Positions 1-64,000 of a DNA stretch of 64,000 nt are shown here, in pieces. This DNA is from Aridibaculum aurantiacum. GTDB lineage: Bacteria > Bacteroidota > Bacteroidia > Chitinophagales > Chitinophagaceae. Location of the stretch: assembly GCF_017355875.1 (NCBI RefSeq), contig NZ_JAFEWC010000001.1, forward strand, positions 682,001-746,000. Direction: 5' to 3'. A program made the translations under genes and the position numbers. The notes beneath the pieces were generated by a model that did not search any database, had not been told where the DNA came from, and saw only the letters and a list, made by a program, of their open reading frames with translations. How positions within the stretch are numbered: position 1 is the stretch's first letter; each line of letters starts with the position of its first letter.

Positions 1-200
1 TAGGTAAAGGCTACTCTGTTAGAGCAGCAAAGCTGGAACTGAATATGGTGGCTGAAGGATACAATGCAAGCAAGTGTATTTTCAAGATCAACCAGGAGTA
101 TGGTGCAACAATGCCTATAGCAGAAAATATTTACCGCATTCTTTGGGAGCATATGGAGCCATGCGATGCATTCAAAGAAATTGAGAACGTACTGAAGTAG
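1..200 (+). CDS. gpsA: Glycerol-3-phosphate dehydrogenase [NAD(P)+], C-terminal end (partial)
   Basis: Only the last 65 codons are present; the frame opens at base 3 and stops at 198-200. The segment GKGYSVRAAKLELNMVAEGY followed by NASKCIF, MPIAENIYRILW and a closing helix matches the C-terminal helical domain of GpsA. That enzyme reduces dihydroxyacetone phosphate to sn-glycerol-3-phosphate for phospholipid synthesis in the cytoplasm. The catalytic lysine and Rossmann fold would lie upstream of the window, so activity cannot be judged. The next gene, hemW, is convergent. Confidence 0.88.
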   Translation, partial: GKGYSVRAAKLELNMVAEGYNASKCIFKINQEYGATMPIAENIYRILWEHMEPCDAFKEIENVLK

Positions 201-333
201 AACGGCCAATTCAGTACCTTTAGTTATGCCTGTTTCATTCGAAATATTTGGAAGTGGTACCGTTGTTTTGCTTGCTATTGTAGGTGTAGTAAACCTATGC
301 AGGTGGTGCATCAGGAAGTTGTCGCACCAGTAG

Positions 334-1455
334 TTACTGGAAAAGATCAGAGGCTATTCCATCAGCCAGCAATTTTCCACTGGTTGTAGTTTTCAAATAA
401 TCATTTTCTTCCACCAGGTGCTGAGCCTGCTCATATGGTTTGGCTGCTGCCAGCACTTTAGCAGTTATTTCCTCACCAAAATCCTCCTGTAGTTTTTTAA
501 GAGAAACACCTTCCATGGTGCGGAGCGCAGTCATCAGGTATTCATTCACTTGTTCTGTTGGCGTTAAATATTCTATCTCAAAAGGCACCTGGTCCTTTTC
601 TAGACTTTTTATGTAAAGCGCGTTGTTGGAGACATTCCACTGCCGAGTGCTGCCATTGAACGAATGCGCCGACGGCCCCAAACCTAAGTAATGAACGCCT
701 TGCCAATAGCTGCTATTGTGCCTGCTACGGTAGCCAGGTTTTGCAAAATTGGAGATCTCGTAATGTTCATAACCCGCTTCCTGCATCCACTGCATCAGCA
801 GTTCAAAATGATGCGCCTGTTTCTGGTTGTCTACAGGTGCCAGCTCGTTCTTACTGATCAGTTTTTCCAGTGCAGTTTTAGGCTCAACAGTAAGTGCATA
901 GCATGATAGATGAGGTATTCCCAGGTCGATTGCCTGCTGTACATTCAGCTTCCATTGTTCATCACTTAGGGTAGGTGTTCCATAAATCAGGTCGATGGTT
1001 ATGTTGTGGAAACCTTCCGCTTGTGCCAATTGAATGCTTTGCAGCGCCTGTTGTGCATTGTGTGCCCGGTTCATCCATACCAGGTCAGCTTCTGCAAAAG
1101 ATTGTGCACCCATGCTCAAACGGGTTATTCCTGCAGCTTTCCATTCTCTTAGTTTTCCTGTAGTTATATCGTCTGGGTTTGCCTCCAGTGTTATCTCGGC
1201 ACCTTCTGTTATAGAAAAATGCTGCCTCAGCGTTTGCAGTATCAACCGGAGCTCTTCTATTTCTAAAATAGAAGGAGTGCCGCCGCCAAAATAGATGGTT
1301 GAAACAGGTTCATGTAAATAGTCTTTCTGCAGCAAAATTTCCTTCAGCAGCGATTGCACGAAATCTGCCTGCAGCTTAGTAGATGTAGAAAAGTGGAAGT
1401 TGCAGTAGTGGCAGGCTTTCCTGCAAAAAGGTATGTGTAGATAGATGCCTGCCAT
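334..1455 (-). CDS. hemW: Radical SAM heme chaperone HemW (formerly HemN-like)
   Basis: This 373-residue protein begins MAGIYLHIPFC and carries the radical-SAM cluster motif CxxxCxxC at Cys11, Cys15 and Cys18, followed by the glycine-rich FGGGTPS stretch near residues 55-62. The length and the compact N-terminus, without the longer HemN leader, fit HemW, which binds a 4Fe-4S cluster and SAM and delivers heme to target proteins; it is not a proven coproporphyrinogen oxidase. It is transcribed divergently from the Omp85-like gene at 1495, with only 39 bp between the two start codons. hemD lies 3 kb away, but the spacing does not suggest an operon. Confidence 0.93.
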   Translation of the reverse strand: MAGIYLHIPFCRKACHYCNFHFSTSTKLQADFVQSLLKEILLQKDYLHEPVSTIYFGGGTPSILEIEELRLILQTLRQHFSITEGAEITLEANPDDITTGKLREWKAAGITRLSMGAQSFAEADLVWMNRAHNAQQALQSIQLAQAEGFHNITIDLIYGTPTLSDEQWKLNVQQAIDLGIPHLSCYALTVEPKTALEKLISKNELAPVDNQKQAHHFELLMQWMQEAGYEHYEISNFAKPGYRSRHNSSYWQGVHYLGLGPSAHSFNGSTRQWNVSNNALYIKSLEKDQVPFEIEYLTPTEQVNEYLMTALRTMEGVSLKKLQEDFGEEITAKVLAAAKPYEQAQHLVEENDYLKTTTSGKLLADGIASDLFQ

Positions 1456-1481
1456 GGAAGCCGCGAAAACTTTTGTAAACT

Positions 1482-1489
1482 TGTTTTTG
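1482..1489 (+). promoter_or_regulatory. Candidate -7 promoter element (TGTTTTTG) for the Omp85-like gene
   Basis: The octamer matches the Bacteroidota -7 consensus TAnnTTTG at 7 of 8 positions. Its last G is five bases before the ATG at 1495, so the transcript would be leaderless or nearly so. No clear -33 TTG at the usual spacing was seen. Confidence 0.35.
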
Positions 1490-1494
1490 TAAAG

Positions 1495-3282
1495 ATGGCA
1501 AAGGTAACCAGATACGTTTCTATAAGAAGTTTGTTGATGTTAATGTTGGCCTTTGCACCTGTTATTGCAAATGCTCAAAAAGCTTATCAGCTACACTATT
1601 TTCCGGTTGATGCCGACAGTGCAGCAGTTAAGAAACTGAAGTTGCAAACGCTATTCAACAACCAGGAAAACTGCCGCGCTTACATAGATCGATTACCCTC
1701 CATACTGCAGGCAGAAGGTTATGTTGCCGCTTCCCTTGATACGGTTGTTGTTGCTGACTCACAGGCTGTTGTTCATGTTTACCTGGGAGAAAAACTTTCG
1801 GAAGCATGCATACTTATTAATAAGGAATACTGGCCGCTGTTGCAGCAGGCCAATCTTTCGGTGGGCATGCAAGGCAAGCCAATAAACCTGGTTCAGTACC
1901 AGCTATTGCAGGAGCGGCTGCTAGATCATTTAGAAAATACCGGCTTCCCTTTTGCACAGGTGGAGCTGGCTGAAGTGCAGTTTGACAGCGGAAGGATCTC
2001 AGGAAACCTTTTAGTAAATAAAGGCCCTTCGTACAAGATAGACAGTGTGCGAATGATGGGTACAGCAAGGATTTCACAAAACTTTATTCACCGGTACCTC
2101 GACCTGCCGCGGGGCGGAATGTATAGAAGACAAACGCTTTCCAAAATAAATCAACGGCTGCTGGAGCTGCCTTATGTTCAGCAAAGCCAGCCATGGGATC
2201 TGACGATGCTTAATACCGGCAGCCTCGTAAATCTTTACCTGCAACCAAAGCGCAGCAACCAGGTGAATGTGCTGGCAGGCTTTCTTCCGGCGAATGAACA
2301 GCTGGGAGGAAAACTTTTATTTACCATTGATGCTAACCTGCAATTGCAAAATGCTTTTGGAACGGGTGAAAGAATAGGTGTAGTGTGGCAGCAGATCCAA
2401 CCGAAGTCGCCGAGGCTGAACCTGCAATACATGCAGCCATACGTCTTCAAGTCACCGTTCGGGTTTGATTTTTCGTTCGAGCTTTTCAAGAAGGATTCTA
2501 GTTTCCTGAATGTGAACGGGCAGTTTGGTTTGTTATATATGCTCTCGAGCAATAAGACTGCAAAAGTGGTGGTGCAGACACAATCAACCAGCATTTTGGA
2601 TGTTGATACGCTGCAGGTAAAATTTACAAAAAGGCTACCTACAGTAGCGGATGTAAGCTCTCTGAACGTTGGTGTTGAATATGATGTGAATGCTACCAAT
2701 TATCGCTTCAACCCCCGGAGCGGCATCGAGTTTTCTCTTTTTGGAGGGGTGGGACAGAAGGCGGTAAAGAAGAATAACGCCATCATGTCGCTTAAAGATC
2801 CTTCTTTTGATTACAACAGCCTGTACGATACGCTCCAGTTGCAAACCTACCAGCTGCGGCTGCGTGGCAGGTTTGGAAAATATTTTCCTGTAGGCAAACA
2901 AGCGGTGGTTAAAACGGGTGTGCAAGCTGGTTGGTACCAGAGCCCGAATGCTTTTAGGAACGAGCTTTTCCAGGTAGGTGGTTACCGACTCATGCGTGGC
3001 TTTGATGAAGAAGCTATTTTTGCCAGCAGCTTTGCCGTTGGAACCCTTGAGTACCGCTACCTGCTCGGGCTGAATTCAAACTTTTTTACTTTTACCGACT
3101 TTGGCTGGACAAGCAATACCATTACCAGCCAGCGCAATACTTATTTGGGTGCCGGTGTCGGATTGTCTTTTGAGACCAAAGGTGGCATCTTCAACCTCAG
3201 CTATGCCGCAGGCAAGCGCAATGACCTCAACTTCGACATACGGCAATCGAAGATCCATTTTGGGTATGTGAGTATATTTTAA
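1495..3282 (+). CDS. BamA/TamA-family (Omp85) outer-membrane protein
   Basis: A 595-residue precursor with a signal peptide ending ...VIANA-Q (cleavage after about Ala27). Residues of about 150-255 resemble POTRA repeats (for example the stretch around SYKIDSVRMMGTARISQNF). The rest is rich in alternating aromatic and polar residues typical of a beta-barrel, with the Omp85 hallmark GYRLMRGFDEE at about residues 495-506. The family inserts or exports outer-membrane proteins. At 595 residues it is shorter than a BamA with five POTRA domains, so it is probably an accessory member rather than the essential BamA. It is divergent from hemW; the downstream gap contains a degenerate repeat, which argues against co-transcription with the DUF4271 gene. 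Confidence 0.85.
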   Translation: MAKVTRYVSIRSLLMLMLAFAPVIANAQKAYQLHYFPVDADSAAVKKLKLQTLFNNQENCRAYIDRLPSILQAEGYVAASLDTVVVADSQAVVHVYLGEKLSEACILINKEYWPLLQQANLSVGMQGKPINLVQYQLLQERLLDHLENTGFPFAQVELAEVQFDSGRISGNLLVNKGPSYKIDSVRMMGTARISQNFIHRYLDLPRGGMYRRQTLSKINQRLLELPYVQQSQPWDLTMLNTGSLVNLYLQPKRSNQVNVLAGFLPANEQLGGKLLFTIDANLQLQNAFGTGERIGVVWQQIQPKSPRLNLQYMQPYVFKSPFGFDFSFELFKKDSSFLNVNGQFGLLYMLSSNKTAKVVVQTQSTSILDVDTLQVKFTKRLPTVADVSSLNVGVEYDVNATNYRFNPRSGIEFSLFGGVGQKAVKKNNAIMSLKDPSFDYNSLYDTLQLQTYQLRLRGRFGKYFPVGKQAVVKTGVQAGWYQSPNAFRNELFQVGGYRLMRGFDEEAIFASSFAVGTLEYRYLLGLNSNFFTFTDFGWTSNTITSQRNTYLGAGVGLSFETKGGIFNLSYAAGKRNDLNFDIRQSKIHFGYVSIF

Positions 3283-3396
3283 AAGTCAGAGGTGGGAAGT
3301 CAGAGGTCAGAAGTCAGAGATCAGAGATTGGAGATCAGAAGTAAAGGTTAGACATCTAACAACTACCAACTAACACCTAACATCTAAACCCTAACC
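3282..3396. repeat. Degenerate intergenic low-complexity repeat (GTCAGA / CTAACA type)
   Basis: The 5' half is built of variants of GTCAGAGG, AAGTCAGA and GATCAGA. The 3' half is built of variants of CTAACA and ACCTAACATCTAAACC. No reading frame or strong hairpin is present. The end word ACATCTAAAC (3380-3389) recurs at the end of the similar element at 28976-29155. Confidence 0.65.
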
Positions 3397-3437
3397 CCGG
3401 CTTGCTTTATTTATTTTATACTGTGGCTGCACAAAGA

Positions 3438-3445
3438 TATTTTTG
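3438..3445 (+). promoter_or_regulatory. -7 promoter element TATTTTTG for the DUF4271 gene
   Basis: This is a perfect match to TAnnTTTG. Its last three bases are the upstream candidate TTG start at 3443, which favours the TTG at 3464 as the true start, with a 5' leader of roughly 15 nt. No TTG -33 box was found. Confidence 0.5.
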
Positions 3446-3463
3446 CGCCCAATTATACCGCGG

Positions 3464-4435
3464 TTGAAATACCTTTTGCTCATCATATTTTTTAGCTTGT
3501 TTGGCAGTGCAGTTTTTGCGCAGGCTGACACTGGCGCTGTGCCTCCGCCGGTTGGTGCTCCTGCTGTTAGACAAACATCACCAGCAGCCAATCCGTTGCC
3601 GCAGTCAGGGCAAATTGACACCGCAAATGATACAGCTGTAGCGGCTGCTCCTGATACGGTTTCAGTAAAGCAGTTACCTGTAGCCCGCCCTGTAGACAGC
3701 CTTTTCCTCAAGCTGCTCGACAATCCTTACCTGCAGATGACTGAACCGCCCGTTTACCTGGTTATAAAGGAGCGGGAACGGGAAGATAAAGACGAGATGT
3801 TTTACCTGTTGGCTGGCTTGCTATTGTTGTTGGCCTTTATCAAACTGGTATTTCCGCGGTACTTCACCAATGTGTTCCACCTGTTTTTCCAGCCATCTTT
3901 CAGGCAAAAGCAAACGAGGGAGCACCTGCTACAAAGTGCGCTACCGTCATTGCTACTCAACTTATTTTTCATCTTATCGGGTGGTGCTTACCTGGCGCTA
4001 CTGGTAGATCATTATAATGTTGTAGATGAATCCTTCTGGCTGCTCTTCCTAAATGGTACCTTATTTTTAACCATTTTGTATACCGGCAAATATGTTTTTT
4101 TGACCTTTGCCGGTTGGGTATTCAATGTAAAGCAGTCTGCTGAAACCTATATTTTCATCGTCTACCTTATTAATAAGATAATCGGCGTGGTACTGCTGCC
4201 AATAACCTTGGTCATCGCGTTTTCACAACCCATTGTTATTGATGTTGGTATCACAGTTTCAGTAGTTGTAATATCACTTCTCTTCTTTTATAGGTATGTG
4301 TTAGCTTTTGGTCAGGTGCGTAGAGAGGTGAAAGTGAACCTATTACATTTCTTCTTTTACGTATTGGCATTTGAGATAACACCCCTCCTGCTGATTTACA
4401 AGACGTTAATGATTTATTTGGATAAGAGTCTTTAA
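3464..4435 (+). CDS. DUF4271-family integral membrane protein
   Basis: From a TTG start this is a 323-residue protein. The start at 3464 gives a compact signal peptide (KYLLLIIFFSLFGSAVFAQ); an in-frame TTG at 3443 would add seven residues but overlaps a good -7 promoter box. A proline/alanine/threonine-rich linker of about 70 residues follows, then six hydrophobic segments starting near DEMFYLLAGLLLLLAF. This arrangement matches the Bacteroidota-restricted DUF4271 family, whose function is not known. The stop codon TAA at 4433-4435 overlaps the promoter box of hemD. In Bacteroidota, DUF4271 genes commonly precede hemD, as seen here. Confidence 0.8.
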   Translation: MKYLLLIIFFSLFGSAVFAQADTGAVPPPVGAPAVRQTSPAANPLPQSGQIDTANDTAVAAAPDTVSVKQLPVARPVDSLFLKLLDNPYLQMTEPPVYLVIKEREREDKDEMFYLLAGLLLLLAFIKLVFPRYFTNVFHLFFQPSFRQKQTREHLLQSALPSLLLNLFFILSGGAYLALLVDHYNVVDESFWLLFLNGTLFLTILYTGKYVFLTFAGWVFNVKQSAETYIFIVYLINKIIGVVLLPITLVIAFSQPIVIDVGITVSVVVISLLFFYRYVLAFGQVRREVKVNLLHFFFYVLAFEITPLLLIYKTLMIYLDKSL

Positions 4436-4440
4436 TTTTG
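4433..4440 (+). promoter_or_regulatory. -7 promoter element TAATTTTG for hemD
   Basis: This is a perfect TAnnTTTG match that begins with the stop codon of the preceding gene and lies 22 bp before the hemD ATG at 4463. It implies that hemD can be transcribed separately from the DUF4271 gene. Confidence 0.5.
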
Positions 4441-4462
4441 CACAAACACCGAAAGACATAGC

Positions 4463-5260
4463 ATGGTAAAAAACGGGTCAAAAACCGCTTCAGCCGAAAA
4501 CACTATGAAAAAAATCCTTATCACTCAACCTAAGCCTGAAAATGATCGTTCACCTTATTTTGAGTTAGCGAGGAAATATAACATAGACCTTGTTTTCCAT
4601 CCTTTCATCAAGTTAGAAGGTATCCCAGCTAAAGAATTCAGAAAGCAAAAGATCGACATTAGCTATTACTCCGCAGTTATCTTCACCAGCCGAAACGCCA
4701 TTGATCATTTCTTTCGAATTTGCGAAGAAATGAAGGTGACGATCAGCCAGGATACCAAGTATTTCTGCATCACAGAGGCTGTGGCTCTTTATCTCCAGAA
4801 GTTTATCCTGTATCGCAAGCGCAAAGTTTTCTACGGCGCAGATGGTACCAACAAGAGCATGTTTGATGTGATAAACAAGCACAAGGAAAACGAGAAGTTC
4901 TTGTATGTATGTAGCGAGAACCAGCAGGATAACGAGATTGTAAACTGGCTGAAGAATAATAAGTGTGAACATGCACTTGCCTTTATGTACCGCACCATCA
5001 GTAATGATATCTCGGAAATTATGAAAGGCGGTGATTATGATGTTATCTGTTTCTTTACGCCTAGCGGGGTAAAAAGCCTTTTTGATAATATCCCGGAATT
5101 CAAGCAGAACGGAACGCGTATTGGCGCATTTGGGGGCAATACTAGTAAAGCAGTAGAGGATGCAGGACTTACTTTAGAAATAAAAGCACCGGCTCCGCAA
5201 ACACCTAGTATGGTGGCAGCACTTGAACAGTTTTTAGCTGCTGAAACAAAAAAGAAATAA
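4463..5260 (+). CDS. hemD: Uroporphyrinogen-III synthase
   Basis: A 265-residue protein with the two-lobed HemD pattern: KKILITQPKP near the N-terminus, YSAVIFTSRNAIDHFF (about 70-85), DVICFFTPSGVKSLFD (about 193-208) and IGAFGGNTSKAVEDAG in the second lobe. The enzyme closes hydroxymethylbilane to uroporphyrinogen III in the cytoplasm, the branch point of heme synthesis. Sequence conservation in this family is low, so the call rests on overall pattern and length. The ATG at 4463 is supported by an upstream promoter box; an internal ATG at 4505 (MKKILITQ) is a plausible alternative. A strong terminator follows at 5281-5308. Confidence 0.85.
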   Translation: MVKNGSKTASAENTMKKILITQPKPENDRSPYFELARKYNIDLVFHPFIKLEGIPAKEFRKQKIDISYYSAVIFTSRNAIDHFFRICEEMKVTISQDTKYFCITEAVALYLQKFILYRKRKVFYGADGTNKSMFDVINKHKENEKFLYVCSENQQDNEIVNWLKNNKCEHALAFMYRTISNDISEIMKGGDYDVICFFTPSGVKSLFDNIPEFKQNGTRIGAFGGNTSKAVEDAGLTLEIKAPAPQTPSMVAALEQFLAAETKKK

Positions 5261-5280
5261 GAGATAATTTATAAAAAGGA

Positions 5281-5308
5281 AAGCAGGTCCAGCGCGACCT
5301 GCTTTTTT
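5281..5308 (+). terminator. Intrinsic terminator after hemD
   Basis: A 9-bp perfect stem AAGCAGGTC/GACCTGCTT with a six-base loop (CAGCGC) is followed by six T residues. Confidence 0.9.
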
Positions 5309-5432
5309 ATTGCCTCCGTTGTAGTGTATGCTGGTGTGGGAAGGGATCCTCCAAGAAAAACTGTATCCTTTTCTTCCACTAATGGAAGTCTTAGCTTTCT
5401 CAGTTTCAATGCTTTTGTCTTTTCTTTGCGGC

Positions 5433-6146
5433 ATGAAGCTGTCCCTCATCCGTTTTACAAAATCCTGGTTCATAAAGTTGCAATTGCACAGGCTGTTTGC
5501 TCCTTTCACTGGTTTGTTTCTTAACCTGGTTTACATGACAAAACTGTCGAAATGGGCGCACGAAAACAGGCATGTTGCATACAATGATTTTAAGAGCAAG
5601 TGGGATTACAACAAACGGTACCCGATGTACCAGTGGGTGATAGACCAGGAGGGCTTAACTCAGCCTATCAATTACCTTGAGTTTGGTGTAGCTGGTGGCG
5701 AATCATTTCGGTGGTTTATGGAAAGGAACAAAAATGCAGACAGCAGGTTCTATGGATTTGACACCTTTGATGGTCTTCCTGAAGATTGGGGACCTTTTAA
5801 AAAAGGAGCTTTTAGCAACAACAATCAATTACCGCAAATACCAGATGCACGGGGGCAGTTTTTCAAAGGTCTGTTCCAGCAAACGCTTCCTTCTTTTTTG
5901 CAACAGCTAGACAAGAGCCGCCGCAATGTGCTGATGATGGATGCTGATCTTTGGTCGGCGACTTTATATGCGCTTACCATGCTGGCGCCTTACCTGAAAA
6001 AGGATGACATCATTTTCTTCGACGAATTTGTTGTGCCTACACATGAATTCAAAGCTTTTCTTGATTTCGTAGAATCGCACTATGTAAACCTGCAGTTGGT
6101 AGCTACCGCCAACAATTATTATTTCGCAGCTTTTAAAGTGAAGTAG
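5433..6146 (+). CDS. TylF-like class I SAM-dependent methyltransferase
   Basis: From ATG 5433 (MKLSLIRFTKSW) the product has 237 residues; an ATG at 5382 would add 17 hydrophobic residues. The SAM-binding motif LEFGVAGGESFRWF, then FYGFDTFDGLPEDWG, and the acidic motif VLMMDADLWSATLYAL followed by FFDEF match the TylF/macrocin O-methyltransferase-like family. Members methylate sugar hydroxyls or are of unknown role; the substrate here cannot be read. A short hydrophobic N-terminal stretch may associate with the membrane. The last 14 bp overlap the convergent hydrolase gene at 6133. Confidence 0.75.
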   Translation: MKLSLIRFTKSWFIKLQLHRLFAPFTGLFLNLVYMTKLSKWAHENRHVAYNDFKSKWDYNKRYPMYQWVIDQEGLTQPINYLEFGVAGGESFRWFMERNKNADSRFYGFDTFDGLPEDWGPFKKGAFSNNNQLPQIPDARGQFFKGLFQQTLPSFLQQLDKSRRNVLMMDADLWSATLYALTMLAPYLKKDDIIFFDEFVVPTHEFKAFLDFVESHYVNLQLVATANNYYFAAFKVK

Positions 6147-6990
6147 AAGTAAGTGAAGGAGACTCTTCAAGCAGCTTGTGCAGTTTCACGTTCAACTGGT
6201 CGAAACGGTGGAGATCGTTGTGGCTGCCTCCCTCAATTGTAATAAACTCATCCTGCTGCTTCAGTACCTCCTTTAGCCTTTGTGCATTACTATAAGGAAT
6301 AACGCCATCGGCGGTGCCATGAAAAATAGTAACCGGTGCTGTCACTTTTGCCAGGTATTCATTTGTAGGAAATTTATACCGGATCATCTGGTCAAGTGGA
6401 TACATCCAGAAATAGCGTGCAGCAACTGATGTAAGGCTATAGTAAGGTGTTTCTAAGATCAACCGCTTGCAGTCCCTGATGCTGGCTAGCTGCGATGCTA
6501 CACCGCTTCCCAAAGACCTGCCATATATAACGATGTCTGAAGGTTTGTACTTAGTGCGCGCCAGTTTATATACTTGCAGTGCCTGCTGGTACATAGCTTC
6601 TTCTGTAAGTTCTCCGGTGCTTTTCCCAAACCCCGGGTAATCGATCATCCAAACTTCGTAACCATCATTGGTCATATTGGTAGCAGCTGAAGCATAATGA
6701 TTTACATTTTTCATATTGCCATGGAAGTACAACAACACACCTTTAGCCGGCTGGTTGGTGGTAAACTGTACCAGGTGGTAATTAGTAGTGGCATCTACAG
6801 GAATGTTCACTTCAGTATGCGGCGCATTGAAATCAAACGGAGCATTGGCGGCCAAAGCTTTTGGATGGAACAAAAACTTTTCCTGCAAGTGATAAACAGC
6901 CACACCTACCAGGCAGTATACAAGCAGGCCGATCTTGGCCCACCGCAAGAACTTTTTCTTTTTTCTACTGGTTTGAATGGATGTTTTCAT
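6133..6990 (-). CDS. Membrane-anchored alpha/beta hydrolase (BEM46/S33 type), copy 1
   Basis: From ATG 6990 the product has 285 residues. An in-frame ATG at 6999 would overlap the -7 box, so 6990 is preferred. A lysine-rich start and one transmembrane helix (about residues 19-37) precede an alpha/beta hydrolase fold with the oxyanion region LYFHGN, nucleophile elbow YGRSLGSG, an Asp in FHGTADGVIP and a catalytic His in GGSHND. It probably acts as an esterase or peptidase-like hydrolase at the inner membrane; substrate unknown. It is a tandem paralogue of the next gene (7030-7818) and overlaps the convergent methyltransferase gene by 14 bp. Confidence 0.82.
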   Translation of the reverse strand: MKTSIQTSRKKKKFLRWAKIGLLVYCLVGVAVYHLQEKFLFHPKALAANAPFDFNAPHTEVNIPVDATTNYHLVQFTTNQPAKGVLLYFHGNMKNVNHYASAATNMTNDGYEVWMIDYPGFGKSTGELTEEAMYQQALQVYKLARTKYKPSDIVIYGRSLGSGVASQLASIRDCKRLILETPYYSLTSVAARYFWMYPLDQMIRYKFPTNEYLAKVTAPVTIFHGTADGVIPYSNAQRLKEVLKQQDEFITIEGGSHNDLHRFDQLNVKLHKLLEESPSLTSTSL

Positions 6991-6996
6991 GTGGTG

Positions 6997-7004
6997 CAAA
7001 ATTA
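6997..7004 (-). promoter_or_regulatory. -7 promoter element TAATTTTG for hydrolase copy 1
   Basis: On the minus strand this is a perfect TAnnTTTG match ending six bases before the ATG at 6990, implying a leaderless or nearly leaderless mRNA. Confidence 0.5.
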
Positions 7005-7029
7005 TAGCTTGTGCATCCGGCGCTGGCTG

Positions 7030-7818
7030 CTATTCCTGTAAAATATCCCTAATAAAGTTGTGGTAAGCAGGGTAGGTGGGAAGGTTGTTGTGACCGCCAC
7101 CTGGAATGCGTATCAGCGTGATCTTGTGCGGGTTGATCTGCTGCAGTGCCTCGCTGTGCTTTATAGGTATCAGCCAATCTTTGGTGCCATGCAAAATGTA
7201 GGTATGGCAGCGTACTTTCTTTAACCAAAGGTCGGTGCGCAGGTGGAAACGTAGCAGAAAACGCATAGGCAGGATGGGGGCAAACCGCTCCACTACTTTT
7301 ACAAAATTGAAATATGGCGCATCTAAAATGAGATAGCGCGGGTTGTTGTCGCTGGCTATTTTAGTGGCGAAGCCGCTGCCCATACTTCTTCCATATACCA
7401 CCAGGTGATGCTCCGGGTATTGCTGCTTCAGTACTTCGTATACGTACTGCATGTCGTTCAGCATTTCTTTTTCGCTTCGTTTGCCGGTGCTCTTGCCAAA
7501 GCCGCGATAATCCACCAGCACCACATCGTAACCATAGCGGTAAAAGTCGCGGGCATATTTAGCCCAACCTTTTATGCTGCGGGTATTGCCGTGCAGGTAA
7601 AAGATGAGACCTTTTGGGTCGTTGCGGTAAAAGTGAAGCCCATTGATTGAAACGCCGGGCTCAATATCAAAAAACAGTTCTTTAAAAGGGATATCGTACT
7701 TGTAAACAAAATTCTTTGAGAGCACTTCAGGCTTAAAGATGAACCGCTCCTGCACCAGGTAAATAAGCAGCAGTAGTACAATGTAGCCAATGATTATATA
7801 GAGGATGTAGTTATTCAA
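7030..7818 (-). CDS. Membrane-anchored alpha/beta hydrolase, copy 2
   Basis: A 262-residue protein with an N-terminal transmembrane helix (about residues 4-22) and the same fold as its neighbour: IFYLHGN, nucleophile elbow YGRSMGSGF, acid in LHGTKDWLIP, and His in GGGHNNLP. Shared landmarks (QERFIFKPE here, QEKFLFHPK in copy 1; DYRGFGKSTG here, DYPGFGKSTG in copy 1) show a tandem duplication with considerable divergence. Substrate unknown. It ends 39 bp upstream of copy 1, but copy 1 has its own promoter box, so the two may be separately expressed. Confidence 0.82.
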   Translation of the reverse strand: MNNYILYIIIGYIVLLLLIYLVQERFIFKPEVLSKNFVYKYDIPFKELFFDIEPGVSINGLHFYRNDPKGLIFYLHGNTRSIKGWAKYARDFYRYGYDVVLVDYRGFGKSTGKRSEKEMLNDMQYVYEVLKQQYPEHHLVVYGRSMGSGFATKIASDNNPRYLILDAPYFNFVKVVERFAPILPMRFLLRFHLRTDLWLKKVRCHTYILHGTKDWLIPIKHSEALQQINPHKITLIRIPGGGHNNLPTYPAYHNFIRDILQE

Positions 7819-7934
7819 TGGTATGTCTGAAGTGCGAGGTCAAAGTACGATAGCTGACAGATAAATACTGATACTATTCATTCAATAGCTAGAAAGCTTG
7901 ATAATATTCTTGATCAGCTGGGTAACTACAATCT

Positions 7935-8240
7935 TTAGTAATTCTGCTCTTCTCGCTTCCATGCCTCCATACCACCTTCCAGGTTTACAAGATTATTAAA
8001 GCCAAATTTCTGTTCAAGCCGCTGGATGGCTATCTGGCTGCGTACGCCTTTTTTGCAATAGATGATCACAGGTTCGTCTTTGGGCAAACTGGGTGCATAG
8101 TTCATGATCTCGCCAAGCGGCACATGTTTACCGCCAATATTAAATGCCTCGTGTTCCCAATCTTCCCTTACATCTAAAAGAAAAAGCTCGCTATCTGCAG
8201 CGAGCTTTGCTTTTAATTCTTTGGGTGTGATCTGCTTCAT
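7935..8240 (-). CDS. Single-domain rhodanese-like protein
   Basis: A 101-residue cytoplasmic protein that is one rhodanese domain: LLDVREDWEHEAFNIGG at residues 21-37, then the active-site loop CKKGVRS with the catalytic Cys near residue 62, and a GGMEAWKRE C-terminus. Such proteins carry sulfur as a cysteine persulfide; the acceptor is not apparent. The start lies 3 bp after the kup stop, so the two are almost certainly co-transcribed. Confidence 0.9.
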   Translation of the reverse strand: MKQITPKELKAKLAADSELFLLDVREDWEHEAFNIGGKHVPLGEIMNYAPSLPKDEPVIIYCKKGVRSQIAIQRLEQKFGFNNLVNLEGGMEAWKREEQNY

Positions 8241-8243
8241 CTG

Positions 8244-10238
8244 TTACGTTTCTTCATAATAGTTCTCAGGGAACAGCCGCTTTAACTTCAGGTTGGATAC
8301 CGGTGCCACTATCAGCGGGAACTTTTCCACCACTACGTTGCTCGGGTCAAGCCCGAAACCTCTTTCTTCACCCAGGCTGATCTCCTTCAGCCAGAAGTAC
8401 AGCTTCATGATCACACGTTCCAGGAACGGCAGTTCATTATCCTGGCTCAGGTATTTCTCCATTACTATAAACTGGAAATCACCTGTCACATTATTTCTTT
8501 CAAGGCTTTCGTAGCGGCTGGTAATATTCACTTCTTTATTAGCTACGAGGTCGGCTACTACGTGGCGGAACATGAGGTTGATGCGCTGTTCCATTTTGAA
8601 GCCCAGCCTGAACTCTACACGAATGATGTCGTTTGGAATGATATGATCAACCGTATACTCGCAGGTATATGGATCGTCCAATACATCTACGTGTACAAAC
8701 CAATAGATGTCGGCGCGCTTAGGCTTTTTGTTTAGTATCGAGTAAATGATTTTATGCTCTATCTCTTTTGGATTATTGGCGCTGGTCATGTACACCAGGT
8801 GAGTAGCATATTTAGGAACCGTTTTATCGTTGCTTAGTTCCTGTATCTGCGAAATGTAGTGATCCATTCTGACGAATTCCACATACCTGTTCTTGATCTT
8901 TCGCGCCCTGTACCAGGTATACATAATGATAAACATGCCTGAAGCTACAATGAGTGTGATGTAGCCGCCATGCGGGAATTTCTCAAGCAGCGCCACCAGG
9001 AAGGCTACTTCTATGGTAAGGTAAAGTGCCAGGAATAGCCAGATGATGCCCGGCTTTACCCTATGCAGAACAAGATAATTAGCAAATAGCGCCGTAGTAG
9101 CTATCATGGTAACGATAATAGCCAGGCCATAAGCAGCCTCCATCCTGCTCGACTCTTTGAAATACACCACTACGCTTATACATCCTACAAAAAGCAATGC
9201 GTTGATACCGGGAATGAACAACTGGCCTTTTTCTTCAGACGGGTACTTGATCTTAAGCTTAGGCCATAAGTTGAGCCGCATGGCCTCACTTATAAGCGTA
9301 AACGAACCGGAGATCATGGCCTGGCTGGCAATGATGGCAGCCGTAGTAGCAATGATCACCCCTACCAGCACAAACCATTGTGGCATCAGGTCGTAAAAGG
9401 CGTTAATGTTCAGCGCTGCTTTCACTTCGGGCGTAATGGTTAATCCTTTGCGGTGTGCCAGTAAGAAAGCTCCTTGTCCAAAGTAATTGATGAGTAAACA
9501 GCTTTTTACGAAGATCCATGTCATCCTGATATTGGCCCTGCCGCAGTGGCCCAGGTCGCTATAAAGGGCTTCGGCCCCGGTAGTACAGAGGAAAACAGCC
9601 CCCAGTAGCCAATAGCCTTCAGGATAAGTAGCTAACAGGTTGATACCGTAATAAGGATTAAGTGCTTTTAAAATTGAAAGATCATCGGCTATATGAATTC
9701 CACCTAATACAGCCAGCATGGTGAACCACACCAGCATTACGGGGCCGAACATTCGCCCGATAGAAGCGGTTCCAAACTGCTGCATGAAAAAGAACAAGCA
9801 GATAATGGAAACAACTATGATTACAATTGTCTGTGTAGTTATATCGTGAAAAACGGGAAGCTTGCGAAGCCCTTCTATAGAGGAAGTGATAGAAATGGGA
9901 GGAGTGATGATACCATCGGCTAGCAGGGCAGCGCCACCGATCATAGCCGGAAGTGCCAGCCATTTTTTTCGTCGTCGGACGAGCGCATACAGGGCAAAAG
10001 TTCCGCCTTCACCTCGGTTGTCTGCTTTCAGAATAAGTATAACATACTTGATGGTGGTCTGCAAGGTGAGCGTCCAGATGATGCAGGAAAGTGCTCCAAT
10101 GATCAGTTCATCGGTTATTGTACGCCCATTAATAATTGCATTGAAAACATAGAGAGGAGATGTACCTATATCGCCGTAAATGATTCCTAATGCGATCAAC
10201 AACCCAGCCTTCGTAACCTTATTTATATTTTTCCCCAT
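8244..10238 (-). CDS. kup: Low-affinity K+ transporter Kup
   Basis: A 664-residue protein with the KUP N-terminal signature LGIIYGDIGTSPLYVFNA (about residues 17-34), roughly twelve hydrophobic segments up to about residue 450, and a hydrophilic C-terminal domain. GDIGTSP and the segment GAEALYSDLGHCG are family hallmarks. Kup proteins take up potassium in symport with protons at the inner membrane. It forms an operon with the rhodanese gene downstream. A promoter box is found at 10262-10269. Confidence 0.96.
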   Translation of the reverse strand: MGKNINKVTKAGLLIALGIIYGDIGTSPLYVFNAIINGRTITDELIIGALSCIIWTLTLQTTIKYVILILKADNRGEGGTFALYALVRRRKKWLALPAMIGGAALLADGIITPPISITSSIEGLRKLPVFHDITTQTIVIIVVSIICLFFFMQQFGTASIGRMFGPVMLVWFTMLAVLGGIHIADDLSILKALNPYYGINLLATYPEGYWLLGAVFLCTTGAEALYSDLGHCGRANIRMTWIFVKSCLLINYFGQGAFLLAHRKGLTITPEVKAALNINAFYDLMPQWFVLVGVIIATTAAIIASQAMISGSFTLISEAMRLNLWPKLKIKYPSEEKGQLFIPGINALLFVGCISVVVYFKESSRMEAAYGLAIIVTMIATTALFANYLVLHRVKPGIIWLFLALYLTIEVAFLVALLEKFPHGGYITLIVASGMFIIMYTWYRARKIKNRYVEFVRMDHYISQIQELSNDKTVPKYATHLVYMTSANNPKEIEHKIIYSILNKKPKRADIYWFVHVDVLDDPYTCEYTVDHIIPNDIIRVEFRLGFKMEQRINLMFRHVVADLVANKEVNITSRYESLERNNVTGDFQFIVMEKYLSQDNELPFLERVIMKLYFWLKEISLGEERGFGLDPSNVVVEKFPLIVAPVSNLKLKRLFPENYYEET

Positions 10239-10261
10239 AAAGGAAGCCGTGAATTACTCAA

Positions 10262-10269
10262 CAAATGTA
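10262..10269 (-). promoter_or_regulatory. -7 promoter element TACATTTG for kup
   Basis: This minus-strand octamer is a perfect TAnnTTTG match ending 23 bp before the kup ATG. No clear -33 TTG at standard spacing. Confidence 0.45.
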
Positions 10270-10403
10270 TAGGGAAAATAAGTTGGTTACTAAAATGTTT
10301 GCCGGCAGAAGAGTTTTACTTGTGTTTTCTAATTTTCTCTTTGTATTAACCTCCTTGTGCAACTGTTATGATTCTGTTCAATACTTTCCTACTATACAAC
10401 ACT

Positions 10404-10411
10404 TACATTTG
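10404..10411 (+). promoter_or_regulatory. -7 promoter element TACATTTG for the exported protein at 10439
   Basis: A perfect TAnnTTTG match 27 bp before the ATG at 10439. No convincing -33 box. Confidence 0.45.
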
Positions 10412-10438
10412 TTACTCTATCATTAATCAATAGCATAC

Positions 10439-11953
10439 ATGAAAAAATGGCTGGTTGTTCTTTTGCTTACCGCTGTTGCTGGTGTAGCAAAAGCCCAAAA
10501 GGTAGTTTACTCCGAGCCTGACAGGGCGGATGTAAGGCAAACGAATTTTGAGATCATTGGAAAAGTAGCTGGAAATATTCTTATTTATAAAGGCCTGCGC
10601 GACAGCCATCATATTAGCCTGTACGATTTGGATATGAAGCAGGTGGAAAAGGTGAAACTTGATTTTCTTCCAGAAAGGATCATCAATGCCGATTTCCTGG
10701 CGTACCCGGATTTTACTTACATGTTTTACCAGTACCAGAAAAAGAATATTGTGTATAGCATGGCTGCCAAAATTAATGGACAGGCACGCATAGTAGGCGA
10801 ACCTATAACCATGGATACTACAGCCCTCAATTTTTGGGCAAGCAATAAGATCTACAATGTTATCTATAGCGAAGACAAGCAGAAGATCGCGGTTTTCAAA
10901 GTAAACAGCAAGAGCGATAAGACGCATATTGTTACCACCGCTCTATTCGATAAGGACATGCAGCTCATAGAAAAGCATGTGATGAACATTGATATGCCTG
11001 AGCGTAATGATTTTCTTACAGAATTTGGCATAGATAACGATGGAGCGATTGTGTTCACAAGAGCAGCTCGTGCAAGTTTTAATGATAATATCCAAAAAGC
11101 TACGCTGATGGTGAAGAACCGCGGCACCGATAAACTGAACGAGGCTGAGCTTGCTTTGAACAATATTTACCTGGATGAGATAAAGATCAAGGTTGATAAT
11201 TTCAATAAGAACTACCTGATCACTTCTTTTTACTCAAAAGCAAGGAACGGAAACATTGACGGCTTGTATACCACAGTTTGGGACGCTCCTTCAGCCAGGA
11301 TAAAAGCAACAAAAGCTATTGTGTTTGGTGAAGACCTCCGCAATGAGGCAAAGGGGCAGAACAGCATGAGAACAGCTTTCAATGACTATTTCTTAAATAA
11401 TATCATTGTCAGGAAAGATGGTGGCTTCCTGGTGGCGGCAGAGTCATTTTACACTACAGGCCGTAGCGGCAGCTTCAATCGTATGGACTACCTGTGGGGT
11501 TCGCCATTTATGATGAGGCCGATGGATTACTATATGTTTAGCCCGTATAGCTTCAGCTATCCGTGGTGGAGGTGGAACAGCTTTAACCAGCTTACCCGCT
11601 ATCATGCTCAAAATGTTGCCGTTTTCTCATTTGATAGTTCTGCTAATGTTTCGTGGACCAACGTGGTGAATAAACAACAGTATGATGACGAAACAGATGC
11701 ATTCATAGGTTATCAACTGGTAAATACCGGCGACCAGCTTCATTTCTTATTTAACCAGCAGGAAAAGCGCATGCAATTGCTATCGAGCCAGAGTATAACT
11801 CCTAGTGGCGAGATCAATCGCAACCCTACTTTGCGCAACCTTGATAAAGGCTACGACTTCATGCCGCGCTATGGAAAACAAGTGGGTAGCAGGCAAATTA
11901 TTTTTCCTTGCATGTACCGGAATTACCTTTGTTTTGCACGATTAGATTTATAG
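10439..11953 (+). CDS. Uncharacterised exported protein
   Basis: A 504-residue protein with a clear signal peptide (MKKWLVVLLLTAVAGVAKA, cleaved before Q20). No lipobox, transmembrane helix or sorting domain is visible after it, so it is probably periplasmic or surface-exposed. The mature part has several short repeated patterns of beta-strand type with Asp and Lys (such as ISLYDLDMKQVEKVKLD), suggesting a propeller-like or all-beta fold; this is an inference. A segment around 355-380 is rich in Met, Tyr, Trp and Phe. I do not recognise the family. The next gene starts 16 bp downstream, so the two may form an operon. Confidence 0.75.
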   Translation: MKKWLVVLLLTAVAGVAKAQKVVYSEPDRADVRQTNFEIIGKVAGNILIYKGLRDSHHISLYDLDMKQVEKVKLDFLPERIINADFLAYPDFTYMFYQYQKKNIVYSMAAKINGQARIVGEPITMDTTALNFWASNKIYNVIYSEDKQKIAVFKVNSKSDKTHIVTTALFDKDMQLIEKHVMNIDMPERNDFLTEFGIDNDGAIVFTRAARASFNDNIQKATLMVKNRGTDKLNEAELALNNIYLDEIKIKVDNFNKNYLITSFYSKARNGNIDGLYTTVWDAPSARIKATKAIVFGEDLRNEAKGQNSMRTAFNDYFLNNIIVRKDGGFLVAAESFYTTGRSGSFNRMDYLWGSPFMMRPMDYYMFSPYSFSYPWWRWNSFNQLTRYHAQNVAVFSFDSSANVSWTNVVNKQQYDDETDAFIGYQLVNTGDQLHFLFNQQEKRMQLLSSQSITPSGEINRNPTLRNLDKGYDFMPRYGKQVGSRQIIFPCMYRNYLCFARLDL

Positions 11954-11969
11954 TTAAGCATTATCAAGC

Positions 11970-12965
11970 GTGTTCGCCACATTTAGAGAAAGATCTCCCA
12001 TAACTGTTATCTGGCTGTTCTTTTTGAGCATTGCTGTTCACAGCCATTTCTTTTTCGATCCTCCTGTAGTAGCTGCTGCCGAGGAAGATGGTTTGATCTC
12101 TCTATTCCTGAACAAGTATGTAGCAGGGTTACATCCTACTTTCATAATGGGAATCTTCCTGTTGTTAGTGCTGGTGCAAGCGCTTCGAATTAACTTTCTC
12201 TTCAACGATCAGCGAATGTTTAGCAAGCCGTCGTTCCTTACGGCTATGACCTACATATTGCTAACGGGCATGTTTGAAGAATGGTCCAACGTCACACCTG
12301 CGTTGGTCATCAACCTGCTGGTGATATGGCTGTACTCTATGTGTACACGCATGTATGGGGCGCAAAATCCCAAGAGCTTATTGTTCAATATCGGGTTGGT
12401 GATTGGAGTATGTATCATATTGTATCATCCATCTACGCTGCTGGTATTGGTAGCTATGTTTGCTTTATTGATTGTTCGTCCGTTCAATATCACAGAATGG
12501 ATCGTGCTGTTAATGGGCGTTGTTTCACCATTTTATTTCCTGTTCTCATTTTTATACCTGACTGACCGGCTGCAGCGCCTGGAGCAGTATGTACCTGAGT
12601 GGCAACTGAACCTGCCAGGCGTGCAATCACCTTTGATGTTTGCTATCACCATTGGTGTAATCATTATCTGTTTATTGATCGGCATTTACTACTGGCAGAT
12701 AGCCAGCCGCCGTATGTTGATACACATCAGGAAAAACTGGGCAGTCTTAACGGTGATGTTGCTGGTAATGATACCGCTGCCCTTTGTAATAAAAAATGCG
12801 GCTCTTGATAGTTTACTGTTGTGGATCATCCCAGTTAGTCCATTTATAGCTAAAGGCTTCTTAAGTCCGAAGCGACGCACACTACCCGGCATAATGTTCT
12901 GGGTTCTATTCCTTTTGGGACTGTTCAATACGTGGGAAGCTCTTAAAAATTACAACAGTTTTTAG
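11970..12965 (+). CDS. Polytopic membrane protein, DUF6427-like
   Basis: A 331-residue protein from a GTG start, 16 bp after the preceding stop. It has about nine hydrophobic segments and short loops, with the N-terminal pattern FRERSPITVIWLFFLSIAVH and an internal motif LFNDQRMFSKPSFLTA that resemble Bacteroidota DUF6427 proteins. Function is unknown; a role in envelope biogenesis would be a guess. The family assignment is tentative because it rests on hydropathy and two short motifs. Confidence 0.65.
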   Translation: MFATFRERSPITVIWLFFLSIAVHSHFFFDPPVVAAAEEDGLISLFLNKYVAGLHPTFIMGIFLLLVLVQALRINFLFNDQRMFSKPSFLTAMTYILLTGMFEEWSNVTPALVINLLVIWLYSMCTRMYGAQNPKSLLFNIGLVIGVCIILYHPSTLLVLVAMFALLIVRPFNITEWIVLLMGVVSPFYFLFSFLYLTDRLQRLEQYVPEWQLNLPGVQSPLMFAITIGVIIICLLIGIYYWQIASRRMLIHIRKNWAVLTVMLLVMIPLPFVIKNAALDSLLLWIIPVSPFIAKGFLSPKRRTLPGIMFWVLFLLGLFNTWEALKNYNSF

Positions 12966-12976
12966 ATTTCTGCTTT

Positions 12977-12984
12977 TACCTTTG
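12977..12984 (+). promoter_or_regulatory. -7 promoter element TACCTTTG for purQ
   Basis: A perfect TAnnTTTG match 67 bp before the purQ ATG, giving a predicted 5' leader of about 60 nt. No PurR-type operator or purine riboswitch was recognised in that leader. Confidence 0.45.
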
Positions 12985-13051
12985 ATGCTCAGTACTACAG
13001 GTACAGCTACTAATCAATTAGTAGCTTTCTCCCTGGCAAATCAACACCTAC

Positions 13052-13711
13052 ATGAAATTTGGAATAGTAGTTTTTCCTGGTTCTAATTGCGACAGAGATA
13101 TGCAGGACGCCCTGCAGAATCACCTGAATAAAGAAGTGGTAATGCTTTGGCATAAAGACAAAGACATCAGCATGTTTTCTACTGATGACTGCATTGTGCT
13201 GCCAGGTGGTTTCTCGTATGGCGACTACCTCCGTTGTGGTGCTATTGCACGCTTTAGCCCAATGATGCAGAGTGTAATTGATTTTGCCAACAGGGGCGGA
13301 AAAGTATTAGGAGTATGTAACGGCTTCCAGATACTGTGCGAAAGCCACTTGCTGCCGGGTGTATTGTTGCAAAACAAAAATCAACAATTCATTTGCAGCA
13401 ATGTTTACATCAAAGGACCTAATACTGAAGCTCTAAAAATTCCTATAGCACATGGCGAAGGAAGGTATTATGCCGATGATAAATTGCTTGATGAACTAGA
13501 GAAGAACAACCAGGTACTTTTTACCTACTGCAGCGATGAAGGTGTGGCTAATGAATTCTGCAATCCAAATGGAGCATGCAGGGGCATAGCCGGTATCCGC
13601 AATAAAGAAGGTAATGTATTTGGAATGATGCCTCACCCTGAAAGAGCCGTTTCGCCATTATTGGGTAACACAGATGGCAAAAAGGTTTTTGAACTACTTG
13701 GTTTGAATTAA
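13052..13711 (+). CDS. purQ: Phosphoribosylformylglycinamidine synthase, glutaminase subunit
   Basis: A 219-residue stand-alone class-I glutamine amidotransferase. GIVVFPGSNCDRDMQDAL opens the protein; GVCNGFQILCE (nucleophilic Cys about residue 91) and MMPHPERA (His and Glu of the triad, about 194-200) are present. PurQ feeds ammonia to PurL for the fourth step of de novo purine synthesis. A separate PurQ implies a small PurL plus PurS elsewhere in the genome; neither is in this window. It is followed 50 bp later by the DsbD-alpha gene, functionally unrelated. Confidence 0.95.
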   Translation: MKFGIVVFPGSNCDRDMQDALQNHLNKEVVMLWHKDKDISMFSTDDCIVLPGGFSYGDYLRCGAIARFSPMMQSVIDFANRGGKVLGVCNGFQILCESHLLPGVLLQNKNQQFICSNVYIKGPNTEALKIPIAHGEGRYYADDKLLDELEKNNQVLFTYCSDEGVANEFCNPNGACRGIAGIRNKEGNVFGMMPHPERAVSPLLGNTDGKKVFELLGLN

Positions 13712-13761
13712 CAATATTGGAGGAACTTTTCTCTGCCACTATTCGTTTATAAAAAAAAGAT

Positions 13762-14208
13762 ATGCGCACACTTATAATTTTAATTGCAGCAGTACTGGTT
13801 GGTAATGGTGCAATGGCCCAGATAAAAGATCCTGTGAAGTGGACGGCCACCAGCGTAAAGAAGGGTGACTCTTATCTTGTTATCCTTTCCGCTACATTGC
13901 CTAAGCCGTGGCATATTTACTCGCAGCATACTGGTAAGGGTGGTCCTTTACCTACAACTATAAAGTTTGCCCAAACGCCGCTTCTTACTTTTACTGGTGC
14001 AGTAAAAGAAGTAGGAAAGCTGAAAGAGGAATACGATTCCAACTTTGACACCAAAGTAAAATATTACGGAGAGAAGGTAGACTTTGTACAAACTGTAAAA
14101 GTAAAAGGCAATATAAAGACCAACGTAAACGTAACGGTTGAATACATGACCTGCGACGACAGTCAGTGCCTGCCGCCAACAAAGAAAACGTTCAATGTTT
14201 CTTTGTAA
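13762..14208 (+). CDS. Stand-alone DsbD alpha-type (N-terminal) domain protein
   Basis: A 148-residue exported protein: signal peptide of about 19 residues ending NGAMA-Q, then one DsbD N-terminal immunoglobulin-like domain. It has the landmark HIYSQHTGKGG and the redox pair Cys-Asp-Asp-Ser-Gln-Cys followed by LPPTKK near the C-terminus, equivalent to the CxxxxxC of E. coli DsbD-alpha. It would receive electrons from the membrane domain and pass them to periplasmic disulfide isomerases or cytochrome c maturation proteins. The dsbD-like gene starts 16 bp downstream, whose own alpha domain lacks cysteines, so this protein may substitute for it. Confidence 0.8.
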   Translation: MRTLIILIAAVLVGNGAMAQIKDPVKWTATSVKKGDSYLVILSATLPKPWHIYSQHTGKGGPLPTTIKFAQTPLLTFTGAVKEVGKLKEEYDSNFDTKVKYYGEKVDFVQTVKVKGNIKTNVNVTVEYMTCDDSQCLPPTKKTFNVSL

Positions 14209-14224
14209 ATAACCTGCTAAACAC

Positions 14225-16204
14225 ATGACAAGATTTTATTCAGTAGTCTTATTACTGGCCATTATATTTTCTTCTTTACAACTTACTGCACAGGACACAC
14301 CTCCTGTGCATTTTAGTTTTAGTGCACACCGCGATGTAGATCAGAAAGCTTTTGTTCTGATCAAGGCTAAGGTTAGCAGGGGGATGTTGTTTAGCGCCAT
14401 CAAAAAAACACCTGATGATATGTTCCTATCATCGGTGAATTTTGATACTGCAGCACGCAAGTTCATCATTGACAGTTTACAGGAGAATGGTAATATAAAA
14501 AATGAAGCATTGGATGCTACAGGTGGAGTAGTGGTTCGCTATACACCTGATAGCGTGGAATGGCGCCAACCGCTGAACATACCAGCAACAGATAGCTTGA
14601 TAGTAAAAGGTTCGGTTGTGTGGTTGGTACTTGCTGATAGTGTTTTTCTGAATGAAGAAGTGACTTTTGATGTCCAGGTGCCTGCTGCGCCTTCTAGAGA
14701 TGAAGGAAAGAAAGAAGAGAAGGAGGAAACACTGGCCACCATTTTCTGGATCTGTCTGGGTACGGGATTACTAGCAGTATTTACGCCTTGTGTTTTTCCA
14801 TTGGTACCTGTAACTGTAAGCTTCTTTTTGAAGAAAGGAAAAACTAGGGCAGAGGGTGTAACCAACGCCTTGTGGTATTCTATTTCTATCATACTTATTT
14901 ATACTATTCCCACCATTATACTTACGCTCATCTTTGGTGATAAGATACTCTATACTATTTCCACGCACCCGGTAAGTAATCTATTCTTCTTTGTCATCTT
15001 CATCATATTTGCCATTTCATTCTTCGGTGCTTTTGAACTTACGCTTCCTAACAGTTGGGCAAATAAAGCGGATGAGAAAGCAGGAAAAGGTGGCTTCTTC
15101 GGTATCTTCTTTATGGCGCTTACTTTGGTTATTGTAAGCTTTAGTTGTACTGGTCCTATAGTAGGTTCTTTACTTGGAAAAACAGCTGCTGAAGGTGTAG
15201 GTCTTGCACCAGTGTTGGGTATGCTTGGTTTTGGATTAGGGTTAGCACTGCCATTCTCTTTGTTTGCTTTTTTCCCAAGCATGCTAAAGAGCCTGCCTAA
15301 GAGTGGTGGCTGGTTAAATACAGTGAAAGTGACCTTTGGATTTATTGAGCTGGCTCTTGCGCTTAAGTTCCTTTCGAATGTGGATCTTGCTTACCACTGG
15401 CGCTTGCTCGATAGAGAAGTATTCCTGGTGTTCTGGATTATCATTTTCCTGTTGCTGGGCTTTTACTTACTGGGTAAACTAAAGTTTAGCCACGACAGCG
15501 ACCTGCCTTATATAACTGTTCCTCGTTTATTTTTCGCGATAGCTTCCTTCAGCTTTGCGTTGTATATGTTCCCTGGTTTATGGGGCGCTCCGTTAAAAGG
15601 TATCGGTGGATGGCTGCCACATACCAGCACGCAAGACTTCAACTTGCATGAACTTAAATATAAATTGGAAGGATTGAAGGGTACTACGTCTTCAAGTGGA
15701 AGTAGTGCTTCAGCAGCTTTGCCGCCAAAGAAGCTGACAGATAAACTACATGCGCCACTAGGGCTGGTAAGTTATTTTGATCTTGAGGAAGGTATGGCTG
15801 CAGCGAAAGCTTTGAACAAACCTGTGATGCTTGATTTTACAGGTCATAGCTGTGCTAATTGCCGGAAGATGGAAGCCGAGGTTTGGGATGATCCGGAAGT
15901 GCTGAAGTTGCTGCGCGATGATTTTGTTCTTGTTAGTCTGTACGTAGATGAATCTACTGACCTACCAATGAATGAACGATACGTAAGTAAGGATGGAGTG
16001 AACGTAACTACAGTAGGGCAGAAAAACCTCGACTACGAGATCACCAAGTTTGGCTTCAATGCCCAGCCGCTCTATATGTTCCTTGATCTGAATGGTGTTC
16101 CTCTTAGCAACGAGAAGATCGGTTATGTTTCTAAAGAGGTTTTTGTAAACCACCTAAAGAAGGTGAAGCAAGAATTCGCAAACAGGACATCTAATCAAGA
16201 ATAG
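14225..16204 (+). CDS. dsbD: DsbD-type transmembrane thiol:disulfide reductase
   Basis: A 659-residue protein in DsbD order: signal peptide (about residues 1-22), an N-terminal alpha-like domain to about residue 155, a charged linker (KKEEKEE), eight transmembrane helices (about 173-460) and a thioredoxin-fold domain at the C-terminus. The membrane domain keeps both conserved cysteines, in FTPCVFPLVPV and SFSCTGPIVGS. The gamma domain has the CxxC site SCANCRKME (about residues 544-552). The alpha-like domain has no cysteine at all, so it cannot do the usual alpha-domain chemistry. The preceding gene supplies a cysteine-bearing alpha domain. Confidence 0.9.
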   Translation: MTRFYSVVLLLAIIFSSLQLTAQDTPPVHFSFSAHRDVDQKAFVLIKAKVSRGMLFSAIKKTPDDMFLSSVNFDTAARKFIIDSLQENGNIKNEALDATGGVVVRYTPDSVEWRQPLNIPATDSLIVKGSVVWLVLADSVFLNEEVTFDVQVPAAPSRDEGKKEEKEETLATIFWICLGTGLLAVFTPCVFPLVPVTVSFFLKKGKTRAEGVTNALWYSISIILIYTIPTIILTLIFGDKILYTISTHPVSNLFFFVIFIIFAISFFGAFELTLPNSWANKADEKAGKGGFFGIFFMALTLVIVSFSCTGPIVGSLLGKTAAEGVGLAPVLGMLGFGLGLALPFSLFAFFPSMLKSLPKSGGWLNTVKVTFGFIELALALKFLSNVDLAYHWRLLDREVFLVFWIIIFLLLGFYLLGKLKFSHDSDLPYITVPRLFFAIASFSFALYMFPGLWGAPLKGIGGWLPHTSTQDFNLHELKYKLEGLKGTTSSSGSSASAALPPKKLTDKLHAPLGLVSYFDLEEGMAAAKALNKPVMLDFTGHSCANCRKMEAEVWDDPEVLKLLRDDFVLVSLYVDESTDLPMNERYVSKDGVNVTTVGQKNLDYEITKFGFNAQPLYMFLDLNGVPLSNEKIGYVSKEVFVNHLKKVKQEFANRTSNQE

Positions 16205-16224
16205 CTTTCTCTTATTTCTTTCAT

Positions 16225-16705
16225 AACACATAGTAACATATGATAATAGAGCACAGTAGAGTATTGCTTGAATTCTTCTATGTCCCTACTGTACCTATGT
16301 CACTATGTGTTATACTTTATTCAATCACATAGGAGCATAGAATGATAGAGCACAGTAGAAGCTGTGTGTCTACTGTACCTATGTCACTATGTGTTATACT
16401 TAATTAAAACACATAGGAGCATAGGATGATAGAGCACAATAGAATGAAATCATCTATAAGAAACTATGTGCCCTACTGTACCTATGTCACTATTTGTTAT
16501 ACTTTTTTCAATCAGATAGGAGCATAGGATGATAGAGCACAGTAGGATGAAATTATCTATAAGAATCTATGCGCCCTACTGTACCTATTTCTCTATGTGT
16601 TATACTTTATTCAAACACATAGGAACATAGGATGATAGAGCACAGTTGAATATTAAAGATTCTTTTATGTGCCCTACTGTACCTATGTCACTATGTGTTA
16701 TACTT
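16225..16705. repeat. Array of five hairpin-forming repeats, 84-103 bp period
   Basis: Units start at about 16225, 16324, 16408, 16511 and 16614. Each has a conserved left arm (AACACATAG, then a CATAGG core, then GATGATAGAGCACAGTAG) and a conserved right arm (CTACTGTACCTATGTCAC, then TATGTGTT). The arms are complementary: 9 bp, a 3x3 internal loop, 6 bp, an asymmetric bulge and about 7 bp, closing a loop of variable length (about 10 to 31 nt). The variable loops carry the length differences. No ORF crosses the array. It lies between convergent dsbD and the sigma factor gene, upstream of a bidirectional terminator. Confidence 0.85.
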
Positions 16706-16726
16706 CATTGAAACAATCAGAAAATT

Positions 16727-16756
16727 AAAAAGCCTCCCTTCTAAAGGAGGCTTTTT
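16727..16756. terminator. Bidirectional intrinsic terminator between dsbD and the sigma factor gene
   Basis: An 11-bp perfect stem AAAAAGCCTCC/GGAGGCTTTTT with an 8-base loop. The A-run and T-run flank the G/C core on both sides, so it can act on either strand. Confidence 0.9.
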
Positions 16757-16818
16757 GTCAATTCCATGATTGGGGGTGTGATAGATCAAAGAGATCTAAC
16801 AGGTTAGTAAGTAAAAAT

Positions 16819-17400
16819 TTATAGCGCGATCTGTTTTTCGGTTAACATTTTACGCATGTTGATCAATCCATAGCGCATACGGCCTAGAGCTGTATTGATG
16901 CTGCAGTTGGTCATTTGCGAAATTTCTTTAAAGCTAAGATCAGCATAGTGACGAAGTACGATCACCTCTCTCTGCTCTTCAGGAAGCATATCCAGCAGGC
17001 GACGAACACGGTCGTGGCTTTGGCTCTGCATCATTTTCTTTTCTGCACCATCTTCGCAAAAGTTGATCAGTTCGAAGATGTCGTGGTCATCGCTGGTCTT
17101 GATGGCTGGTGTACGTTTTACTTTGCGAAAGTGGTCAACACACAGGTTGTGTGCAATACGCATAGCCCATGGAAGAAACTTTCCTTCCTCTGTGTAACGG
17201 TTGTTACGGATCGTGTCGATGATCTTGATGAACACATCCTGGAAAAGATCTTCTGCCAGGTACTTGTCTTTTACAAGAAAAAGGATAGATGAGAAGATCT
17301 TGTCTTTGTAACGATTTACCAGTACTTCAAGTGCAGCACTGTTACCATCTTGAAAAGCATGAATTAGTTGGGTGTCGGATGCCAGGGTAAGTGTTTTCAT
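16819..17400 (-). CDS. ECF-like sigma-70 family RNA polymerase sigma factor
   Basis: A 193-residue protein with sigma region 2 (about residues 24-92; KDKYLAEDLFQDVFIKIID is the core helix) and region 4 (about 135-190; EEQREVIVLRHYADLSFKEI then the recognition helix NCSINTALGRMRYGL). Region 3 is absent, as in group IV sigma factors. No anti-sigma factor gene is adjacent: the downstream neighbour is convergent dsbD and upstream is a 454-bp gap before uvrA. Target promoters cannot be inferred. Confidence 0.9.
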   Translation of the reverse strand: MKTLTLASDTQLIHAFQDGNSAALEVLVNRYKDKIFSSILFLVKDKYLAEDLFQDVFIKIIDTIRNNRYTEEGKFLPWAMRIAHNLCVDHFRKVKRTPAIKTSDDHDIFELINFCEDGAEKKMMQSQSHDRVRRLLDMLPEEQREVIVLRHYADLSFKEISQMTNCSINTALGRMRYGLINMRKMLTEKQIAL

Positions 17401-17854
17401 AACTTTGGTTTTTGGACGAAGGATTATGGATAAATTTTGATACTGATTTAATCACGTTACTCGAACAATCTTGGGGTTTCCCTTTCGTAGACCGTTGTGA
17501 ATAACATGATGTGAAGTAAGACAGAAGTAAGGAGTATAAATAATTGTTAAGGCCAAAAACATGCTCCAAAAAGCCACACTTCTAAAAGTTGGATTGCAGG
17601 ATATGTGGCGTTTTTACCAATATTAATATTCTACTTATTGAGCAGCAGCAGGTTATACTTAATTTTTTCTCGTGTATCCCAAATTGAAAATGTGGCAAAT
17701 TAATTTTCCAACTACTGGAACAATTTTCTTTTAGGCTGATAAAGTAAAACTATCCATCATCTGTGCTGGTTAATGGTATGTATTAACGCATTTATATGAA
17801 TGCTACACTGTATTCATCTCTTCCAACCTACTTAATCTTAATATTTTTGCAGCT
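17401..17854. other. 454-bp intergenic region between divergent sigma factor and uvrA
   Basis: No ORF of note. The -7 box of uvrA is at 17842-17849. A weak terminator-like hairpin (GCCACA at 17573-17578 with TGTGGC at 17604-17609, followed by GTTTTT) is present with a long loop. The region is otherwise A/T-rich and unassigned; I see no promoter box with a good match for the sigma factor gene. Confidence 0.4.
17842..17849 (+). promoter_or_regulatory. -7 promoter element TATTTTTG for uvrA copy 1
   Basis: A perfect TAnnTTTG match with its G five bases before the ATG at 17855, implying a leaderless mRNA. No LexA-like operator was recognised nearby. Confidence 0.5.
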
Positions 17855-20758
17855 ATGGCTAAAAGAACCAACACTGTGGCTACACCAAAGGAAGCTACAG
17901 GCAGCCGCGATACTAACGATACCATCCTGGTAAAGGGAGCGCGGGTGCATAATCTTAAGAATGTTACTGTAGCATTTCCTCGAAATAAATTCATAGTAGT
18001 TACTGGTGTTTCAGGCTCAGGTAAATCATCGCTTACCATTGATACTTTATTTGCAGAAGGCCAGCGTCGCTATGCTGAAAGCTTAAGTGCGTATGCAAGG
18101 CAGTTCATGGCGCGTATGAACAAGCCTGATGTTGATTTCATAAAAGGATTATGTCCTGCTATTGCCATAGAGCAAAAGGTTATCACACGCACACCGCGCA
18201 GTACCGTAGGTAGCATGACAGAACTATACGATTACCTGCGATTGATGTTTGCACGTGTTGGTCATAGTATATCTCCCATCAGTGGCAGAGAAGTAAAGAA
18301 AGATGATGTGCAGGATGTGGTAGATGCCATGAAAGCTTTGAATGAAGGTAGCCGCGTATTGCTGCTGGCCGTGTTCAAGCAACATGCTAATCGCAATGTG
18401 AAAGAGGAGTTGAACATACTGATGCAGAAAGGCTTTAGCCGTATGTATATATCCGCTGCAGAAGGTGTAGGTGAAACAGTACGTATAGAAGACCTGCTGG
18501 AGATGGATGAATACGAGCTGAACGTAAAAGTGAAACTGGATAAAGCCTCTACCAGTAAGCAAGCTAAGGCTAGTGATAAAACCAATGCTGCACTTCCTAA
18601 TGTATATATACTGGTAGACAGGTTGGTGGTGAAAGAATTTGATGAAGATGATATACATCGTATAGGTGATAGTATCACTACCGCATTTTATGAGGGAGAA
18701 GGAGAGATGTACCTTGAAGTAGATGGCAACAACCTGCTTCACTTCAGCAACAAGTTTGAGCTGGATGGGATACAGTTTGAAGAGCCTGTTCCTAATCTCT
18801 TTTCTTACAACAATCCTTTTGGTGCCTGCCCTGTATGCGAAGGTTTTGGACAGGTATTGGGTATAGATCCTGACCTTGTTATTCCAGATAAAAGACTAAG
18901 CCTGTATGAAGGTGCTGTAGCTCCATGGAAAGGAGAGAAGATGGGCCTATGGAAAGAGAATTTTATACGTGTTGCAAAAATGTTCAGCTTCCCTGTTCAT
19001 AAACCTATTGCTGATCTTACCAAAGAAGAGTACGATGTATTATGGAAGGGAAATAAGTATGCTAATGGTATAGATGACTTTTTTAAAGAAGTAGAACAGA
19101 ACCTTTATAAGGTACAATATAGGGTGATGCTTAGCAGGTATCGTGGTCGTACAACCTGCCACGAGTGTGAAGGATTTAGATTGCGTAAAGAAGCATTGTA
19201 TGTAAAAGTAGCTTCCAAGCATATAGGTGAACTGTGCGAGATGCCTGTAAAAGATCTTTATGTATGGATAAGTCAGCTGCAGCTAAGCGAGTTTGATAAG
19301 CAAGTGGCAAAACGGATATTGATAGAGATCAATCACCGGTTGAAGACACTTATAGATGTAGGTCTTGGATACCTTACGCTCAATCGCCTGGCTAATAGCC
19401 TGAGTGGCGGAGAAAGCCAGCGTATACAACTTACTCGCAGCCTGGGTAGCAACCTCACCAATTCGCTTTACATACTAGATGAACCATCCATTGGCTTGCA
19501 TAGCCGCGATACAGAAAAGCTGATCGGTGTACTGAAAGAGCTACGTGATCTTGGGAATACGGTAGTGGTGGTAGAGCACGATGAAATGATGATGCGGGAA
19601 GCAGATCATATTATAGATATGGGGCCGCTTGCCAGCCACCTGGGAGGTGAAGTAGTTGCAGAAGGTAATTACGATGCCATTATAGCAAATGAAGAAAGTC
19701 TTACAGGTAAATATCTAAAAGGTGAACTGCAGATAGAAGTGCCTAAGCGTCCGCGAAAGTGGATGAACAGCATCAAGGTAGAAGGTGCAAGGCATAACAA
19801 CTTAAAGAATATAACGGTCCAGTTTCCGCTTAATGTACTATGCGTAGTAAGTGGTGTAAGTGGTAGTGGTAAGACAACGCTCATCAAACAAATTCTTTAC
19901 CCTGGCCTGCAAAAGATAAAAGGTGAGTTTGCTGATAAAGTAGGTTTTCATAAATCTATAACCGGCGATATAGAAAGCATTGATCATATAGAGATGATCG
20001 ATCAAAATCCTATTGGTAAATCATCGCGTAGTAATCCTGTTACTTATATAAAAGCTTACGACGAGATAAGAGATCTGTATGCAAAGCAGCCACTGAGTAA
20101 GATGCGTGGTTTTGCTGCCAAGCATTATTCTTTCAACGTGGATGGTGGCCGCTGCGATGCATGTAAAGGTGAAGGTGAACAGGTAGTAGAAATGCAGTTC
20201 CTTGCTGATGTCCATCTTGTGTGCGATGTGTGCAATGGCAAGCGTTTTAAAGAAGAGGTGCTGGAAGTAACGTACAAAGGCAAGAGCATACACGATGTAC
20301 TGGAGCTAAGTGTAGATGAGGCAGTGGAATTTTTTAGTGCCGGGAAAGATGGTGCAGGTATAGCTAAAGCAATTCAGCCATTGCAGGATGTAGGTTTAGG
20401 CTATATAAAACTTGGACAGAGCAGCGATACACTTAGTGGTGGAGAAGCGCAGCGTGTAAAACTAGCAAGCTTCCTGGGCAAAGGCAAAGGAGCAGGACAT
20501 ATCCTTTTCATTTTTGATGAACCAACCACAGGTCTTCATTTTCACGATATCAAAAAGCTGCTGGCATCATTCAATGCACTGATAGAACAAGGGCATTCTA
20601 TTATAGTAATAGAGCACAATACCGATGTTATAAAATCAGCTGATTGGGTCATCGATCTTGGACCCGAAGCAGGTGATGGCGGAGGTAGTTTGGTATACGC
20701 TGGTATACCTTCTGGATTAGCAGCAATAAAAGATAGTTATACAGGAAGGTTTTTATAA
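17855..20758 (+). CDS. uvrA: UvrA-family excinuclease ABC ATPase, copy 1
   Basis: A 967-residue protein with two ABC ATPase modules. First Walker A is GVSGSGKSS at residues 51-59; the second module has [14 protein letters not shown] signatures occur in both ([16 protein letters not shown]). The CHECEGFR and [16 protein letters not shown] zinc-binding cysteines are present. The first CxxC of the insertion-domain zinc finger is missing: only the ACPVCEGFG pair remains. UvrA loads UvrB on damaged DNA in nucleotide excision repair. A second paralogue lies at 32628-35540. In the UvrB-interaction region this copy has [11 protein letters not shown] where most have GLSPAISIEQK. Whether this is the main repair UvrA is not decidable here. 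Confidence 0.93.
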
Positions 20759-20858
20759 AAGCAGTTATTTATCAGGAGTATAAAAAAAATTTAAGGTGCA
20801 GCTGTGGACTGTTATTGATTAGTTAAAGCTAAATTGGCTCCTCAATAAAAACTCACAC

Positions 20859-23800
20859 ATGAGAAAACTGTACTTGCTCTTGGGAAGCATGCTCTTCCTG
20901 AACTTTACTTATGCTCAGTTATCAGGAAGCCAAATGGTTCCCTCGGCATCCTATCCAACTATTGCTTCAGCTGTTGCTGATGTCAATGTTCAGGGTGTAG
21001 GACCGGGAGGAGTTATCTTCAATATAGCTCCAGGCTATACTGAAACCATAACAGCTACTTTATCCCTAACAGCTACTGGAACAGCTGCTAATCCAATTAC
21101 ATTTCGCAGAGATCCTGCCGGTTCGGGAGCAAATCCAGTAGTGACTGCTTATACTACTGGTACTGCTACACCAGGTACAACATCTGCGGCATTAGATGGT
21201 ATATGGAGGTTGGCTGGTTCAGACTATGTAACAATTGACGGTATCGATTTACAAGAAAATTCGGCCAATACTACTGCTGCTACCATGATGGAGTATGGCT
21301 TTGGTTTACTTAAAGCTAGTGCTACAGACGGTTGCCAGTATGTTACCATTCGTAACTGTACAATCACATTAAACAGAAATAATGTTACATCTGGAACCGC
21401 TGAGTCTACAGATGGCTCTGTAGGTATTTGGGTCGCTAACACTGTTGCGACAAACAATGTTACTGTTACTGTAACAAGCGCTGCAGGAACCAATTCGAAC
21501 AACAGGTTCTACAATAACACCATCCAGAATTGTTATACAGGTATCTACCTGAGAGGTTTTGCAGCAGCATCTCCTTTTTCATTATACGACACAAACAATG
21601 ACGTAGGTGGAACCGCAGCAGCAACAGGAAACATCATAAGAAATTATGGAGGCGGTACAAGTGGTACAGCAGTAGCATATGCTATAAGAACCATCTACCA
21701 GGCAAATTTCAACCTGTCATTTAATACAATCAATAATAATGATGGCAGTGGCGTAAATCATCCTGCAACACTAAGAGGCATTTTCACTTCTACTGCAACA
21801 AGTGTGAGTGGTACTATAAATAATAACACAGTTTCTCTTTCCGGTGCCGGTACTACACAAGCCGTAGTAGCAATTGAAAATGGATCTGGTGGTACAGCGG
21901 CTGGAAATACAATCAGCATCTCAAATAACATAGTGCAGAATATTACACAGTCAGCAGCTACCACAGGAACTTTTACTGGTATAGCTAATACTGTTTCTGC
22001 AGCCACTGTTAACATCAATGGGAATACTGTTTCAGGTGTTAGCCAGTCTGGTACAGGAACAGTGATTGGTATCCAAAACAGTGGTAGTCCTACTAATCTT
22101 ACCATTAACAATAACACCATCAGTAACATTCAGAAAACGGGTGCTAGTGGTACTATTTATGGTATTAGTGTAGGTACTTCTATCGCTGTTGTATCGGGTA
22201 ATATGATCAATGGCCTGGGCTTCAATAATACTTCAGGTACATCTTCTGCTACTTTATATGGTATTTATAGCTTAACCTCCCCAACAGGTGAAACTTTTAC
22301 AGGTAATACTATCTATGATTTAAATATTGTTGGTGCCAGTACTTCTACATCGCACGTTTTAGGTGGAATTATTACCAATTCAGTAAGCTCATCGGTTAAA
22401 AATATTTCTCAAAATAATATTTACAACCTAAACATTAATTCTACAGGTGGTAGTGGTACAGTTACCGGGATAAATACTAGTACTGGTAACACTATCCTTA
22501 TAGCCAGAAATAAAATAGGTGAGCTTACTGCATTTGGTTCTTCCAGTTCAGCAAGAGGTATTACAGTGAACTCAGGAACAACACTAAATGTGCAAAACAA
22601 CCTGGTTGGTAACTTGTACACACCTTCTGCAAGTTCAGCAGATGCTATCAGGGGTATTAACCTTGCTTCTACTAGTGCCACTACTATCATAAATGTTCAT
22701 TACAACACTGTGCGTTTAGACGCCAGTTCATCTGGTGCCAATTTTGGTACTTCTGCATTGTATGCTACTACATCTACCACAGCTACTACTGCTACTTTGA
22801 ACATGGTAAACAATATCCTGGTGAACCTTTCTACGCCATCAGGTACAGGAGTGTCAGCTGCTTACCGTAGATCTAGTACATCACTTACTAACTACGGAAG
22901 CGCTTCTAACAACAATATGTTTTATGCAGGAACTCCTTCAGCAACCAATGTTATCTTTTTTGATGGAACCAACTCTGATCAAACACTGGATGCTTATAAG
23001 CAAAGAGTTGCTCCCAGAGATCAGAATTCAGTAACAGAAAATCCTATTTTTAGCAGTTTGATGGTAGCAGATGCAAATTACCTGCATCTTGATCCTACTG
23101 TTCCTACAAGGGCAGAAAGTGGCGGTACTCCTATATCAGGTATCACCGTAGATTATGACGGACAAACCAGGAACACAACTACTCCTGATATTGGTGCAGA
23201 TGAATTTAACGGTATTGCAATTGACGAAACTGCTCCTGTCATCACCTACAATAATTTGGTTTCTAATTGTGAAACAGGAAATAAGCTGCTTGCTGCTACC
23301 ATAACAGATGCTTCTGGTGTTCCAACTAGTGGTTCTTTGGTACCAAGAGTGTATTATAGAAAAGGAACAACTGGAGCTTGGTATTCTCAACCAGGTACAT
23401 TAGTAGGCGGTAGTGCAACAAACGGTACATGGAACTTTACTATCCAACCTTCAGATTTTGGTGGACTTGTAACAGGCGATATTGTTCAGTATTATGTTAT
23501 AGCTCAGGATGTAGTTACGCCTACTCCAAATATAAGTTCCAACCCTGCCGGTGTAGTAGCAACAGATGTTAATACAGTTTCTACACATCCTGCAACTTTA
23601 AATTCTTACACAGTTGGAGTTACTTTAAACGGTAATTACACAATTGGATCATCAGGTAATTATCCCACTATTGGTGATGCTGTTAATGCATATCATACAG
23701 CTTGTATAACAGGCAATGTTACATTTACCTTGATGGATGGTGCATATTCTTCAGAGACCTTCCCAATAGTTATCAGGTCTAACCCAGATGCGTCAGCAAC

Positions 23801-25604
23801 TAAGACAATTACCTTCAAGCCAGAAGCAGGTATGGCTACTACCATCAGTGGTTCAAGTGCCGGTGCTATCATTAGGTTACTAGGTGCAGATTATGTTGTA
23901 TTTGATGGTGTGAATACTGGTGGAAGTTCACTTACAATAGCTAATACCAATACAGGTACAAGTTCAAGTCTTATCTACCTTTCTCCGGCAAGCGCAACAG
24001 ATGGTGCTACAAATAATATCATCCGCAATGTGACGCTTACAGGTAATACACCAACCACAACTTATGCTGCCATTGTATCGAGCAGCTCAACAACACTGGG
24101 TGGAGTAGCAGAGGCTGCTAACTCAAATAATATTTTCGAGAACAATACAATAACAGCTTTACAGTACGGTATTGTACTGGTAGGTCCAACTGGTAATGAA
24201 GTTAATAACGTAATCAGGGGAAATACAATTGGATCAGCAATAGCTGCTTCTAAAATCCAGTTAAATGGTATTGCGATCTTCCAACAGCAGAACGTTGAGA
24301 TTTCAGGTAATAACATTTCAGGTGTATCATCTGCGGCTACTACTCCCGCTGCTTCTGGTTTGCGTATAGCAGGCACAATGTCGGGCGGTAATATATTCAA
24401 CAACAAAATCTCAGATATCAAGAATACAGTATCTGGTGGTTGGGGTGCAAATGGTATACAACTAAATGCTTCAACTACAGCTTCTAATCTAACCATTTAC
24501 AACAACTTCATTTGGGATGTTGCAGGTGTTGGTTATGCATCAGGTGTTGGCCTCAATGATAATGGATATGGTATCATTGCCGTGACTGGCGGTGGATATA
24601 ATCTCTACTTCAATTCGATCAACCTAAACACTGACCAGACAACTGGTACCTCTGCTGCTATCAATATCACATCCGGTATCACCACAGCCAATTCACTAAA
24701 CATTCGCAACAACATCTTTGCTAATACGCAAACAGCAAATACAAGGTATGCGATCTATAATGCAGCGGCTACTACAGTTTTCAACGACATAAACAACAAT
24801 GATTACTTTACTACTGGTACCAATATCGGTTACTCAGGAAGCGCAGCTGTTGCAGATATTGCTGCGTGGAGAACTGCCACCGGTAAAGATGCTGCTTCAG
24901 TATCCGTAGATCCTCAATTCATTTCGCCAACTGATCTTCATCTTCAAACCTCATCTCCTCTAATCAATGCCGGTGTTACCATTGCTGGTATAACTAAGGA
25001 TATTGATATGGAAGATCGTGATGCTACACCAGATATGGGTGCTGACGAAATTGTTACCACTCTTCCTGTTACCCTTTCCGATATTCGTGCTTTCCAGCAT
25101 AATGCAGGTGTACAGGTAGAATGGAAGATCGCTACTGAAACTGATGTTAAGCATTATGAAGTTGAGCGTTCTGTTGATGGTCGTAGCTTTACTAAAGCGG
25201 GTACCGTTGCAGCAAGAGGCGCCGCTACCTATAACTGGTTAGATGCAATGCCATTCCAGGGCAATAACTACTACCGTGTACGTGTGGTAAACAACAATGG
25301 AAGCAGCCAGCTTACATCTGTTGTTAGAGTTTCTATCAGTAAAGGTGCAGCGGCCATTGTAGCTTATCCTAACCCTGTAAAGGGCGAAAGCTTCAACCTT
25401 GCACTGGATAATATGACTGCAGGTAACTATACCATCGTACTGACAAACCTGAATGGTCAGCGTGTTTACACCGAGATATTCAGTCATTCTGGTGGTTCTG
25501 CAAACCGTTCTGTAAGATTGCCTAATGGCTTGTCAAAAGGTACTTACCTATTGCAGGTTGTTGGTGAGAACAAGCAGTTCGTACAAAAGATAGTGAAGGA
25601 CTAA
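20859..25604 (+). CDS. Large secreted parallel beta-helix protein with T9SS type A sorting domain
   Basis: A 1581-residue surface protein. Signal peptide residues 1-19 (...FTYA-Q). Two long parallel beta-helix-like regions rich in NNN/GNT turns are seen, each opening with a YPTI motif (YPTIASAV near residue 32, YPTIGDAV near 933). Between them, from DETAPVITYNN to about residue 920, lies an Ig-like module. The C-terminal 80 residues are a T9SS type A sorting domain (AYPNPVKGESFNLAL ... GTYLLQVVGENKQFVQKIV), so it is exported across the outer membrane and attached or released. Function is not known; similar folds occur in polysaccharide lyases and adhesins, but no catalytic motif was seen. A terminator follows at 25628. 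Confidence 0.88.
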   Translation: MRKLYLLLGSMLFLNFTYAQLSGSQMVPSASYPTIASAVADVNVQGVGPGGVIFNIAPGYTETITATLSLTATGTAANPITFRRDPAGSGANPVVTAYTTGTATPGTTSAALDGIWRLAGSDYVTIDGIDLQENSANTTAATMMEYGFGLLKASATDGCQYVTIRNCTITLNRNNVTSGTAESTDGSVGIWVANTVATNNVTVTVTSAAGTNSNNRFYNNTIQNCYTGIYLRGFAAASPFSLYDTNNDVGGTAAATGNIIRNYGGGTSGTAVAYAIRTIYQANFNLSFNTINNNDGSGVNHPATLRGIFTSTATSVSGTINNNTVSLSGAGTTQAVVAIENGSGGTAAGNTISISNNIVQNITQSAATTGTFTGIANTVSAATVNINGNTVSGVSQSGTGTVIGIQNSGSPTNLTINNNTISNIQKTGASGTIYGISVGTSIAVVSGNMINGLGFNNTSGTSSATLYGIYSLTSPTGETFTGNTIYDLNIVGASTSTSHVLGGIITNSVSSSVKNISQNNIYNLNINSTGGSGTVTGINTSTGNTILIARNKIGELTAFGSSSSARGITVNSGTTLNVQNNLVGNLYTPSASSADAIRGINLASTSATTIINVHYNTVRLDASSSGANFGTSALYATTSTTATTATLNMVNNILVNLSTPSGTGVSAAYRRSSTSLTNYGSASNNNMFYAGTPSATNVIFFDGTNSDQTLDAYKQRVAPRDQNSVTENPIFSSLMVADANYLHLDPTVPTRAESGGTPISGITVDYDGQTRNTTTPDIGADEFNGIAIDETAPVITYNNLVSNCETGNKLLAATITDASGVPTSGSLVPRVYYRKGTTGAWYSQPGTLVGGSATNGTWNFTIQPSDFGGLVTGDIVQYYVIAQDVVTPTPNISSNPAGVVATDVNTVSTHPATLNSYTVGVTLNGNYTIGSSGNYPTIGDAVNAYHTACITGNVTFTLMDGAYSSETFPIVIRSNPDASATKTITFKPEAGMATTISGSSAGAIIRLLGADYVVFDGVNTGGSSLTIANTNTGTSSSLIYLSPASATDGATNNIIRNVTLTGNTPTTTYAAIVSSSSTTLGGVAEAANSNNIFENNTITALQYGIVLVGPTGNEVNNVIRGNTIGSAIAASKIQLNGIAIFQQQNVEISGNNISGVSSAATTPAASGLRIAGTMSGGNIFNNKISDIKNTVSGGWGANGIQLNASTTASNLTIYNNFIWDVAGVGYASGVGLNDNGYGIIAVTGGGYNLYFNSINLNTDQTTGTSAAINITSGITTANSLNIRNNIFANTQTANTRYAIYNAAATTVFNDINNNDYFTTGTNIGYSGSAAVADIAAWRTATGKDAASVSVDPQFISPTDLHLQTSSPLINAGVTIAGITKDIDMEDRDATPDMGADEIVTTLPVTLSDIRAFQHNAGVQVEWKIATETDVKHYEVERSVDGRSFTKAGTVAARGAATYNWLDAMPFQGNNYYRVRVVNNNGSSQLTSVVRVSISKGAAAIVAYPNPVKGESFNLALDNMTAGNYTIVLTNLNGQRVYTEIFSHSGGSANRSVRLPNGLSKGTYLLQVVGENKQFVQKIVKD

Positions 25605-25627
25605 TCTTCACCTGTAATTGATCAAGC

Positions 25628-25658
25628 AAGGCCGCTCAACAAAATTGAGCGGCCTTTG
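25628..25658 (+). terminator. Intrinsic terminator after the beta-helix T9SS gene
   Basis: A 12-bp perfect stem AAGGCCGCTCAA/TTGAGCGGCCTT with a CAAAA loop, followed by a short T-rich stretch. Confidence 0.85.
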
Positions 25659-25751
25659 TATTTACAGTTGTTGCCAAACGTGTTTTTGTAGTTCTGCGCT
25701 TTCAGCGTTTATTTGCCGCCATGAAGCCAACAACAGCTTCAGGTCACGCAT

Positions 25752-26228
25752 ATGTTTATCCTGTATAGAATTCTTACAATCTTCCTGAATGTCATGGCAA
25801 TCATGCTGGGATTTTCTTTGTTGATGAGCCTGGCAGCTTTGTTGTCGTCACCAGTCAATTTGTTAAGTGCTTTCATCATCATTTCCATCCTGTTGTACAC
25901 CTGGTTCTCAAACAAGTTCAGCCGGCAAGTGCTGCTGTTGAAACAGCCGGTCAAGCATTCTATGTACGATTGGATCAGGGTAAATGGCATAGTGTGCCTT
26001 ATCTATAGCATTATCATAACTTTTGTTTCTTCTTTCCTTCTGATGAACCCGGGAATGCTTGCCCAGATCATGCAGAACATGCCGGCCAATATGCCTGTGC
26101 AAGCGGAAGACATGAACCGCCTTTTCATTTTTGTGCTCGTGTATGGTATCATCATGCTGGTGCATGTGCTGCTTACCTTCAACTATATTAAAAAGAACCG
26201 ATCGTTTTTTGTAGAGACCAAAGAGTAG
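25752..26228 (+). CDS. Small polytopic membrane protein, unrecognised
   Basis: A 158-residue protein with about four transmembrane helices (about residues 5-27, 32-50, 78-98 and 122-145), a Met-rich loop (MLAQIMQNMPANMPVQAEDM) between helices 3 and 4, and a lysine-rich cytoplasmic tail. No family was recognised. It starts 94 bp after the preceding terminator, so it needs its own promoter; none was obvious. The only support for a function is that it is a conserved-looking hydrophobic ORF. Confidence 0.7.
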   Translation: MFILYRILTIFLNVMAIMLGFSLLMSLAALLSSPVNLLSAFIIISILLYTWFSNKFSRQVLLLKQPVKHSMYDWIRVNGIVCLIYSIIITFVSSFLLMNPGMLAQIMQNMPANMPVQAEDMNRLFIFVLVYGIIMLVHVLLTFNYIKKNRSFFVETKE

Positions 26229-26361
26229 TTTTTCACTTTAGTTATAGAAGATTTTAGCTTGCTGGTGAGCGTTGGTGAAGTATTACTTCCGTTCATCCAA
26301 TGGTTCTGCTTTAACCGGAACTATCATATTAATTTGGCTCCCTCCCAAAACACTGCACACC

Positions 26362-27642
26362 ATGAGCCGTAATATCTTCTACTCTTTACTACTAGTAACT
26401 CTTTTTCCTATTGTTTCTGTAGCACAAAAAAACAACAAGCTGGGTGTTTTTATGGATTGCAAATGGGAATGGCTGTGCGACTTTAACTATGTACGGCAGG
26501 AAATCAAGATGGTTGATTTTGTACGTGACAGGTTTCTTGCCGACGTGCATGTGCTGGTGAATACAGAGTTCAGTGGCGGTGGTGGAGAGCAAAATACCAT
26601 TGCGTTCATTGGTTTGAAATCTTTCAGTGGAAAGTCGGACACGCTCAGGTATTTCAACAATCCTACAATGACGGATGATGAAAAGCGAAAGCAGTTGGTA
26701 AAGTATGTGAAGCTTGGCCTGGTATCATATGTGGCAAAAAGTGGATTGGCCGAAGATCTCCAGATAAGTTATGTTTCGAAAGACACCACAGCCAGTATGG
26801 AAACAGCAGAGCAACAGCAAAAGGATAAATGGAACTTCTGGCAACTAAGAGTGGGTGCTTCAGGCTTCTTTAGTGGCAACCAGAATTTCAAAAATGAGAA
26901 CATCAACAGCTACATCAGCAGTACAAGAGAAACCAATGCCAGTCGTACTAACATCAATGTTGATATGCAGTTCCGCAAGAGTGTATATGCTGTATCGGCT
27001 ACTGAAAAAGAAACAGTTCAATTCCGTGATATAGGTGTAGAAGCTATCTATGTAAAAAAGCTTTCAGAACATTGGGGTGTAGGGATTGGCGGAGACGCTA
27101 TGCATAGCTTGTTTCAAAACCTTGACCTTCGGACCTCTGTTCGTCCGCGGGTAGAATATAGCATCACGCCCTATAGCAAGTTCAATAGCGAGAGGATCAT
27201 TGTTCGTTACCTGGTTGGGCCTGAGCTAAGCATGTATGGCGACACTACCATTTACTATAAGATCAAGGAGCTACAGGTAAAACATTCGCTGCAGGCAATT
27301 GCATCTTTTACCAAACCATGGGGAACAGTGAATGTAGGAGGTTTTTATTCTAACTACCTTTCAGACTTTAAGCAGAACAACCTTAGCTTCAGCGGCGGTA
27401 TAAACTGGCGAATATTCAAAGGTTTCACCTTTGGTGCAGGCGGCAGCTATAGCATCATTCGCGACCAGATCAACATTAAGAAAGAAGATGCATCAGCCGC
27501 TGACGTACTCACACAGCGCAGGGCATTGTTGTCCGGCTATGACTATTTTGTAGGCGTTGGTTTTAGCTACACATTCGGCTCCATATTCAATAATGCTGTG
27601 TTTCCCGGCTTCAGAGGGCTTAGCTGGGGCTTGAACTTTTAA
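26362..27642 (+). CDS. Uncharacterised outer-membrane beta-barrel-like protein
   Basis: From ATG 26362 (MSRNIFYSLLL) this is a 426-residue exported protein with a signal peptide ending SVA-Q. An in-frame ATG at 26272 adds 30 residues with no signal-like character and is rejected. The N-terminal third has the motif FMDCKWEWLCDFNYVRQEI; the C-terminal two thirds alternate aromatic and polar residues and end in SWGLNF, as in beta-barrel outer-membrane proteins. It may sense or bind something, but nothing specific can be read. A 7/8 match to the -7 box, TTAATTTG, lies about 30 bp upstream. Confidence 0.75.
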   Translation: MSRNIFYSLLLVTLFPIVSVAQKNNKLGVFMDCKWEWLCDFNYVRQEIKMVDFVRDRFLADVHVLVNTEFSGGGGEQNTIAFIGLKSFSGKSDTLRYFNNPTMTDDEKRKQLVKYVKLGLVSYVAKSGLAEDLQISYVSKDTTASMETAEQQQKDKWNFWQLRVGASGFFSGNQNFKNENINSYISSTRETNASRTNINVDMQFRKSVYAVSATEKETVQFRDIGVEAIYVKKLSEHWGVGIGGDAMHSLFQNLDLRTSVRPRVEYSITPYSKFNSERIIVRYLVGPELSMYGDTTIYYKIKELQVKHSLQAIASFTKPWGTVNVGGFYSNYLSDFKQNNLSFSGGINWRIFKGFTFGAGGSYSIIRDQINIKKEDASAADVLTQRRALLSGYDYFVGVGFSYTFGSIFNNAVFPGFRGLSWGLNF

Positions 27643-27685
27643 CTACAGCTCATCTGCGTTGCAATTGCCCGGCGTTTAACTTCGC

Positions 27686-28969
27686 ATGATGAACAGTAAC
27701 GTACCCTTAGCTGAAAGATTGCGCCCGGCTTCTCTTGATGAACTGGCAGGGCAGCGGCATCTTACAGGCAAAGGCAGCATACTTAGAACATCTATTGAAA
27801 ATGGTATTGTGCCTTCTATGATCCTGTGGGGGCCTCCGGGTGTAGGTAAAACCACCATTGCCAATATCATTGCAAATACACTTAGTATTCCTTACTTCCA
27901 GCTTAGCGCTATTAGTAGCGGCGTAAAAGATGTACGCGAGGTAATAGAGCAGGCGAAGCAGATGGAAAAAGCCATTCTCTTCATTGATGAAATTCATCGT
28001 TTCAATAAAGGTCAGCAGGATGCACTGCTAGGTGCTGTAGAAAAAGGAACCATAACACTGATAGGTGCTACTACAGAAAATCCATCTTTTGAAGTGAACG
28101 CGGCGTTGCTTAGTCGTTGCCAGGTATATGTATTGAAAGCTTTGGAAGAAGCTGATCTTGTACAACTGCTGAACGATGCCATTGAGCGTGATGAAGTACT
28201 ACAACAGTACAGCGTTAGCTTGAAGGAAACAGCAGCATTGATTAATATATCTGGTGGTGATGCACGTAAGCTGCTTAACCTGCTGGAGTTAGTCATCACT
28301 GCATTCAGGGCAGGTGAAGGAGATAAGCCTGCTATTGAAATAACTGACGACCTTGTAATGAATGTGGCGCAGAAGCGCATTGCGCTATATGACAAGCAGG
28401 GTGAACAGCATTATGATATCATTTCTGCTTTTATAAAAAGTATGCGCGGCAGCGATCCTAATGGTGCAGTGTATTGGCTGGCACGTATGATAGAAGGTGG
28501 TGAAGATGTAAAGTTCATCGCACGCCGTATGCTCATTTTTGCTAGTGAAGACATAGGCAATGCAAATCCAAATGCCTTGCTACTGGCCAATGCTACTTTT
28601 GATGCGGTAGCTAAAATAGGTTATCCCGAAAGCCGCATCATCCTTTCTCAATGTGCCACTTACCTGGCTTCTTCTGCTAAAAGCAATGCGTCTTATGAGG
28701 CTATAGGTAAAGCATTGTCTGCCGTTTCACAACTAGGTGATCTGCCGGTTCCATTACACATCCGTAATGCACCCACTAAGTTGATGAAGGACATGAACTA
28801 TGGCAAAGACTATAAATACTCCCATTCATTTGAAGGCAATTTTGCTGAGCAGGAGTACTTGCCAGATCAATTAAAAGGCGCCAAATTTTATGACCCGGGT
28901 AATAACGCACGGGAGAATGAATTGCGCAAGTTTCTGAAGGAGAAGTGGGGGAAGAAGTATGGATATTAG
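27686..28969 (+). CDS. rarA: Replication-associated recombination protein A (RarA/MgsA AAA ATPase)
   Basis: A 427-residue AAA+ ATPase that begins MMNSNVPLAERLRP. Walker A is GPPGVGKTT (about residues 49-57), Walker B LFIDEIHRF (about 99-107), sensor 1 IGATTENPSF. The C-terminal region holds SFIKSMRGSDPNGAVYWLA-type motifs of the MgsA/RarA/WRNIP1 tetramerisation domain. RarA acts at stalled replication forks. The start is ATG 27686; ATG 27689 is equally possible. A degenerate intergenic repeat follows. Confidence 0.95.
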   Translation: MMNSNVPLAERLRPASLDELAGQRHLTGKGSILRTSIENGIVPSMILWGPPGVGKTTIANIIANTLSIPYFQLSAISSGVKDVREVIEQAKQMEKAILFIDEIHRFNKGQQDALLGAVEKGTITLIGATTENPSFEVNAALLSRCQVYVLKALEEADLVQLLNDAIERDEVLQQYSVSLKETAALINISGGDARKLLNLLELVITAFRAGEGDKPAIEITDDLVMNVAQKRIALYDKQGEQHYDIISAFIKSMRGSDPNGAVYWLARMIEGGEDVKFIARRMLIFASEDIGNANPNALLLANATFDAVAKIGYPESRIILSQCATYLASSAKSNASYEAIGKALSAVSQLGDLPVPLHIRNAPTKLMKDMNYGKDYKYSHSFEGNFAEQEYLPDQLKGAKFYDPGNNARENELRKFLKEKWGKKYGY

Positions 28970-28975
28970 TCTAAG

Positions 28976-29155
28976 TTGGATGTGCGAAGTATGAAGTACG
29001 AATCGAAGTCAAAAGGAAAAAGTCAAAAAGCAAAAGTCAAAAGATGAAACGTCCTGCTTTATTGATGGAAGACTTTACGCAACTATCAAAAACCACAAGC
29101 TAACCTTCTTCTTATTCAACATTTCTTATTCATCATTCAACACAAACATCTAAAC
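28976..29155. repeat. Degenerate intergenic low-complexity repeat (AAAGTCAA / CATTCAACA type)
   Basis: The first part repeats variants of GAAGTACGAA and AAAAGTCAAAA; the last part repeats CTTATTCAACATT variants and ends ACATCTAAAC (29146-29155), identical to the end of the element at 3282-3396. No ORF or terminator is seen. Confidence 0.6.
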
Positions 29156-29539
29156 GTGCTCATCTTTCTCGACATACTTCTCACCATCATTCACCTGGTC
29201 ATTATCGGGTTCAACCTGTTTGGCTGGATGTGGAAGAAGACACAGAAGGCGCACCTGTGGTTTGCCGGCCTCACCCTTGGCTCGTGGTTGATCCTTGGCA
29301 TCTGGTATGGCCTTGGTTATTGCCCGGTAACGGACTGGCAGTGGCAGGTAAAAAGGCAACTGGGTGAATCGAACCTGCCCAACTCTTTCGTGAAGTATTA
29401 TGCGGATAAAATAACTGGTACTGATATTTCCTCTGCATTGATTGATGCCGTTACAGCAGTAAGTTTTGCATTGGCTATAATGGCATCTTTATATGTCAAC
29501 TTTGGCCGTAAGTCAAAGAGAAAGATCCATGTCCATTAA
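29156..29539 (+). CDS. DUF2784-family membrane protein
   Basis: A 127-residue protein from a GTG start with three or four transmembrane helices. The motif HLVIIGFNLFGW near the start and the conserved GYCPVTDWQW segment (about residues 54-63) match DUF2784. The function of that family is unknown. The start codon directly abuts the degenerate repeat upstream, so no leader of normal composition is present. Confidence 0.75.
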   Translation: MLIFLDILLTIIHLVIIGFNLFGWMWKKTQKAHLWFAGLTLGSWLILGIWYGLGYCPVTDWQWQVKRQLGESNLPNSFVKYYADKITGTDISSALIDAVTAVSFALAIMASLYVNFGRKSKRKIHVH

Positions 29540-29618
29540 ATTGTGAAATAATGTACAGTAGCTTGTGCTTCTGGCTCGAATTTTATTTTTACTATAGTTC
29601 TAAATTCAAAATCAAAAG

Positions 29619-30971
29619 ATGATAAACAGGAAGTTTTTAATCATAGCATTTTTACTAGTTGCTAATGCAGTTTCATCGCAAACCATTATCAACCGTGATC
29701 CGGCTATTGAGACAATGGTGAAAGAGGTTTCAGCTGATTCACTGAAGAGCTATGTTAACCAGATGGTAAGTTTTGGAACACGCAATACATTAAGCTCCAC
29801 CACACATCCTACGCGTGGCATTGGTGCCGCAAGAAAATGGGTGCTCAATAAATTCAACTCCTTTTCAAAAGATGCGAAAGGGCGGTTGTCTGCCATCATA
29901 GATACCACCACATACCACGCAGATGGACGCCGTGTAGATCGCTCCATCAACCTGGGAAATGTGGTAGCCACGCTGAAGGGAACAGACCCTGCTGATAACA
30001 GGATATTCATCATTACCGGCCACCTCGACAACATGCGTAGCTCACCAACTGACAGCATAGGGGATGCACCAGGTGCGAACGATGATGCCAGTGGCGTAGC
30101 AGCTGCATTGGAGTGTGCACGCATCATGAGCAAGCGATCGTTTCCTGCAACTATCCTCTTTGTAGCAGTAAGCGGTGAAGAGCAAGGATTGCTAGGCGCG
30201 GGCTATATGGCCAATAAGGCACGCAGTCAAAACTGGAACATTGAAGCTGTGCTGAACAACGACATCATGGGAAGCAACAACAGCAGCGAGACGAACATTA
30301 TTGACAACACACGCATCAGGGTTTTTAGCGAAGCTTTCTCAACGCAAGACACCGGTCGCAGGGCACTTACCATCCGGCAGCTTGGACTGGAGAATGATGG
30401 TAAGGCAAGGCAGCTGGCGCGTTATGTAAAAGAAGTAGGAGAGCGCTATGTAGAAAACCTGGAGGTGGTGATGATCTACAGGAACGATCGTTTCCTGCGT
30501 GGCGGCGATCATACGCCTTTTGTAGATAAGGGTTATGCCGCCGTTCGTTTTACCGAAATGAATGAAAATTATTTTCACCAGCACCAGAATGTGCGCACAG
30601 AAAACGGCATTGTGTATGGCGACCTGCCTGAGTTCATGGACTTTGAATACCTGCGCAAAAACACGGCAATGAACCTTGCTAATCTTGCCAATCTTGCAAA
30701 AGCGACTGCAATGCCAGACTCAGTAAAAATAGAAGTAAGACGTCTATCTAACTACAGCTTCTTAAAGTGGCAGGCACCTAAAGCAGGTAAGGTAAAAGGT
30801 TATTATGTTTTGGTGAGGGAAACCACCAGCCCGGTGTGGCAGCGAAAGATTTTCACTAATCAACTAGAGATGCAATTGCCGGTATCTAAAGACAATTATT
30901 TCTTTGCTGTACAGGCTGTTAATGCAGATGGAAATGAAAGCTTGCCGGTGGTGCCTGCGGTGGGTCGATAA
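29619..30971 (+). CDS. Secreted M28-family metallopeptidase with C-terminal fibronectin-like domain
   Basis: A 450-residue protein with a signal peptide of about 20 residues (MINRKFLIIAFLLVANAVSS-Q). The M28 zinc/catalytic motifs are GHLDNM (about residue 133), GANDDASG (about 152), SGEEQG (about 186) and DHTPF further on. The last 80 residues (after MPDSVKIEV) look like a fibronectin type III domain. The enzyme is probably an aminopeptidase acting in the periplasm or outside the cell. An intrinsic terminator follows. Confidence 0.9.
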   Translation: MINRKFLIIAFLLVANAVSSQTIINRDPAIETMVKEVSADSLKSYVNQMVSFGTRNTLSSTTHPTRGIGAARKWVLNKFNSFSKDAKGRLSAIIDTTTYHADGRRVDRSINLGNVVATLKGTDPADNRIFIITGHLDNMRSSPTDSIGDAPGANDDASGVAAALECARIMSKRSFPATILFVAVSGEEQGLLGAGYMANKARSQNWNIEAVLNNDIMGSNNSSETNIIDNTRIRVFSEAFSTQDTGRRALTIRQLGLENDGKARQLARYVKEVGERYVENLEVVMIYRNDRFLRGGDHTPFVDKGYAAVRFTEMNENYFHQHQNVRTENGIVYGDLPEFMDFEYLRKNTAMNLANLANLAKATAMPDSVKIEVRRLSNYSFLKWQAPKAGKVKGYYVLVRETTSPVWQRKIFTNQLEMQLPVSKDNYFFAVQAVNADGNESLPVVPAVGR

Positions 30972-30980
30972 GCATTTTAG

Positions 30981-31013
30981 AAAGGGTAAACCAATCTTTA
31001 GTTTACCCTTTTT
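30981..31013 (+). terminator. Intrinsic terminator after the M28 peptidase gene
   Basis: An 11-bp perfect stem AAAGGGTAAAC/GTTTACCCTTT with a 9-base loop, followed by T residues. Confidence 0.88.
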
Positions 31014-31231
31014 ACATTGTCAAATTATGCTGATATAGAGTCATTTTCTCTTCAGGTTATTATTTCGTTTCTGTTGATCATCATGCGGATTATTGCATGA
31101 CCGAAGACTGGAAATGCATAATTATGTTAGCAGATTTGTAATGCTTCTTAGTCTTCATCATAAAGAAATTGAACGCCCGTTAAACATTAGATAAGAACCT
31201 GAACGCACAGCTATATCCAATGTCCTGGTGT

Positions 31232-31239
31232 TACTTTTG
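31232..31239 (+). promoter_or_regulatory. -7 promoter element TACTTTTG for the esterase/acetyltransferase pair
   Basis: A perfect TAnnTTTG match 10 bp before the ATG at 31250. The 218 bp between it and the preceding terminator shows no gene. Confidence 0.45.
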
Positions 31240-31249
31240 GAAGTAAAGC

Positions 31250-32113
31250 ATGGCTATGAAAATATTGAATTTATTAAGCATCCTTTTGTTGGTATGTACT
31301 TCTATTGTCTCATGCGATAAAAAGGAAAATTCATTACTGGCAGAATCGAATATGAAGAATATAAAGTACGGGGCAAATGCAGCGCAGGCAATGGATATTT
31401 ATTTACCTGCAGGAAGAACAACAAATAATACTAAGGTTCTTGTTTTCATTCATGGTGGAAGTTGGAGCGGTGGTGATAAATCAGATTTTGATGGAGATAT
31501 CAACGCAATCCGGGGCCAGCTCCAGGATTACGCGATTTTCAATATAAACTATCGTCTTGCTATTGGTGGTGCTAATCGTTTTCCTGCGCAAATAGAGGAT
31601 ATACAAATGGCACTTGAATTCATCGCCAATAACGCAGCAGAATACAGAATCAATCCATCAAAAATAGGATTGGTGGGTGCCAGTGCTGGAGCCCATCTTG
31701 GGTTGTTATATGCGTACAAGCACAACAGCAACGGCAACATAAAAGCAGTAGTGAATTTGTTTGGGCCAACCAATCTTACATCGTTGTATACTAGTCATCC
31801 TGTGCCTGCAGCAAGTCAGCCTGTATTGCAGAATTTTCTTGGCACAACACCTTTGGCTAATCCAACATTATATGCCAATGCAAGCCCCGTTAATTATGTT
31901 ACCGCACAGTCGCCGGCAACACTCATTTTGCATGGCACCATGGATTATATTGTGCCTATCAGTCAATCTACAGAGCTACGCGCTGCACTTACATCGGCAG
32001 GTGCTAAAGTAGAAATGCACACCTATAATGGTGAGGGCCACGGATGGTATGGAACAACCTTACAAGATACCTACAGCCGTACTATTTCATTTGTAAAAGC
32101 TAATGTTCAATAA
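31250..32113 (+). CDS. Lipoprotein alpha/beta hydrolase (BD-FAE-like esterase)
   Basis: A 287-residue protein with a lipoprotein signal peptide: hydrophobic stretch, then the lipobox VSC with Cys near residue 24, followed by acidic/polar residues. The hydrolase motifs are VFIHGGSWSGGDKSDF (oxyanion HGG), nucleophile elbow GASAGAH (about 144-150), acid in LHGTMDYIVP and His in GEGHGW. The fold resembles bacterial feruloyl esterase-like BD-FAE enzymes or carboxylesterases. An ATG at 31256 (MKILN) is an alternative start. The stop overlaps the next start by 1 nt (TAATG), so the two genes are translationally coupled. Confidence 0.85.
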   Translation: MAMKILNLLSILLLVCTSIVSCDKKENSLLAESNMKNIKYGANAAQAMDIYLPAGRTTNNTKVLVFIHGGSWSGGDKSDFDGDINAIRGQLQDYAIFNINYRLAIGGANRFPAQIEDIQMALEFIANNAAEYRINPSKIGLVGASAGAHLGLLYAYKHNSNGNIKAVVNLFGPTNLTSLYTSHPVPAASQPVLQNFLGTTPLANPTLYANASPVNYVTAQSPATLILHGTMDYIVPISQSTELRAALTSAGAKVEMHTYNGEGHGWYGTTLQDTYSRTISFVKANVQ

Positions 32114-32562
32114 TGCAGAATGTCTTCTGGAAGTGCAAGCCTTTTGATCAGCTTAGCCCGCATGAATTATATGCTATCATTCGCTTACGAAATGAAGTGT
32201 TCGTAGTAGAACAGAACTGTGTATTCCAGGATGCTGATGACAAAGATCAACGGTGCTTTCACCTGATGGGTTACCATGATAATCAACTGGTGGCATATAC
32301 TCGTCTTGTACCTGCTGGTGTCAGCTATCCTGAAATATCTATTGGACGTGTTATCACTTCTCCTGCACATAGAGCATTGGGTTTTGGTAAAGCGTTAATG
32401 ACACAATCCATTGATCATGCTTACCGATTGTTTGGTAAGCAGCCAATCCAGATAGGCGCCCAGTTATACCTAAAGAAATTCTACGAAAGCTTCGGCTTTG
32501 TGCAGGTAGGGGAGGTGTATGATGAAGATGGAATAGATCATATCCATATGGTGAAAGAGTAA
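32113..32562 (+). CDS. ElaA-like GNAT-family N-acetyltransferase
   Basis: A 149-residue protein with the ElaA pattern: LYAIIRLRNEVFVVEQNC (about residues 19-36), DADDKDQRCFHL, IGRVITSPAHRALGFGKALM (acetyl-CoA-binding loop, about 77-96), then LKKFYESFGFVQVGEVYDEDGI. The natural substrate is unknown. It begins inside the preceding esterase stop codon and ends at a bidirectional terminator shared with the convergent uvrA copy 2. Confidence 0.88.
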   Translation: MQNVFWKCKPFDQLSPHELYAIIRLRNEVFVVEQNCVFQDADDKDQRCFHLMGYHDNQLVAYTRLVPAGVSYPEISIGRVITSPAHRALGFGKALMTQSIDHAYRLFGKQPIQIGAQLYLKKFYESFGFVQVGEVYDEDGIDHIHMVKE

Positions 32563-32580
32563 TTGATCTAGTATAGAAAT

Positions 32581-32613
32581 AAAAAAGCCGGAGTACTAAC
32601 TCCGGCTTTTTTT
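32581..32613. terminator. Bidirectional intrinsic terminator between elaA-like gene and uvrA copy 2
   Basis: A 14-bp stem AAAAAAGCCGGAGT/ACTCCGGCTTTTTT with a four-base loop (ACTA), A-run on one side and T-run on the other. Confidence 0.93.
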
Positions 32614-32627
32614 GTACATGCAACATG

Positions 32628-35540
32628 CTACTTCAGCTCTTCCACCAAATACCTGCCGGTATGGCTCTCTTTCACTTTTACAAGGTCTTCTGGGGTTCCT
32701 TCAAATAAAATTTGCCCTCCACCATCACCGCCTTCTGGCCCAAGATCTATGATGTGATCAGCTACTTTTATTACATCCAGGTTGTGTTCAATTACAAGCA
32801 CCGTATTACCTCGGTCAACCAGTTTATTCAGTACATCCAGCAGGTGTTTTATATCCTGGAAGTGCAAACCAGTTGTAGGTTCATCGAGTATGTAAAATGT
32901 TTTACCCGTATCTTTTTTACCAAGCTCTGTTGCCAGCTTTACACGCTGTGCCTCGCCACCACTAAGCGTTACAGATGATTGACCAATGGTGATGTAACCT
33001 AAGCCAACATCCTGCAAAGCCTTTATCCTTCTGTGTAACCAATGGATATTCTGGAAAAATTCAACAGCTTCATCCACGGTCATATCCAATACATCACTGA
33101 TAGATTTTCCTTTGTAGCGTATCTCTAATGTCTCACGATTGTAACGGCGCCCATTGCACTTTTCGCAAGGCACATATACATCCGGTAAAAAGTTCATTTC
33201 TATCACTCGCATACCGCCGCCTTCACACACATCGCATCTTCCGCCTTTTACATTGAATGAAAAACGACCCGCTGCATAACCACGAATTTTAGCTTCAGGT
33301 ACTGCTGCAAACAAGGTTCTTATTTCGGTAAAGAAACCGCAATAAGTAGCAGGATTACTACGCGGCGTACGACCTATAGGGCTTTGATCAATTTCTATCA
33401 CCTTATCAATGTGTTCAAGACCTTTAATGCTTTTGTAAGGCATTGGTGTCGTCTTGCTATCGTATGCATGCTTGCTTAGGATAGGGTACAAAGTTTCGCT
33501 TATCAGCGTACTCTTACCACTGCCACTTACACCAGTTATACAGATGAATTTCCCTAAAGGAAAATTGACAGACACATTCTTCAGGTTGTTACCTGTTACA
33601 CCTTTTAGTTCCAGCTTTTTGCCGTTGCCAGCCCTGCGTGTGGCAGGTACTTCTATCTTCTTTTTTCCCTGCAGGTAATGCGATGTTTCGGAGCCCGAAG
33701 CCAATACTGATTTTGGATCTCCTTGTGCTACCACCTGGCCTCCATGCCTGCCTGCACGTGGACCAATATCAATCAGATGATCAGAGGCCAGCATGATGTC
33801 TTTGTCATGTTCTACCACCAGCACGCTGTTGCCTATATCACGCAGGTTCTTTAGTGCACTTATCAGTTGCTGGTTATCTCGCTGGTGCAGGCCAATACTT
33901 GGCTCATCCAGTATGTATGTTATTCCTTGCAGTTGCGAACCAATTTGCGTAGCCAAACGTATACGCTGGCTCTCGCCACCACTGAGTGTTTTTGACGAGC
34001 GATTAAGCGTGAGATATGTAAGTCCTACGTCCAGAAGAAACTGTAGTCGCTCTCTTATTTCTTTCAGAATATCTTTTGCGATCGTGTTCTGCTTTTTGTT
34101 CAATCGCTTCTCAACATCCGAGAACCATTTGTGCAGTTTATCCAGGTTCAACTGACTTAATTCTGCTATGTTCTTTTCGTCTACTTTAAACCATAAACTT
34201 TCTTTCTTCAACCGCGCTCCACCACAGGATGGACAATCTTTCAAAGACATGAATTTCTCAACCCAATCCCTTAGTGATTCACTGCTGCCGGTGGCAAACC
34301 ATCGCTTCAGCATGTTCACTATTCCTTCGTATTCTGTAGCATAAATATTTCCTTGTACTGGTTCAAATACTTCTTCTGCATCCAGGCTACTTTCTTCTAC
34401 ATCTTCCTTACCATACAAGATCACATTCATCGCTTTTTGCGAAAGATCTTTCAGTGGCTTATCGACGCTGAACTTATGCTTCTTGCTTAGCTGCACAATC
34501 TGTTTGTAGATGAAAGCTTCACGCTCTTCGCCAAGAGGTGCAATTGCACCTTCTTTTATGCTCTTATTCCAATCAGGGATTACAGCTTCCATGTTTACCT
34601 GGTACACACTTCCTAAACCTTTACAAGTAGGACATGCACCATATGGAGAGTTAAAAGAAAATGCATTGGGTGAAGGTTCTTCGTAACTGATGCCGGTATC
34701 CGTACACATTAGTTGTTTGCTGTATTGTACTACCTGGTCATCCGGTTTCTTTTTGTCGGTAGCTGTATCATGCACTACGATAAACATCAGGTCTTTCCCA
34801 AGTTGCAAAGCCTTTTGCACGCTCTGGCTCAGGCGTACTTTCATATCGTCGGAAGCCTGCAGCCTGTCAACCACCAGTTCTATATCGTGGATCTTATAAC
34901 GGTCTACCTGCATTCTTTCCTTTAGGTCCACTATCTCACCATCCACTCTTACTTTCAGGTAGCCTTTCTTTCTTACGTCTTCAAACAGTTCGCGGTAGTG
35001 TCCTTTACGTCCTCGTATCAGGGGAGCAAGTACAGTGATCTTCCTGTCTTTGTAGCGGGTAAAGATATTTTCAACAATCTCTTCTTCACTCCACTTCACC
35101 ATCTTCTTGCCTGTATTGTAGCTGTATGCATCGCCAATACGTGCGTACAGCAAACGAAGAAAATCATACACTTCAGTAATGGTTCCAACAGTAGATCTTG
35201 GGTTCTTACTCGTGGTCTTTTGCTCAATAGAAATTACAGGACTAAGGCCGGTGATCTTCTCTACATCGGGGCGCTCCATATCACCAATAAATTGGCGTGC
35301 ATAAGCGCTAAAACTTTCCATGTAGCGTCGTTGCCCTTCGTTGTAAATAGTGTCAAAAGCAAGTGATGATTTACCACTGCCACTAACACCTGTTATTACT
35401 ACCAGCTTATTTTTTGGGATAGAGATATCAATATTCTTCAGGTTGTGCACCCGTGCTCCATACACTTCTATTGCTTCATCTACGCCATTTGCATTAGTAG
35501 TTTCTATATCGTTCGGAGCTTTCGATTTTGCCTTAGCCAT
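32628..35540 (-). CDS. uvrA: UvrA-family excinuclease ABC ATPase, copy 2
   Basis: From ATG 35540 ([11 protein letters not shown]) the product has 970 residues; 14 further codons upstream lack support and overlap the promoter. It has two ABC ATPase modules with Walker [10 protein letters not shown] (first) and GVSGSGKST (second), LSGGESQR and LSGGEAQR signatures, and [11 protein letters not shown] in the UvrB-binding region. Zinc-binding cysteines are CPTCKG, CPSCGG and CDVCEG with CEKCNG. It resembles the standard Bacteroidota UvrA more closely than copy 1, so it is my pick for the main repair enzyme. The terminator at 32581 follows. Confidence 0.94.
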
Positions 35541-35556
35541 AAATTTTAAAAGTGTA

Positions 35557-35564
35557 CAAAAGTA
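35557..35564 (-). promoter_or_regulatory. -7 promoter element TACTTTTG for uvrA copy 2
   Basis: A perfect TAnnTTTG match on the minus strand, 16 bp before the ATG at 35540. A TTTG at 35580-35583 (minus) lies 15 bp upstream, shorter than the usual -33 to -7 spacing. Confidence 0.5.
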
Positions 35565-35770
35565 GCCAAAAGCAAGGCGCAAAAGGTTTGGCAGCTGGCT
35601 GTTGCAGCAGTTTATATTGTTAAAAAAGATGTTGCTTCTGCTTCAACATTACCTATTATTTCTTCGCTATGATTCGTTTTGCCTGATTAGATGAAATCCT
35701 TATTTACATCCACTAAACCCTTCATTCGCAAAGGGTTTGGTTGGTTTGGTAAAAATTTTTCAAAAAAAAT

Positions 35771-35803
35771 TTTGTTCGTTTAAAACTTTCACCACTACAT
35801 TTG
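35771..35803 (+). promoter_or_regulatory. Promoter TTTG-N21-TACATTTG for the SAM-riboswitch transcript
   Basis: A -33 TTTG at 35771-35774 and a perfect -7 TACATTTG at 35796-35803 are 21 bp apart, the best-spaced Bacteroidota promoter in the window along with the one at 54891. Transcription should start near 35808, about 15 nt before the riboswitch. Confidence 0.7.
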
Positions 35804-35822
35804 CTGCAGTTCTTTTCACATC

Positions 35823-35933
35823 ACTTATCAAGAAAGGCAGAGGGTTATGGCCCTGTGAAGCCTTGGCAACCCTTACATCTCACGCAGTTGTAAGAAGGTG
35901 CCAACTCCATCCCGCAAAGCGGGACAGATAAGT
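35823..35933 (+). ncRNA. SAM-I (S-box) riboswitch aptamer
   Basis: P1 arms ACTTATC (35823-35829) and GATAAGT (35927-35933) are complementary. The conserved core appears in order: AGGCAGAGGG, TGGCCCTGTGAAGCC, GGCAACC (35865-35871), a CTTAC/GTAAG P3 hairpin, AAGGTGCCAACTCC (35895-35908), and a CCCGC/GCGGG P4-type hairpin. This is the standard SAM-I layout. Binding of SAM should stabilise P1 and turn off the downstream gene. The 8-base TAAGTCAG (35929-35936) at the end of P1 can instead pair with CTGACTTA (35990-35997), which sits in the terminator hairpin. Confidence 0.93.
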
Positions 35934-35981
35934 CAGCGTAAAGTTTGAAACATACTGAACCAATAGGTTCAAAAACATATC

Positions 35982-36014
35982 AAGCTCACCTGACTTACCG
36001 GGTGAGCTTTTTTT
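35982..36014 (+). terminator. Riboswitch-controlled intrinsic terminator
   Basis: The stem AAGCTCACC/GGTGAGCTT is followed by a run of seven T. Its loop region (35990-35997) is complementary to the 3' strand of the riboswitch P1, so formation of this hairpin and of the antiterminator are mutually exclusive. A small GAACC/GGTTC hairpin (35957-35970) lies between. Confidence 0.9.
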
Positions 36015-36150
36015 ATGCCCTGATCAAGCATAAAGCTCCCCAGGTAAGACCTCTTCATCTCTTGTTAAGTGCTGCGAGAAAACATTGTCTAATCAAAAAT
36101 TTTGAATCGTTTCTGTCCTCACCCGGCCAGCAACACAACACTTAACAACC

Positions 36151-37338
36151 ATGAGCAACGCAACACAACTCATCCACAGCATCCCGGTAGATCCACTTAC
36201 AGGTTCCATTTCAGTTCCTATCTACCAGACATCTACGTTTGTACAAGAAGCACCGGGCGTTAATAAAGGCTTTGATTATGCACGTACCAACAACCCGACA
36301 AGAGCCACGCTCGAAACCATCATTGCGCAGCTTGAAGGTGGTACTACAGGTATTGCATTTGGAAGTGGTTTGGCTGCCATAGACTCAGTTCTCAAGTTGC
36401 TAAAAGCTGGCGACGAAATAGTAGCGGTGGATGATATTTACGGCGGTGCGTTTCGCCTCTTCACGCACATCTACGAGAAGTTTGGAATAACAGTGAAATA
36501 TGTTGATACAACGGATGTAGAAAATGTATTCAACGCTGTTTCTGAAAAGACAAAGTTGATATGGATAGAAACACCAACAAATCCTACGCTAAAAGTATCT
36601 GACATTGCAGCTATTGCAAAAGTGGCTAAAGCCAATCGGTGTTTACTTTGCGTGGATAATACTTTTGCTTCACCCGCCTTACAAAAGCCTCTTGCGCTGG
36701 GAGCTGATATTGTAGTGCACAGTGCTACAAAATATCTTGGTGGCCACAGCGATCTCATTGCTGGCTTAGTAGTAACCAAAGAACAGGAGCTAGGCGACAA
36801 GGTCAAGTTCATTCAAAATGCAAGTGGTGCCATTCTTGCTCCATTCGACAGCTGGCTGGTAATACGGGGTATAGAAACATTGCACCTGCGTGTAAAGCAA
36901 CATTGTGCTAACGCACAGGTTGTCGCTGAATTTTTACAAGATCATCCGTTGGTTGATAAAGTGTTTTATCCTGGTCTTCCATCGCATCCAAATCACGAGG
37001 TAGCAAAGAAGCAATCAACAGGCTATGGTGGTATTGTTTCTTTCTCTCTGAAGATTGATACAGAAGAAGCGGCTACCAGGTTCATCACATCTACGCATTA
37101 CTTCAAGTTGGCAGAAAGCCTTGGTGGCGTAAAAAGCTTGTTGTGCCACCCGGCTACAATGACTCACAAATCTATTCCTGCAGATAAAAGAAGAGCTGCC
37201 GGTGTTGCTGATAGTTTGATAAGGCTTTCCGTTGGGTTGGAAGAATCTGCAGACCTTGTAAATGATCTTTCACAAGCATTTGAAGTGCTGCAAAAGCAGC
37301 CAGCAGCAAGCGTTTCAGCAGTTTCTGCAACTACCTAG
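36151..37338 (+). CDS. PLP-dependent cystathionine gamma-synthase/beta-lyase family enzyme
   Basis: A 395-residue Cys/Met metabolism PLP enzyme. YQTSTFVQE, ARTNNPTRATLE, LEGGTTGIAFGSGLAAI, and the PLP-lysine motif SATKYLGGHSD (about residues 190-200) are diagnostic. The end of the protein keeps IRLSVGLEESADL. It converts O-acetylhomoserine plus cysteine to cystathionine, or cleaves cystathionine to homocysteine; sequence alone does not separate MetB from MetC. SAM-I riboswitch control fits a methionine biosynthesis role. The next PLP paralogue at 37564 has its own promoter and leader. Confidence 0.92.
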   Translation: MSNATQLIHSIPVDPLTGSISVPIYQTSTFVQEAPGVNKGFDYARTNNPTRATLETIIAQLEGGTTGIAFGSGLAAIDSVLKLLKAGDEIVAVDDIYGGAFRLFTHIYEKFGITVKYVDTTDVENVFNAVSEKTKLIWIETPTNPTLKVSDIAAIAKVAKANRCLLCVDNTFASPALQKPLALGADIVVHSATKYLGGHSDLIAGLVVTKEQELGDKVKFIQNASGAILAPFDSWLVIRGIETLHLRVKQHCANAQVVAEFLQDHPLVDKVFYPGLPSHPNHEVAKKQSTGYGGIVSFSLKIDTEEAATRFITSTHYFKLAESLGGVKSLLCHPATMTHKSIPADKRRAAGVADSLIRLSVGLEESADLVNDLSQAFEVLQKQPAASVSAVSATT

Positions 37339-37344
37339 CAAAAA

Positions 37345-37352
37345 TATTTTTG
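37345..37352 (+). promoter_or_regulatory. -7 promoter element TATTTTTG for the cysteine-leader/metY transcript
   Basis: A perfect TAnnTTTG match immediately after the stop of the preceding gene. A weak TTTC in the -33 position is 19 bp upstream. It would start a transcript with about 205 nt of leader before metY, including the poly-Cys ORF. Confidence 0.5.
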
Positions 37353-37387
37353 AAATTCTCAACACTTAGGTTCTAACTTAGATTTCA

Positions 37388-37471
37388 ATGATCAGCACAA
37401 CAAGTCATATCTCTTCATTCAGCAAAACAGTTTCTTTTGTTTGCTGTTGTTGTTGCTGTTGTTGTCTCTAA
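37388..37471 (+). CDS. Short leader ORF with eight consecutive cysteine codons (putative Cys attenuator)
   Basis: The ORF reads MISTTSHISSFSKTVSFV, then eight Cys codons (TGC or TGT, 37442-37465), then Leu and TAA, 27 residues in all. It lies between a -7 box (37345-37352) and the start of the O-acetylhomoserine sulfhydrylase gene (37564). Cysteine is normally a rare residue, so eight in a row upstream of a sulfur-assimilation gene strongly suggests a ribosome-stalling sensor of Cys-tRNA. Poly-Cys leader ORFs acting as cysteine attenuators are known from mycobacteria. No obvious Shine-Dalgarno precedes the ATG, as is normal for this phylum. No strong terminator was seen between the leader and metY; a weak GTTGA/TCAAC hairpin (37487-37502) is present. 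Confidence 0.75.
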   Translation: MISTTSHISSFSKTVSFVCCCCCCCCL

Positions 37472-37551
37472 CATCCTCGCTTGCCCGTTGAGTCTTTTCA
37501 ACCCTTAGGTGCCTTTACAAATTTTATAAACCACATTTTCTTATTCTTTAA

Positions 37552-38883
<1,332 letters not shown>

Positions 38884-38897
38884 ATTTATTGTGTAGC

Positions 38898-38928
38898 CAG
38901 CGGAAGTACTGCTATGGTGCTTCCGTTG
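38898..38928 (+). other. Hairpin downstream of metY
   Basis: A 12-bp imperfect stem (CAGCGGAAGTAC with GTGCTTCCGTTG, two G-T wobbles) with a 7-base loop starts 14 bp after the metY stop. It is not followed by T residues, so it is not a standard terminator; it might stabilise the 3' end. Confidence 0.5.
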
Positions 38929-39049
38929 CGTCGCACACTTGTACTATAGTTCGCTCATAAGCTGTAGCCTTAGTGCAGCAGAGAAATACTGTGCAAGCTT
39001 TGACACCTGAAGCTACTGATGCTACATGTACAACCGGACAAGTGAGTGA

Positions 39050-39069
39050 CCTGCCTACCGTCAGGCAGG
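39050..39069. repeat. Short perfect palindromic hairpin CCTGCCT/AGGCAGG
   Basis: A 7-bp perfect stem with loop ACCGTC in the 255-bp gap between metY and the osmC-like gene. Similar CCTGCC-type hairpins are frequent intergenic elements in some Bacteroidota genomes, as far as I recall; within this window only this copy was noted. Confidence 0.5.
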
Positions 39070-39138
39070 CACAACGATGCTTAATTGAATGACAATGCTT
39101 GCCCAATTATCTATCATCATCAACTAAAAATTTAATCA

Positions 39139-39591
39139 ATGCCAACAATCAATTTTTCAGTAGAAGGCGAAAGCATAAACGCCACTAAGCTTGAAGCGAA
39201 AGCACGACAATTCAAATTCATTGTAGATGAACCACCAGCATTGGGTGGCAAAGACGAAGGAGCTAATCCTGTGGAGTATTTATTGGGCAGTTATGCAGGT
39301 TGCTTGAATGTGGTGTTTCACCTGGTTGCAAAGGAGGAAGGCATAACCATTAACTCGCTTGGCATAAAAGTGAATGGTGATATAGATCCTGCTCGTTTAT
39401 TTGGCTCATCCACGTTCAATCGTGCCGGCTTTCAAAGCATCAACGTGGAGTTTGACATCGACAGCGATGCAGATGAAGCTACCATCAACCAGCTGATCAG
39501 TAAAGTTAAAAGCAGGTGCCCGATCAATGATAACCTGAGTAATGTAACGCAGCTGAATTATTCAGTTGTAAGCAGCGCAGTGCCTGCATAA
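39139..39591 (+). CDS. OsmC/Ohr-family protein
   Basis: A 150-residue protein with both OsmC cysteines: one in YLLGSYAGCLNVVFHLV (Cys about 55) and one in SRCPINDNLSN near residue 131. OsmC-family proteins are thiol-dependent peroxidases or related enzymes. It is embedded in the methionine block: stop and metX start overlap (TAATG at 39589-39593), so a role linked to sulfur metabolism or redox protection of this pathway is inferred from position only. The upstream 255 bp contains two hairpins and no clear promoter. Confidence 0.85.
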   Translation: MPTINFSVEGESINATKLEAKARQFKFIVDEPPALGGKDEGANPVEYLLGSYAGCLNVVFHLVAKEEGITINSLGIKVNGDIDPARLFGSSTFNRAGFQSINVEFDIDSDADEATINQLISKVKSRCPINDNLSNVTQLNYSVVSSAVPA

Positions 39592-40679
39592 TGCCTATGT
39601 CGTCAACACAAATTTTCAAATACACGAAGCCTTTCCAATTGGAGTCGGGAAGACAACTTCCCGGCTTTCATCTTGCCTATACATGCCATGGCCAACTCAA
39701 TGCTGCAAAGGATAACGTGGTGTGGGTGTTTCATGCTCTTACTGCTAATAGTGATCCGGTAGAGTGGTGGTATGGTTTGGTAGGAGAGGGTAAATTGTTT
39801 GATCCTGCGCAGTACTTCATTGTATGTGTCAATATGCCCGGCAGTTGTTATGGCAGCATCTCTCCTTTAGATAACGCAGAAGATGGCGCGCCGTTCTACC
39901 ACTCGTTCCCGCTGTTTACTACACGCGATATGGTGCGAGCTTATGCATTGCTGAAAGAGCATCTTGGAATTGAAAAGATATTGGTTGGGCTTGGTGGATC
40001 TATGGGTGGACAGCAACTGCTGGAGTGGGCAGTAGAGGATCCGCAACTGTTTGATCATATTGTTCCTATTGCTACCAATGCACAACATTCAGCATGGGGA
40101 AGAGCTTTTAATGCATCGCAGAGGTGGTGCATAGAGAGCGATCCTTCATGGCAAGAAAAGCATGAAGCCGCAGGATTGGAAGGAATGAAAGTAGCCCGGT
40201 CTGTTGCACTGATATCTTATCGCAATTACAGTACGTATGCTTTAGCACAACAAGGTGCTACATCCGATACGGCTTCGCTGCCTGTAGATGAGCAGGTGTA
40301 CAAACCTGAAACATACCAACGGTACCAGGGCGAGAAACTGGCTGCTCGCTTCAATGCCTTTAGCTATTACTTTTTGAGTAAAACAATGGATGCGCATGAT
40401 ATTGGCCGCGACCGCCGATCAGTAGAAGAAGCATTGACGTCTATTACTGCTAAAGCATTGGTGATCGGCATTTCGTCCGATATCTTGTTTCCTGTATTGG
40501 AGCAGGAATATATAGCCAAACACATACGCAACGGCCAGTTGGCTGTTATAGATTCTGATTATGGACATGATGGCTTCCTGCTGGAGTTTGAGAAGATCGC
40601 CAATCATATAAGAGTATTCTTAAGCCATAGCGCCGCAACAACGATTATCAATACCAACAAACTTGTACAACATGGCTAA
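39591..40679 (+). CDS. metX: Homoserine O-acetyltransferase
   Basis: A 362-residue alpha/beta hydrolase-fold acyltransferase. The nucleophile elbow is GLGGSMGGQQLLEW (about residues 132-145); the acid is in SSDILFPVLEQ and the His in DYGHDGFLLEF. NMPGSCYGSISP matches MetX. It activates homoserine for metY or the cystathionine synthase. Start ATG 39591 overlaps the OsmC stop; ATG 39597 is an alternative. The last 8 bp overlap the start of homoserine dehydrogenase. Confidence 0.94.
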   Translation: MPMSSTQIFKYTKPFQLESGRQLPGFHLAYTCHGQLNAAKDNVVWVFHALTANSDPVEWWYGLVGEGKLFDPAQYFIVCVNMPGSCYGSISPLDNAEDGAPFYHSFPLFTTRDMVRAYALLKEHLGIEKILVGLGGSMGGQQLLEWAVEDPQLFDHIVPIATNAQHSAWGRAFNASQRWCIESDPSWQEKHEAAGLEGMKVARSVALISYRNYSTYALAQQGATSDTASLPVDEQVYKPETYQRYQGEKLAARFNAFSYYFLSKTMDAHDIGRDRRSVEEALTSITAKALVIGISSDILFPVLEQEYIAKHIRNGQLAVIDSDYGHDGFLLEFEKIANHIRVFLSHSAATTIINTNKLVQHG

Positions 40680-41925
40680 TCAAAAAGCATTAACAATAGG
40701 ATTATTTGGCTTTGGTGTAGTAGGAGAAGGATTATATAAAGTACTTCACCAGACACCATCGCTACAGGCTACCATCAAGAAGGTTTGCATACGCGATGCC
40801 ACAAAAAAACGCAATGCACCAGCAGAACTATTTACTACCAATAAAGATGAATTGCTGAATGATGAAGCCATCAATGTTATAGTAGAAGTAATAGATGACT
40901 CTGTGGCTGCTTACGAAATTGTAACCACTGCTGCAAAAAACGGTAAGGCTGTAGTGAGTGCCAGTAAGAAAATGCTTGCAGATAATCTTCCTGCTATACT
41001 TCAATTGCAGAAAGATTACAAGGTTCCATTTTTATATGAAGCTGCTGCTTGCGCCAGTATACCAGTAATTCGCAACCTGGAAGAGTATTACGACAACGAC
41101 CTGTTGCATTCTATTCGTGCTATTGTAAATGGCTCTACCAATTTCATCCTGACAAAGATGTTTAAAGAGCAGCTTGATTTTTTTGAAGCGCTTACACTTG
41201 CACAACAGTTAGGTTTTGCAGAAAGTAATCCCGCACTCGATGTGAATGGACATGATGCTGTAAACAAATGGACGCTGTTGCTCAATCATGCTTATGGCAT
41301 TGTAGAGCAACCGGCTAACCTGTTATTCTCAGGCATACAAAACATAAAGCTGAACGATGCGCAGTATGCAAGAAAAAATCATTTAGATATAAAACTTGTA
41401 GCGCAGGCTAAGAAGTTACAGAGTGGACAGGTTGCTGCTTTTGTGTTGCCACAATTTGTACAGCCAGGCGATCATTTAGCTTTTGTAAAAAATGAATATA
41501 ATGGCGTAGTGATAGAAAGTGGTTTTGCTGATAAGCAATTCTTCTATGGCAAGGGTGCAGGCAGTTTCCCTACAGCTTCCGCAGTATTAAGCGATATAAG
41601 CGCCTTGCGCTATGACTATACCTACGAGTATAAGAAACTGAACCATCCTACCAGGAATGAATTGGCCACTGGTTATTACCTGCGCGTGTACGTAAGTTTT
41701 GAAGATTGGAAACATGTTCCTCGCGATGCATTTGAAACGATAGAAGAATGGCACAAGCAGGGAGATAGGATATATTTAGTTGGTGTGATAGAAGTGTCCA
41801 AACTGCAGCAGTCAACATGGTGGAAGGAAAATGCAACATCACTTATACTTACAGCAGATGGAGTGATAGAGCATGCAGCCAGTATCAATAAAGAAAATAG
41901 TGCAGCTATACTAACAGCAGTATAA
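40672..41925 (+). CDS. hom: Homoserine dehydrogenase
   Basis: From ATG 40672 (MANQKALTIG) the product has 417 residues; a TTG at 40663 adds three residues. The NAD(P)-binding motif is GLFGFGVVGEGLYKVL, the substrate region VNGSTNFILTKM and FAESNPALDVNGHDAVNKW. A C-terminal region (about 335-415) could be an ACT-like regulatory domain. It makes homoserine from aspartate semialdehyde, supplying metX. It overlaps metX by 8 bp and is followed by a terminator. Confidence 0.93.
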   Translation: MANQKALTIGLFGFGVVGEGLYKVLHQTPSLQATIKKVCIRDATKKRNAPAELFTTNKDELLNDEAINVIVEVIDDSVAAYEIVTTAAKNGKAVVSASKKMLADNLPAILQLQKDYKVPFLYEAAACASIPVIRNLEEYYDNDLLHSIRAIVNGSTNFILTKMFKEQLDFFEALTLAQQLGFAESNPALDVNGHDAVNKWTLLLNHAYGIVEQPANLLFSGIQNIKLNDAQYARKNHLDIKLVAQAKKLQSGQVAAFVLPQFVQPGDHLAFVKNEYNGVVIESGFADKQFFYGKGAGSFPTASAVLSDISALRYDYTYEYKKLNHPTRNELATGYYLRVYVSFEDWKHVPRDAFETIEEWHKQGDRIYLVGVIEVSKLQQSTWWKENATSLILTADGVIEHAASINKENSAAILTAV

Positions 41926-41950
41926 TGCTCTTTTATATTGTGGTTTAATA

Positions 41951-41980
41951 AAAAAGACCTTGCTTCTGCAGGGTCTTTTT
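41951..41980. terminator. Bidirectional terminator between hom and the M20 gene
   Basis: The stem AAAAAGACC(T)TGC/GCA(G)GGTCTTTTT has a single central mismatch and a loop of four bases; A- and T-runs lie on both sides. Confidence 0.82.
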
Positions 41981-42002
41981 CTATTGATGATAATCCAATT
42001 GT

Positions 42003-43184
42003 TTACACTTTAGCACATGCGCCCAGGTAGGCCATCATGCCCATACCCGTTTCTATACATCCTTCATCTATATCAAACTTTGGTGTGTGCACATTATGTA
42101 CTATTCCCTTTTCTTCATTGCGCACGCCAAGCCTAAAGAAACAACCCGGTACTACATGCGTGTAATATCCAAAGTCTTCGGCGCCCATGCGAAGCTCTGT
42201 TTCTTCTACATTTTCTTTACCTAAATAGTCGTTGGCTAATTGCCAGCCCGCTTCAGTTAATGCAGGGTCATTGTCTACAAAGGGATAACCTACATCAATA
42301 TGGATGTCTGCTTCAGCACCCATAGCATGCACCAGTTCTACCGTTTGCTTCTTTATCAGTTCATGTGCATGATAACGCCATTCTTCATCCATGGCTCTGA
42401 AGGTGCCCATAAGTTTTACTTCGCTTGGAATAACATTAGTAGTGTGGCCGCCCTGGATACTGCAGATAGAAAGTACAGAAGGTGAAGTAGGATTGTTGTT
42501 GCGGCTGATGATCTGCTGCAGGCTTACAATAAGGTGCGATGCAATAAGAATGGTATCGGATGTGAGATGTGGCGCTGCTGCATGGCCGCCCTTACTTTTG
42601 ATGGTGATGTAGATCTCATCTGCACTGGCCATCACTCTGCCTTTCCTAAAACTTAATTTACCTAAAGGCAAACCCGGGTGAACATGCAATCCAAAAATGC
42701 CATGCGGTTTTGGATCTTCAAGTGCACCTTCTTTTATCATATAGCTTGCTCCTCCAGGGTTCTTTTCTTCACCCGGTTGAAAGATCAGTTTAACTGTTCC
42801 TTCCCAATCATCCTTTGTTTCCTTTAAAATCTTTGCTGCGCCTAACAAGCAGGTGGTATGTACGTCATGTCCACATGCATGCATCACTCCTGCATGTTTG
42901 GATTTATACAATGCCTCGCTCTCTTCATTTATAGGCAGCGCATCCATATCGGCGCGTAAAGCTATTATCCTGCTTGATGGATTCTTACCTTCTATAATTC
43001 CTACTACACCGGTTGTGGCTTTTATTTCAAAAGGTATATTCCACTCGCTTAGCTTTTGCTGGATGAATTTACTTGTCTCAAACTCTACATAGCTCAGCTC
43101 CGGGTGTGCATGTAAGTGATTGCGCACTTCTACAAACTCTGCATGGTACTGCTTCGCAAGTGCTTTTATAGTACTGGATAACAT
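42003..43184 (-). CDS. M20-family metallo-amidohydrolase (N-acyl-L-amino acid amidohydrolase type)
   Basis: A 393-residue protein with the M20D motifs ALRADMDALPI (about residues 74-84), HACGHDVHTTCLLGAAKIL (about 103-121), FQPGEE and MGAEDFGYY near the C-terminus. These bind two metal ions in hippurate hydrolase/aminoacylase-type enzymes. The acyl substrate is unknown. It follows the SPOR gene in the same orientation; the shared operon with deoC is plausible but the proteins are functionally unrelated. Confidence 0.92.
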   Translation of the reverse strand: MLSSTIKALAKQYHAEFVEVRNHLHAHPELSYVEFETSKFIQQKLSEWNIPFEIKATTGVVGIIEGKNPSSRIIALRADMDALPINEESEALYKSKHAGVMHACGHDVHTTCLLGAAKILKETKDDWEGTVKLIFQPGEEKNPGGASYMIKEGALEDPKPHGIFGLHVHPGLPLGKLSFRKGRVMASADEIYITIKSKGGHAAAPHLTSDTILIASHLIVSLQQIISRNNNPTSPSVLSICSIQGGHTTNVIPSEVKLMGTFRAMDEEWRYHAHELIKKQTVELVHAMGAEADIHIDVGYPFVDNDPALTEAGWQLANDYLGKENVEETELRMGAEDFGYYTHVVPGCFFRLGVRNEEKGIVHNVHTPKFDIDEGCIETGMGMMAYLGACAKV

Positions 43185-43220
43185 GAAGTGAAGATAAGAG
43201 GAAAAGAAAAAGCACGAATG

Positions 43221-43670
43221 TTATAGCAGGTCTTCGTCCTCTACTGGCGTATATTCTATAAGGTCCTGAACAATATAAATTCCACGATTAGGATACAGTG
43301 CAGCAAGTATTTTACGCAGGTCCATCGCTTCTTTTTGCGTTAGGAAATTTCCAATACGCACCCTGAAGTTTGGCGACTGGTAAAGCAGGTACGACTTCTG
43401 GTCAGGAAAACGACGTAGCAGGTCAGATTTCACACTGTTGGCTTCGTCCCTGTTATTGGAATTATAAACCTGCACACGATACCCGCGATACTGGCCTGAG
43501 CTGGATAATTTAGATGCACGTTTATTGATCTCAGCCTGCTTAAGTGCCAGCATTTCTATCCTGGAGTCTCTATTAATCATTATAGAACCCATAGTATCGG
43601 TGACACTAAATTCTGTTTGTGCATAGCTGGAGGTGGTAATTACCAGCAGTAAAAAAAACAATACGCGCAT
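43221..43670 (-). CDS. Exported SPOR-domain protein
   Basis: A 149-residue protein with a signal peptide (residues 1-17, ...SSYA-Q) and a SPOR domain at about residues 62-140 (RGYRVQVYNSNNRDEANSVK ... NFRVRIGNFLTQKEA). SPOR domains bind denuded septal peptidoglycan. Unlike many SPOR proteins it has no extra domain. Its start is one base beyond the deoC stop (43672), so it is co-transcribed with deoC. Confidence 0.9.
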   Translation of the reverse strand: MRVLFFLLLVITTSSYAQTEFSVTDTMGSIMINRDSRIEMLALKQAEINKRASKLSSSGQYRGYRVQVYNSNNRDEANSVKSDLLRRFPDQKSYLLYQSPNFRVRIGNFLTQKEAMDLRKILAALYPNRGIYIVQDLIEYTPVEDEDLL

Positions 43671-43671
43671 A

Positions 43672-44343
43672 TTAATAATTTACTTCGTCAGAGGTTTGAT
43701 TGGTTACTATAGATACACTTGCACTGCATCCTAAACGGGTAGCGCCTGCAGCTACCAGTACTTTGGCAAAATCATAATCACGGATGCCGCCTGATGCTTT
43801 TATCTGAACATGTTCCGGCAGGTTAAGACGCATCAGTTTCACAGCTTCTACAGTGGCTCCTTTTTCTGCATAACCGGTAGATGTTTTCAGGTAATCTATT
43901 CCTGCAGCACCATACAGTTCGCAGCATTTCAATAATTCATCTTCTGTTAGTACGCCACTTTCTACAATCACCTTCACTACTTTGCCTCTATCTTTAATCA
44001 CCGGCATCAGGTGATTGATCTCGTTGGCTACATATTTCCAGTCGTTATTCTTTATAGCCATGAAGTTGATCACTACATCCAGTTCGTCGGCACCGTCCAC
44101 TATGGCTAACAAAGTTTCAGCCAATTTAGCTTCTACAGCTGAATACCCAAAAGGAAAACCAATAACTGTAGCTACTTTAACAGAAGTGCCTACTAATGTT
44201 TCTTTAGCTTTTTTTACAAATGGTGGCGGTATACAAACTGCGGCAAAACCATATTGCTTTGCTTCACCACACAATTTTTCTACTTCAGCAATTGTGGTGG
44301 TTGGTTTAAGTACGGTATGGTCTATCAGGTGATTGATCTTCAT
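43672..44343 (-). CDS. deoC: Deoxyribose-phosphate aldolase
   Basis: A 223-residue DeoC. IDHTVLKPTTT opens the protein; the Schiff-base lysine is in YLKTSTGYA (about residue 152), and IKASGGIRD follows. It cleaves 2-deoxyribose-5-phosphate to glyceraldehyde-3-phosphate and acetaldehyde in nucleoside salvage. Its start overlaps the stop of the membrane protein upstream by 4 bp. Confidence 0.96.
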   Translation of the reverse strand: MKINHLIDHTVLKPTTTIAEVEKLCGEAKQYGFAAVCIPPPFVKKAKETLVGTSVKVATVIGFPFGYSAVEAKLAETLLAIVDGADELDVVINFMAIKNNDWKYVANEINHLMPVIKDRGKVVKVIVESGVLTEDELLKCCELYGAAGIDYLKTSTGYAEKGATVEAVKLMRLNLPEHVQIKASGGIRDYDFAKVLVAAGATRLGCSASVSIVTNQTSDEVNY

Positions 44344-46043
44344 TTGGCAATAGTTGTGTCTTGTATGTTTCTAAATCCGTCTTGTAAAGTAGTACCTCGT
44401 AATCTCACTCCCGGCCTGAATACATCTGTACTCGGTAAAGGTGCATTCAGGCTATGATGGTGACGATCATGAATGTACAGCTTTATAGAGTCACTCAAGG
44501 GTACAAAAGTAAATGAACCGAGGTCATTATTTTTATGATATTCCTCGCTCTTTAAGGGTTTCACAGCATATTGTGAAATGGTATAAGGAGCCAGCATACG
44601 CGCAGCTACATAGCTAAAATAAACACACATACCCAGTGCTGCCAGCGTATATATGCTTTCAGAAATTTTTCCTCCTGTTTTATGTGTATTATTCAAAAGA
44701 AGCAATAGCGGGAAGAATATCACAGGTATCATAAAGTGGTAGCCAAATCTTACATCAGGTGAACCGATGAGCCAAAACAGGATACCTAAATATGCCACAG
44801 CAAAAGAAGCTATCCATTTTTTGTAAGGGTACCGCTTAAATACGACAACAGCAACAACGGGTGTTGCAAATGTTGCATATGTAAGCAGCGCATTAATTTT
44901 ATTGCTGTGCCACAACTTGCCCAGCCATGTTGGGAACCACTGCATAAAAGACAGCCTGTTCACATAAACCCAATCTTCGCTTACCATACGTGGTGCATGC
45001 GATACATGCAAACGTTCAGCTTCTGCTACCTGCAGCGGCACTTTCCAATCTACGTTTACAAGATCAATAGAGGGAAAAGGAAACAAGATGTAGCCAGATA
45101 AAATGATGTTTCGCGCTATCCATGGAAGAAAAATGCAAAGGCCAATGGCTGCAACGGGTATGTAATTTTTGATGATCTCTTTATGTGCCTTTCGATAGAA
45201 GATGAATGGCAGGAACACGAATAGCATCAGCGGGATGGTGCTGATCTTGATGATGACTGAAAAGAAGGCTAACAGCAACAACACTTTCCACTCGCCGCCT
45301 TGCCAGTTTTCTTTTGTTTCTAATAATGTAAAGAAGCAATAGAGTACTAACATACTAGCCAAAGCATCAGCAGATGGCGAGGCTATATTGATAGGGAATT
45401 GCCTGAACAGTATAAACAAAAGCGGTATAAACAGCAGCCTGCTCATTCCCCGATACTGGTAGCTTTTATGGAGCATCCAGCCAAAGAAAGCAAGCACCAG
45501 CACGGGGTTTATAGGGTAAATAGATTGACCTGTGATAGCAGTGAAAGAGAAAGGTGCACTCAATACCATGAAAGCCGAATTGAAGCCAAACTGTGGGAAC
45601 AGGTTAGCCAGCCCCGGCACTACTTTAAATTTTTCATTCCATAAGATTGACAGGATGTGATAGCCGGAACTATCAGTATTGTAAGGCGGAACAATAGCAA
45701 AAATGAGTATCACCAAAGCCACAGCTATGGTAACAGCCATTCGTTCTTTATGAAAAAGTACTCCAGCAATTTTATTGGCTTTTGTTTTTAAATCCACTAA
45801 AAATGGTGTTGTAAAAACAATGATTAAGGCGGCAATAGCCAATGGCACCAAAAGCAGGTAACCAGAAGGAAAGAAGAAGGAGAGAAAGTTGAGGTATATT
45901 GTTATGGTTGCAGTTCCTGTTAGCAATATCTCGAACAGCGGCGTTGAATATGGCTGCAGTTGACGTAGTGCATTGTTTACTACATAGCCAATACTCATTG
46001 CAAGAAAAAAGAATATTGAACCGGCAATGAGCAGTAGCAGCAT
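44340..46043 (-). CDS. Polytopic membrane protein, possible GT39-like or LIC_10190-type
   Basis: From ATG 46043 (MLLLLIAGSIFF) the product has 567 residues; a TTG at 46061 adds six. It has roughly a dozen transmembrane segments, an extracytoplasmic loop with IVPPYNTDSSGYH near residue 115, and a soluble tail of about 70 residues. The topology resembles polyprenol-sugar glycosyltransferases of the GT39/ArnT superfamily, but no DE or DD signature at the usual place could be confirmed, so the assignment is tentative. It overlaps deoC by 4 bp. A -7-like TTATTTTG lies at 46059-46066 on the minus strand. Confidence 0.7.
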   Translation of the reverse strand: MLLLLIAGSIFFFLAMSIGYVVNNALRQLQPYSTPLFEILLTGTATITIYLNFLSFFFPSGYLLLVPLAIAALIIVFTTPFLVDLKTKANKIAGVLFHKERMAVTIAVALVILIFAIVPPYNTDSSGYHILSILWNEKFKVVPGLANLFPQFGFNSAFMVLSAPFSFTAITGQSIYPINPVLVLAFFGWMLHKSYQYRGMSRLLFIPLLFILFRQFPINIASPSADALASMLVLYCFFTLLETKENWQGGEWKVLLLLAFFSVIIKISTIPLMLFVFLPFIFYRKAHKEIIKNYIPVAAIGLCIFLPWIARNIILSGYILFPFPSIDLVNVDWKVPLQVAEAERLHVSHAPRMVSEDWVYVNRLSFMQWFPTWLGKLWHSNKINALLTYATFATPVVAVVVFKRYPYKKWIASFAVAYLGILFWLIGSPDVRFGYHFMIPVIFFPLLLLLNNTHKTGGKISESIYTLAALGMCVYFSYVAARMLAPYTISQYAVKPLKSEEYHKNNDLGSFTFVPLSDSIKLYIHDRHHHSLNAPLPSTDVFRPGVRLRGTTLQDGFRNIQDTTIAK

Positions 46044-46066
46044 AGATTGTATTTGGAGCAAAATAA

Positions 46067-46098
46067 AACAAGGATAAAACTTTCGCTTTATCCTTGTT
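46067..46098 (-). terminator. Intrinsic terminator after secA
   Basis: A 12-bp perfect stem AACAAGGATAAA/TTTATCCTTGTT with loop of 8 bases. On the minus strand it is followed by a T-rich stretch (TTTATTTTGC). Confidence 0.85.
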
Positions 46099-46121
46099 CA
46101 TTTTATTTGCCGGCAGGTCCT

Positions 46122-49100
46122 TTACAGGTCCTTACCATGACATTGCTTGTACTTCTTACCACTTCCACAAGGGCAAGGGTCGTTACGGCCAATCTTTGGT
46201 CCGACAACTACAGGCTGTTGTTTTACTGCAGTAGAAGGATCAAAATAATCATTCTCATTAGCTGCGTAATCCTGTCCTGCTGCATCTATTTCTTCCTTGT
46301 TTACCTGCAGCTTGCTCATGTCAGTTTTCTGCTCACGAGCCTGTTGCACCACACGCTGTTGTGGTTGCTCCTGTTCTACAGGTATACCACAGTGGCAAAG
46401 GAATGATACGATGTCTTTATTCACCTGCTCATCCATTTTCTTGAACAAGCCAAATGCTTCCATTTTATATATAACCAAAGGATCTTTCTGCTCGTAAGAT
46501 GCAGTTTGTACACTTTGCTTCAGGTCGTCCATAGCGCGCAGGTGTTCTTTCCATGCATCGTCAATTAAGCCTAATGCTACACTACGTTCTACAGCCTGGT
46601 TCAGTTCAAGACCATCTGTTTGTATGGTCTTATCAAGATTTGCCAGCACCTGCATTCCACGACGGCCATCGGTAAATGGAACAACAACATTCTCAATATG
46701 CGCACCTTGGTTATTACGGATATCTCTGAAGACTGGTAACGCATTGGCTGCAACTACCTGCTTCTTCTGGTTGTAATGTTCTATGGCCTCGTTATAAAGA
46801 CGGTCTACCAGTTCTCTTTCATTGCCTTTGTCCAGGTCTTCTTGCGAAATAGAGGTGTCTATACCGAAATGCATAATCACTTCCATCTTGAAGTTGTCAT
46901 ATTCATTGGCGCCTCTGAATCCACCAACCAGGCTTTCTGATACCTGGTAAAATGCATTGTCAATATCCAGGGCAAGACGATCTCCGAATAGGGCATGGTT
47001 ACGTTTGGTATAAATAACGGTACGCTGCTTGTTCATTACATCATCATACTCCAGCAAACGCTTACGAATACCAAAGTTGTTTTCTTCCACCTTGCGCTGT
47101 GCTCTTTCAATGCTCTTGGTGATCATGCTGTGCTGTATCACTTCACCTTCTTTATAGCCAGCCATGTCCATCACCTTTGCAATACGCTCACTTCCGAACA
47201 TACGCATCAGGTCATCTTCAAGCGATACAAAGAAAAGTGACGATCCCGGATCACCCTGGCGACCGGCGCGACCACGTAACTGCCTGTCTACACGACGGCT
47301 TTCGTGACGTTCGGTACCAATAATAGCCAAACCACCTACTTCTTTCACACCAGGTCCAAGCTTGATGTCAGTACCACGACCAGCCATGTTGGTAGCAATA
47401 GTAACTGCACCTGTTAAACCAGCTTCAGCTACTATCTGTGCTTCCCTGGCGTGTTGTTTTGCGTTCAATACATTGTGCGGAATACCTTTTTGCTTCAGCA
47501 TACGGCTAAGCAATTCACTCACCTCTACGCTTGTTGTACCAACCAGTGTAGGACGGCCAGCGTTACGGTTTTCCTCTATGTCGTCAATTACAGCTTTGTA
47601 TTTTTCGCGCTTAGTCTTGAATACTTTATCCTGCTCATCCTTACGGGTAATAGGAATATTGGTTGGAATGGTAACTACATCCAATTTGTAGATATCCCAG
47701 AATTCACCTGCTTCCGTTTCTGCAGTACCCGTCATACCAGCTAGCTTGTGGTACATACGGAAGTAGTTCTGCAGTGTAATGGTTGCATAGGTTTGTGTGG
47801 CAGCTTCAATCTTTACACTCTCTTTTGCTTCTATAGCCTGGTGCAGACCATCGCTATAACGGCGGCCTTCCAGTATACGACCTGTTTGTTCATCTACGAT
47901 TTTCACAGCACCTTCCATTACCACATACTCCACGTCTTTTTCAAATAAGGTGTATGCTTTTAATAGCTGGTGAACAGTATGAATGCGATCTGCTTTTAAG
48001 CGGTAATCATTCAGTATGGCTTCTTTCTTGTGCAGTTTCTCTTCAGTGCTTAAAGAAGCATCTGTATCAACAGCATTCAATTCTATACTAATGTCAGGCA
48101 GGATAAAGAAGTTAGGATCTTCTCCACCTTTGGTGATCATCTGGATACCTTTATCGGTAAGATCTACCTGGTTGTTCTTTTCATCTATATGGAAGAAAAG
48201 TTCTTCATCAACCTTAGGCATTTCGCGCTGCTGGTCAGCCAGGTAGTAGTTTTCTGTCTTTTGAAGTTTTACACGAATTCCCGGCTCGCTCAGGAATTTA
48301 ATCAAAGCACCACTTTTAGGTAAACCTCTGTATGCACGCATTAGTGCAAGGCCACCATCTTTAGGATCGTCGTTACCTTCTGAGAATTTTTTCTTCGCCT
48401 CGTTCAGGAATTGGTTGGTCACTCGTTTCTGAGCTTCTACCAGTTGCTGTACCCGAGGTTTTAGTACCTGGTACTCCTGTTCATCGCCACGAGGTATAGG
48501 TCCGCTGATGATGAGTGGTGTACGGGCGTCATCAATCAAAACGCTATCCACCTCATCCACCATGGCAAAGTGATGCTTGCGCTGCACCATTTCATTAGGT
48601 GTATGAACCATGTTGTCGCGCAGGTAGTCAAAACCAAATTCGTTGTTGGTACCATAAACAATGTCGGCCATGTAAGCGCGGCGACGATCTTCTGTATTCG
48701 GTTGGTGTTTATCTATACAATCTACTGTCAAACCTAACCATTCGAAAATGGGACCGTTCCACTCGCTATCGCGTCGTGCCAGGTAGTCATTCACCGTTAC
48801 AATATGAACGCCTTCGCCTGCCAATGCATTCAGGTAAGCAGGAAGCGTAGATACAAGCGTTTTACCCTCACCGGTTGCCATTTCAGCAATTTTACCTGAG
48901 TGTAAAACAGAACCACCTATCAGCTGAACATCGTAGTGAACCATGTTCCATGTAACGGGGCTACCCGCAGCTAACCAGCTGTTGGCATAAGTTACATTTT
49001 CACCTTCTATTTTGATGTGCGACTTGCGGGTACTCAGTTCGCGGTCAAGATCAGTGGCTTTCGAAACAATCTCAGTATTAGAAGAGAAACGACGAGCTGT

Positions 49101-49454
49101 TTCCTTAACCACCGCGAAAGCTTCAGGTTGTATTTCCTTCAGAATTTCTTCTATCTGCTCGTCGCGCTGCTTCTTTAGTTTGTCTATCTGCTGGTAAATG
49201 CCATCCCTGCCATTGATATCTTCTGCAGGCAAGTTTTCAGCTTCATCGTGTAGAGTGCTTATTTCGGAGTCTATTCCTGTGAGGTGTTCGCGAATGCGGG
49301 TTCTGAATTCAACCGTTTTATTACGCAGTTCATCGTTGCTGAGCGACTGGTATTGCTGGAAGAAACTATTGACCTTTTCCACCACGGGAAGTAGTTGCTT
49401 TACATCTTTCTGCGACTTACTTCCGCCAAAGATTTTCGATAAGAAACCTAACAT
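46122..49454 (-). CDS. secA: Preprotein translocase ATPase SecA
   Basis: A 1110-residue SecA. Walker [10 protein letters not shown] (about residues 190-198), DEVDS (Walker B region), [18 protein letters not shown] and [18 protein letters not shown] are all present. The C-terminus has the zinc-binding SEC-C motif [14 protein letters not shown]. The length of about 1100 residues is typical of Bacteroidota SecA, which has extra insertions. The start is [13 protein letters not shown]. It powers export through SecYEG. It is a single-gene transcript, with a terminator after it and a promoter box before it. Confidence 0.97.
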
Positions 49455-49548
49455 ATTAGTTGGCTATTGAGTATATGTGTAATGATTAAGTTTTTGTTTT
49501 AGTCAAATTTGGTGCTACTGTTATATTATAGCCATTTTGACAGGGCGA

Positions 49549-49556
49549 CAAAGGTA
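49549..49556 (-). promoter_or_regulatory. -7 promoter element TACCTTTG for secA
   Basis: A perfect TAnnTTTG match on the minus strand, about 94 bp before the secA ATG. No -33 box at standard spacing. Confidence 0.45.
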
Positions 49557-49700
49557 AGTAATGGTGCTGAGACGACCACAGGTGGAACAAACCTAGCTGT
49601 TAATGGATTGCTTAAGATAAGGAAGACGGTAACGAGGATACACCTGCATTTTTCCTGTCAATCATGATTTATTTTCAATTCTTTTTTCCTGCTCAACCCT

Positions 49701-49708
49701 TACCTTTG
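49701..49708 (+). promoter_or_regulatory. -7 promoter element TACCTTTG for atpG
   Basis: A perfect TAnnTTTG match 104 bp before the atpG ATG, implying that atpG has its own promoter and a leader of about 100 nt. Confidence 0.5.
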
Positions 49709-49812
49709 CAGCCGATTCTACATTAGGAGTGTTTATTTTCCAGCTGAATAATCTACGTTATGTTGCATAAGCCCCTGATGATGATGACACTTAAGTTTTA
49801 CAATCATTTTAT

Positions 49813-50694
49813 ATGAGTGGTCAATTAAAAGAGGTTCGTAATCGTATAAAGAGTGTGCAAAGCACCCAGCAGATCACAAAAGCCATGAAAATGGTAAGTG
49901 CTGCCAAATTGCGTCGTGCCCAGGATGCTATTGTTCAGATGCGTCCGTATGCGCAAAAGCTACAGGAAATGCTCAGCAACATCGTGAGCAATACTGAAGG
50001 TGAAGTGGGTGGCAGCCTTGCTACTGACCGTGGTACCGAAAGAGTTCTTTTAATTGTAATCACCAGCGACCGTGGTTTGGCAGGTGGTTATAATGCCAAC
50101 ATCATCAAGCTGGCTAAAGAAACTATCAATACCCGCTATGCTGACCAAAACCGCAGGGGTAATGTTACCATCTGGAATATTGGTAAAAAAGGTTACGAAA
50201 GTCTTGCTAAGTCAAACTATAAGGTAAACGCAGATTTCAAAGATATTTTCCTAAACCTGAGCTTTGAATCTGTGCAAGCTGCTTCTGAAGCTGCAGTACA
50301 GGCATTCCGCGACAAACAATTTGATGTAGTAGAGCTTGTGTATAGTGAATTTAAAAATGCTGCTACACAACGTTTTGTGCTGGAGCGCTTTCTTCCTATT
50401 CCTAAAGTGGAGAGGCAAGAAGGTCTGAAAAAAGCTGATTTCATTTTTGAGCCTGCTAAAGAAGAATTGATAGCTGAGTTGATGCCTAAGATATTGAATA
50501 CGCAGTTGTTCAAGGCTATACTTGATGCGCATGCCAGTGAGCATGGTGCACGTATGACAGCAATGGACAAAGCAAGTGAAAATGCTAATGAGCTGTTGAA
50601 GACACTGAAGATATCTTACAACCGTGCACGCCAGGCTGCCATCACCACCGAGCTTACTGAAATTGTAAGTGGTGCAGCAGCACTGAACGGATAA
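49813..50694 (+). CDS. atpG: ATP synthase F1 gamma subunit
   Basis: A 293-residue gamma subunit. The N-terminus MSGQLKEVRNRIKSVQSTQQ and VSAAKLRRAQDAI, and the C-terminus MDKASENANELLKTLKISYN then ITTELTEIVSGAAAL form the two long coiled-coil helices of the rotor shaft. It turns inside the alpha3beta3 head. It stands alone here: a promoter box precedes it, a terminator follows it, and no other atp genes are adjacent. In other bacteria atpG usually follows atpA. Confidence 0.95.
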   Translation: MSGQLKEVRNRIKSVQSTQQITKAMKMVSAAKLRRAQDAIVQMRPYAQKLQEMLSNIVSNTEGEVGGSLATDRGTERVLLIVITSDRGLAGGYNANIIKLAKETINTRYADQNRRGNVTIWNIGKKGYESLAKSNYKVNADFKDIFLNLSFESVQAASEAAVQAFRDKQFDVVELVYSEFKNAATQRFVLERFLPIPKVERQEGLKKADFIFEPAKEELIAELMPKILNTQLFKAILDAHASEHGARMTAMDKASENANELLKTLKISYNRARQAAITTELTEIVSGAAALNG

Positions 50695-50714
50695 AATATA
50701 TAGATGAATTTGAG

Positions 50715-50755
50715 AATGTGCAGATGTACCAGTTGCGTCTGCACATTTTTGTTTT
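50715..50755 (+). terminator. Intrinsic terminator after atpG
   Basis: A 10-bp perfect stem AATGTGCAGA/TCTGCACATT with a 13-base loop, followed by TTTTTGTTTT. Confidence 0.85.
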
Positions 50756-50849
50756 AGGGCACCATGTGATACTTCAATGTCTTTAGTTCTTTTCTTTGCC
50801 TATTTTCATTTGCGTCTTTTTCAAAATCATTTCATTCTCACAATAACCA

Positions 50850-51932
50850 ATGGAACTATCTACCATCATACCGCATATAGAAGCTTTGGTATTTGCCAGC
50901 GATAAGCCGCTTACCAGCCTCGATATTGTAGAACTTATCAATAATGCTTTTGGTTTTATGGAAGAGCGTATAACGCTTGACCAGGTAGAAAGTGCCATTG
51001 AAGGTATTCGCGAAAAATATAATGCAGAGTTTTATCCCTTTGAAGTAAGAGAAAGTGGTGGTGGCTGGCAGTTCCTGACCAAAAGGGAGTTTCATAAAAC
51101 GGTTGGTCAACTGAATGGTGACAAGTTTTTAAAACGCCTTTCTAATGCTGCTCTAGAAACCCTTGCCATTATTGCTTATAAACAACCCATAACAAAGGGT
51201 GAAGTGGAAGCCATCCGTGGTGTGAACAGCGACTACAGCATTCAGAAGTTACTGGAGAAGGAATTAATCATCATCAGCGGCAGGAATGAGGACCTGCCAG
51301 GTAAGCCACTGGTTTATGCTACTTCCAAATCTTTCATGGATTATTTTGGACTGAACTCTGTTGACGACCTGCCGAAGATAAAGGAAGTACTGGCAGACCA
51401 GGCGGTGCAAGGTACCATCATCATGGAAGGAATGAAGGCGGGAGAAGTGGCCGGCCTGGAAACTGGTGAAGGAAGAAACCTGACAGTAACAGACAGCGGA
51501 GAGCTTGTAGAATACCGAATAAATAAAAGTGCAGAAGGTGAAGGTTTGGCAGCATTTAATGATGCTACTGGCACGGGAGAAGATACTGCTACAGAGGATC
51601 AACCAGGTGCAATAGAAGCAGAAGGATCTTTTAATACTTATAATGATGCAGATGAAACATCCGATGAACAAGGAGATGAAGTGGATGCAGAGCATATGCT
51701 TCCAGGCGTTTCCGACCTGTCAGATTTTTCTGATAATGATGATGTAACAGAAGGAGATGGAGAAGAAGATTTCGATACAGGAAGCGAGGAGATGTCAACA
51801 TCTGAAGAAGAAGCGCCTGCAAATAATGAAGTTGATGATATGCCAGGTGTAGGCGAAACAGGTACAGCAAGTGACGATCCGAATCAGCCAGCTACTGATA
51901 ATAATGAAGATGATCCGGCAAAAGAAGATTAG
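50850..51932 (+). CDS. scpB: Segregation and condensation protein B with long acidic tail
   Basis: A 360-residue protein. Residues 1-180 are an ScpB core with two winged-helix domains (IEALVFASDKPLT; LETLAIIAYKQPITKGEVEAIRG). ScpB joins SMC and ScpA in chromosome condensation. Residues 240-360 form a low-complexity tail with 43 Asp/Glu, only one Lys and one His, predicted to be disordered. Common ScpB proteins are about 190-200 residues. The tail may bind basic partners or DNA-mimic; this is inference. lysA follows 60 bp later. Confidence 0.9.
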   Translation: MELSTIIPHIEALVFASDKPLTSLDIVELINNAFGFMEERITLDQVESAIEGIREKYNAEFYPFEVRESGGGWQFLTKREFHKTVGQLNGDKFLKRLSNAALETLAIIAYKQPITKGEVEAIRGVNSDYSIQKLLEKELIIISGRNEDLPGKPLVYATSKSFMDYFGLNSVDDLPKIKEVLADQAVQGTIIMEGMKAGEVAGLETGEGRNLTVTDSGELVEYRINKSAEGEGLAAFNDATGTGEDTATEDQPGAIEAEGSFNTYNDADETSDEQGDEVDAEHMLPGVSDLSDFSDNDDVTEGDGEEDFDTGSEEMSTSEEEAPANNEVDDMPGVGETGTASDDPNQPATDNNEDDPAKED

Positions 51933-51992
51933 CCTTTTATAAACGATTGCCAACGCCAGACTATTTCTTTTACAATGTAATTTCGCGCCCTT

Positions 51993-53207
51993 ATGTCGCA
52001 ACAATTAAGTAACAAACAACTCATAGCAATAGCTGAAGAGTTTGGTACACCCGTTTACGTTTACCACGCAGAAAAGATAGCAGAGCAATACCAGAAGCTG
52101 GAGAAGGCTTTTAAAAAGTCTGATGCTAAATTCTTTTATGCTTGTAAAGCATTAACCAATATCAACATCCTAAAGTGGCTGCGCCAGGTAGGTGCATCGC
52201 TTGACTGTGTAAGTATAAACGAGGTAAAGCTGGGTTTGAAAGCCGGCTTTGAACCTAAGCAAATTCTTTTTACACCTAACTGTGTCGACTTTGAAGAAAT
52301 AGAGGCAGGAAAGAATTTAGGCGTACACATCAATATCGATAACATCTCCATTCTTGAGCAGTTTGGTAATCGTTATGGCAGCACTTACCCTGTATGCATC
52401 AGGCTGAACCCGCACATTATGGCGGGTGGTAATTATAAAATAAGTACCGGCCACGTGGATAGTAAGTTTGGTATTTCCATTCACCAGCTAAGGCATATAG
52501 AGCGTATTGTAAAAAGTACAAAGCTTCATGTAACGGGGCTGCATATGCACACCGGCAGCGAAATAAAAGATGTAAATGTTTTCCTGCAAGGGCTGGAAGT
52601 GATGTTCGAAATGGCGCGCCATTTTGATGAACTGGAGTTCATTGATCTTGGTAGTGGTTTTAAAGTGCCATACCAGGCAGACGAAGCTGAAACAGATGTA
52701 GATCAGCTGGGAGAGAAGGTGGCAGAGGCTTTTGCTGCTTTTGAAAAAGAAACAGGCAAGCACCTGCAGATCTGGTTTGAGCCGGGTAAATACTTGGTGA
52801 GTGAATCAGGCTATTTTATAGTAAAAGCAAACATCATCAAGCAAACAACAGCAACTGTTTTTGTAGGTGTGAACAGCGGCTTCAATCACCTGATACGCCC
52901 TATGTTTTACGATAGCTATCACCGCATTGAAAACATCAGCAATAGTAAAGGTGCAGAGCGCATTTACACTGTAGTAGGTAATATTTGTGAAACAGATACC
53001 TTCGCCTGGGATAGGAAACTGAATGAAGTTCGTGAAGGTGATTACCTTGTTTTCTACAATGCAGGCGCGTATGGTTTCGAAATGTCGAGCAACTTCAACA
53101 GCCGCTTAAAGCCAGCAGAAGTTTTGGTGAAAGATGGCCAGGCGCATCTTATCCGTTCACGCGATGTGTTTGAAGACCTTCTGAGAAACCAGGTAGAAGT
53201 TTTATAA
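51993..53207 (+). CDS. lysA: Diaminopimelate decarboxylase
   Basis: A 404-residue PLP decarboxylase. FGTPVYVYHAEKI near the start, FFYACKALTN with the PLP lysine (about residue 51), the HTGSEIKD loop, FIDLGSGFKVPY, WFEPGKYLVSESGY, and GNICETDTFAWDR with the active-site Cys all match LysA. It converts meso-DAP to lysine. A DAP-type murE is also encoded in the window. A terminator follows. Confidence 0.95.
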   Translation: MSQQLSNKQLIAIAEEFGTPVYVYHAEKIAEQYQKLEKAFKKSDAKFFYACKALTNINILKWLRQVGASLDCVSINEVKLGLKAGFEPKQILFTPNCVDFEEIEAGKNLGVHINIDNISILEQFGNRYGSTYPVCIRLNPHIMAGGNYKISTGHVDSKFGISIHQLRHIERIVKSTKLHVTGLHMHTGSEIKDVNVFLQGLEVMFEMARHFDELEFIDLGSGFKVPYQADEAETDVDQLGEKVAEAFAAFEKETGKHLQIWFEPGKYLVSESGYFIVKANIIKQTTATVFVGVNSGFNHLIRPMFYDSYHRIENISNSKGAERIYTVVGNICETDTFAWDRKLNEVREGDYLVFYNAGAYGFEMSSNFNSRLKPAEVLVKDGQAHLIRSRDVFEDLLRNQVEVL

Positions 53208-53225
53208 ATAGTAAAAGAACTTGAT

Positions 53226-53257
53226 AAAGGAGTTGTATAACATACAGCTCCTTTTTT
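53226..53257. terminator. Terminator after lysA, shared with the fructosamine-kinase-like gene
   Basis: A 13-bp stem AAAGGAGTTGTAT/ATACAGCTCCTTT with one G-T wobble and a three-base loop, followed by T residues. The last bases overlap the stop codon of the convergent gene (53256). Confidence 0.85.
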
Positions 53258-54122
53258 ATGTCCAATGCTGAAGGATCCTCTTGCATTGGTTGATATACCC
53301 GCCGCCAAAAAGTACAGCATGCACCAGGAGCGGGTATAGCTGTGTTAGCGAGACACGTTTTTGCCAATCTTTTTCTAATGGGAAAGCTGAATGGTAAGCC
53401 TCGTACATACTGCTGTTGAAGCCGCCGAACAGTAGGGTCATCCCAAGGTCCATTTCGCGGTGTCCATAATAAACTGCCGGATCATAAATAGCTGGCATTG
53501 CTTTGCCACCTGCGTTTGTAGCACACATGAAGTTGCCAGACCACAAATCGCCGTGCAGTAAGGCCGGAGGCTCAGGTGGAAACAGGTCATCAAAGTGATT
53601 GCAAAGATTCTCAGCTGTAGTTATATCTGCCTTACCGAATGTTCCTTTATCTGCCAGTAGTTTGGTTAGTGGTAGAATGCGTTGCTCTGCATAAAAGGCA
53701 CCCCATGTTGTTCTGTATTCATTTGGTTGTGGTAAAGAGCCAATATAGTTAGCGGTAGAAAATCCAAATTGCTCGTTTGTAGTTTGATGAAGCCGCGCAA
53801 GTCCAATTGCAAACTGTTGCCAAAAATCATATTCAGCTGAACCACTCTGCAGGTGCTCTAGCAACAGGTACTGCTGACCTTGTAGTTCACCAACAGCAAC
53901 CACAGCTGGTACATATAATGATGTAGCCTGTTTGATCGCTGCTAATCCTTCGGCTTCTCTTACAAACATCAATGGAAAGCGTGCAGCATCATTAACCTTC
54001 AGGAAGTAGCGTGCTTGCCTGGTATTGATGGCGAACGAAGCGTTGATGTCGCCGCCACCTACAGCAGTATGATTAATATAATCAAGCTGGTGGCAGCTAC
54101 AGATTTGCTGTACGAGATTCAT
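53256..54122 (-). CDS. Fructosamine kinase-family (FN3K-like) protein
   Basis: From ATG 54122 (MNLVQQICSC) the product has 288 residues, as expected for the family; the 65 codons of open frame upstream run into yqgE and lack conservation. GGGDINASF, YFLKVNDAA (ATP-binding Lys), LLLEHLQSG, LARLHQT, the catalytic loop LLHGDLWSGNFM (about residues 185-196) and IYDPAVYYGHREMDLGM match PF03881-type kinases. These phosphorylate ketoamines on glycated proteins, or free substrates. The upstream gene yqgE is in the same orientation. Confidence 0.88.
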   Translation of the reverse strand: MNLVQQICSCHQLDYINHTAVGGGDINASFAINTRQARYFLKVNDAARFPLMFVREAEGLAAIKQATSLYVPAVVAVGELQGQQYLLLEHLQSGSAEYDFWQQFAIGLARLHQTTNEQFGFSTANYIGSLPQPNEYRTTWGAFYAEQRILPLTKLLADKGTFGKADITTAENLCNHFDDLFPPEPPALLHGDLWSGNFMCATNAGGKAMPAIYDPAVYYGHREMDLGMTLLFGGFNSSMYEAYHSAFPLEKDWQKRVSLTQLYPLLVHAVLFGGGYINQCKRILQHWT

Positions 54123-54238
54123 GAGGTAAATAGGTGCAGGTGGTATAAGAAAAGGATGCTGCAGCTGCGCCCTGTAATGCAGTACAAGTGAGTGACACAA
54201 CCGTGGCTGCAGGATGATCCACTGCTGGTACCAAAATA

Positions 54239-54790
54239 TTAATTCAACTGCGGGTCGATCGGGTAGTTTATCAGCTGTACATACTCGCCGCCCAGTTGCT
54301 GCAAAGCAAGCTTCCACGTATCATTTACATCGGGTGGAAAAACAAGTTCCTGCGTGCCTTCGCCGGTGATCCAGCTTTTTTCCTCCATCTCTTCGTCCAG
54401 CTGGCCCTTGCCCCATCCACTATAGCCAATGAAGAAGCGAATATCGGCAGCGCTAAGTTGATTCGACTTTATCAGTTGAACAACTTCCTGGAAGTCGCCG
54501 CCCCAATAAATGCCATCGGTAACGGGGTAGCCGCCGGGAATGAGCTGCGGGCAGTTATGTAAAAAATGAACCGTGTCAAGTTGAACAGGTCCGCCAAAGT
54601 ATACAGGGAAATTGGTGTCTTCAAGATCCGCAATCAGGTCTCCTAATTGTTGATCGTATTCTTTATTCAAAACAAACCCGAAACTTCCTTCCTGTTGGTG
54701 TTCGCAAAGAAAGATCACAGTCCTCATAAAGTTGGGGTCTTTAAGGAATGGATCGGCGATGAGTATTTTTCCTGGTGTTATATCGGCCAT
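54239..54790 (-). CDS. YqgE/AlgH-family protein (DUF179)
   Basis: A 183-residue protein with the YqgE pattern: PGKILIADPFLKDPNFMRTV (about residues 6-25), VIFLCEHQQEGSFGFVLN, VYFGGPVQLDTVHFLH, IGYSGWGKGQLDEEM (about 121-135). The function of the family is unknown; AlgH has been linked to transcription of alginate genes in Pseudomonas, but this is not informative here. It lies divergently from the histidine kinase at 54926. Confidence 0.93.
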   Translation of the reverse strand: MADITPGKILIADPFLKDPNFMRTVIFLCEHQQEGSFGFVLNKEYDQQLGDLIADLEDTNFPVYFGGPVQLDTVHFLHNCPQLIPGGYPVTDGIYWGGDFQEVVQLIKSNQLSAADIRFFIGYSGWGKGQLDEEMEEKSWITGEGTQELVFPPDVNDTWKLALQQLGGEYVQLINYPIDPQLN

Positions 54791-54890
54791 AAGCCAAGTT
54801 AAGGTGATTTATTTTTTTTGAAAACTATTTGCACGTTTAATCTTGCAATGTCAATGCCGCGTTAAAAGAAACTATGCTGATGAAGCTTCA

Positions 54891-54921
54891 TTTGAAGCTG
54901 CAGGCATCGCTCCTATATTTG
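54891..54921 (+). promoter_or_regulatory. Promoter TTTG-N19-TATATTTG for the histidine kinase
   Basis: A -33 TTTG (54891-54894) and a perfect -7 TATATTTG (54914-54921) are 19 bp apart. The ATG begins five bases after the final G, so transcription would start at or next to the start codon (leaderless). Confidence 0.7.
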
Positions 54922-54925
54922 TTCG

Positions 54926-56260
54926 ATGAAAAGAATTTTCCCTGTCATTGTTTCGCTCATAACAATTTCTTTGCTGGGCATCATATTCGTGCAGGTAAGT
55001 TGGATCAGGAACATGGTAGAGCTAAGGCAGGACCAGATGGTAAAACGTGTGGAAGATGCCGGGGCTGAAGTGGCAGCGGAATTAAGCAGTAAAGCATCGA
55101 CAGGTGCAGGAATGAAATTATCCAGGAAGTCGATGCTGCGGTTGGTGCCAGACGATTTTAACATCAACCTCATCAAACCACCCACGATCTCTCAATATTA
55201 CACGCAGTACGAAATACAGGAAAAACTACAGGATGCTTTCGAGAAACGTGATCTGAGAAAGATAAAGTTCGAATTTGCCATCAGCAGCAATTCTACGCTG
55301 TACAACCTGGAGATGCAATCGAAGAACTTCGTTAGCGAGGCACAGGACGAGGAGAATAATAAAACAAAAATCATAGCAATACTGCCTGAGAGCGGCAGCC
55401 AGATGGAAGGCCTGGTTCCCTATGAGCACCTGATACTTATAGTACCTGATTTCAACAAGCAAGTTTGGGGTTCACTAAAGTGGATATTGATAGCTGCTGT
55501 ATTATTTACACTCATCATTATTGCAGCATTTGCACTTACTGTACGCACCTTGTTACGCCAGAAAAAGCTGAGTGAGATAAAGAGTGATTTCATCAATAAT
55601 ATGACGCATGAGTTCAAAACTCCTTTAGCAACCATTTCGCTGGCAGTAGATGCGCTACGAAACGAGAGGGTGCAGCAGGATGTGGAGAAGATGCAATATT
55701 TCAGCGGTATTATTAAGGAAGAGAACAAACGCATGAACAAGCACGTAGAGACCATTTTGCAGGCGGCGCTGCTGGATAAGCAGGAGCTGAAGCTGGAGAT
55801 GAAAAAGGTAAGTGCTACACAACTTGTACAAAGTGCGCTAAAAAATCACCAGCTACAGATACAGGACAGGGACGGAAGGGTAGAGCTGAACTTCAATGCT
55901 ACAAAAGATAGTATAGTAGCTGATGAGAACCACTTCACCAATATGATCTCGAACTTGTTTGATAACGCGATAAAGTACTCGAAGGAGAACCTTATGATAC
56001 GCGTTACCACTTTCAATCACGGCAAGAACCTATGCATTAAAATAGAAGATAATGGTATAGGTATGAATAAAGAAACGGTAAAGCGCATATTTGAAAAATT
56101 TTACCGTGCTCATACCGGCAATATCCATAACGTAAAAGGCTTCGGCCTTGGAATGAGTTATGTACGTACCGTTATAGAAGTACATAAAGGCAAGATAAAA
56201 GTAGATAGTACCTTGGGTAAAGGAAGCTGCTTTACGGTAGAGGTTCCGCTGGCAGACTGA
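54926..56260 (+). CDS. Orphan sensor histidine kinase
   Basis: A 444-residue protein: TM1 (about residues 5-25), a periplasmic sensor region of about 150 residues, TM2 (about 188-210), then HisKA with the phospho-His in NMTHEFKTPLATISLAVDAL (about residue 230) and an HATPase domain with the N box NMISNLFDNAIKYS, G1 IEDNGIGMN and G2 GFGLGMSYV. It should autophosphorylate and signal to a response regulator, but none is encoded next to it: yqgE is upstream and queA is convergent downstream. The periplasmic sensor domain is not one I recognise. Confidence 0.93.
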   Translation: MKRIFPVIVSLITISLLGIIFVQVSWIRNMVELRQDQMVKRVEDAGAEVAAELSSKASTGAGMKLSRKSMLRLVPDDFNINLIKPPTISQYYTQYEIQEKLQDAFEKRDLRKIKFEFAISSNSTLYNLEMQSKNFVSEAQDEENNKTKIIAILPESGSQMEGLVPYEHLILIVPDFNKQVWGSLKWILIAAVLFTLIIIAAFALTVRTLLRQKKLSEIKSDFINNMTHEFKTPLATISLAVDALRNERVQQDVEKMQYFSGIIKEENKRMNKHVETILQAALLDKQELKLEMKKVSATQLVQSALKNHQLQIQDRDGRVELNFNATKDSIVADENHFTNMISNLFDNAIKYSKENLMIRVTTFNHGKNLCIKIEDNGIGMNKETVKRIFEKFYRAHTGNIHNVKGFGLGMSYVRTVIEVHKGKIKVDSTLGKGSCFTVEVPLAD

Positions 56261-56263
56261 TAA

Positions 56264-56415
56264 TTTTTGATTTTAGATTGGGGATTGAAGATTGGGGGTG
56301 ATGGGTTGGTTACTGGTTCCTGGTTTCTTGTTCCTCGTTTCTGGTTCTTGATTACTAGCTTCTAATCACCAGTCTCTTATCACTAATCACTTGCCTCCAT
56401 CCAGCCTCCAGCCCC
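56264..56415. repeat. Degenerate intergenic repeat, inverted partner of 59424-59536
   Basis: Repeats of GGTTCCTGGTTTCTTG/CTGGTTCTTGATT type. The reverse complement of 56310-56400 (such as GTGATTAGAAGCTAG and AATCAAGAAC) closely matches 59448-59534. The pair flanks queA, mraZ and rsmH. Confidence 0.7.
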
Positions 56416-56418
56416 CAC

Positions 56419-57642
56419 TCACTTCCACAACAAGCACCCATCGCCATAACTTAAAAAACGGAAATCATTATCAAGAGCATGCTGGTAAATATTCTTCCAT
56501 TCATCACCTATAATGGCTGCTACCAACAGCAGCAGGGTAGAGTTAGGCTGGTGGAAATTGGTAATGATGCCTTTAGCGACACGCAGATCATATCCGGGCG
56601 CTATCAATATCTGTGTTTTAGTTACCAGCCTTTGCATATCGTTACTTACCATCCAATCTAGTAGAGCTTGTAGCGCTGCTTTAGGTGCAACATCATCTTT
56701 TATCTCATAAGGGTCCCACTGGTGTATAACAATGTCTTCTATAGAAAGAGAAGGTTGCTGCAGCAGTTTTACTCCCATCCAATACAAACTTTCAATGGTC
56801 CGCAATGAAGTGGTGCCTACAGCAACAATTATAGCCTCAGCTTTGGCAATAAGTTGCCGTAGTGTCTCCTGGTTTACATCTATGAATTCAGCATGCATCT
56901 CATGCTCATCCATAGTGGCAGCCTTCACAGGCTTAAATGTGCCTGCACCCACGTGCAGCGTCACATATGCCGGTTGAATATTTTTATTACGCAAACGTTC
57001 AAAAACCTTATTAGTAAAATGCAAACCTGCTGTAGGTGCTGCAACAGAACCATCGTTTTTTGCATAAATAGTCTGGTAGCGTTCTTTGTCTTTTTCTTCT
57101 ACATCGCGGTGCAGGTAGGGCGGCAGCGGGATCATTCCGGCCAGGTGCAACATTTCAGCAAAAGATAGCTCTACAGGCTGCCACTCAAGCTCTATTACAA
57201 AACAATCAGAAAGTCTTTCTGCAATAGCGGCCACAAGTACAATCTCGCCTTCCGCTGACTGAATCCGTTTTTCAAGCTTCATTCCGTGCTTCCACTTGCT
57301 GGCGCCACCTATCAAGCACTTATAATAAACCTTTCCCTGTTGCAGCATTACCGTTGTTATATCGGGATAACGGTCATCCGGCTCCAGGCAAAACACCTCG
57401 ATTTGTGCTCCTGTGGATTTCTGAAACATCAGCCTTGCCTCCACCACTTTGGTGTTGTTAAACACCAACAAAGCATCCTCCGGCAGGTGATCTGCTATGT
57501 TTGCATATACATCCTCCACCGTTTTCCCACTTTTAAACACCAATAACTTGCTTTTGTCGCGTTCGGGCAGTGGATGCTTCGCAATTCTGTCATCAGGTAG
57601 TTCGTACGTAAAATCTGATATGGAGAGATCTTTAGGATGCAT
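56419..57642 (-). CDS. queA: S-adenosylmethionine:tRNA ribosyltransferase-isomerase
   Basis: A 407-residue QueA, somewhat longer than E. coli QueA (356). YELPDDRIAKHPLPERDKSK opens it; FNNTKVVEARL, APTAGLHFT (about residues 205-213), HVGAGTFKPVK and NFHQPNSTLLLLVAA are diagnostic. It transfers the ribosyl of SAM to 7-aminomethyl-7-deazaguanine in queuosine synthesis. It is convergent with the histidine kinase and divergent from mraZ. Confidence 0.95.
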   Translation of the reverse strand: MHPKDLSISDFTYELPDDRIAKHPLPERDKSKLLVFKSGKTVEDVYANIADHLPEDALLVFNNTKVVEARLMFQKSTGAQIEVFCLEPDDRYPDITTVMLQQGKVYYKCLIGGASKWKHGMKLEKRIQSAEGEIVLVAAIAERLSDCFVIELEWQPVELSFAEMLHLAGMIPLPPYLHRDVEEKDKERYQTIYAKNDGSVAAPTAGLHFTNKVFERLRNKNIQPAYVTLHVGAGTFKPVKAATMDEHEMHAEFIDVNQETLRQLIAKAEAIIVAVGTTSLRTIESLYWMGVKLLQQPSLSIEDIVIHQWDPYEIKDDVAPKAALQALLDWMVSNDMQRLVTKTQILIAPGYDLRVAKGIITNFHQPNSTLLLLVAAIIGDEWKNIYQHALDNDFRFLSYGDGCLLWK

Positions 57643-57649
57643 TTGGCGG

Positions 57650-57657
57650 CAAATATA
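57650..57657 (-). promoter_or_regulatory. -7 promoter element TATATTTG for queA
   Basis: A perfect TAnnTTTG match on the minus strand ending seven bases before the ATG at 57642, so the mRNA would have almost no 5' leader. Confidence 0.5.
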
Positions 57658-57907
57658 GCCGTGGAAGGGAAAATTTAAGCCTGTTTTACCCGTTCCGGAC
57701 CCATGTCTGTGGCAGAAAGTGGTAAACTTACAAGCGTATCCACCTTTTTAGGTTTAGATGCAGCTCCCCAACCAGTTTCCGTAGAAAATGCTTCATTGAA
57801 GCTTCATTATCAGCTGCTTTCACACGTTATCCACCGCTATTCACATCCAGTTCACAATTTCTACCGTTTAATATCCCCAAAATCAAGCCCATGGCGGCTT
57901 TGAGCAT

Positions 57908-57992
57908 AGTGGTGCGTGTGGATAAAAAGAAACATCCATTAATTACTAACAAAGTGGGAAAATGTGTTATTTTGTGTCAAATAGTGGAAAAT
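57908..57992 (+). promoter_or_regulatory. Candidate MraZ-box/promoter region upstream of mraZ
   Basis: Three TGG-containing repeats, GTGGATAAA (about 57919), GTGGGAAAAT (57954-57963) and GTGGAAAAT (57984-57992), resemble the direct repeats to which MraZ binds. The last two are 30 bp apart. A 7/8 match to the -7 box, TTATTTTG, sits at 57967-57974 between them. Autorepression by MraZ is known elsewhere; the sites here are suggestive only. Confidence 0.35.
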
Positions 57993-58463
57993 CCTTCTCC
58001 GATATCACAGTTGACAGGCGAGTTTGAAGCCACCGTTGATGCGAAGAGTCGTTTTCTTCTTCCGGCAGGCTTGAAAAAGCAATTGCCTGAAGGCGAAAGA
58101 GTCTTTGTTATCAATCGCGGGTTCGACAAGTGTCTTTCCCTGTATCCATTGTATTCGTGGAATCCCATTATTGAACAGATTGCTGCTAAAAGTGATTTTG
58201 ACGCCAATGTAAGGAATTTCCGCAGGGCTTTTATGGCTGGAGCCACCCATGTGGAATTAGATTCTGCCGGACGATTGTTATTACCACCCTCACTAAAAGA
58301 ATGGGCAGGGATCGGCAAAGACATCATCCTGAACGGGGCGCTTAATAAAGTGGAGATCTGGGATGTGCGTAAGTACAAAGAGTTCTTTGACGATATGTCA
58401 ACCGACGACTTCAGCAACCTTGCTGATGTGGTAATGGGCGGCAGTAACGATCTAAAACTATAA
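57984..58463 (+). CDS. mraZ: Transcriptional regulator MraZ
   Basis: The conserved part begins at TGEFEATVDAKSRFLLPAG and includes the second SpoVT/AbrB-like repeat THVELDSAGRLLLPPSLKEW. The ORF continues upstream to ATG 57891 but this would put residues over the putative MraZ-box/promoter, so I choose GTG 57984 (159 residues); TTG 58011 (MTGEF...) is equally likely. MraZ binds upstream of the dcw cluster and represses it. It ends 3 bp before rsmH. Confidence 0.85.
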   Translation: MENPSPISQLTGEFEATVDAKSRFLLPAGLKKQLPEGERVFVINRGFDKCLSLYPLYSWNPIIEQIAAKSDFDANVRNFRRAFMAGATHVELDSAGRLLLPPSLKEWAGIGKDIILNGALNKVEIWDVRKYKEFFDDMSTDDFSNLADVVMGGSNDLKL

Positions 58464-58466
58464 GCA

Positions 58467-59405
58467 ATGAGCAACCAGGAACAATCTGCTCATCATGCTT
58501 CAGACTACCATGTGCCGGTGCTGTTTTACGAAACTATGGACGCACTGGCCATAAAACCAGACGGCATTTATGTAGACTGCACGTTTGGCGGTGGTGGTCA
58601 TAGCCGGGGAATTTTAGATAAGCTGGGGCCGCAGGGAAAGCTGGTAGCTTTTGACCAGGATGCGGACGCTGCTGCTAACCTACCGGAAGATGAGCGGGTG
58701 CTTTTCATACCACAAAACTTCAGGTACCTGCAGCGGTTCCTAAGGCTTCACCAGGTAGCACGTGTAGATGGAGTACTGGCTGACCTGGGCGTGAGTAGTC
58801 ACCAGTTTGATGAAGCAGGGCGTGGTTTCTCCACCCGGTTTGATGGTCCGTTGGATATGCGGATGGATCAGCGGCAGGAACAAACTGCAGCAACTATACT
58901 GAAAAAGTATACCGAGCAGCAACTGCATAAGATGTTTGAGCAGTATGGCGAGGTTACCAATTCTAAAACATTGGCCAGGCACATCGTTCAGCAGCGAAAT
59001 CAAATGCCGCTTGAGACGATAGACCAACTGAAAGTTCTTTTAAGCCCGGTAGTAAAAGGCAATCCAAATAAATACCTGGCGCAGGTGTTCCAGGCGGTGC
59101 GAATAGAGTTGAACGAGGAGATGGGTGTACTGAAGGAGTTGCTGGAGCAAATTCCGGCGGTGTTGAAGCCAGGAGGAAGAGCAGCAATCATCACCTTCCA
59201 TTCAATAGAAGACAGGATCGTGAAGAACTTCTTTAAACTCGGTGGTTTCGATGAAGTGGATGAAAACCCGCTACTGCCAACGGTGAAGAAGAAAGATTTG
59301 AAAGTGATAACAAAGAAACCAATAACTGCTTCGCAGGAAGAGTTAAAGCGAAACCCAAGAAGCCGCAGTGCAAAACTGAGAGTGGCAGAGAGGGAGGTTG
59401 ATTAG
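58467..59405 (+). CDS. rsmH: 16S rRNA (cytosine(1402)-N4)-methyltransferase
   Basis: A 312-residue RsmH (MraW). HVPVLFYETMDALAIK, VDCTFGGGGHSRGIL (about residues 37-51), DGVLADLGVSSHQFDEAGRG, DMRMDQ and ITFHSIEDRIVK are hallmarks. It methylates C1402 in the ribosomal P site. It follows mraZ by 3 bp, as in most dcw clusters. A degenerate repeat lies after it, before the FtsL-like gene. Confidence 0.97.
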   Translation: MSNQEQSAHHASDYHVPVLFYETMDALAIKPDGIYVDCTFGGGGHSRGILDKLGPQGKLVAFDQDADAAANLPEDERVLFIPQNFRYLQRFLRLHQVARVDGVLADLGVSSHQFDEAGRGFSTRFDGPLDMRMDQRQEQTAATILKKYTEQQLHKMFEQYGEVTNSKTLARHIVQQRNQMPLETIDQLKVLLSPVVKGNPNKYLAQVFQAVRIELNEEMGVLKELLEQIPAVLKPGGRAAIITFHSIEDRIVKNFFKLGGFDEVDENPLLPTVKKKDLKVITKKPITASQEELKRNPRSRSAKLRVAEREVD

Positions 59406-59423
59406 ACGTTAGTTATTAGGCTT

Positions 59424-59536
59424 TAGGAGGAGAAATGAGGATGCTGGATGGAGATGAGAGATCAGTGATTAGAGACTAGTGATTAGAAGCTAGGAATCAA
59501 GAACAAGAAACTAGGAACAACAAACAAGAAACAAGT
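59424..59536. repeat. Degenerate intergenic repeat, inverted partner of 56264-56415
   Basis: Repeats of GAACAAGAAACTAG and GATTAGAGACTAGTGATT type run up to the FtsL start. Comparison with the reverse complement of 56310-56400 shows about 85 percent identity by eye over about 75 bp (GTGATTAGAAGCTAG shared). Confidence 0.7.
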
Positions 59537-59539
59537 TAA

Positions 59540-59878
59540 GTGAGCGAGCAGGCAAAGAAGAAGAGAAGACCATTCAAAGCCATCGGCGGATTGCTGAGCT
59601 ATAACTGGCTGCTGAAGAATATCAACTTCTTCTTGTTTATGAGTGTACTGGCGGTGATATATATAGCGAACGGTCACATGGCCGACAACAGGATCAGGAG
59701 GATAAATGATACTGCGAGAAAACTAAAAGATTTACAATACGAGTATAAGACACTAAAGAGCGAAATGATGTTTAAGAGCAGGGAGAGTGAGATGGTGAAA
59801 GCAGCAGAGCCTTTAGGTTTAAAGCTGGATACTGTGCCACCTGCCCGCATACAAATGATTAGCAGAAGAACAAATTGA
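59540..59878 (+). CDS. ftsL: FtsL-like cell division protein
   Basis: A 112-residue protein from a GTG start: short basic N-terminus, one transmembrane helix (about residues 31-48, INFFLFMSVLAVIYIANG), then a predicted coiled coil in the periplasm (RINDTARKLKDLQYEYKTLK). Size, topology and position between rsmH and ftsI fit FtsL, part of the FtsQLB complex. Sequence similarity in this family is low, so the call relies on context. Confidence 0.85.
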   Translation: MSEQAKKKRRPFKAIGGLLSYNWLLKNINFFLFMSVLAVIYIANGHMADNRIRRINDTARKLKDLQYEYKTLKSEMMFKSRESEMVKAAEPLGLKLDTVPPARIQMISRRTN

Positions 59879-59966
59879 TTCGTGAAGGACCCCTTTCCTT
59901 GTGATCCAATGCTGATGAAAAACTTACTTCAACCCGCCTAACACTTATACCAAAGAGGATATTGCT

Positions 59967-62072
59967 GTGGATGTAAAAAAAGACATACTGTGGAGAGTGT
60001 ACCTGGGATTCATCATCATGGCGATTGTGGGTTTGCTGATCATTGGTAAGGCTGTGATGATACAGCAGGTAGAGGGCAACTACTGGCGAAGCATGAGCGA
60101 TAGTCTTCACCAGCGTATCATCAACCTGGATGCAGAACGTGGCACCATCTATAGCGAAGATGGCAACATGCTAAGCACCAGCATACCGCAATACGATGTG
60201 TACATCGATTTTATGGCGGATGGTTTAAGAGAAAAAAAAGGGAAGAGGTTTAAAGAAAACATAGACTCGTTGAGTATCTGCCTGAGCAATTTCTTTAAAG
60301 ACAAGAGCGCAGGTGAATACAAAAAGATGTTGCAGAACGGCTATCGCGAAAAAGAAAGATGGTTCCTGTTTAAGAGGAAACTTTCTTTCAAGGACTACCA
60401 GGAGCTGAAGACGTTTCCGCTGGTGCGCCTGGGAAAAAACAAAAGTGGGTTTATACCAGATAAAAAGATCATCAGGCTCAATCCATACAAAATGCTTGCA
60501 TACAGAACCATAGGATTGCTTCGCGATAAGAACAAGGTTGGCCTTGAACTTACCTATGATGAATACCTGAATGGTACTGCAGGTAAACGTTTGATTCGTT
60601 TTATAGCAGGCGGTGCTACAGTGCCTGTGGATGATTATGAAGTAGAGCCTGAAAATGGAAAAGATATAGTAACAACACTGGATGTAAGTATACAGGACGT
60701 AGCAGAGAATGCACTAATGAAGATGATGGTAGATAATGAGGCGCAGCACGGATGTGTGATAGTGATGGAAGTAAAAACCGGTAAAATCAAAGCTATAGCA
60801 AATCTTGGTCGTGGAAGCGATGGCAACTACTTTGAAGATTACAACTATGCTATCACGCCTACAGAGCCTGGTTCTACTTTCAAACTTGCTACCATGCTTG
60901 CTGTGCTGGAAGATAAAAAGGCTACACTCAATACAATGGTAGATCTGAATGGCGGCTCATGGCAGGTATATGGCTCTACCGTTTATGATAGTGAAAAACA
61001 TGGACTACATGCTGTTTCCCTAAAGCAGGCATTTGAACATAGCAGCAATGTAGGTATGGCTAAACTTGCGGTACATAATTATGCATCGCAGCCAAGTAAA
61101 TTCATCAACCATTTAAAACGACTTCGTTTCGATACGCTTACAGGTATAGACCTAAAAGGTGAGATAAAACCAACTGTTTATAAACCTACTGATAAGCGCC
61201 GCTGGAGCAACACCACATTGCCATGGATGTCGTTCGGATACAACCTGGCTGTTACACCACTGCAGGTTCTATCGCTATACAATGCCGTTGCTAACGATGG
61301 AATAATGATGAAGCCTTACCTGGTAAATGCAATTACCAAAGATGGACAGGTGCTTCTCCAGTTTGATCCGCAGGTGGTGAATGAAAAGATCTGCAGCAAA
61401 GAAACATTGGAACAACTGAAAGCTTGTTTGGAAGGAGTGGTAACTGACGGCACTGGCCGCTCGTTGCGCAGCAAGAGCTACAGGATAGCAGGTAAAACAG
61501 GTACTGCATTGGTAGCAAATGGTAGCCGCGGTTATGCTGATAAGATATATCAATCTTCTTTCGCAGGTTATTTCCCTGCTGATGATCCTCAATATTCTAT
61601 TATAGTAACCATCAAAAACAAACCGCATGCTGCTAAGTTTTATGGTGCTGCAGTAGCAGGTCCTGTTTTCAAAGAAATAGCTGACCAGGTGTTTACACTA
61701 AAAGTGCATCAATCACCTACAGTTCAATATGCATTTACCAAAAGAGACAGTGGCTTTTTCAATTATGCAGGTTATGCAAAAGATGTAAAGAAAGTAAATG
61801 AAGAATTAGATATGCGTGTGGTGGATCGTGCAGGTACTGGAAACTATGTGCGTATGAACAACAGTGGTTCTGCAGCATTGCTTACAGCAAATACTATAAG
61901 CAATTCAATGATGCCAGTACTTACTGGAATGGGTTTGAAGGATGCAGTTTACCTGTGTGAGAACCTTGGACTGAAAGTACACGCAAAAGGTAAGGGAAAG
62001 GTAGTGGCACAATCGAAAAGTGCAGGAGTAAGAATAGCAAAAGGAGAAACAGTAACAATACACTTAAACTAA
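59967..62072 (+). CDS. ftsI: Penicillin-binding protein, FtsI/PBP3 type with PASTA domain
   Basis: A 701-residue class B PBP from a GTG start (MDVKKDILWR). One TM (about residues 9-30), a dimerisation domain, then the transpeptidase domain with SxxK in EPGSTFKLATML (about residue 307), SxN in HSSNVGMAKL and KTG in AGKTGTALV. The last 60 residues form one PASTA domain (MPVLTGMGLKDAVYL). It crosslinks septal peptidoglycan with FtsW. No Shine-Dalgarno is present; an upstream gap of 88 bp separates it from ftsL. Confidence 0.95.
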   Translation: MDVKKDILWRVYLGFIIMAIVGLLIIGKAVMIQQVEGNYWRSMSDSLHQRIINLDAERGTIYSEDGNMLSTSIPQYDVYIDFMADGLREKKGKRFKENIDSLSICLSNFFKDKSAGEYKKMLQNGYREKERWFLFKRKLSFKDYQELKTFPLVRLGKNKSGFIPDKKIIRLNPYKMLAYRTIGLLRDKNKVGLELTYDEYLNGTAGKRLIRFIAGGATVPVDDYEVEPENGKDIVTTLDVSIQDVAENALMKMMVDNEAQHGCVIVMEVKTGKIKAIANLGRGSDGNYFEDYNYAITPTEPGSTFKLATMLAVLEDKKATLNTMVDLNGGSWQVYGSTVYDSEKHGLHAVSLKQAFEHSSNVGMAKLAVHNYASQPSKFINHLKRLRFDTLTGIDLKGEIKPTVYKPTDKRRWSNTTLPWMSFGYNLAVTPLQVLSLYNAVANDGIMMKPYLVNAITKDGQVLLQFDPQVVNEKICSKETLEQLKACLEGVVTDGTGRSLRSKSYRIAGKTGTALVANGSRGYADKIYQSSFAGYFPADDPQYSIIVTIKNKPHAAKFYGAAVAGPVFKEIADQVFTLKVHQSPTVQYAFTKRDSGFFNYAGYAKDVKKVNEELDMRVVDRAGTGNYVRMNNSGSAALLTANTISNSMMPVLTGMGLKDAVYLCENLGLKVHAKGKGKVVAQSKSAGVRIAKGETVTIHLN

Positions 62073-62095
62073 AGACTATAGCTGGATAGCTGCTT

Positions 62096-63559
62096 ATGGC
62101 AAAACTGCAGGATATATTATACAATGTGCGTTTGCAATCTGTTCATGGTTCTACTAACCTGGAAGTGACGGATCTGCATATCGACAGTAGAAAGGTAACG
62201 AAGGGATCTGTGTTCATTGCTATAAGAGGTACTGCCACAGATGGACATAATTACATCACTACAGCAATTGATAAAGGTGCGAGGGTAATTGTATGCGAGG
62301 AGATGCCAGCATTGCAGAATGATGGAGTAACCTACCTGCAGGTAAAAGATTCCAATGAAGCAGTAGCGTATATGGCACATCACTTTTTTGGTGAGCCATC
62401 TACTAAACTGAAGTTGGTTGGTGTAACGGGTACGAATGGTAAAACAACCATTGCTACTTTATTGTACAAGCTCTTTACTAAGTTGGGTTATAAGTGTGGG
62501 TTGATTAGTACGGTTCAAAATCATATTGGTAAAGAAGTTATTCCATCTACACATACCACACCTGATGCTATCAGTTTGCAGGCTTTGCTGAAGCAAATGT
62601 TGGAAGCGGAGTGTACACATGTTTTTATGGAGGTGAGCAGTCATGCTATTCATCAACATCGTATAACAGGGGCTGAGTTTGTTGGAGGCATCTTCAGCAA
62701 TATCACCCACGATCACCTTGATTATCACAAGACGTTTGATGAATACATCAAGGTCAAAAAGAAGTTCTTCGACATGTTGCCTCCTGCAGCTTTCGCTATA
62801 TCAAACCTTGATGATAAGCGTGGTACAGTGATGCTTCAAAATACAGCAGCGCGCAAGTATTACTATAGTTTGAAAACGGTAGCAGAGTTCAAAGGGAAAA
62901 TACTGGAGAATATTCTTACCGGCTTGGTGATGACGGTGAACGATATCGAAGTTCACTTTAGGTTGATAGGTGAATTCAATGCTTATAATATACTGGCTGT
63001 ATATGGTGCTGCCATTTGTCTTGGAGAAAATAACCAGGAAGTGCTCACCAACCTGAGCCTGATGACAGGAGCAGAAGGAAGGTTTGACTATGTGATCAGC
63101 GATTCGAAAGTGATAGGCATAGTTGACTATGCACATACACCTGATGCATTGGAAAATGTTCTGGAAACGATAAAACAATTAAGGCAAGGAAACGAACTGG
63201 TGATAACTGTAGTAGGCTGTGGCGGAGATAGAGATAAGACCAAGCGACCTGTTATGGGTGAAGTAGCCTGCCTGTTAAGTGACAGGGTGATTTTCACCAG
63301 CGACAATCCCCGCACAGAAGATCCGCAGCAGATATTGAAGGATATGGAGGGAGGATTGGGTAGTGCGGCAAGAAGAAAATTCTTAACAATAGCTGACAGG
63401 AAAGAAGCGATAAAAACAGCGGTAACACTGGCTAAGCCATTTGATATAATACTGGTGGCAGGCAAGGGCCACGAGAAGTACCAGGAAGTGAATGGTGTGA
63501 AAACACCTTTTGATGATAAGGAAGTTTTGAGAGAAGCTTTTGAGATGATGGGGAAGTGA
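62096..63559 (+). CDS. murE: UDP-MurNAc-tripeptide synthetase, meso-DAP-adding
   Basis: A 487-residue Mur ligase. GVTGTNGKTTIATLLYK (ATP-binding, about residues 109-125), MEVSSHAIHQHRI, THDHLDYHKTFDEYIKVK and TSDNPRTEDPQ are seen. The DNPR sequence in the C-terminal domain is the known marker for meso-DAP (not lysine) specificity. It ligates DAP to UDP-MurNAc-L-Ala-D-Glu. It starts 23 bp after ftsI. lysA is also in the window, consistent with DAP. Confidence 0.96.
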   Translation: MAKLQDILYNVRLQSVHGSTNLEVTDLHIDSRKVTKGSVFIAIRGTATDGHNYITTAIDKGARVIVCEEMPALQNDGVTYLQVKDSNEAVAYMAHHFFGEPSTKLKLVGVTGTNGKTTIATLLYKLFTKLGYKCGLISTVQNHIGKEVIPSTHTTPDAISLQALLKQMLEAECTHVFMEVSSHAIHQHRITGAEFVGGIFSNITHDHLDYHKTFDEYIKVKKKFFDMLPPAAFAISNLDDKRGTVMLQNTAARKYYYSLKTVAEFKGKILENILTGLVMTVNDIEVHFRLIGEFNAYNILAVYGAAICLGENNQEVLTNLSLMTGAEGRFDYVISDSKVIGIVDYAHTPDALENVLETIKQLRQGNELVITVVGCGGDRDKTKRPVMGEVACLLSDRVIFTSDNPRTEDPQQILKDMEGGLGSAARRKFLTIADRKEAIKTAVTLAKPFDIILVAGKGHEKYQEVNGVKTPFDDKEVLREAFEMMGK

Positions 63560-63561
63560 GA

Positions 63562-63686
63562 GAGGAATCAAAAGTCAAAAGTCAAAAGTCAAAATTGGAA
63601 ATGCAGAAGGGAAAGAAGTAGCAGGATAAGATAAACCAGTAACCAGAAACACAACCAGAAACTAAAAAAATAGAAACAACCAAAAG
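63562..63686. repeat. Degenerate intergenic repeat (AAAGTCA / ACCAGAAAC type) between murE and mraY
   Basis: The 5' half has several AAAAGTCAAAAGTC units and the 3' half has AACCAGTAACCAGAAAC-type units. It sits within the dcw operon, so it is probably transcribed. It resembles the elements at 28976 and 56264/59424. Confidence 0.6.
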
Positions 63687-64000
63687 ATGCTGTACCACTT
63701 ATTTGATTGGCTTACGAGAATGGGAGTACGCTTTCCAGGAAGCGGGCTGGTACAGTTCATAACCTTCAGGGTTTTGATGGCGGTTTTGTTATCGCTTATC
63801 ATCACCACTGTTTTTGGAAAGAAGTTGATACGCTACCTGCAAAAGAAACAGGTGGGTGAAACAGTAAGAGATCTTGGATTGCAGGGTGAGCAGCAAAAGA
63901 AAGGCACACCAACTATGGGAGGTATCATCATTCTGCTGGCGATACTTATTCCAACATTGCTCTTTGCAAACCTTGAAAAGGTATACATCAGGTTGATGGT
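63687..64000 (+). CDS. mraY: Phospho-N-acetylmuramoyl-pentapeptide-transferase (5' part)
   Basis: The frame from ATG 63687 is open to the window edge (104 codons). It begins MLYHLFDWLTRMGVRFPGSG, followed by the conserved TMGGIIILLAIL segment and a first TM region; these match MraY. MraY transfers phospho-MurNAc-pentapeptide to undecaprenyl phosphate to make lipid I. The catalytic Asp residues lie beyond the window. Confidence 0.93.
   Translation, partial: MLYHLFDWLTRMGVRFPGSGLVQFITFRVLMAVLLSLIITTVFGKKLIRYLQKKQVGETVRDLGLQGEQQKKGTPTMGGIIILLAILIPTLLFANLEKVYIRLM

Follow-up and report, generated by a model that had tools for sequence, protein, structure and literature searches.

A cysteine-rich leader ORF predicted in front of metY in Aridibaculum aurantiacum and its relatives

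Is a short ORF with an unbroken run of cysteine codons, lying in front of metY, a leader peptide through which the ribosome senses cysteine, or merely a repeat that happens to stay open? The question is raised by the window analysed here, a stretch of 64,000 nucleotides from Aridibaculum aurantiacum (Chitinophagaceae; NZ_JAFEWC010000001.1, positions 682,001 to 746,000).

The leader ORF, its operon and its promoter

The ORF (37388..37471, forward strand; peptide MISTTSHISSFSKTVSFVCCCCCCCCL*) has 27 codons between the ATG at 37388 and the TAA at 37469-37471, and its codons 19-26 (TGC TGT TGT TGT TGC TGT TGT TGT; 37442..37465) specify eight cysteines without a break, followed only by CTC and the stop. 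The original prediction had described this ORF with its eight cysteine codons, and re-reading of the letters returned the same coordinates and codons; the observation is right and, as will be seen from the relatives, it was also understated. A search of Rfam with the leader region of the window gave no family at gathering score, and only two chance-level matches on the other strand.

Upstream of the leader lies a gene for a cystathionine gamma-lyase/gamma-synthase-like PLP enzyme (36151..37338, +; PF01053, 507 bits), the exact activity of which is not settled, since its best NCBIfam model, NF005810, scores 521 bits under a cut-off of 594. Downstream, 92 nt from the leader stop to the ATG, follows metY for O-acetylhomoserine sulfhydrylase (37564..38883, +), as had been proposed, now with 675 bits for TIGR01326 above a cut-off of 495. 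The same strand continues with an OsmC-like protein gene (39139..39591; PF02566, 71 bits), a metX-like homoserine acyltransferase gene (39591..40679; TIGR01392, 336 bits, under its cut-off of 500) and a homoserine dehydrogenase gene (40663..41925; PF00742, and NF004976 above its cut-off). The OsmC-like gene stands between metY and metX in the window and is also part of the operon at the relative's locus L177. There, a SAM riboswitch and a cysteine leader (677-1443) lie upstream of the osmC-like gene, which is followed by metY and metX; the leader thus tracks the front of the operon.

A promoter-like box is observed before the leader. A -7 box had been placed at 37345-37352, and the letters there, TATTTTTG, do fit TAnnTTTG; as a -7 box, however, it is probably misplaced, for the relatives favour 37374-37381. 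Judged by sequence comparison, the likelier promoter uses the TTTG of TATTTTTG (37349..37352, +) as a putative -33 box, an inference from a spacing like that in the relatives' leader promoters, together with TAACTTAG (37374..37381, +) as the putative -7 box, which stands 6 nt from the leader ATG and recurs unchanged in L085. Among the 82 leaders defined below, 68 have a TAnnTT(T/A/G) box ending 5-25 nt before an in-frame ATG (19.9 from shuffles), and 43 also have TTTG at the -33 position (1.8 expected). The message of the window leader is possibly near-leaderless, as in the mycobacterial case, its start site being predicted and unmapped. An attenuator is expected to have a short ORF of pathway codons between promoter and operon, and this is met here with a promoter that is predicted, not mapped.

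Conservation of the cysteine codons and of a hairpin over the stop

For the comparison, 80 metY loci of titled genome records were combined with metY orthologues, and we extracted the upstream regions and deduplicated them, whereby the removal of identical 120-nt upstreams and of loci without a start brought 143 metY loci to 122. Of these regions, 93 were picked by metY alone and 29 (L125 and above) by R1, a model of cysteine codons plus the ATGCCGNAAGGCAT hairpin, and the latter were excluded from every count over the 93. A leader was scored as an ORF from ATG to stop within 300 nt, with cysteines counted per 8 codons; the set of 82 leaders holds those with at least three cysteines in 8 codons and includes 28 of the 29 R1-picked regions.

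At least three cysteines were reached in 54 of the 93 metY-picked regions, at least four in 46 and at least five in 37, as against 2.25%, 0.12% and 0%, respectively, in dinucleotide shuffles of all 122 regions. In 5650 other 300-nt windows of the same loci, taken as a control, 163 reached at least three cysteines and 18 at least four (0.32%). The original prediction had looked to conservation of the cysteine run and its frame in relatives for support, and on this point the outcome is clearly positive (46 of 93). In these 46 leaders, the distance from stop to metY has a median of 97 nt (80-149), and the length, counted from the first ATG, is 17-66 residues, with 27 in the window.

We observe conservation of the cysteine codons at the operon fronts, not of the leader as a whole: the cysteine block stays near the leader stop, often as CCICCMP, and the N-terminal parts are very different between lineages. 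In many relatives, codons for Ile, Met, Arg or Ala interrupt the block and its length varies, with the frame kept. Its codons are mixed over the 82 leaders (TGT 312 vs TGC 130), and the fourth position before MP splits 21 to 22 between TGT and TGC. A repeat kept with its frame lost would have spoken against a leader, and this is not the pattern of the relatives; since frame and cysteine block are kept while TGT and TGC mix, repeat slippage is refuted. That the run be conserved as codons and not as a DNA repeat, which is likewise expected of an attenuator, is therefore met.

Conservation is not universal. Fewer than three cysteines in 8 codons were counted in 39 of the 93 regions, in several of which a SAM riboswitch immediately precedes metY; the same-genus relative (G003, locus L017) has only three, and a plain search for CCC found 34 of 80 loci. 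At least one leader, that of L060, starts with GTG and was missed by the ATG-based count. A phylum-wide draw gave a metY-like match at E 1e-120 in 189 of 247 genomes, and among 67 of its loci at least three cysteines were present in 11 of the 19 that belong to the window's class or to a closer group and in 2 of the 48 from beyond the class. The latter share is no more than chance would yield (2.9%), and the leader accordingly seems restricted to the window's class. As far as sequences alone can place it, the window ORF is one of a family of cysteine-rich leaders that precede metY operons in both Chitinophagaceae and Cytophagales; genome G012 of the former family and the Terrimonas ferruginea record L109 have an identical leader, the label Cytophagales-type being taken from Chryseolinea and other titled records and inferred for the remaining loci.

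In many Chitinophagaceae, the cysteine block runs into TGTATGCC-GNRA-GGCATA, and an ATGCC-GNRA-GGCAT hairpin is observed over the stop codon. Exact copies number 47, with a GNRA loop in 42 and, in 33, the stop as the codon after Met-Pro inside the loop; 25 of the 93 metY-picked regions contain one. This hairpin is absent from the window, from L018, L027, L028 and L030, and from 18 Cytophagales-type leaders. Of the 294 genomes examined from the family, 51 had a match to model R1; among the 53 matches listed, sequence was taken for 50, and 45 of these lie upstream of metY (37 of 38 at E <=1e-4). The matches without metY (L159, L167, L172, L173 and L174) are all weak, and L150, with a 97-residue piece of metY, was counted as having it. 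No double changes were found among the 27 sequences of alignment A2, and covariation is weak evidence here because the stem barely varies. Changes on both sides of a pair, which we read as compensating, appear in the raw sequence of L153 (C-G to G-C) and of L085 and L154 (C-G to U-A); L085 is gapped at the changed pair in A2, L153 and L154 are not part of that alignment, and L052, a near copy of L051, was excluded from both A1 and A2.

These data allow us to weigh three readings in which no cysteine sensing is involved. The window run could be a TGT/TGC microsatellite that arose by chance and happens to leave a frame open, for it is a (TGY)n tract, and the genome has 15 distinct sites of at least five consecutive TGY triplets, the leader being one. 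Yet 12 of the 14 other sites have no ATG upstream of the run in the cysteine frame, and the remaining two each lie opposite a longer open frame (one being a 15-residue ORF that faces 172 codons, the other a frame of 147 residues that faces 227 codons). Together with the interrupted cysteine-rich ORFs at the same place in relatives, and their rarity in shuffles and genomic windows, this renders the microsatellite scarcely credible: it is refuted for the family, the window copy itself being without in vivo translation data. A short functional peptide that binds metals or thiols, and regulates nothing, seems equally far-fetched. Cysteine-rich peptides can bind metals, but what is kept is mainly the block near the stop and the position at the operon front, while the N-terminal parts diverge; a Pfam search with the window peptide gave no match, and no support for metal binding was found. 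Somewhat less improbable, though still unlikely, is that the hairpin, as an RNA or protein-binding element, is what is conserved, and that the cysteine codons are a by-product of its pairing. Its near invariance and GNRA loop, its retention in L116 and L122 with only three cysteines in 8 codons, and an excess over permutations in the pairing between early ORF and cysteine region (p=0.00075, uncorrected) would agree with this; the cysteine runs of the window, L027, L030 and the 18 Cytophagales-type leaders nevertheless occur without the hairpin, and the wobble base is free to vary at the upstream cysteine positions.

As a chance cysteine run for control we used an 11-triplet TGY run of the same genome (G000:C1:2507632-2507664), which lies opposite the poly-Gln tail of a frame that is presumably peptidyl-prolyl-isomerase-like.

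Two arrangements of leader and SAM riboswitch

A SAM riboswitch near the leader had been part of the original prediction, and it is indeed observed, before the previous gene: a SAM-I aptamer (RF00162; 86.5 bits, gathering 44.4) occupies 35822..35934 (+), upstream of the gene that precedes the leader, and an intrinsic terminator, AGCTCACC..GGTGAGCT plus a T run, can be read from the letters at about 35983..36014 (+). Rfam was applied at gathering score to the window and to four sets of 20 loci, not to all loci, and the link between riboswitch and leader takes two forms there.

In the Chitinophagaceae, and likewise in the window, a separate promoter is predicted close to the leader, which lies downstream of riboswitch and terminator. 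The first leader ATG is 131-466 nt past the aptamer in 19 Chitinophagaceae-type loci and more than 1380 nt past it in L048, L057, L068, L101 and L102, a distance similar to that of the window; of the 24 leader loci of this type that were scanned, 23 were flagged with a terminator behind the aptamer. In 18 Cytophagales-type loci, 3-11 nt separate the end of the SAM-I aptamer from the leader ATG, and consequently the first ORF of the riboswitch is the cysteine leader, not metY; neither this abutting aptamer nor the GNRA hairpin had been part of the original prediction. L107 (2607-2732), L111, L118 and L176 are among these abutting loci (L093 and L176 share the same leader), a terminator after the abutting aptamer was flagged in only one of 17 scanned (L115), and in L188 and L189 the gap is 79 and 130 nt instead. 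An ORF that begins 9 nt past the aptamer is kept in L178, L180, L181 and L187 with merely 0-2 cysteines in 8 codons, which counts against a pure cysteine sensor.

We would give roughly even chances to the following interpretation: in Cytophagales the SAM-I riboswitch directly controls translation of the cysteine leader, forming a two-input gate (SAM and Cys-tRNA) for metY, and in Chitinophagaceae the two inputs are split between a riboswitch with terminator and a near-leaderless unit of promoter and leader. A conserved spacer stretch (TAGC...RGTGAC-RGG..., then GGTTA or similar) was also noticed in L108, L111, L112, L118, L119, L124 and L177, all with the appearance of a structured RNA; the L118 copy had no Rfam family at E <=1.

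A proposed cysteine-sensing mechanism

The cysteine ORF recurs with varied DNA and the same frame, so it probably turns the operon on when cysteine is short. We hold with good, though not full, confidence that it encodes a leader peptide sensed by the ribosome, through which the metY-osmC-metX-hom operon undergoes attenuation dependent on Cys-tRNA; that the ORF is translated, that the ribosome pauses, and in which direction and at which level (transcription or translation) control is exerted are all inferences. With ample Cys-tRNA, the ribosome would cross the cysteine codons and come off immediately ahead of a spacer that is structured or C-rich, with metY expression remaining low. With scarce Cys-tRNA, it would pause at the cysteine run, alter the folding of the spacer or its exposure to Rho, and metY expression would rise. 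Control of the operon by cysteine is likely but inferred without expression or starvation data, and membership in the attenuator class remains incomplete because the switch itself has not been shown.

The supply of cysteine may give such control a physiological sense. In the genome of A. aurantiacum, a CBS-like gene is present in full length (482 bits, under the cut-off of 510), and CysE gives only a partial, low-scoring match (89 bits, cut-off 211); among 38 genomes, 37 have a CBS-like match at E 1e-100, and none has a CysE or CBS match above NCBI's cut-offs. A CysE-like match above 150 bits, a line set after the scores were known, was present in 6 of 20 genomes with the leader vs 10 of 18 without, a difference that is not significant (Fisher p=0.19). 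Cysteine may accordingly be made from the homocysteine that MetY produces, via the CBS-like and the neighbouring gamma-lyase-like enzyme, and this would make cysteine a sensible second signal beside SAM.

The attenuators of trp and his read out a codon run by the position of the ribosome. The metY leaders share this codon-run logic, but no uniform pair of terminator and antiterminator was found in them. That no strong terminator is visible between leader and metY, a caveat voiced at the outset, holds true for the window, where a hairpin is predicted in the spacer at 37478..37511 (+; outer CGCTTG/TAGGTG, inner GTTGAG/TTCAAC) with no U tract directly after it. Its inner part keeps a probability of 0.92-0.96 in every simulated ribosome state, and the outer helix disappears only in states in which the ribosome footprint itself covers it. 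A window antiterminator, CUC(U)AAC:GUUGAG, was rejected at a probability of 0.00 in every ribosome state. Terminator-like hairpins with a U tract occur in 20 of 82 spacers (3.2 expected), clearly so in L024, L027, L030 and L149, and about three quarters of spacers have none by the score used. In constrained folding of a stalled vs a terminating ribosome, 20 of 81 leaders shift, at the stop, towards the spacer hairpins and 10 shift in the opposite direction; mutually exclusive terminator and antiterminator structures were not seen in the window, nor a consistent switch across the 81 leaders, by this method.

Permutation tests of ten pairings covered 77 of the 82 loci; they were uncorrected for multiplicity or for the relatedness of loci, and some empty tail or middle segments added a constant to the means. 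Besides the early-ORF excess given above, the ORF middle with the cysteine region gave p=0.001, the spacer with the tail p=0.028 and the spacer with the early ORF p=0.064; the spacer showed no excess with the cysteine region (p=0.54) or the middle (p=0.55) in these 77 loci. The polycysteine sORFs of mycobacteria act by pairing of the leader RNA that sequesters the ribosome site of the gene behind it. In the metY leaders, by contrast, no excess pairing with the metY start was detected (spacer p 0.94, cysteine region 0.22, tail 0.88, early ORF 0.76; 77 loci, limited power), so sequestration of the start site is unsupported, within that limited power. Between the very 5' end of the transcript and the segment that follows the hairpin, pairing exceeded that of permuted partners at p=0.009 (51 of 54 loci), and a wider version of the test gave p=0.064. 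In 12 of the 18 Cytophagales-type leaders (1.3 expected), the stop is followed by RCAACA/CAACAR, which can pair with the last cysteine codons, as against 5 of 79 other leaders (3.7 expected), and a consensus helix of 8 such sequences has two pairs with changes on both sides.

A serious rival to an RNA switch retains the same cysteine leader and lets it act via Rho-dependent termination or mRNA decay; we take it to be a real but lesser possibility. The spacers are C-rich and G-poor, with C/G at 2.11 vs 1.61 in leader-less regions (significance not computed), and most are without a terminator by the score used; Rho has moreover been proposed for actinobacterial cysteine leaders in the part of PMC1262725 available to us. 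Against Rho stand the clear intrinsic terminators of L024, L027, L030 and L149 and the small size of the C/G difference.

Cysteine leaders are known from other phyla. Polycysteine leaderless sORF attenuators have been described in mycobacteria (Canestrari 2020, as cited in PMC9031893 and PMC13236596); in the available excerpts, they resemble the metY leaders in that a short ORF with contiguous cysteines heads a sulfur-metabolism operon, and an ATG near the transcript start may be common to both, for the metY leaders by promoter prediction only. The metY leaders differ in phylum, in having metY as target, in their link to SAM riboswitches and, in many cases, in the GNRA hairpin over the stop. 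Candidate cysteine leaders upstream of cys/cbs operons of Actinobacteria (PMC1262725, seen in part) likewise have cysteine runs near the leader stop, and the mycobacterial ones lack a conserved terminator hairpin; phylum and targets are different, and no riboswitch partner is described in that part of the source, unlike for the metY leaders. The uORFC-8-2 motif upstream of cysS in Rhodobacterales, for which ribosome-mediated attenuation was proposed (PMC8632094), is also a uORF with cysteine codons, but, according to the accessible text, it has two tandem cysteine codons, an intrinsic terminator in all copies, cysS as its target and an alphaproteobacterial host. For Bacteroides thetaiotaomicron, leader-like sORFs are mentioned in the accessible part of PMC7366714. 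No earlier report of a cysteine leader in Bacteroidota was found in the open-licence literature, most subscription papers being outside the scope of the search, and as far as searched a recurrent family of cysteine leaders with a riboswitch-adjacent form is new to the phylum.

If the proposal of a ribosome-sensed cysteine leader is true, cysteine-sensing attenuation extends to Bacteroidota, a metabolite riboswitch gating a translation sensor exists as a natural composite, and it becomes explicable how sulfide assimilation is matched to both SAM and cysteine in bacteria that seemingly make cysteine from homocysteine. All of this is directly testable, given that clear examples of the leader are present in Terrimonas ferruginea (L109) and Chryseolinea serpens (L111).
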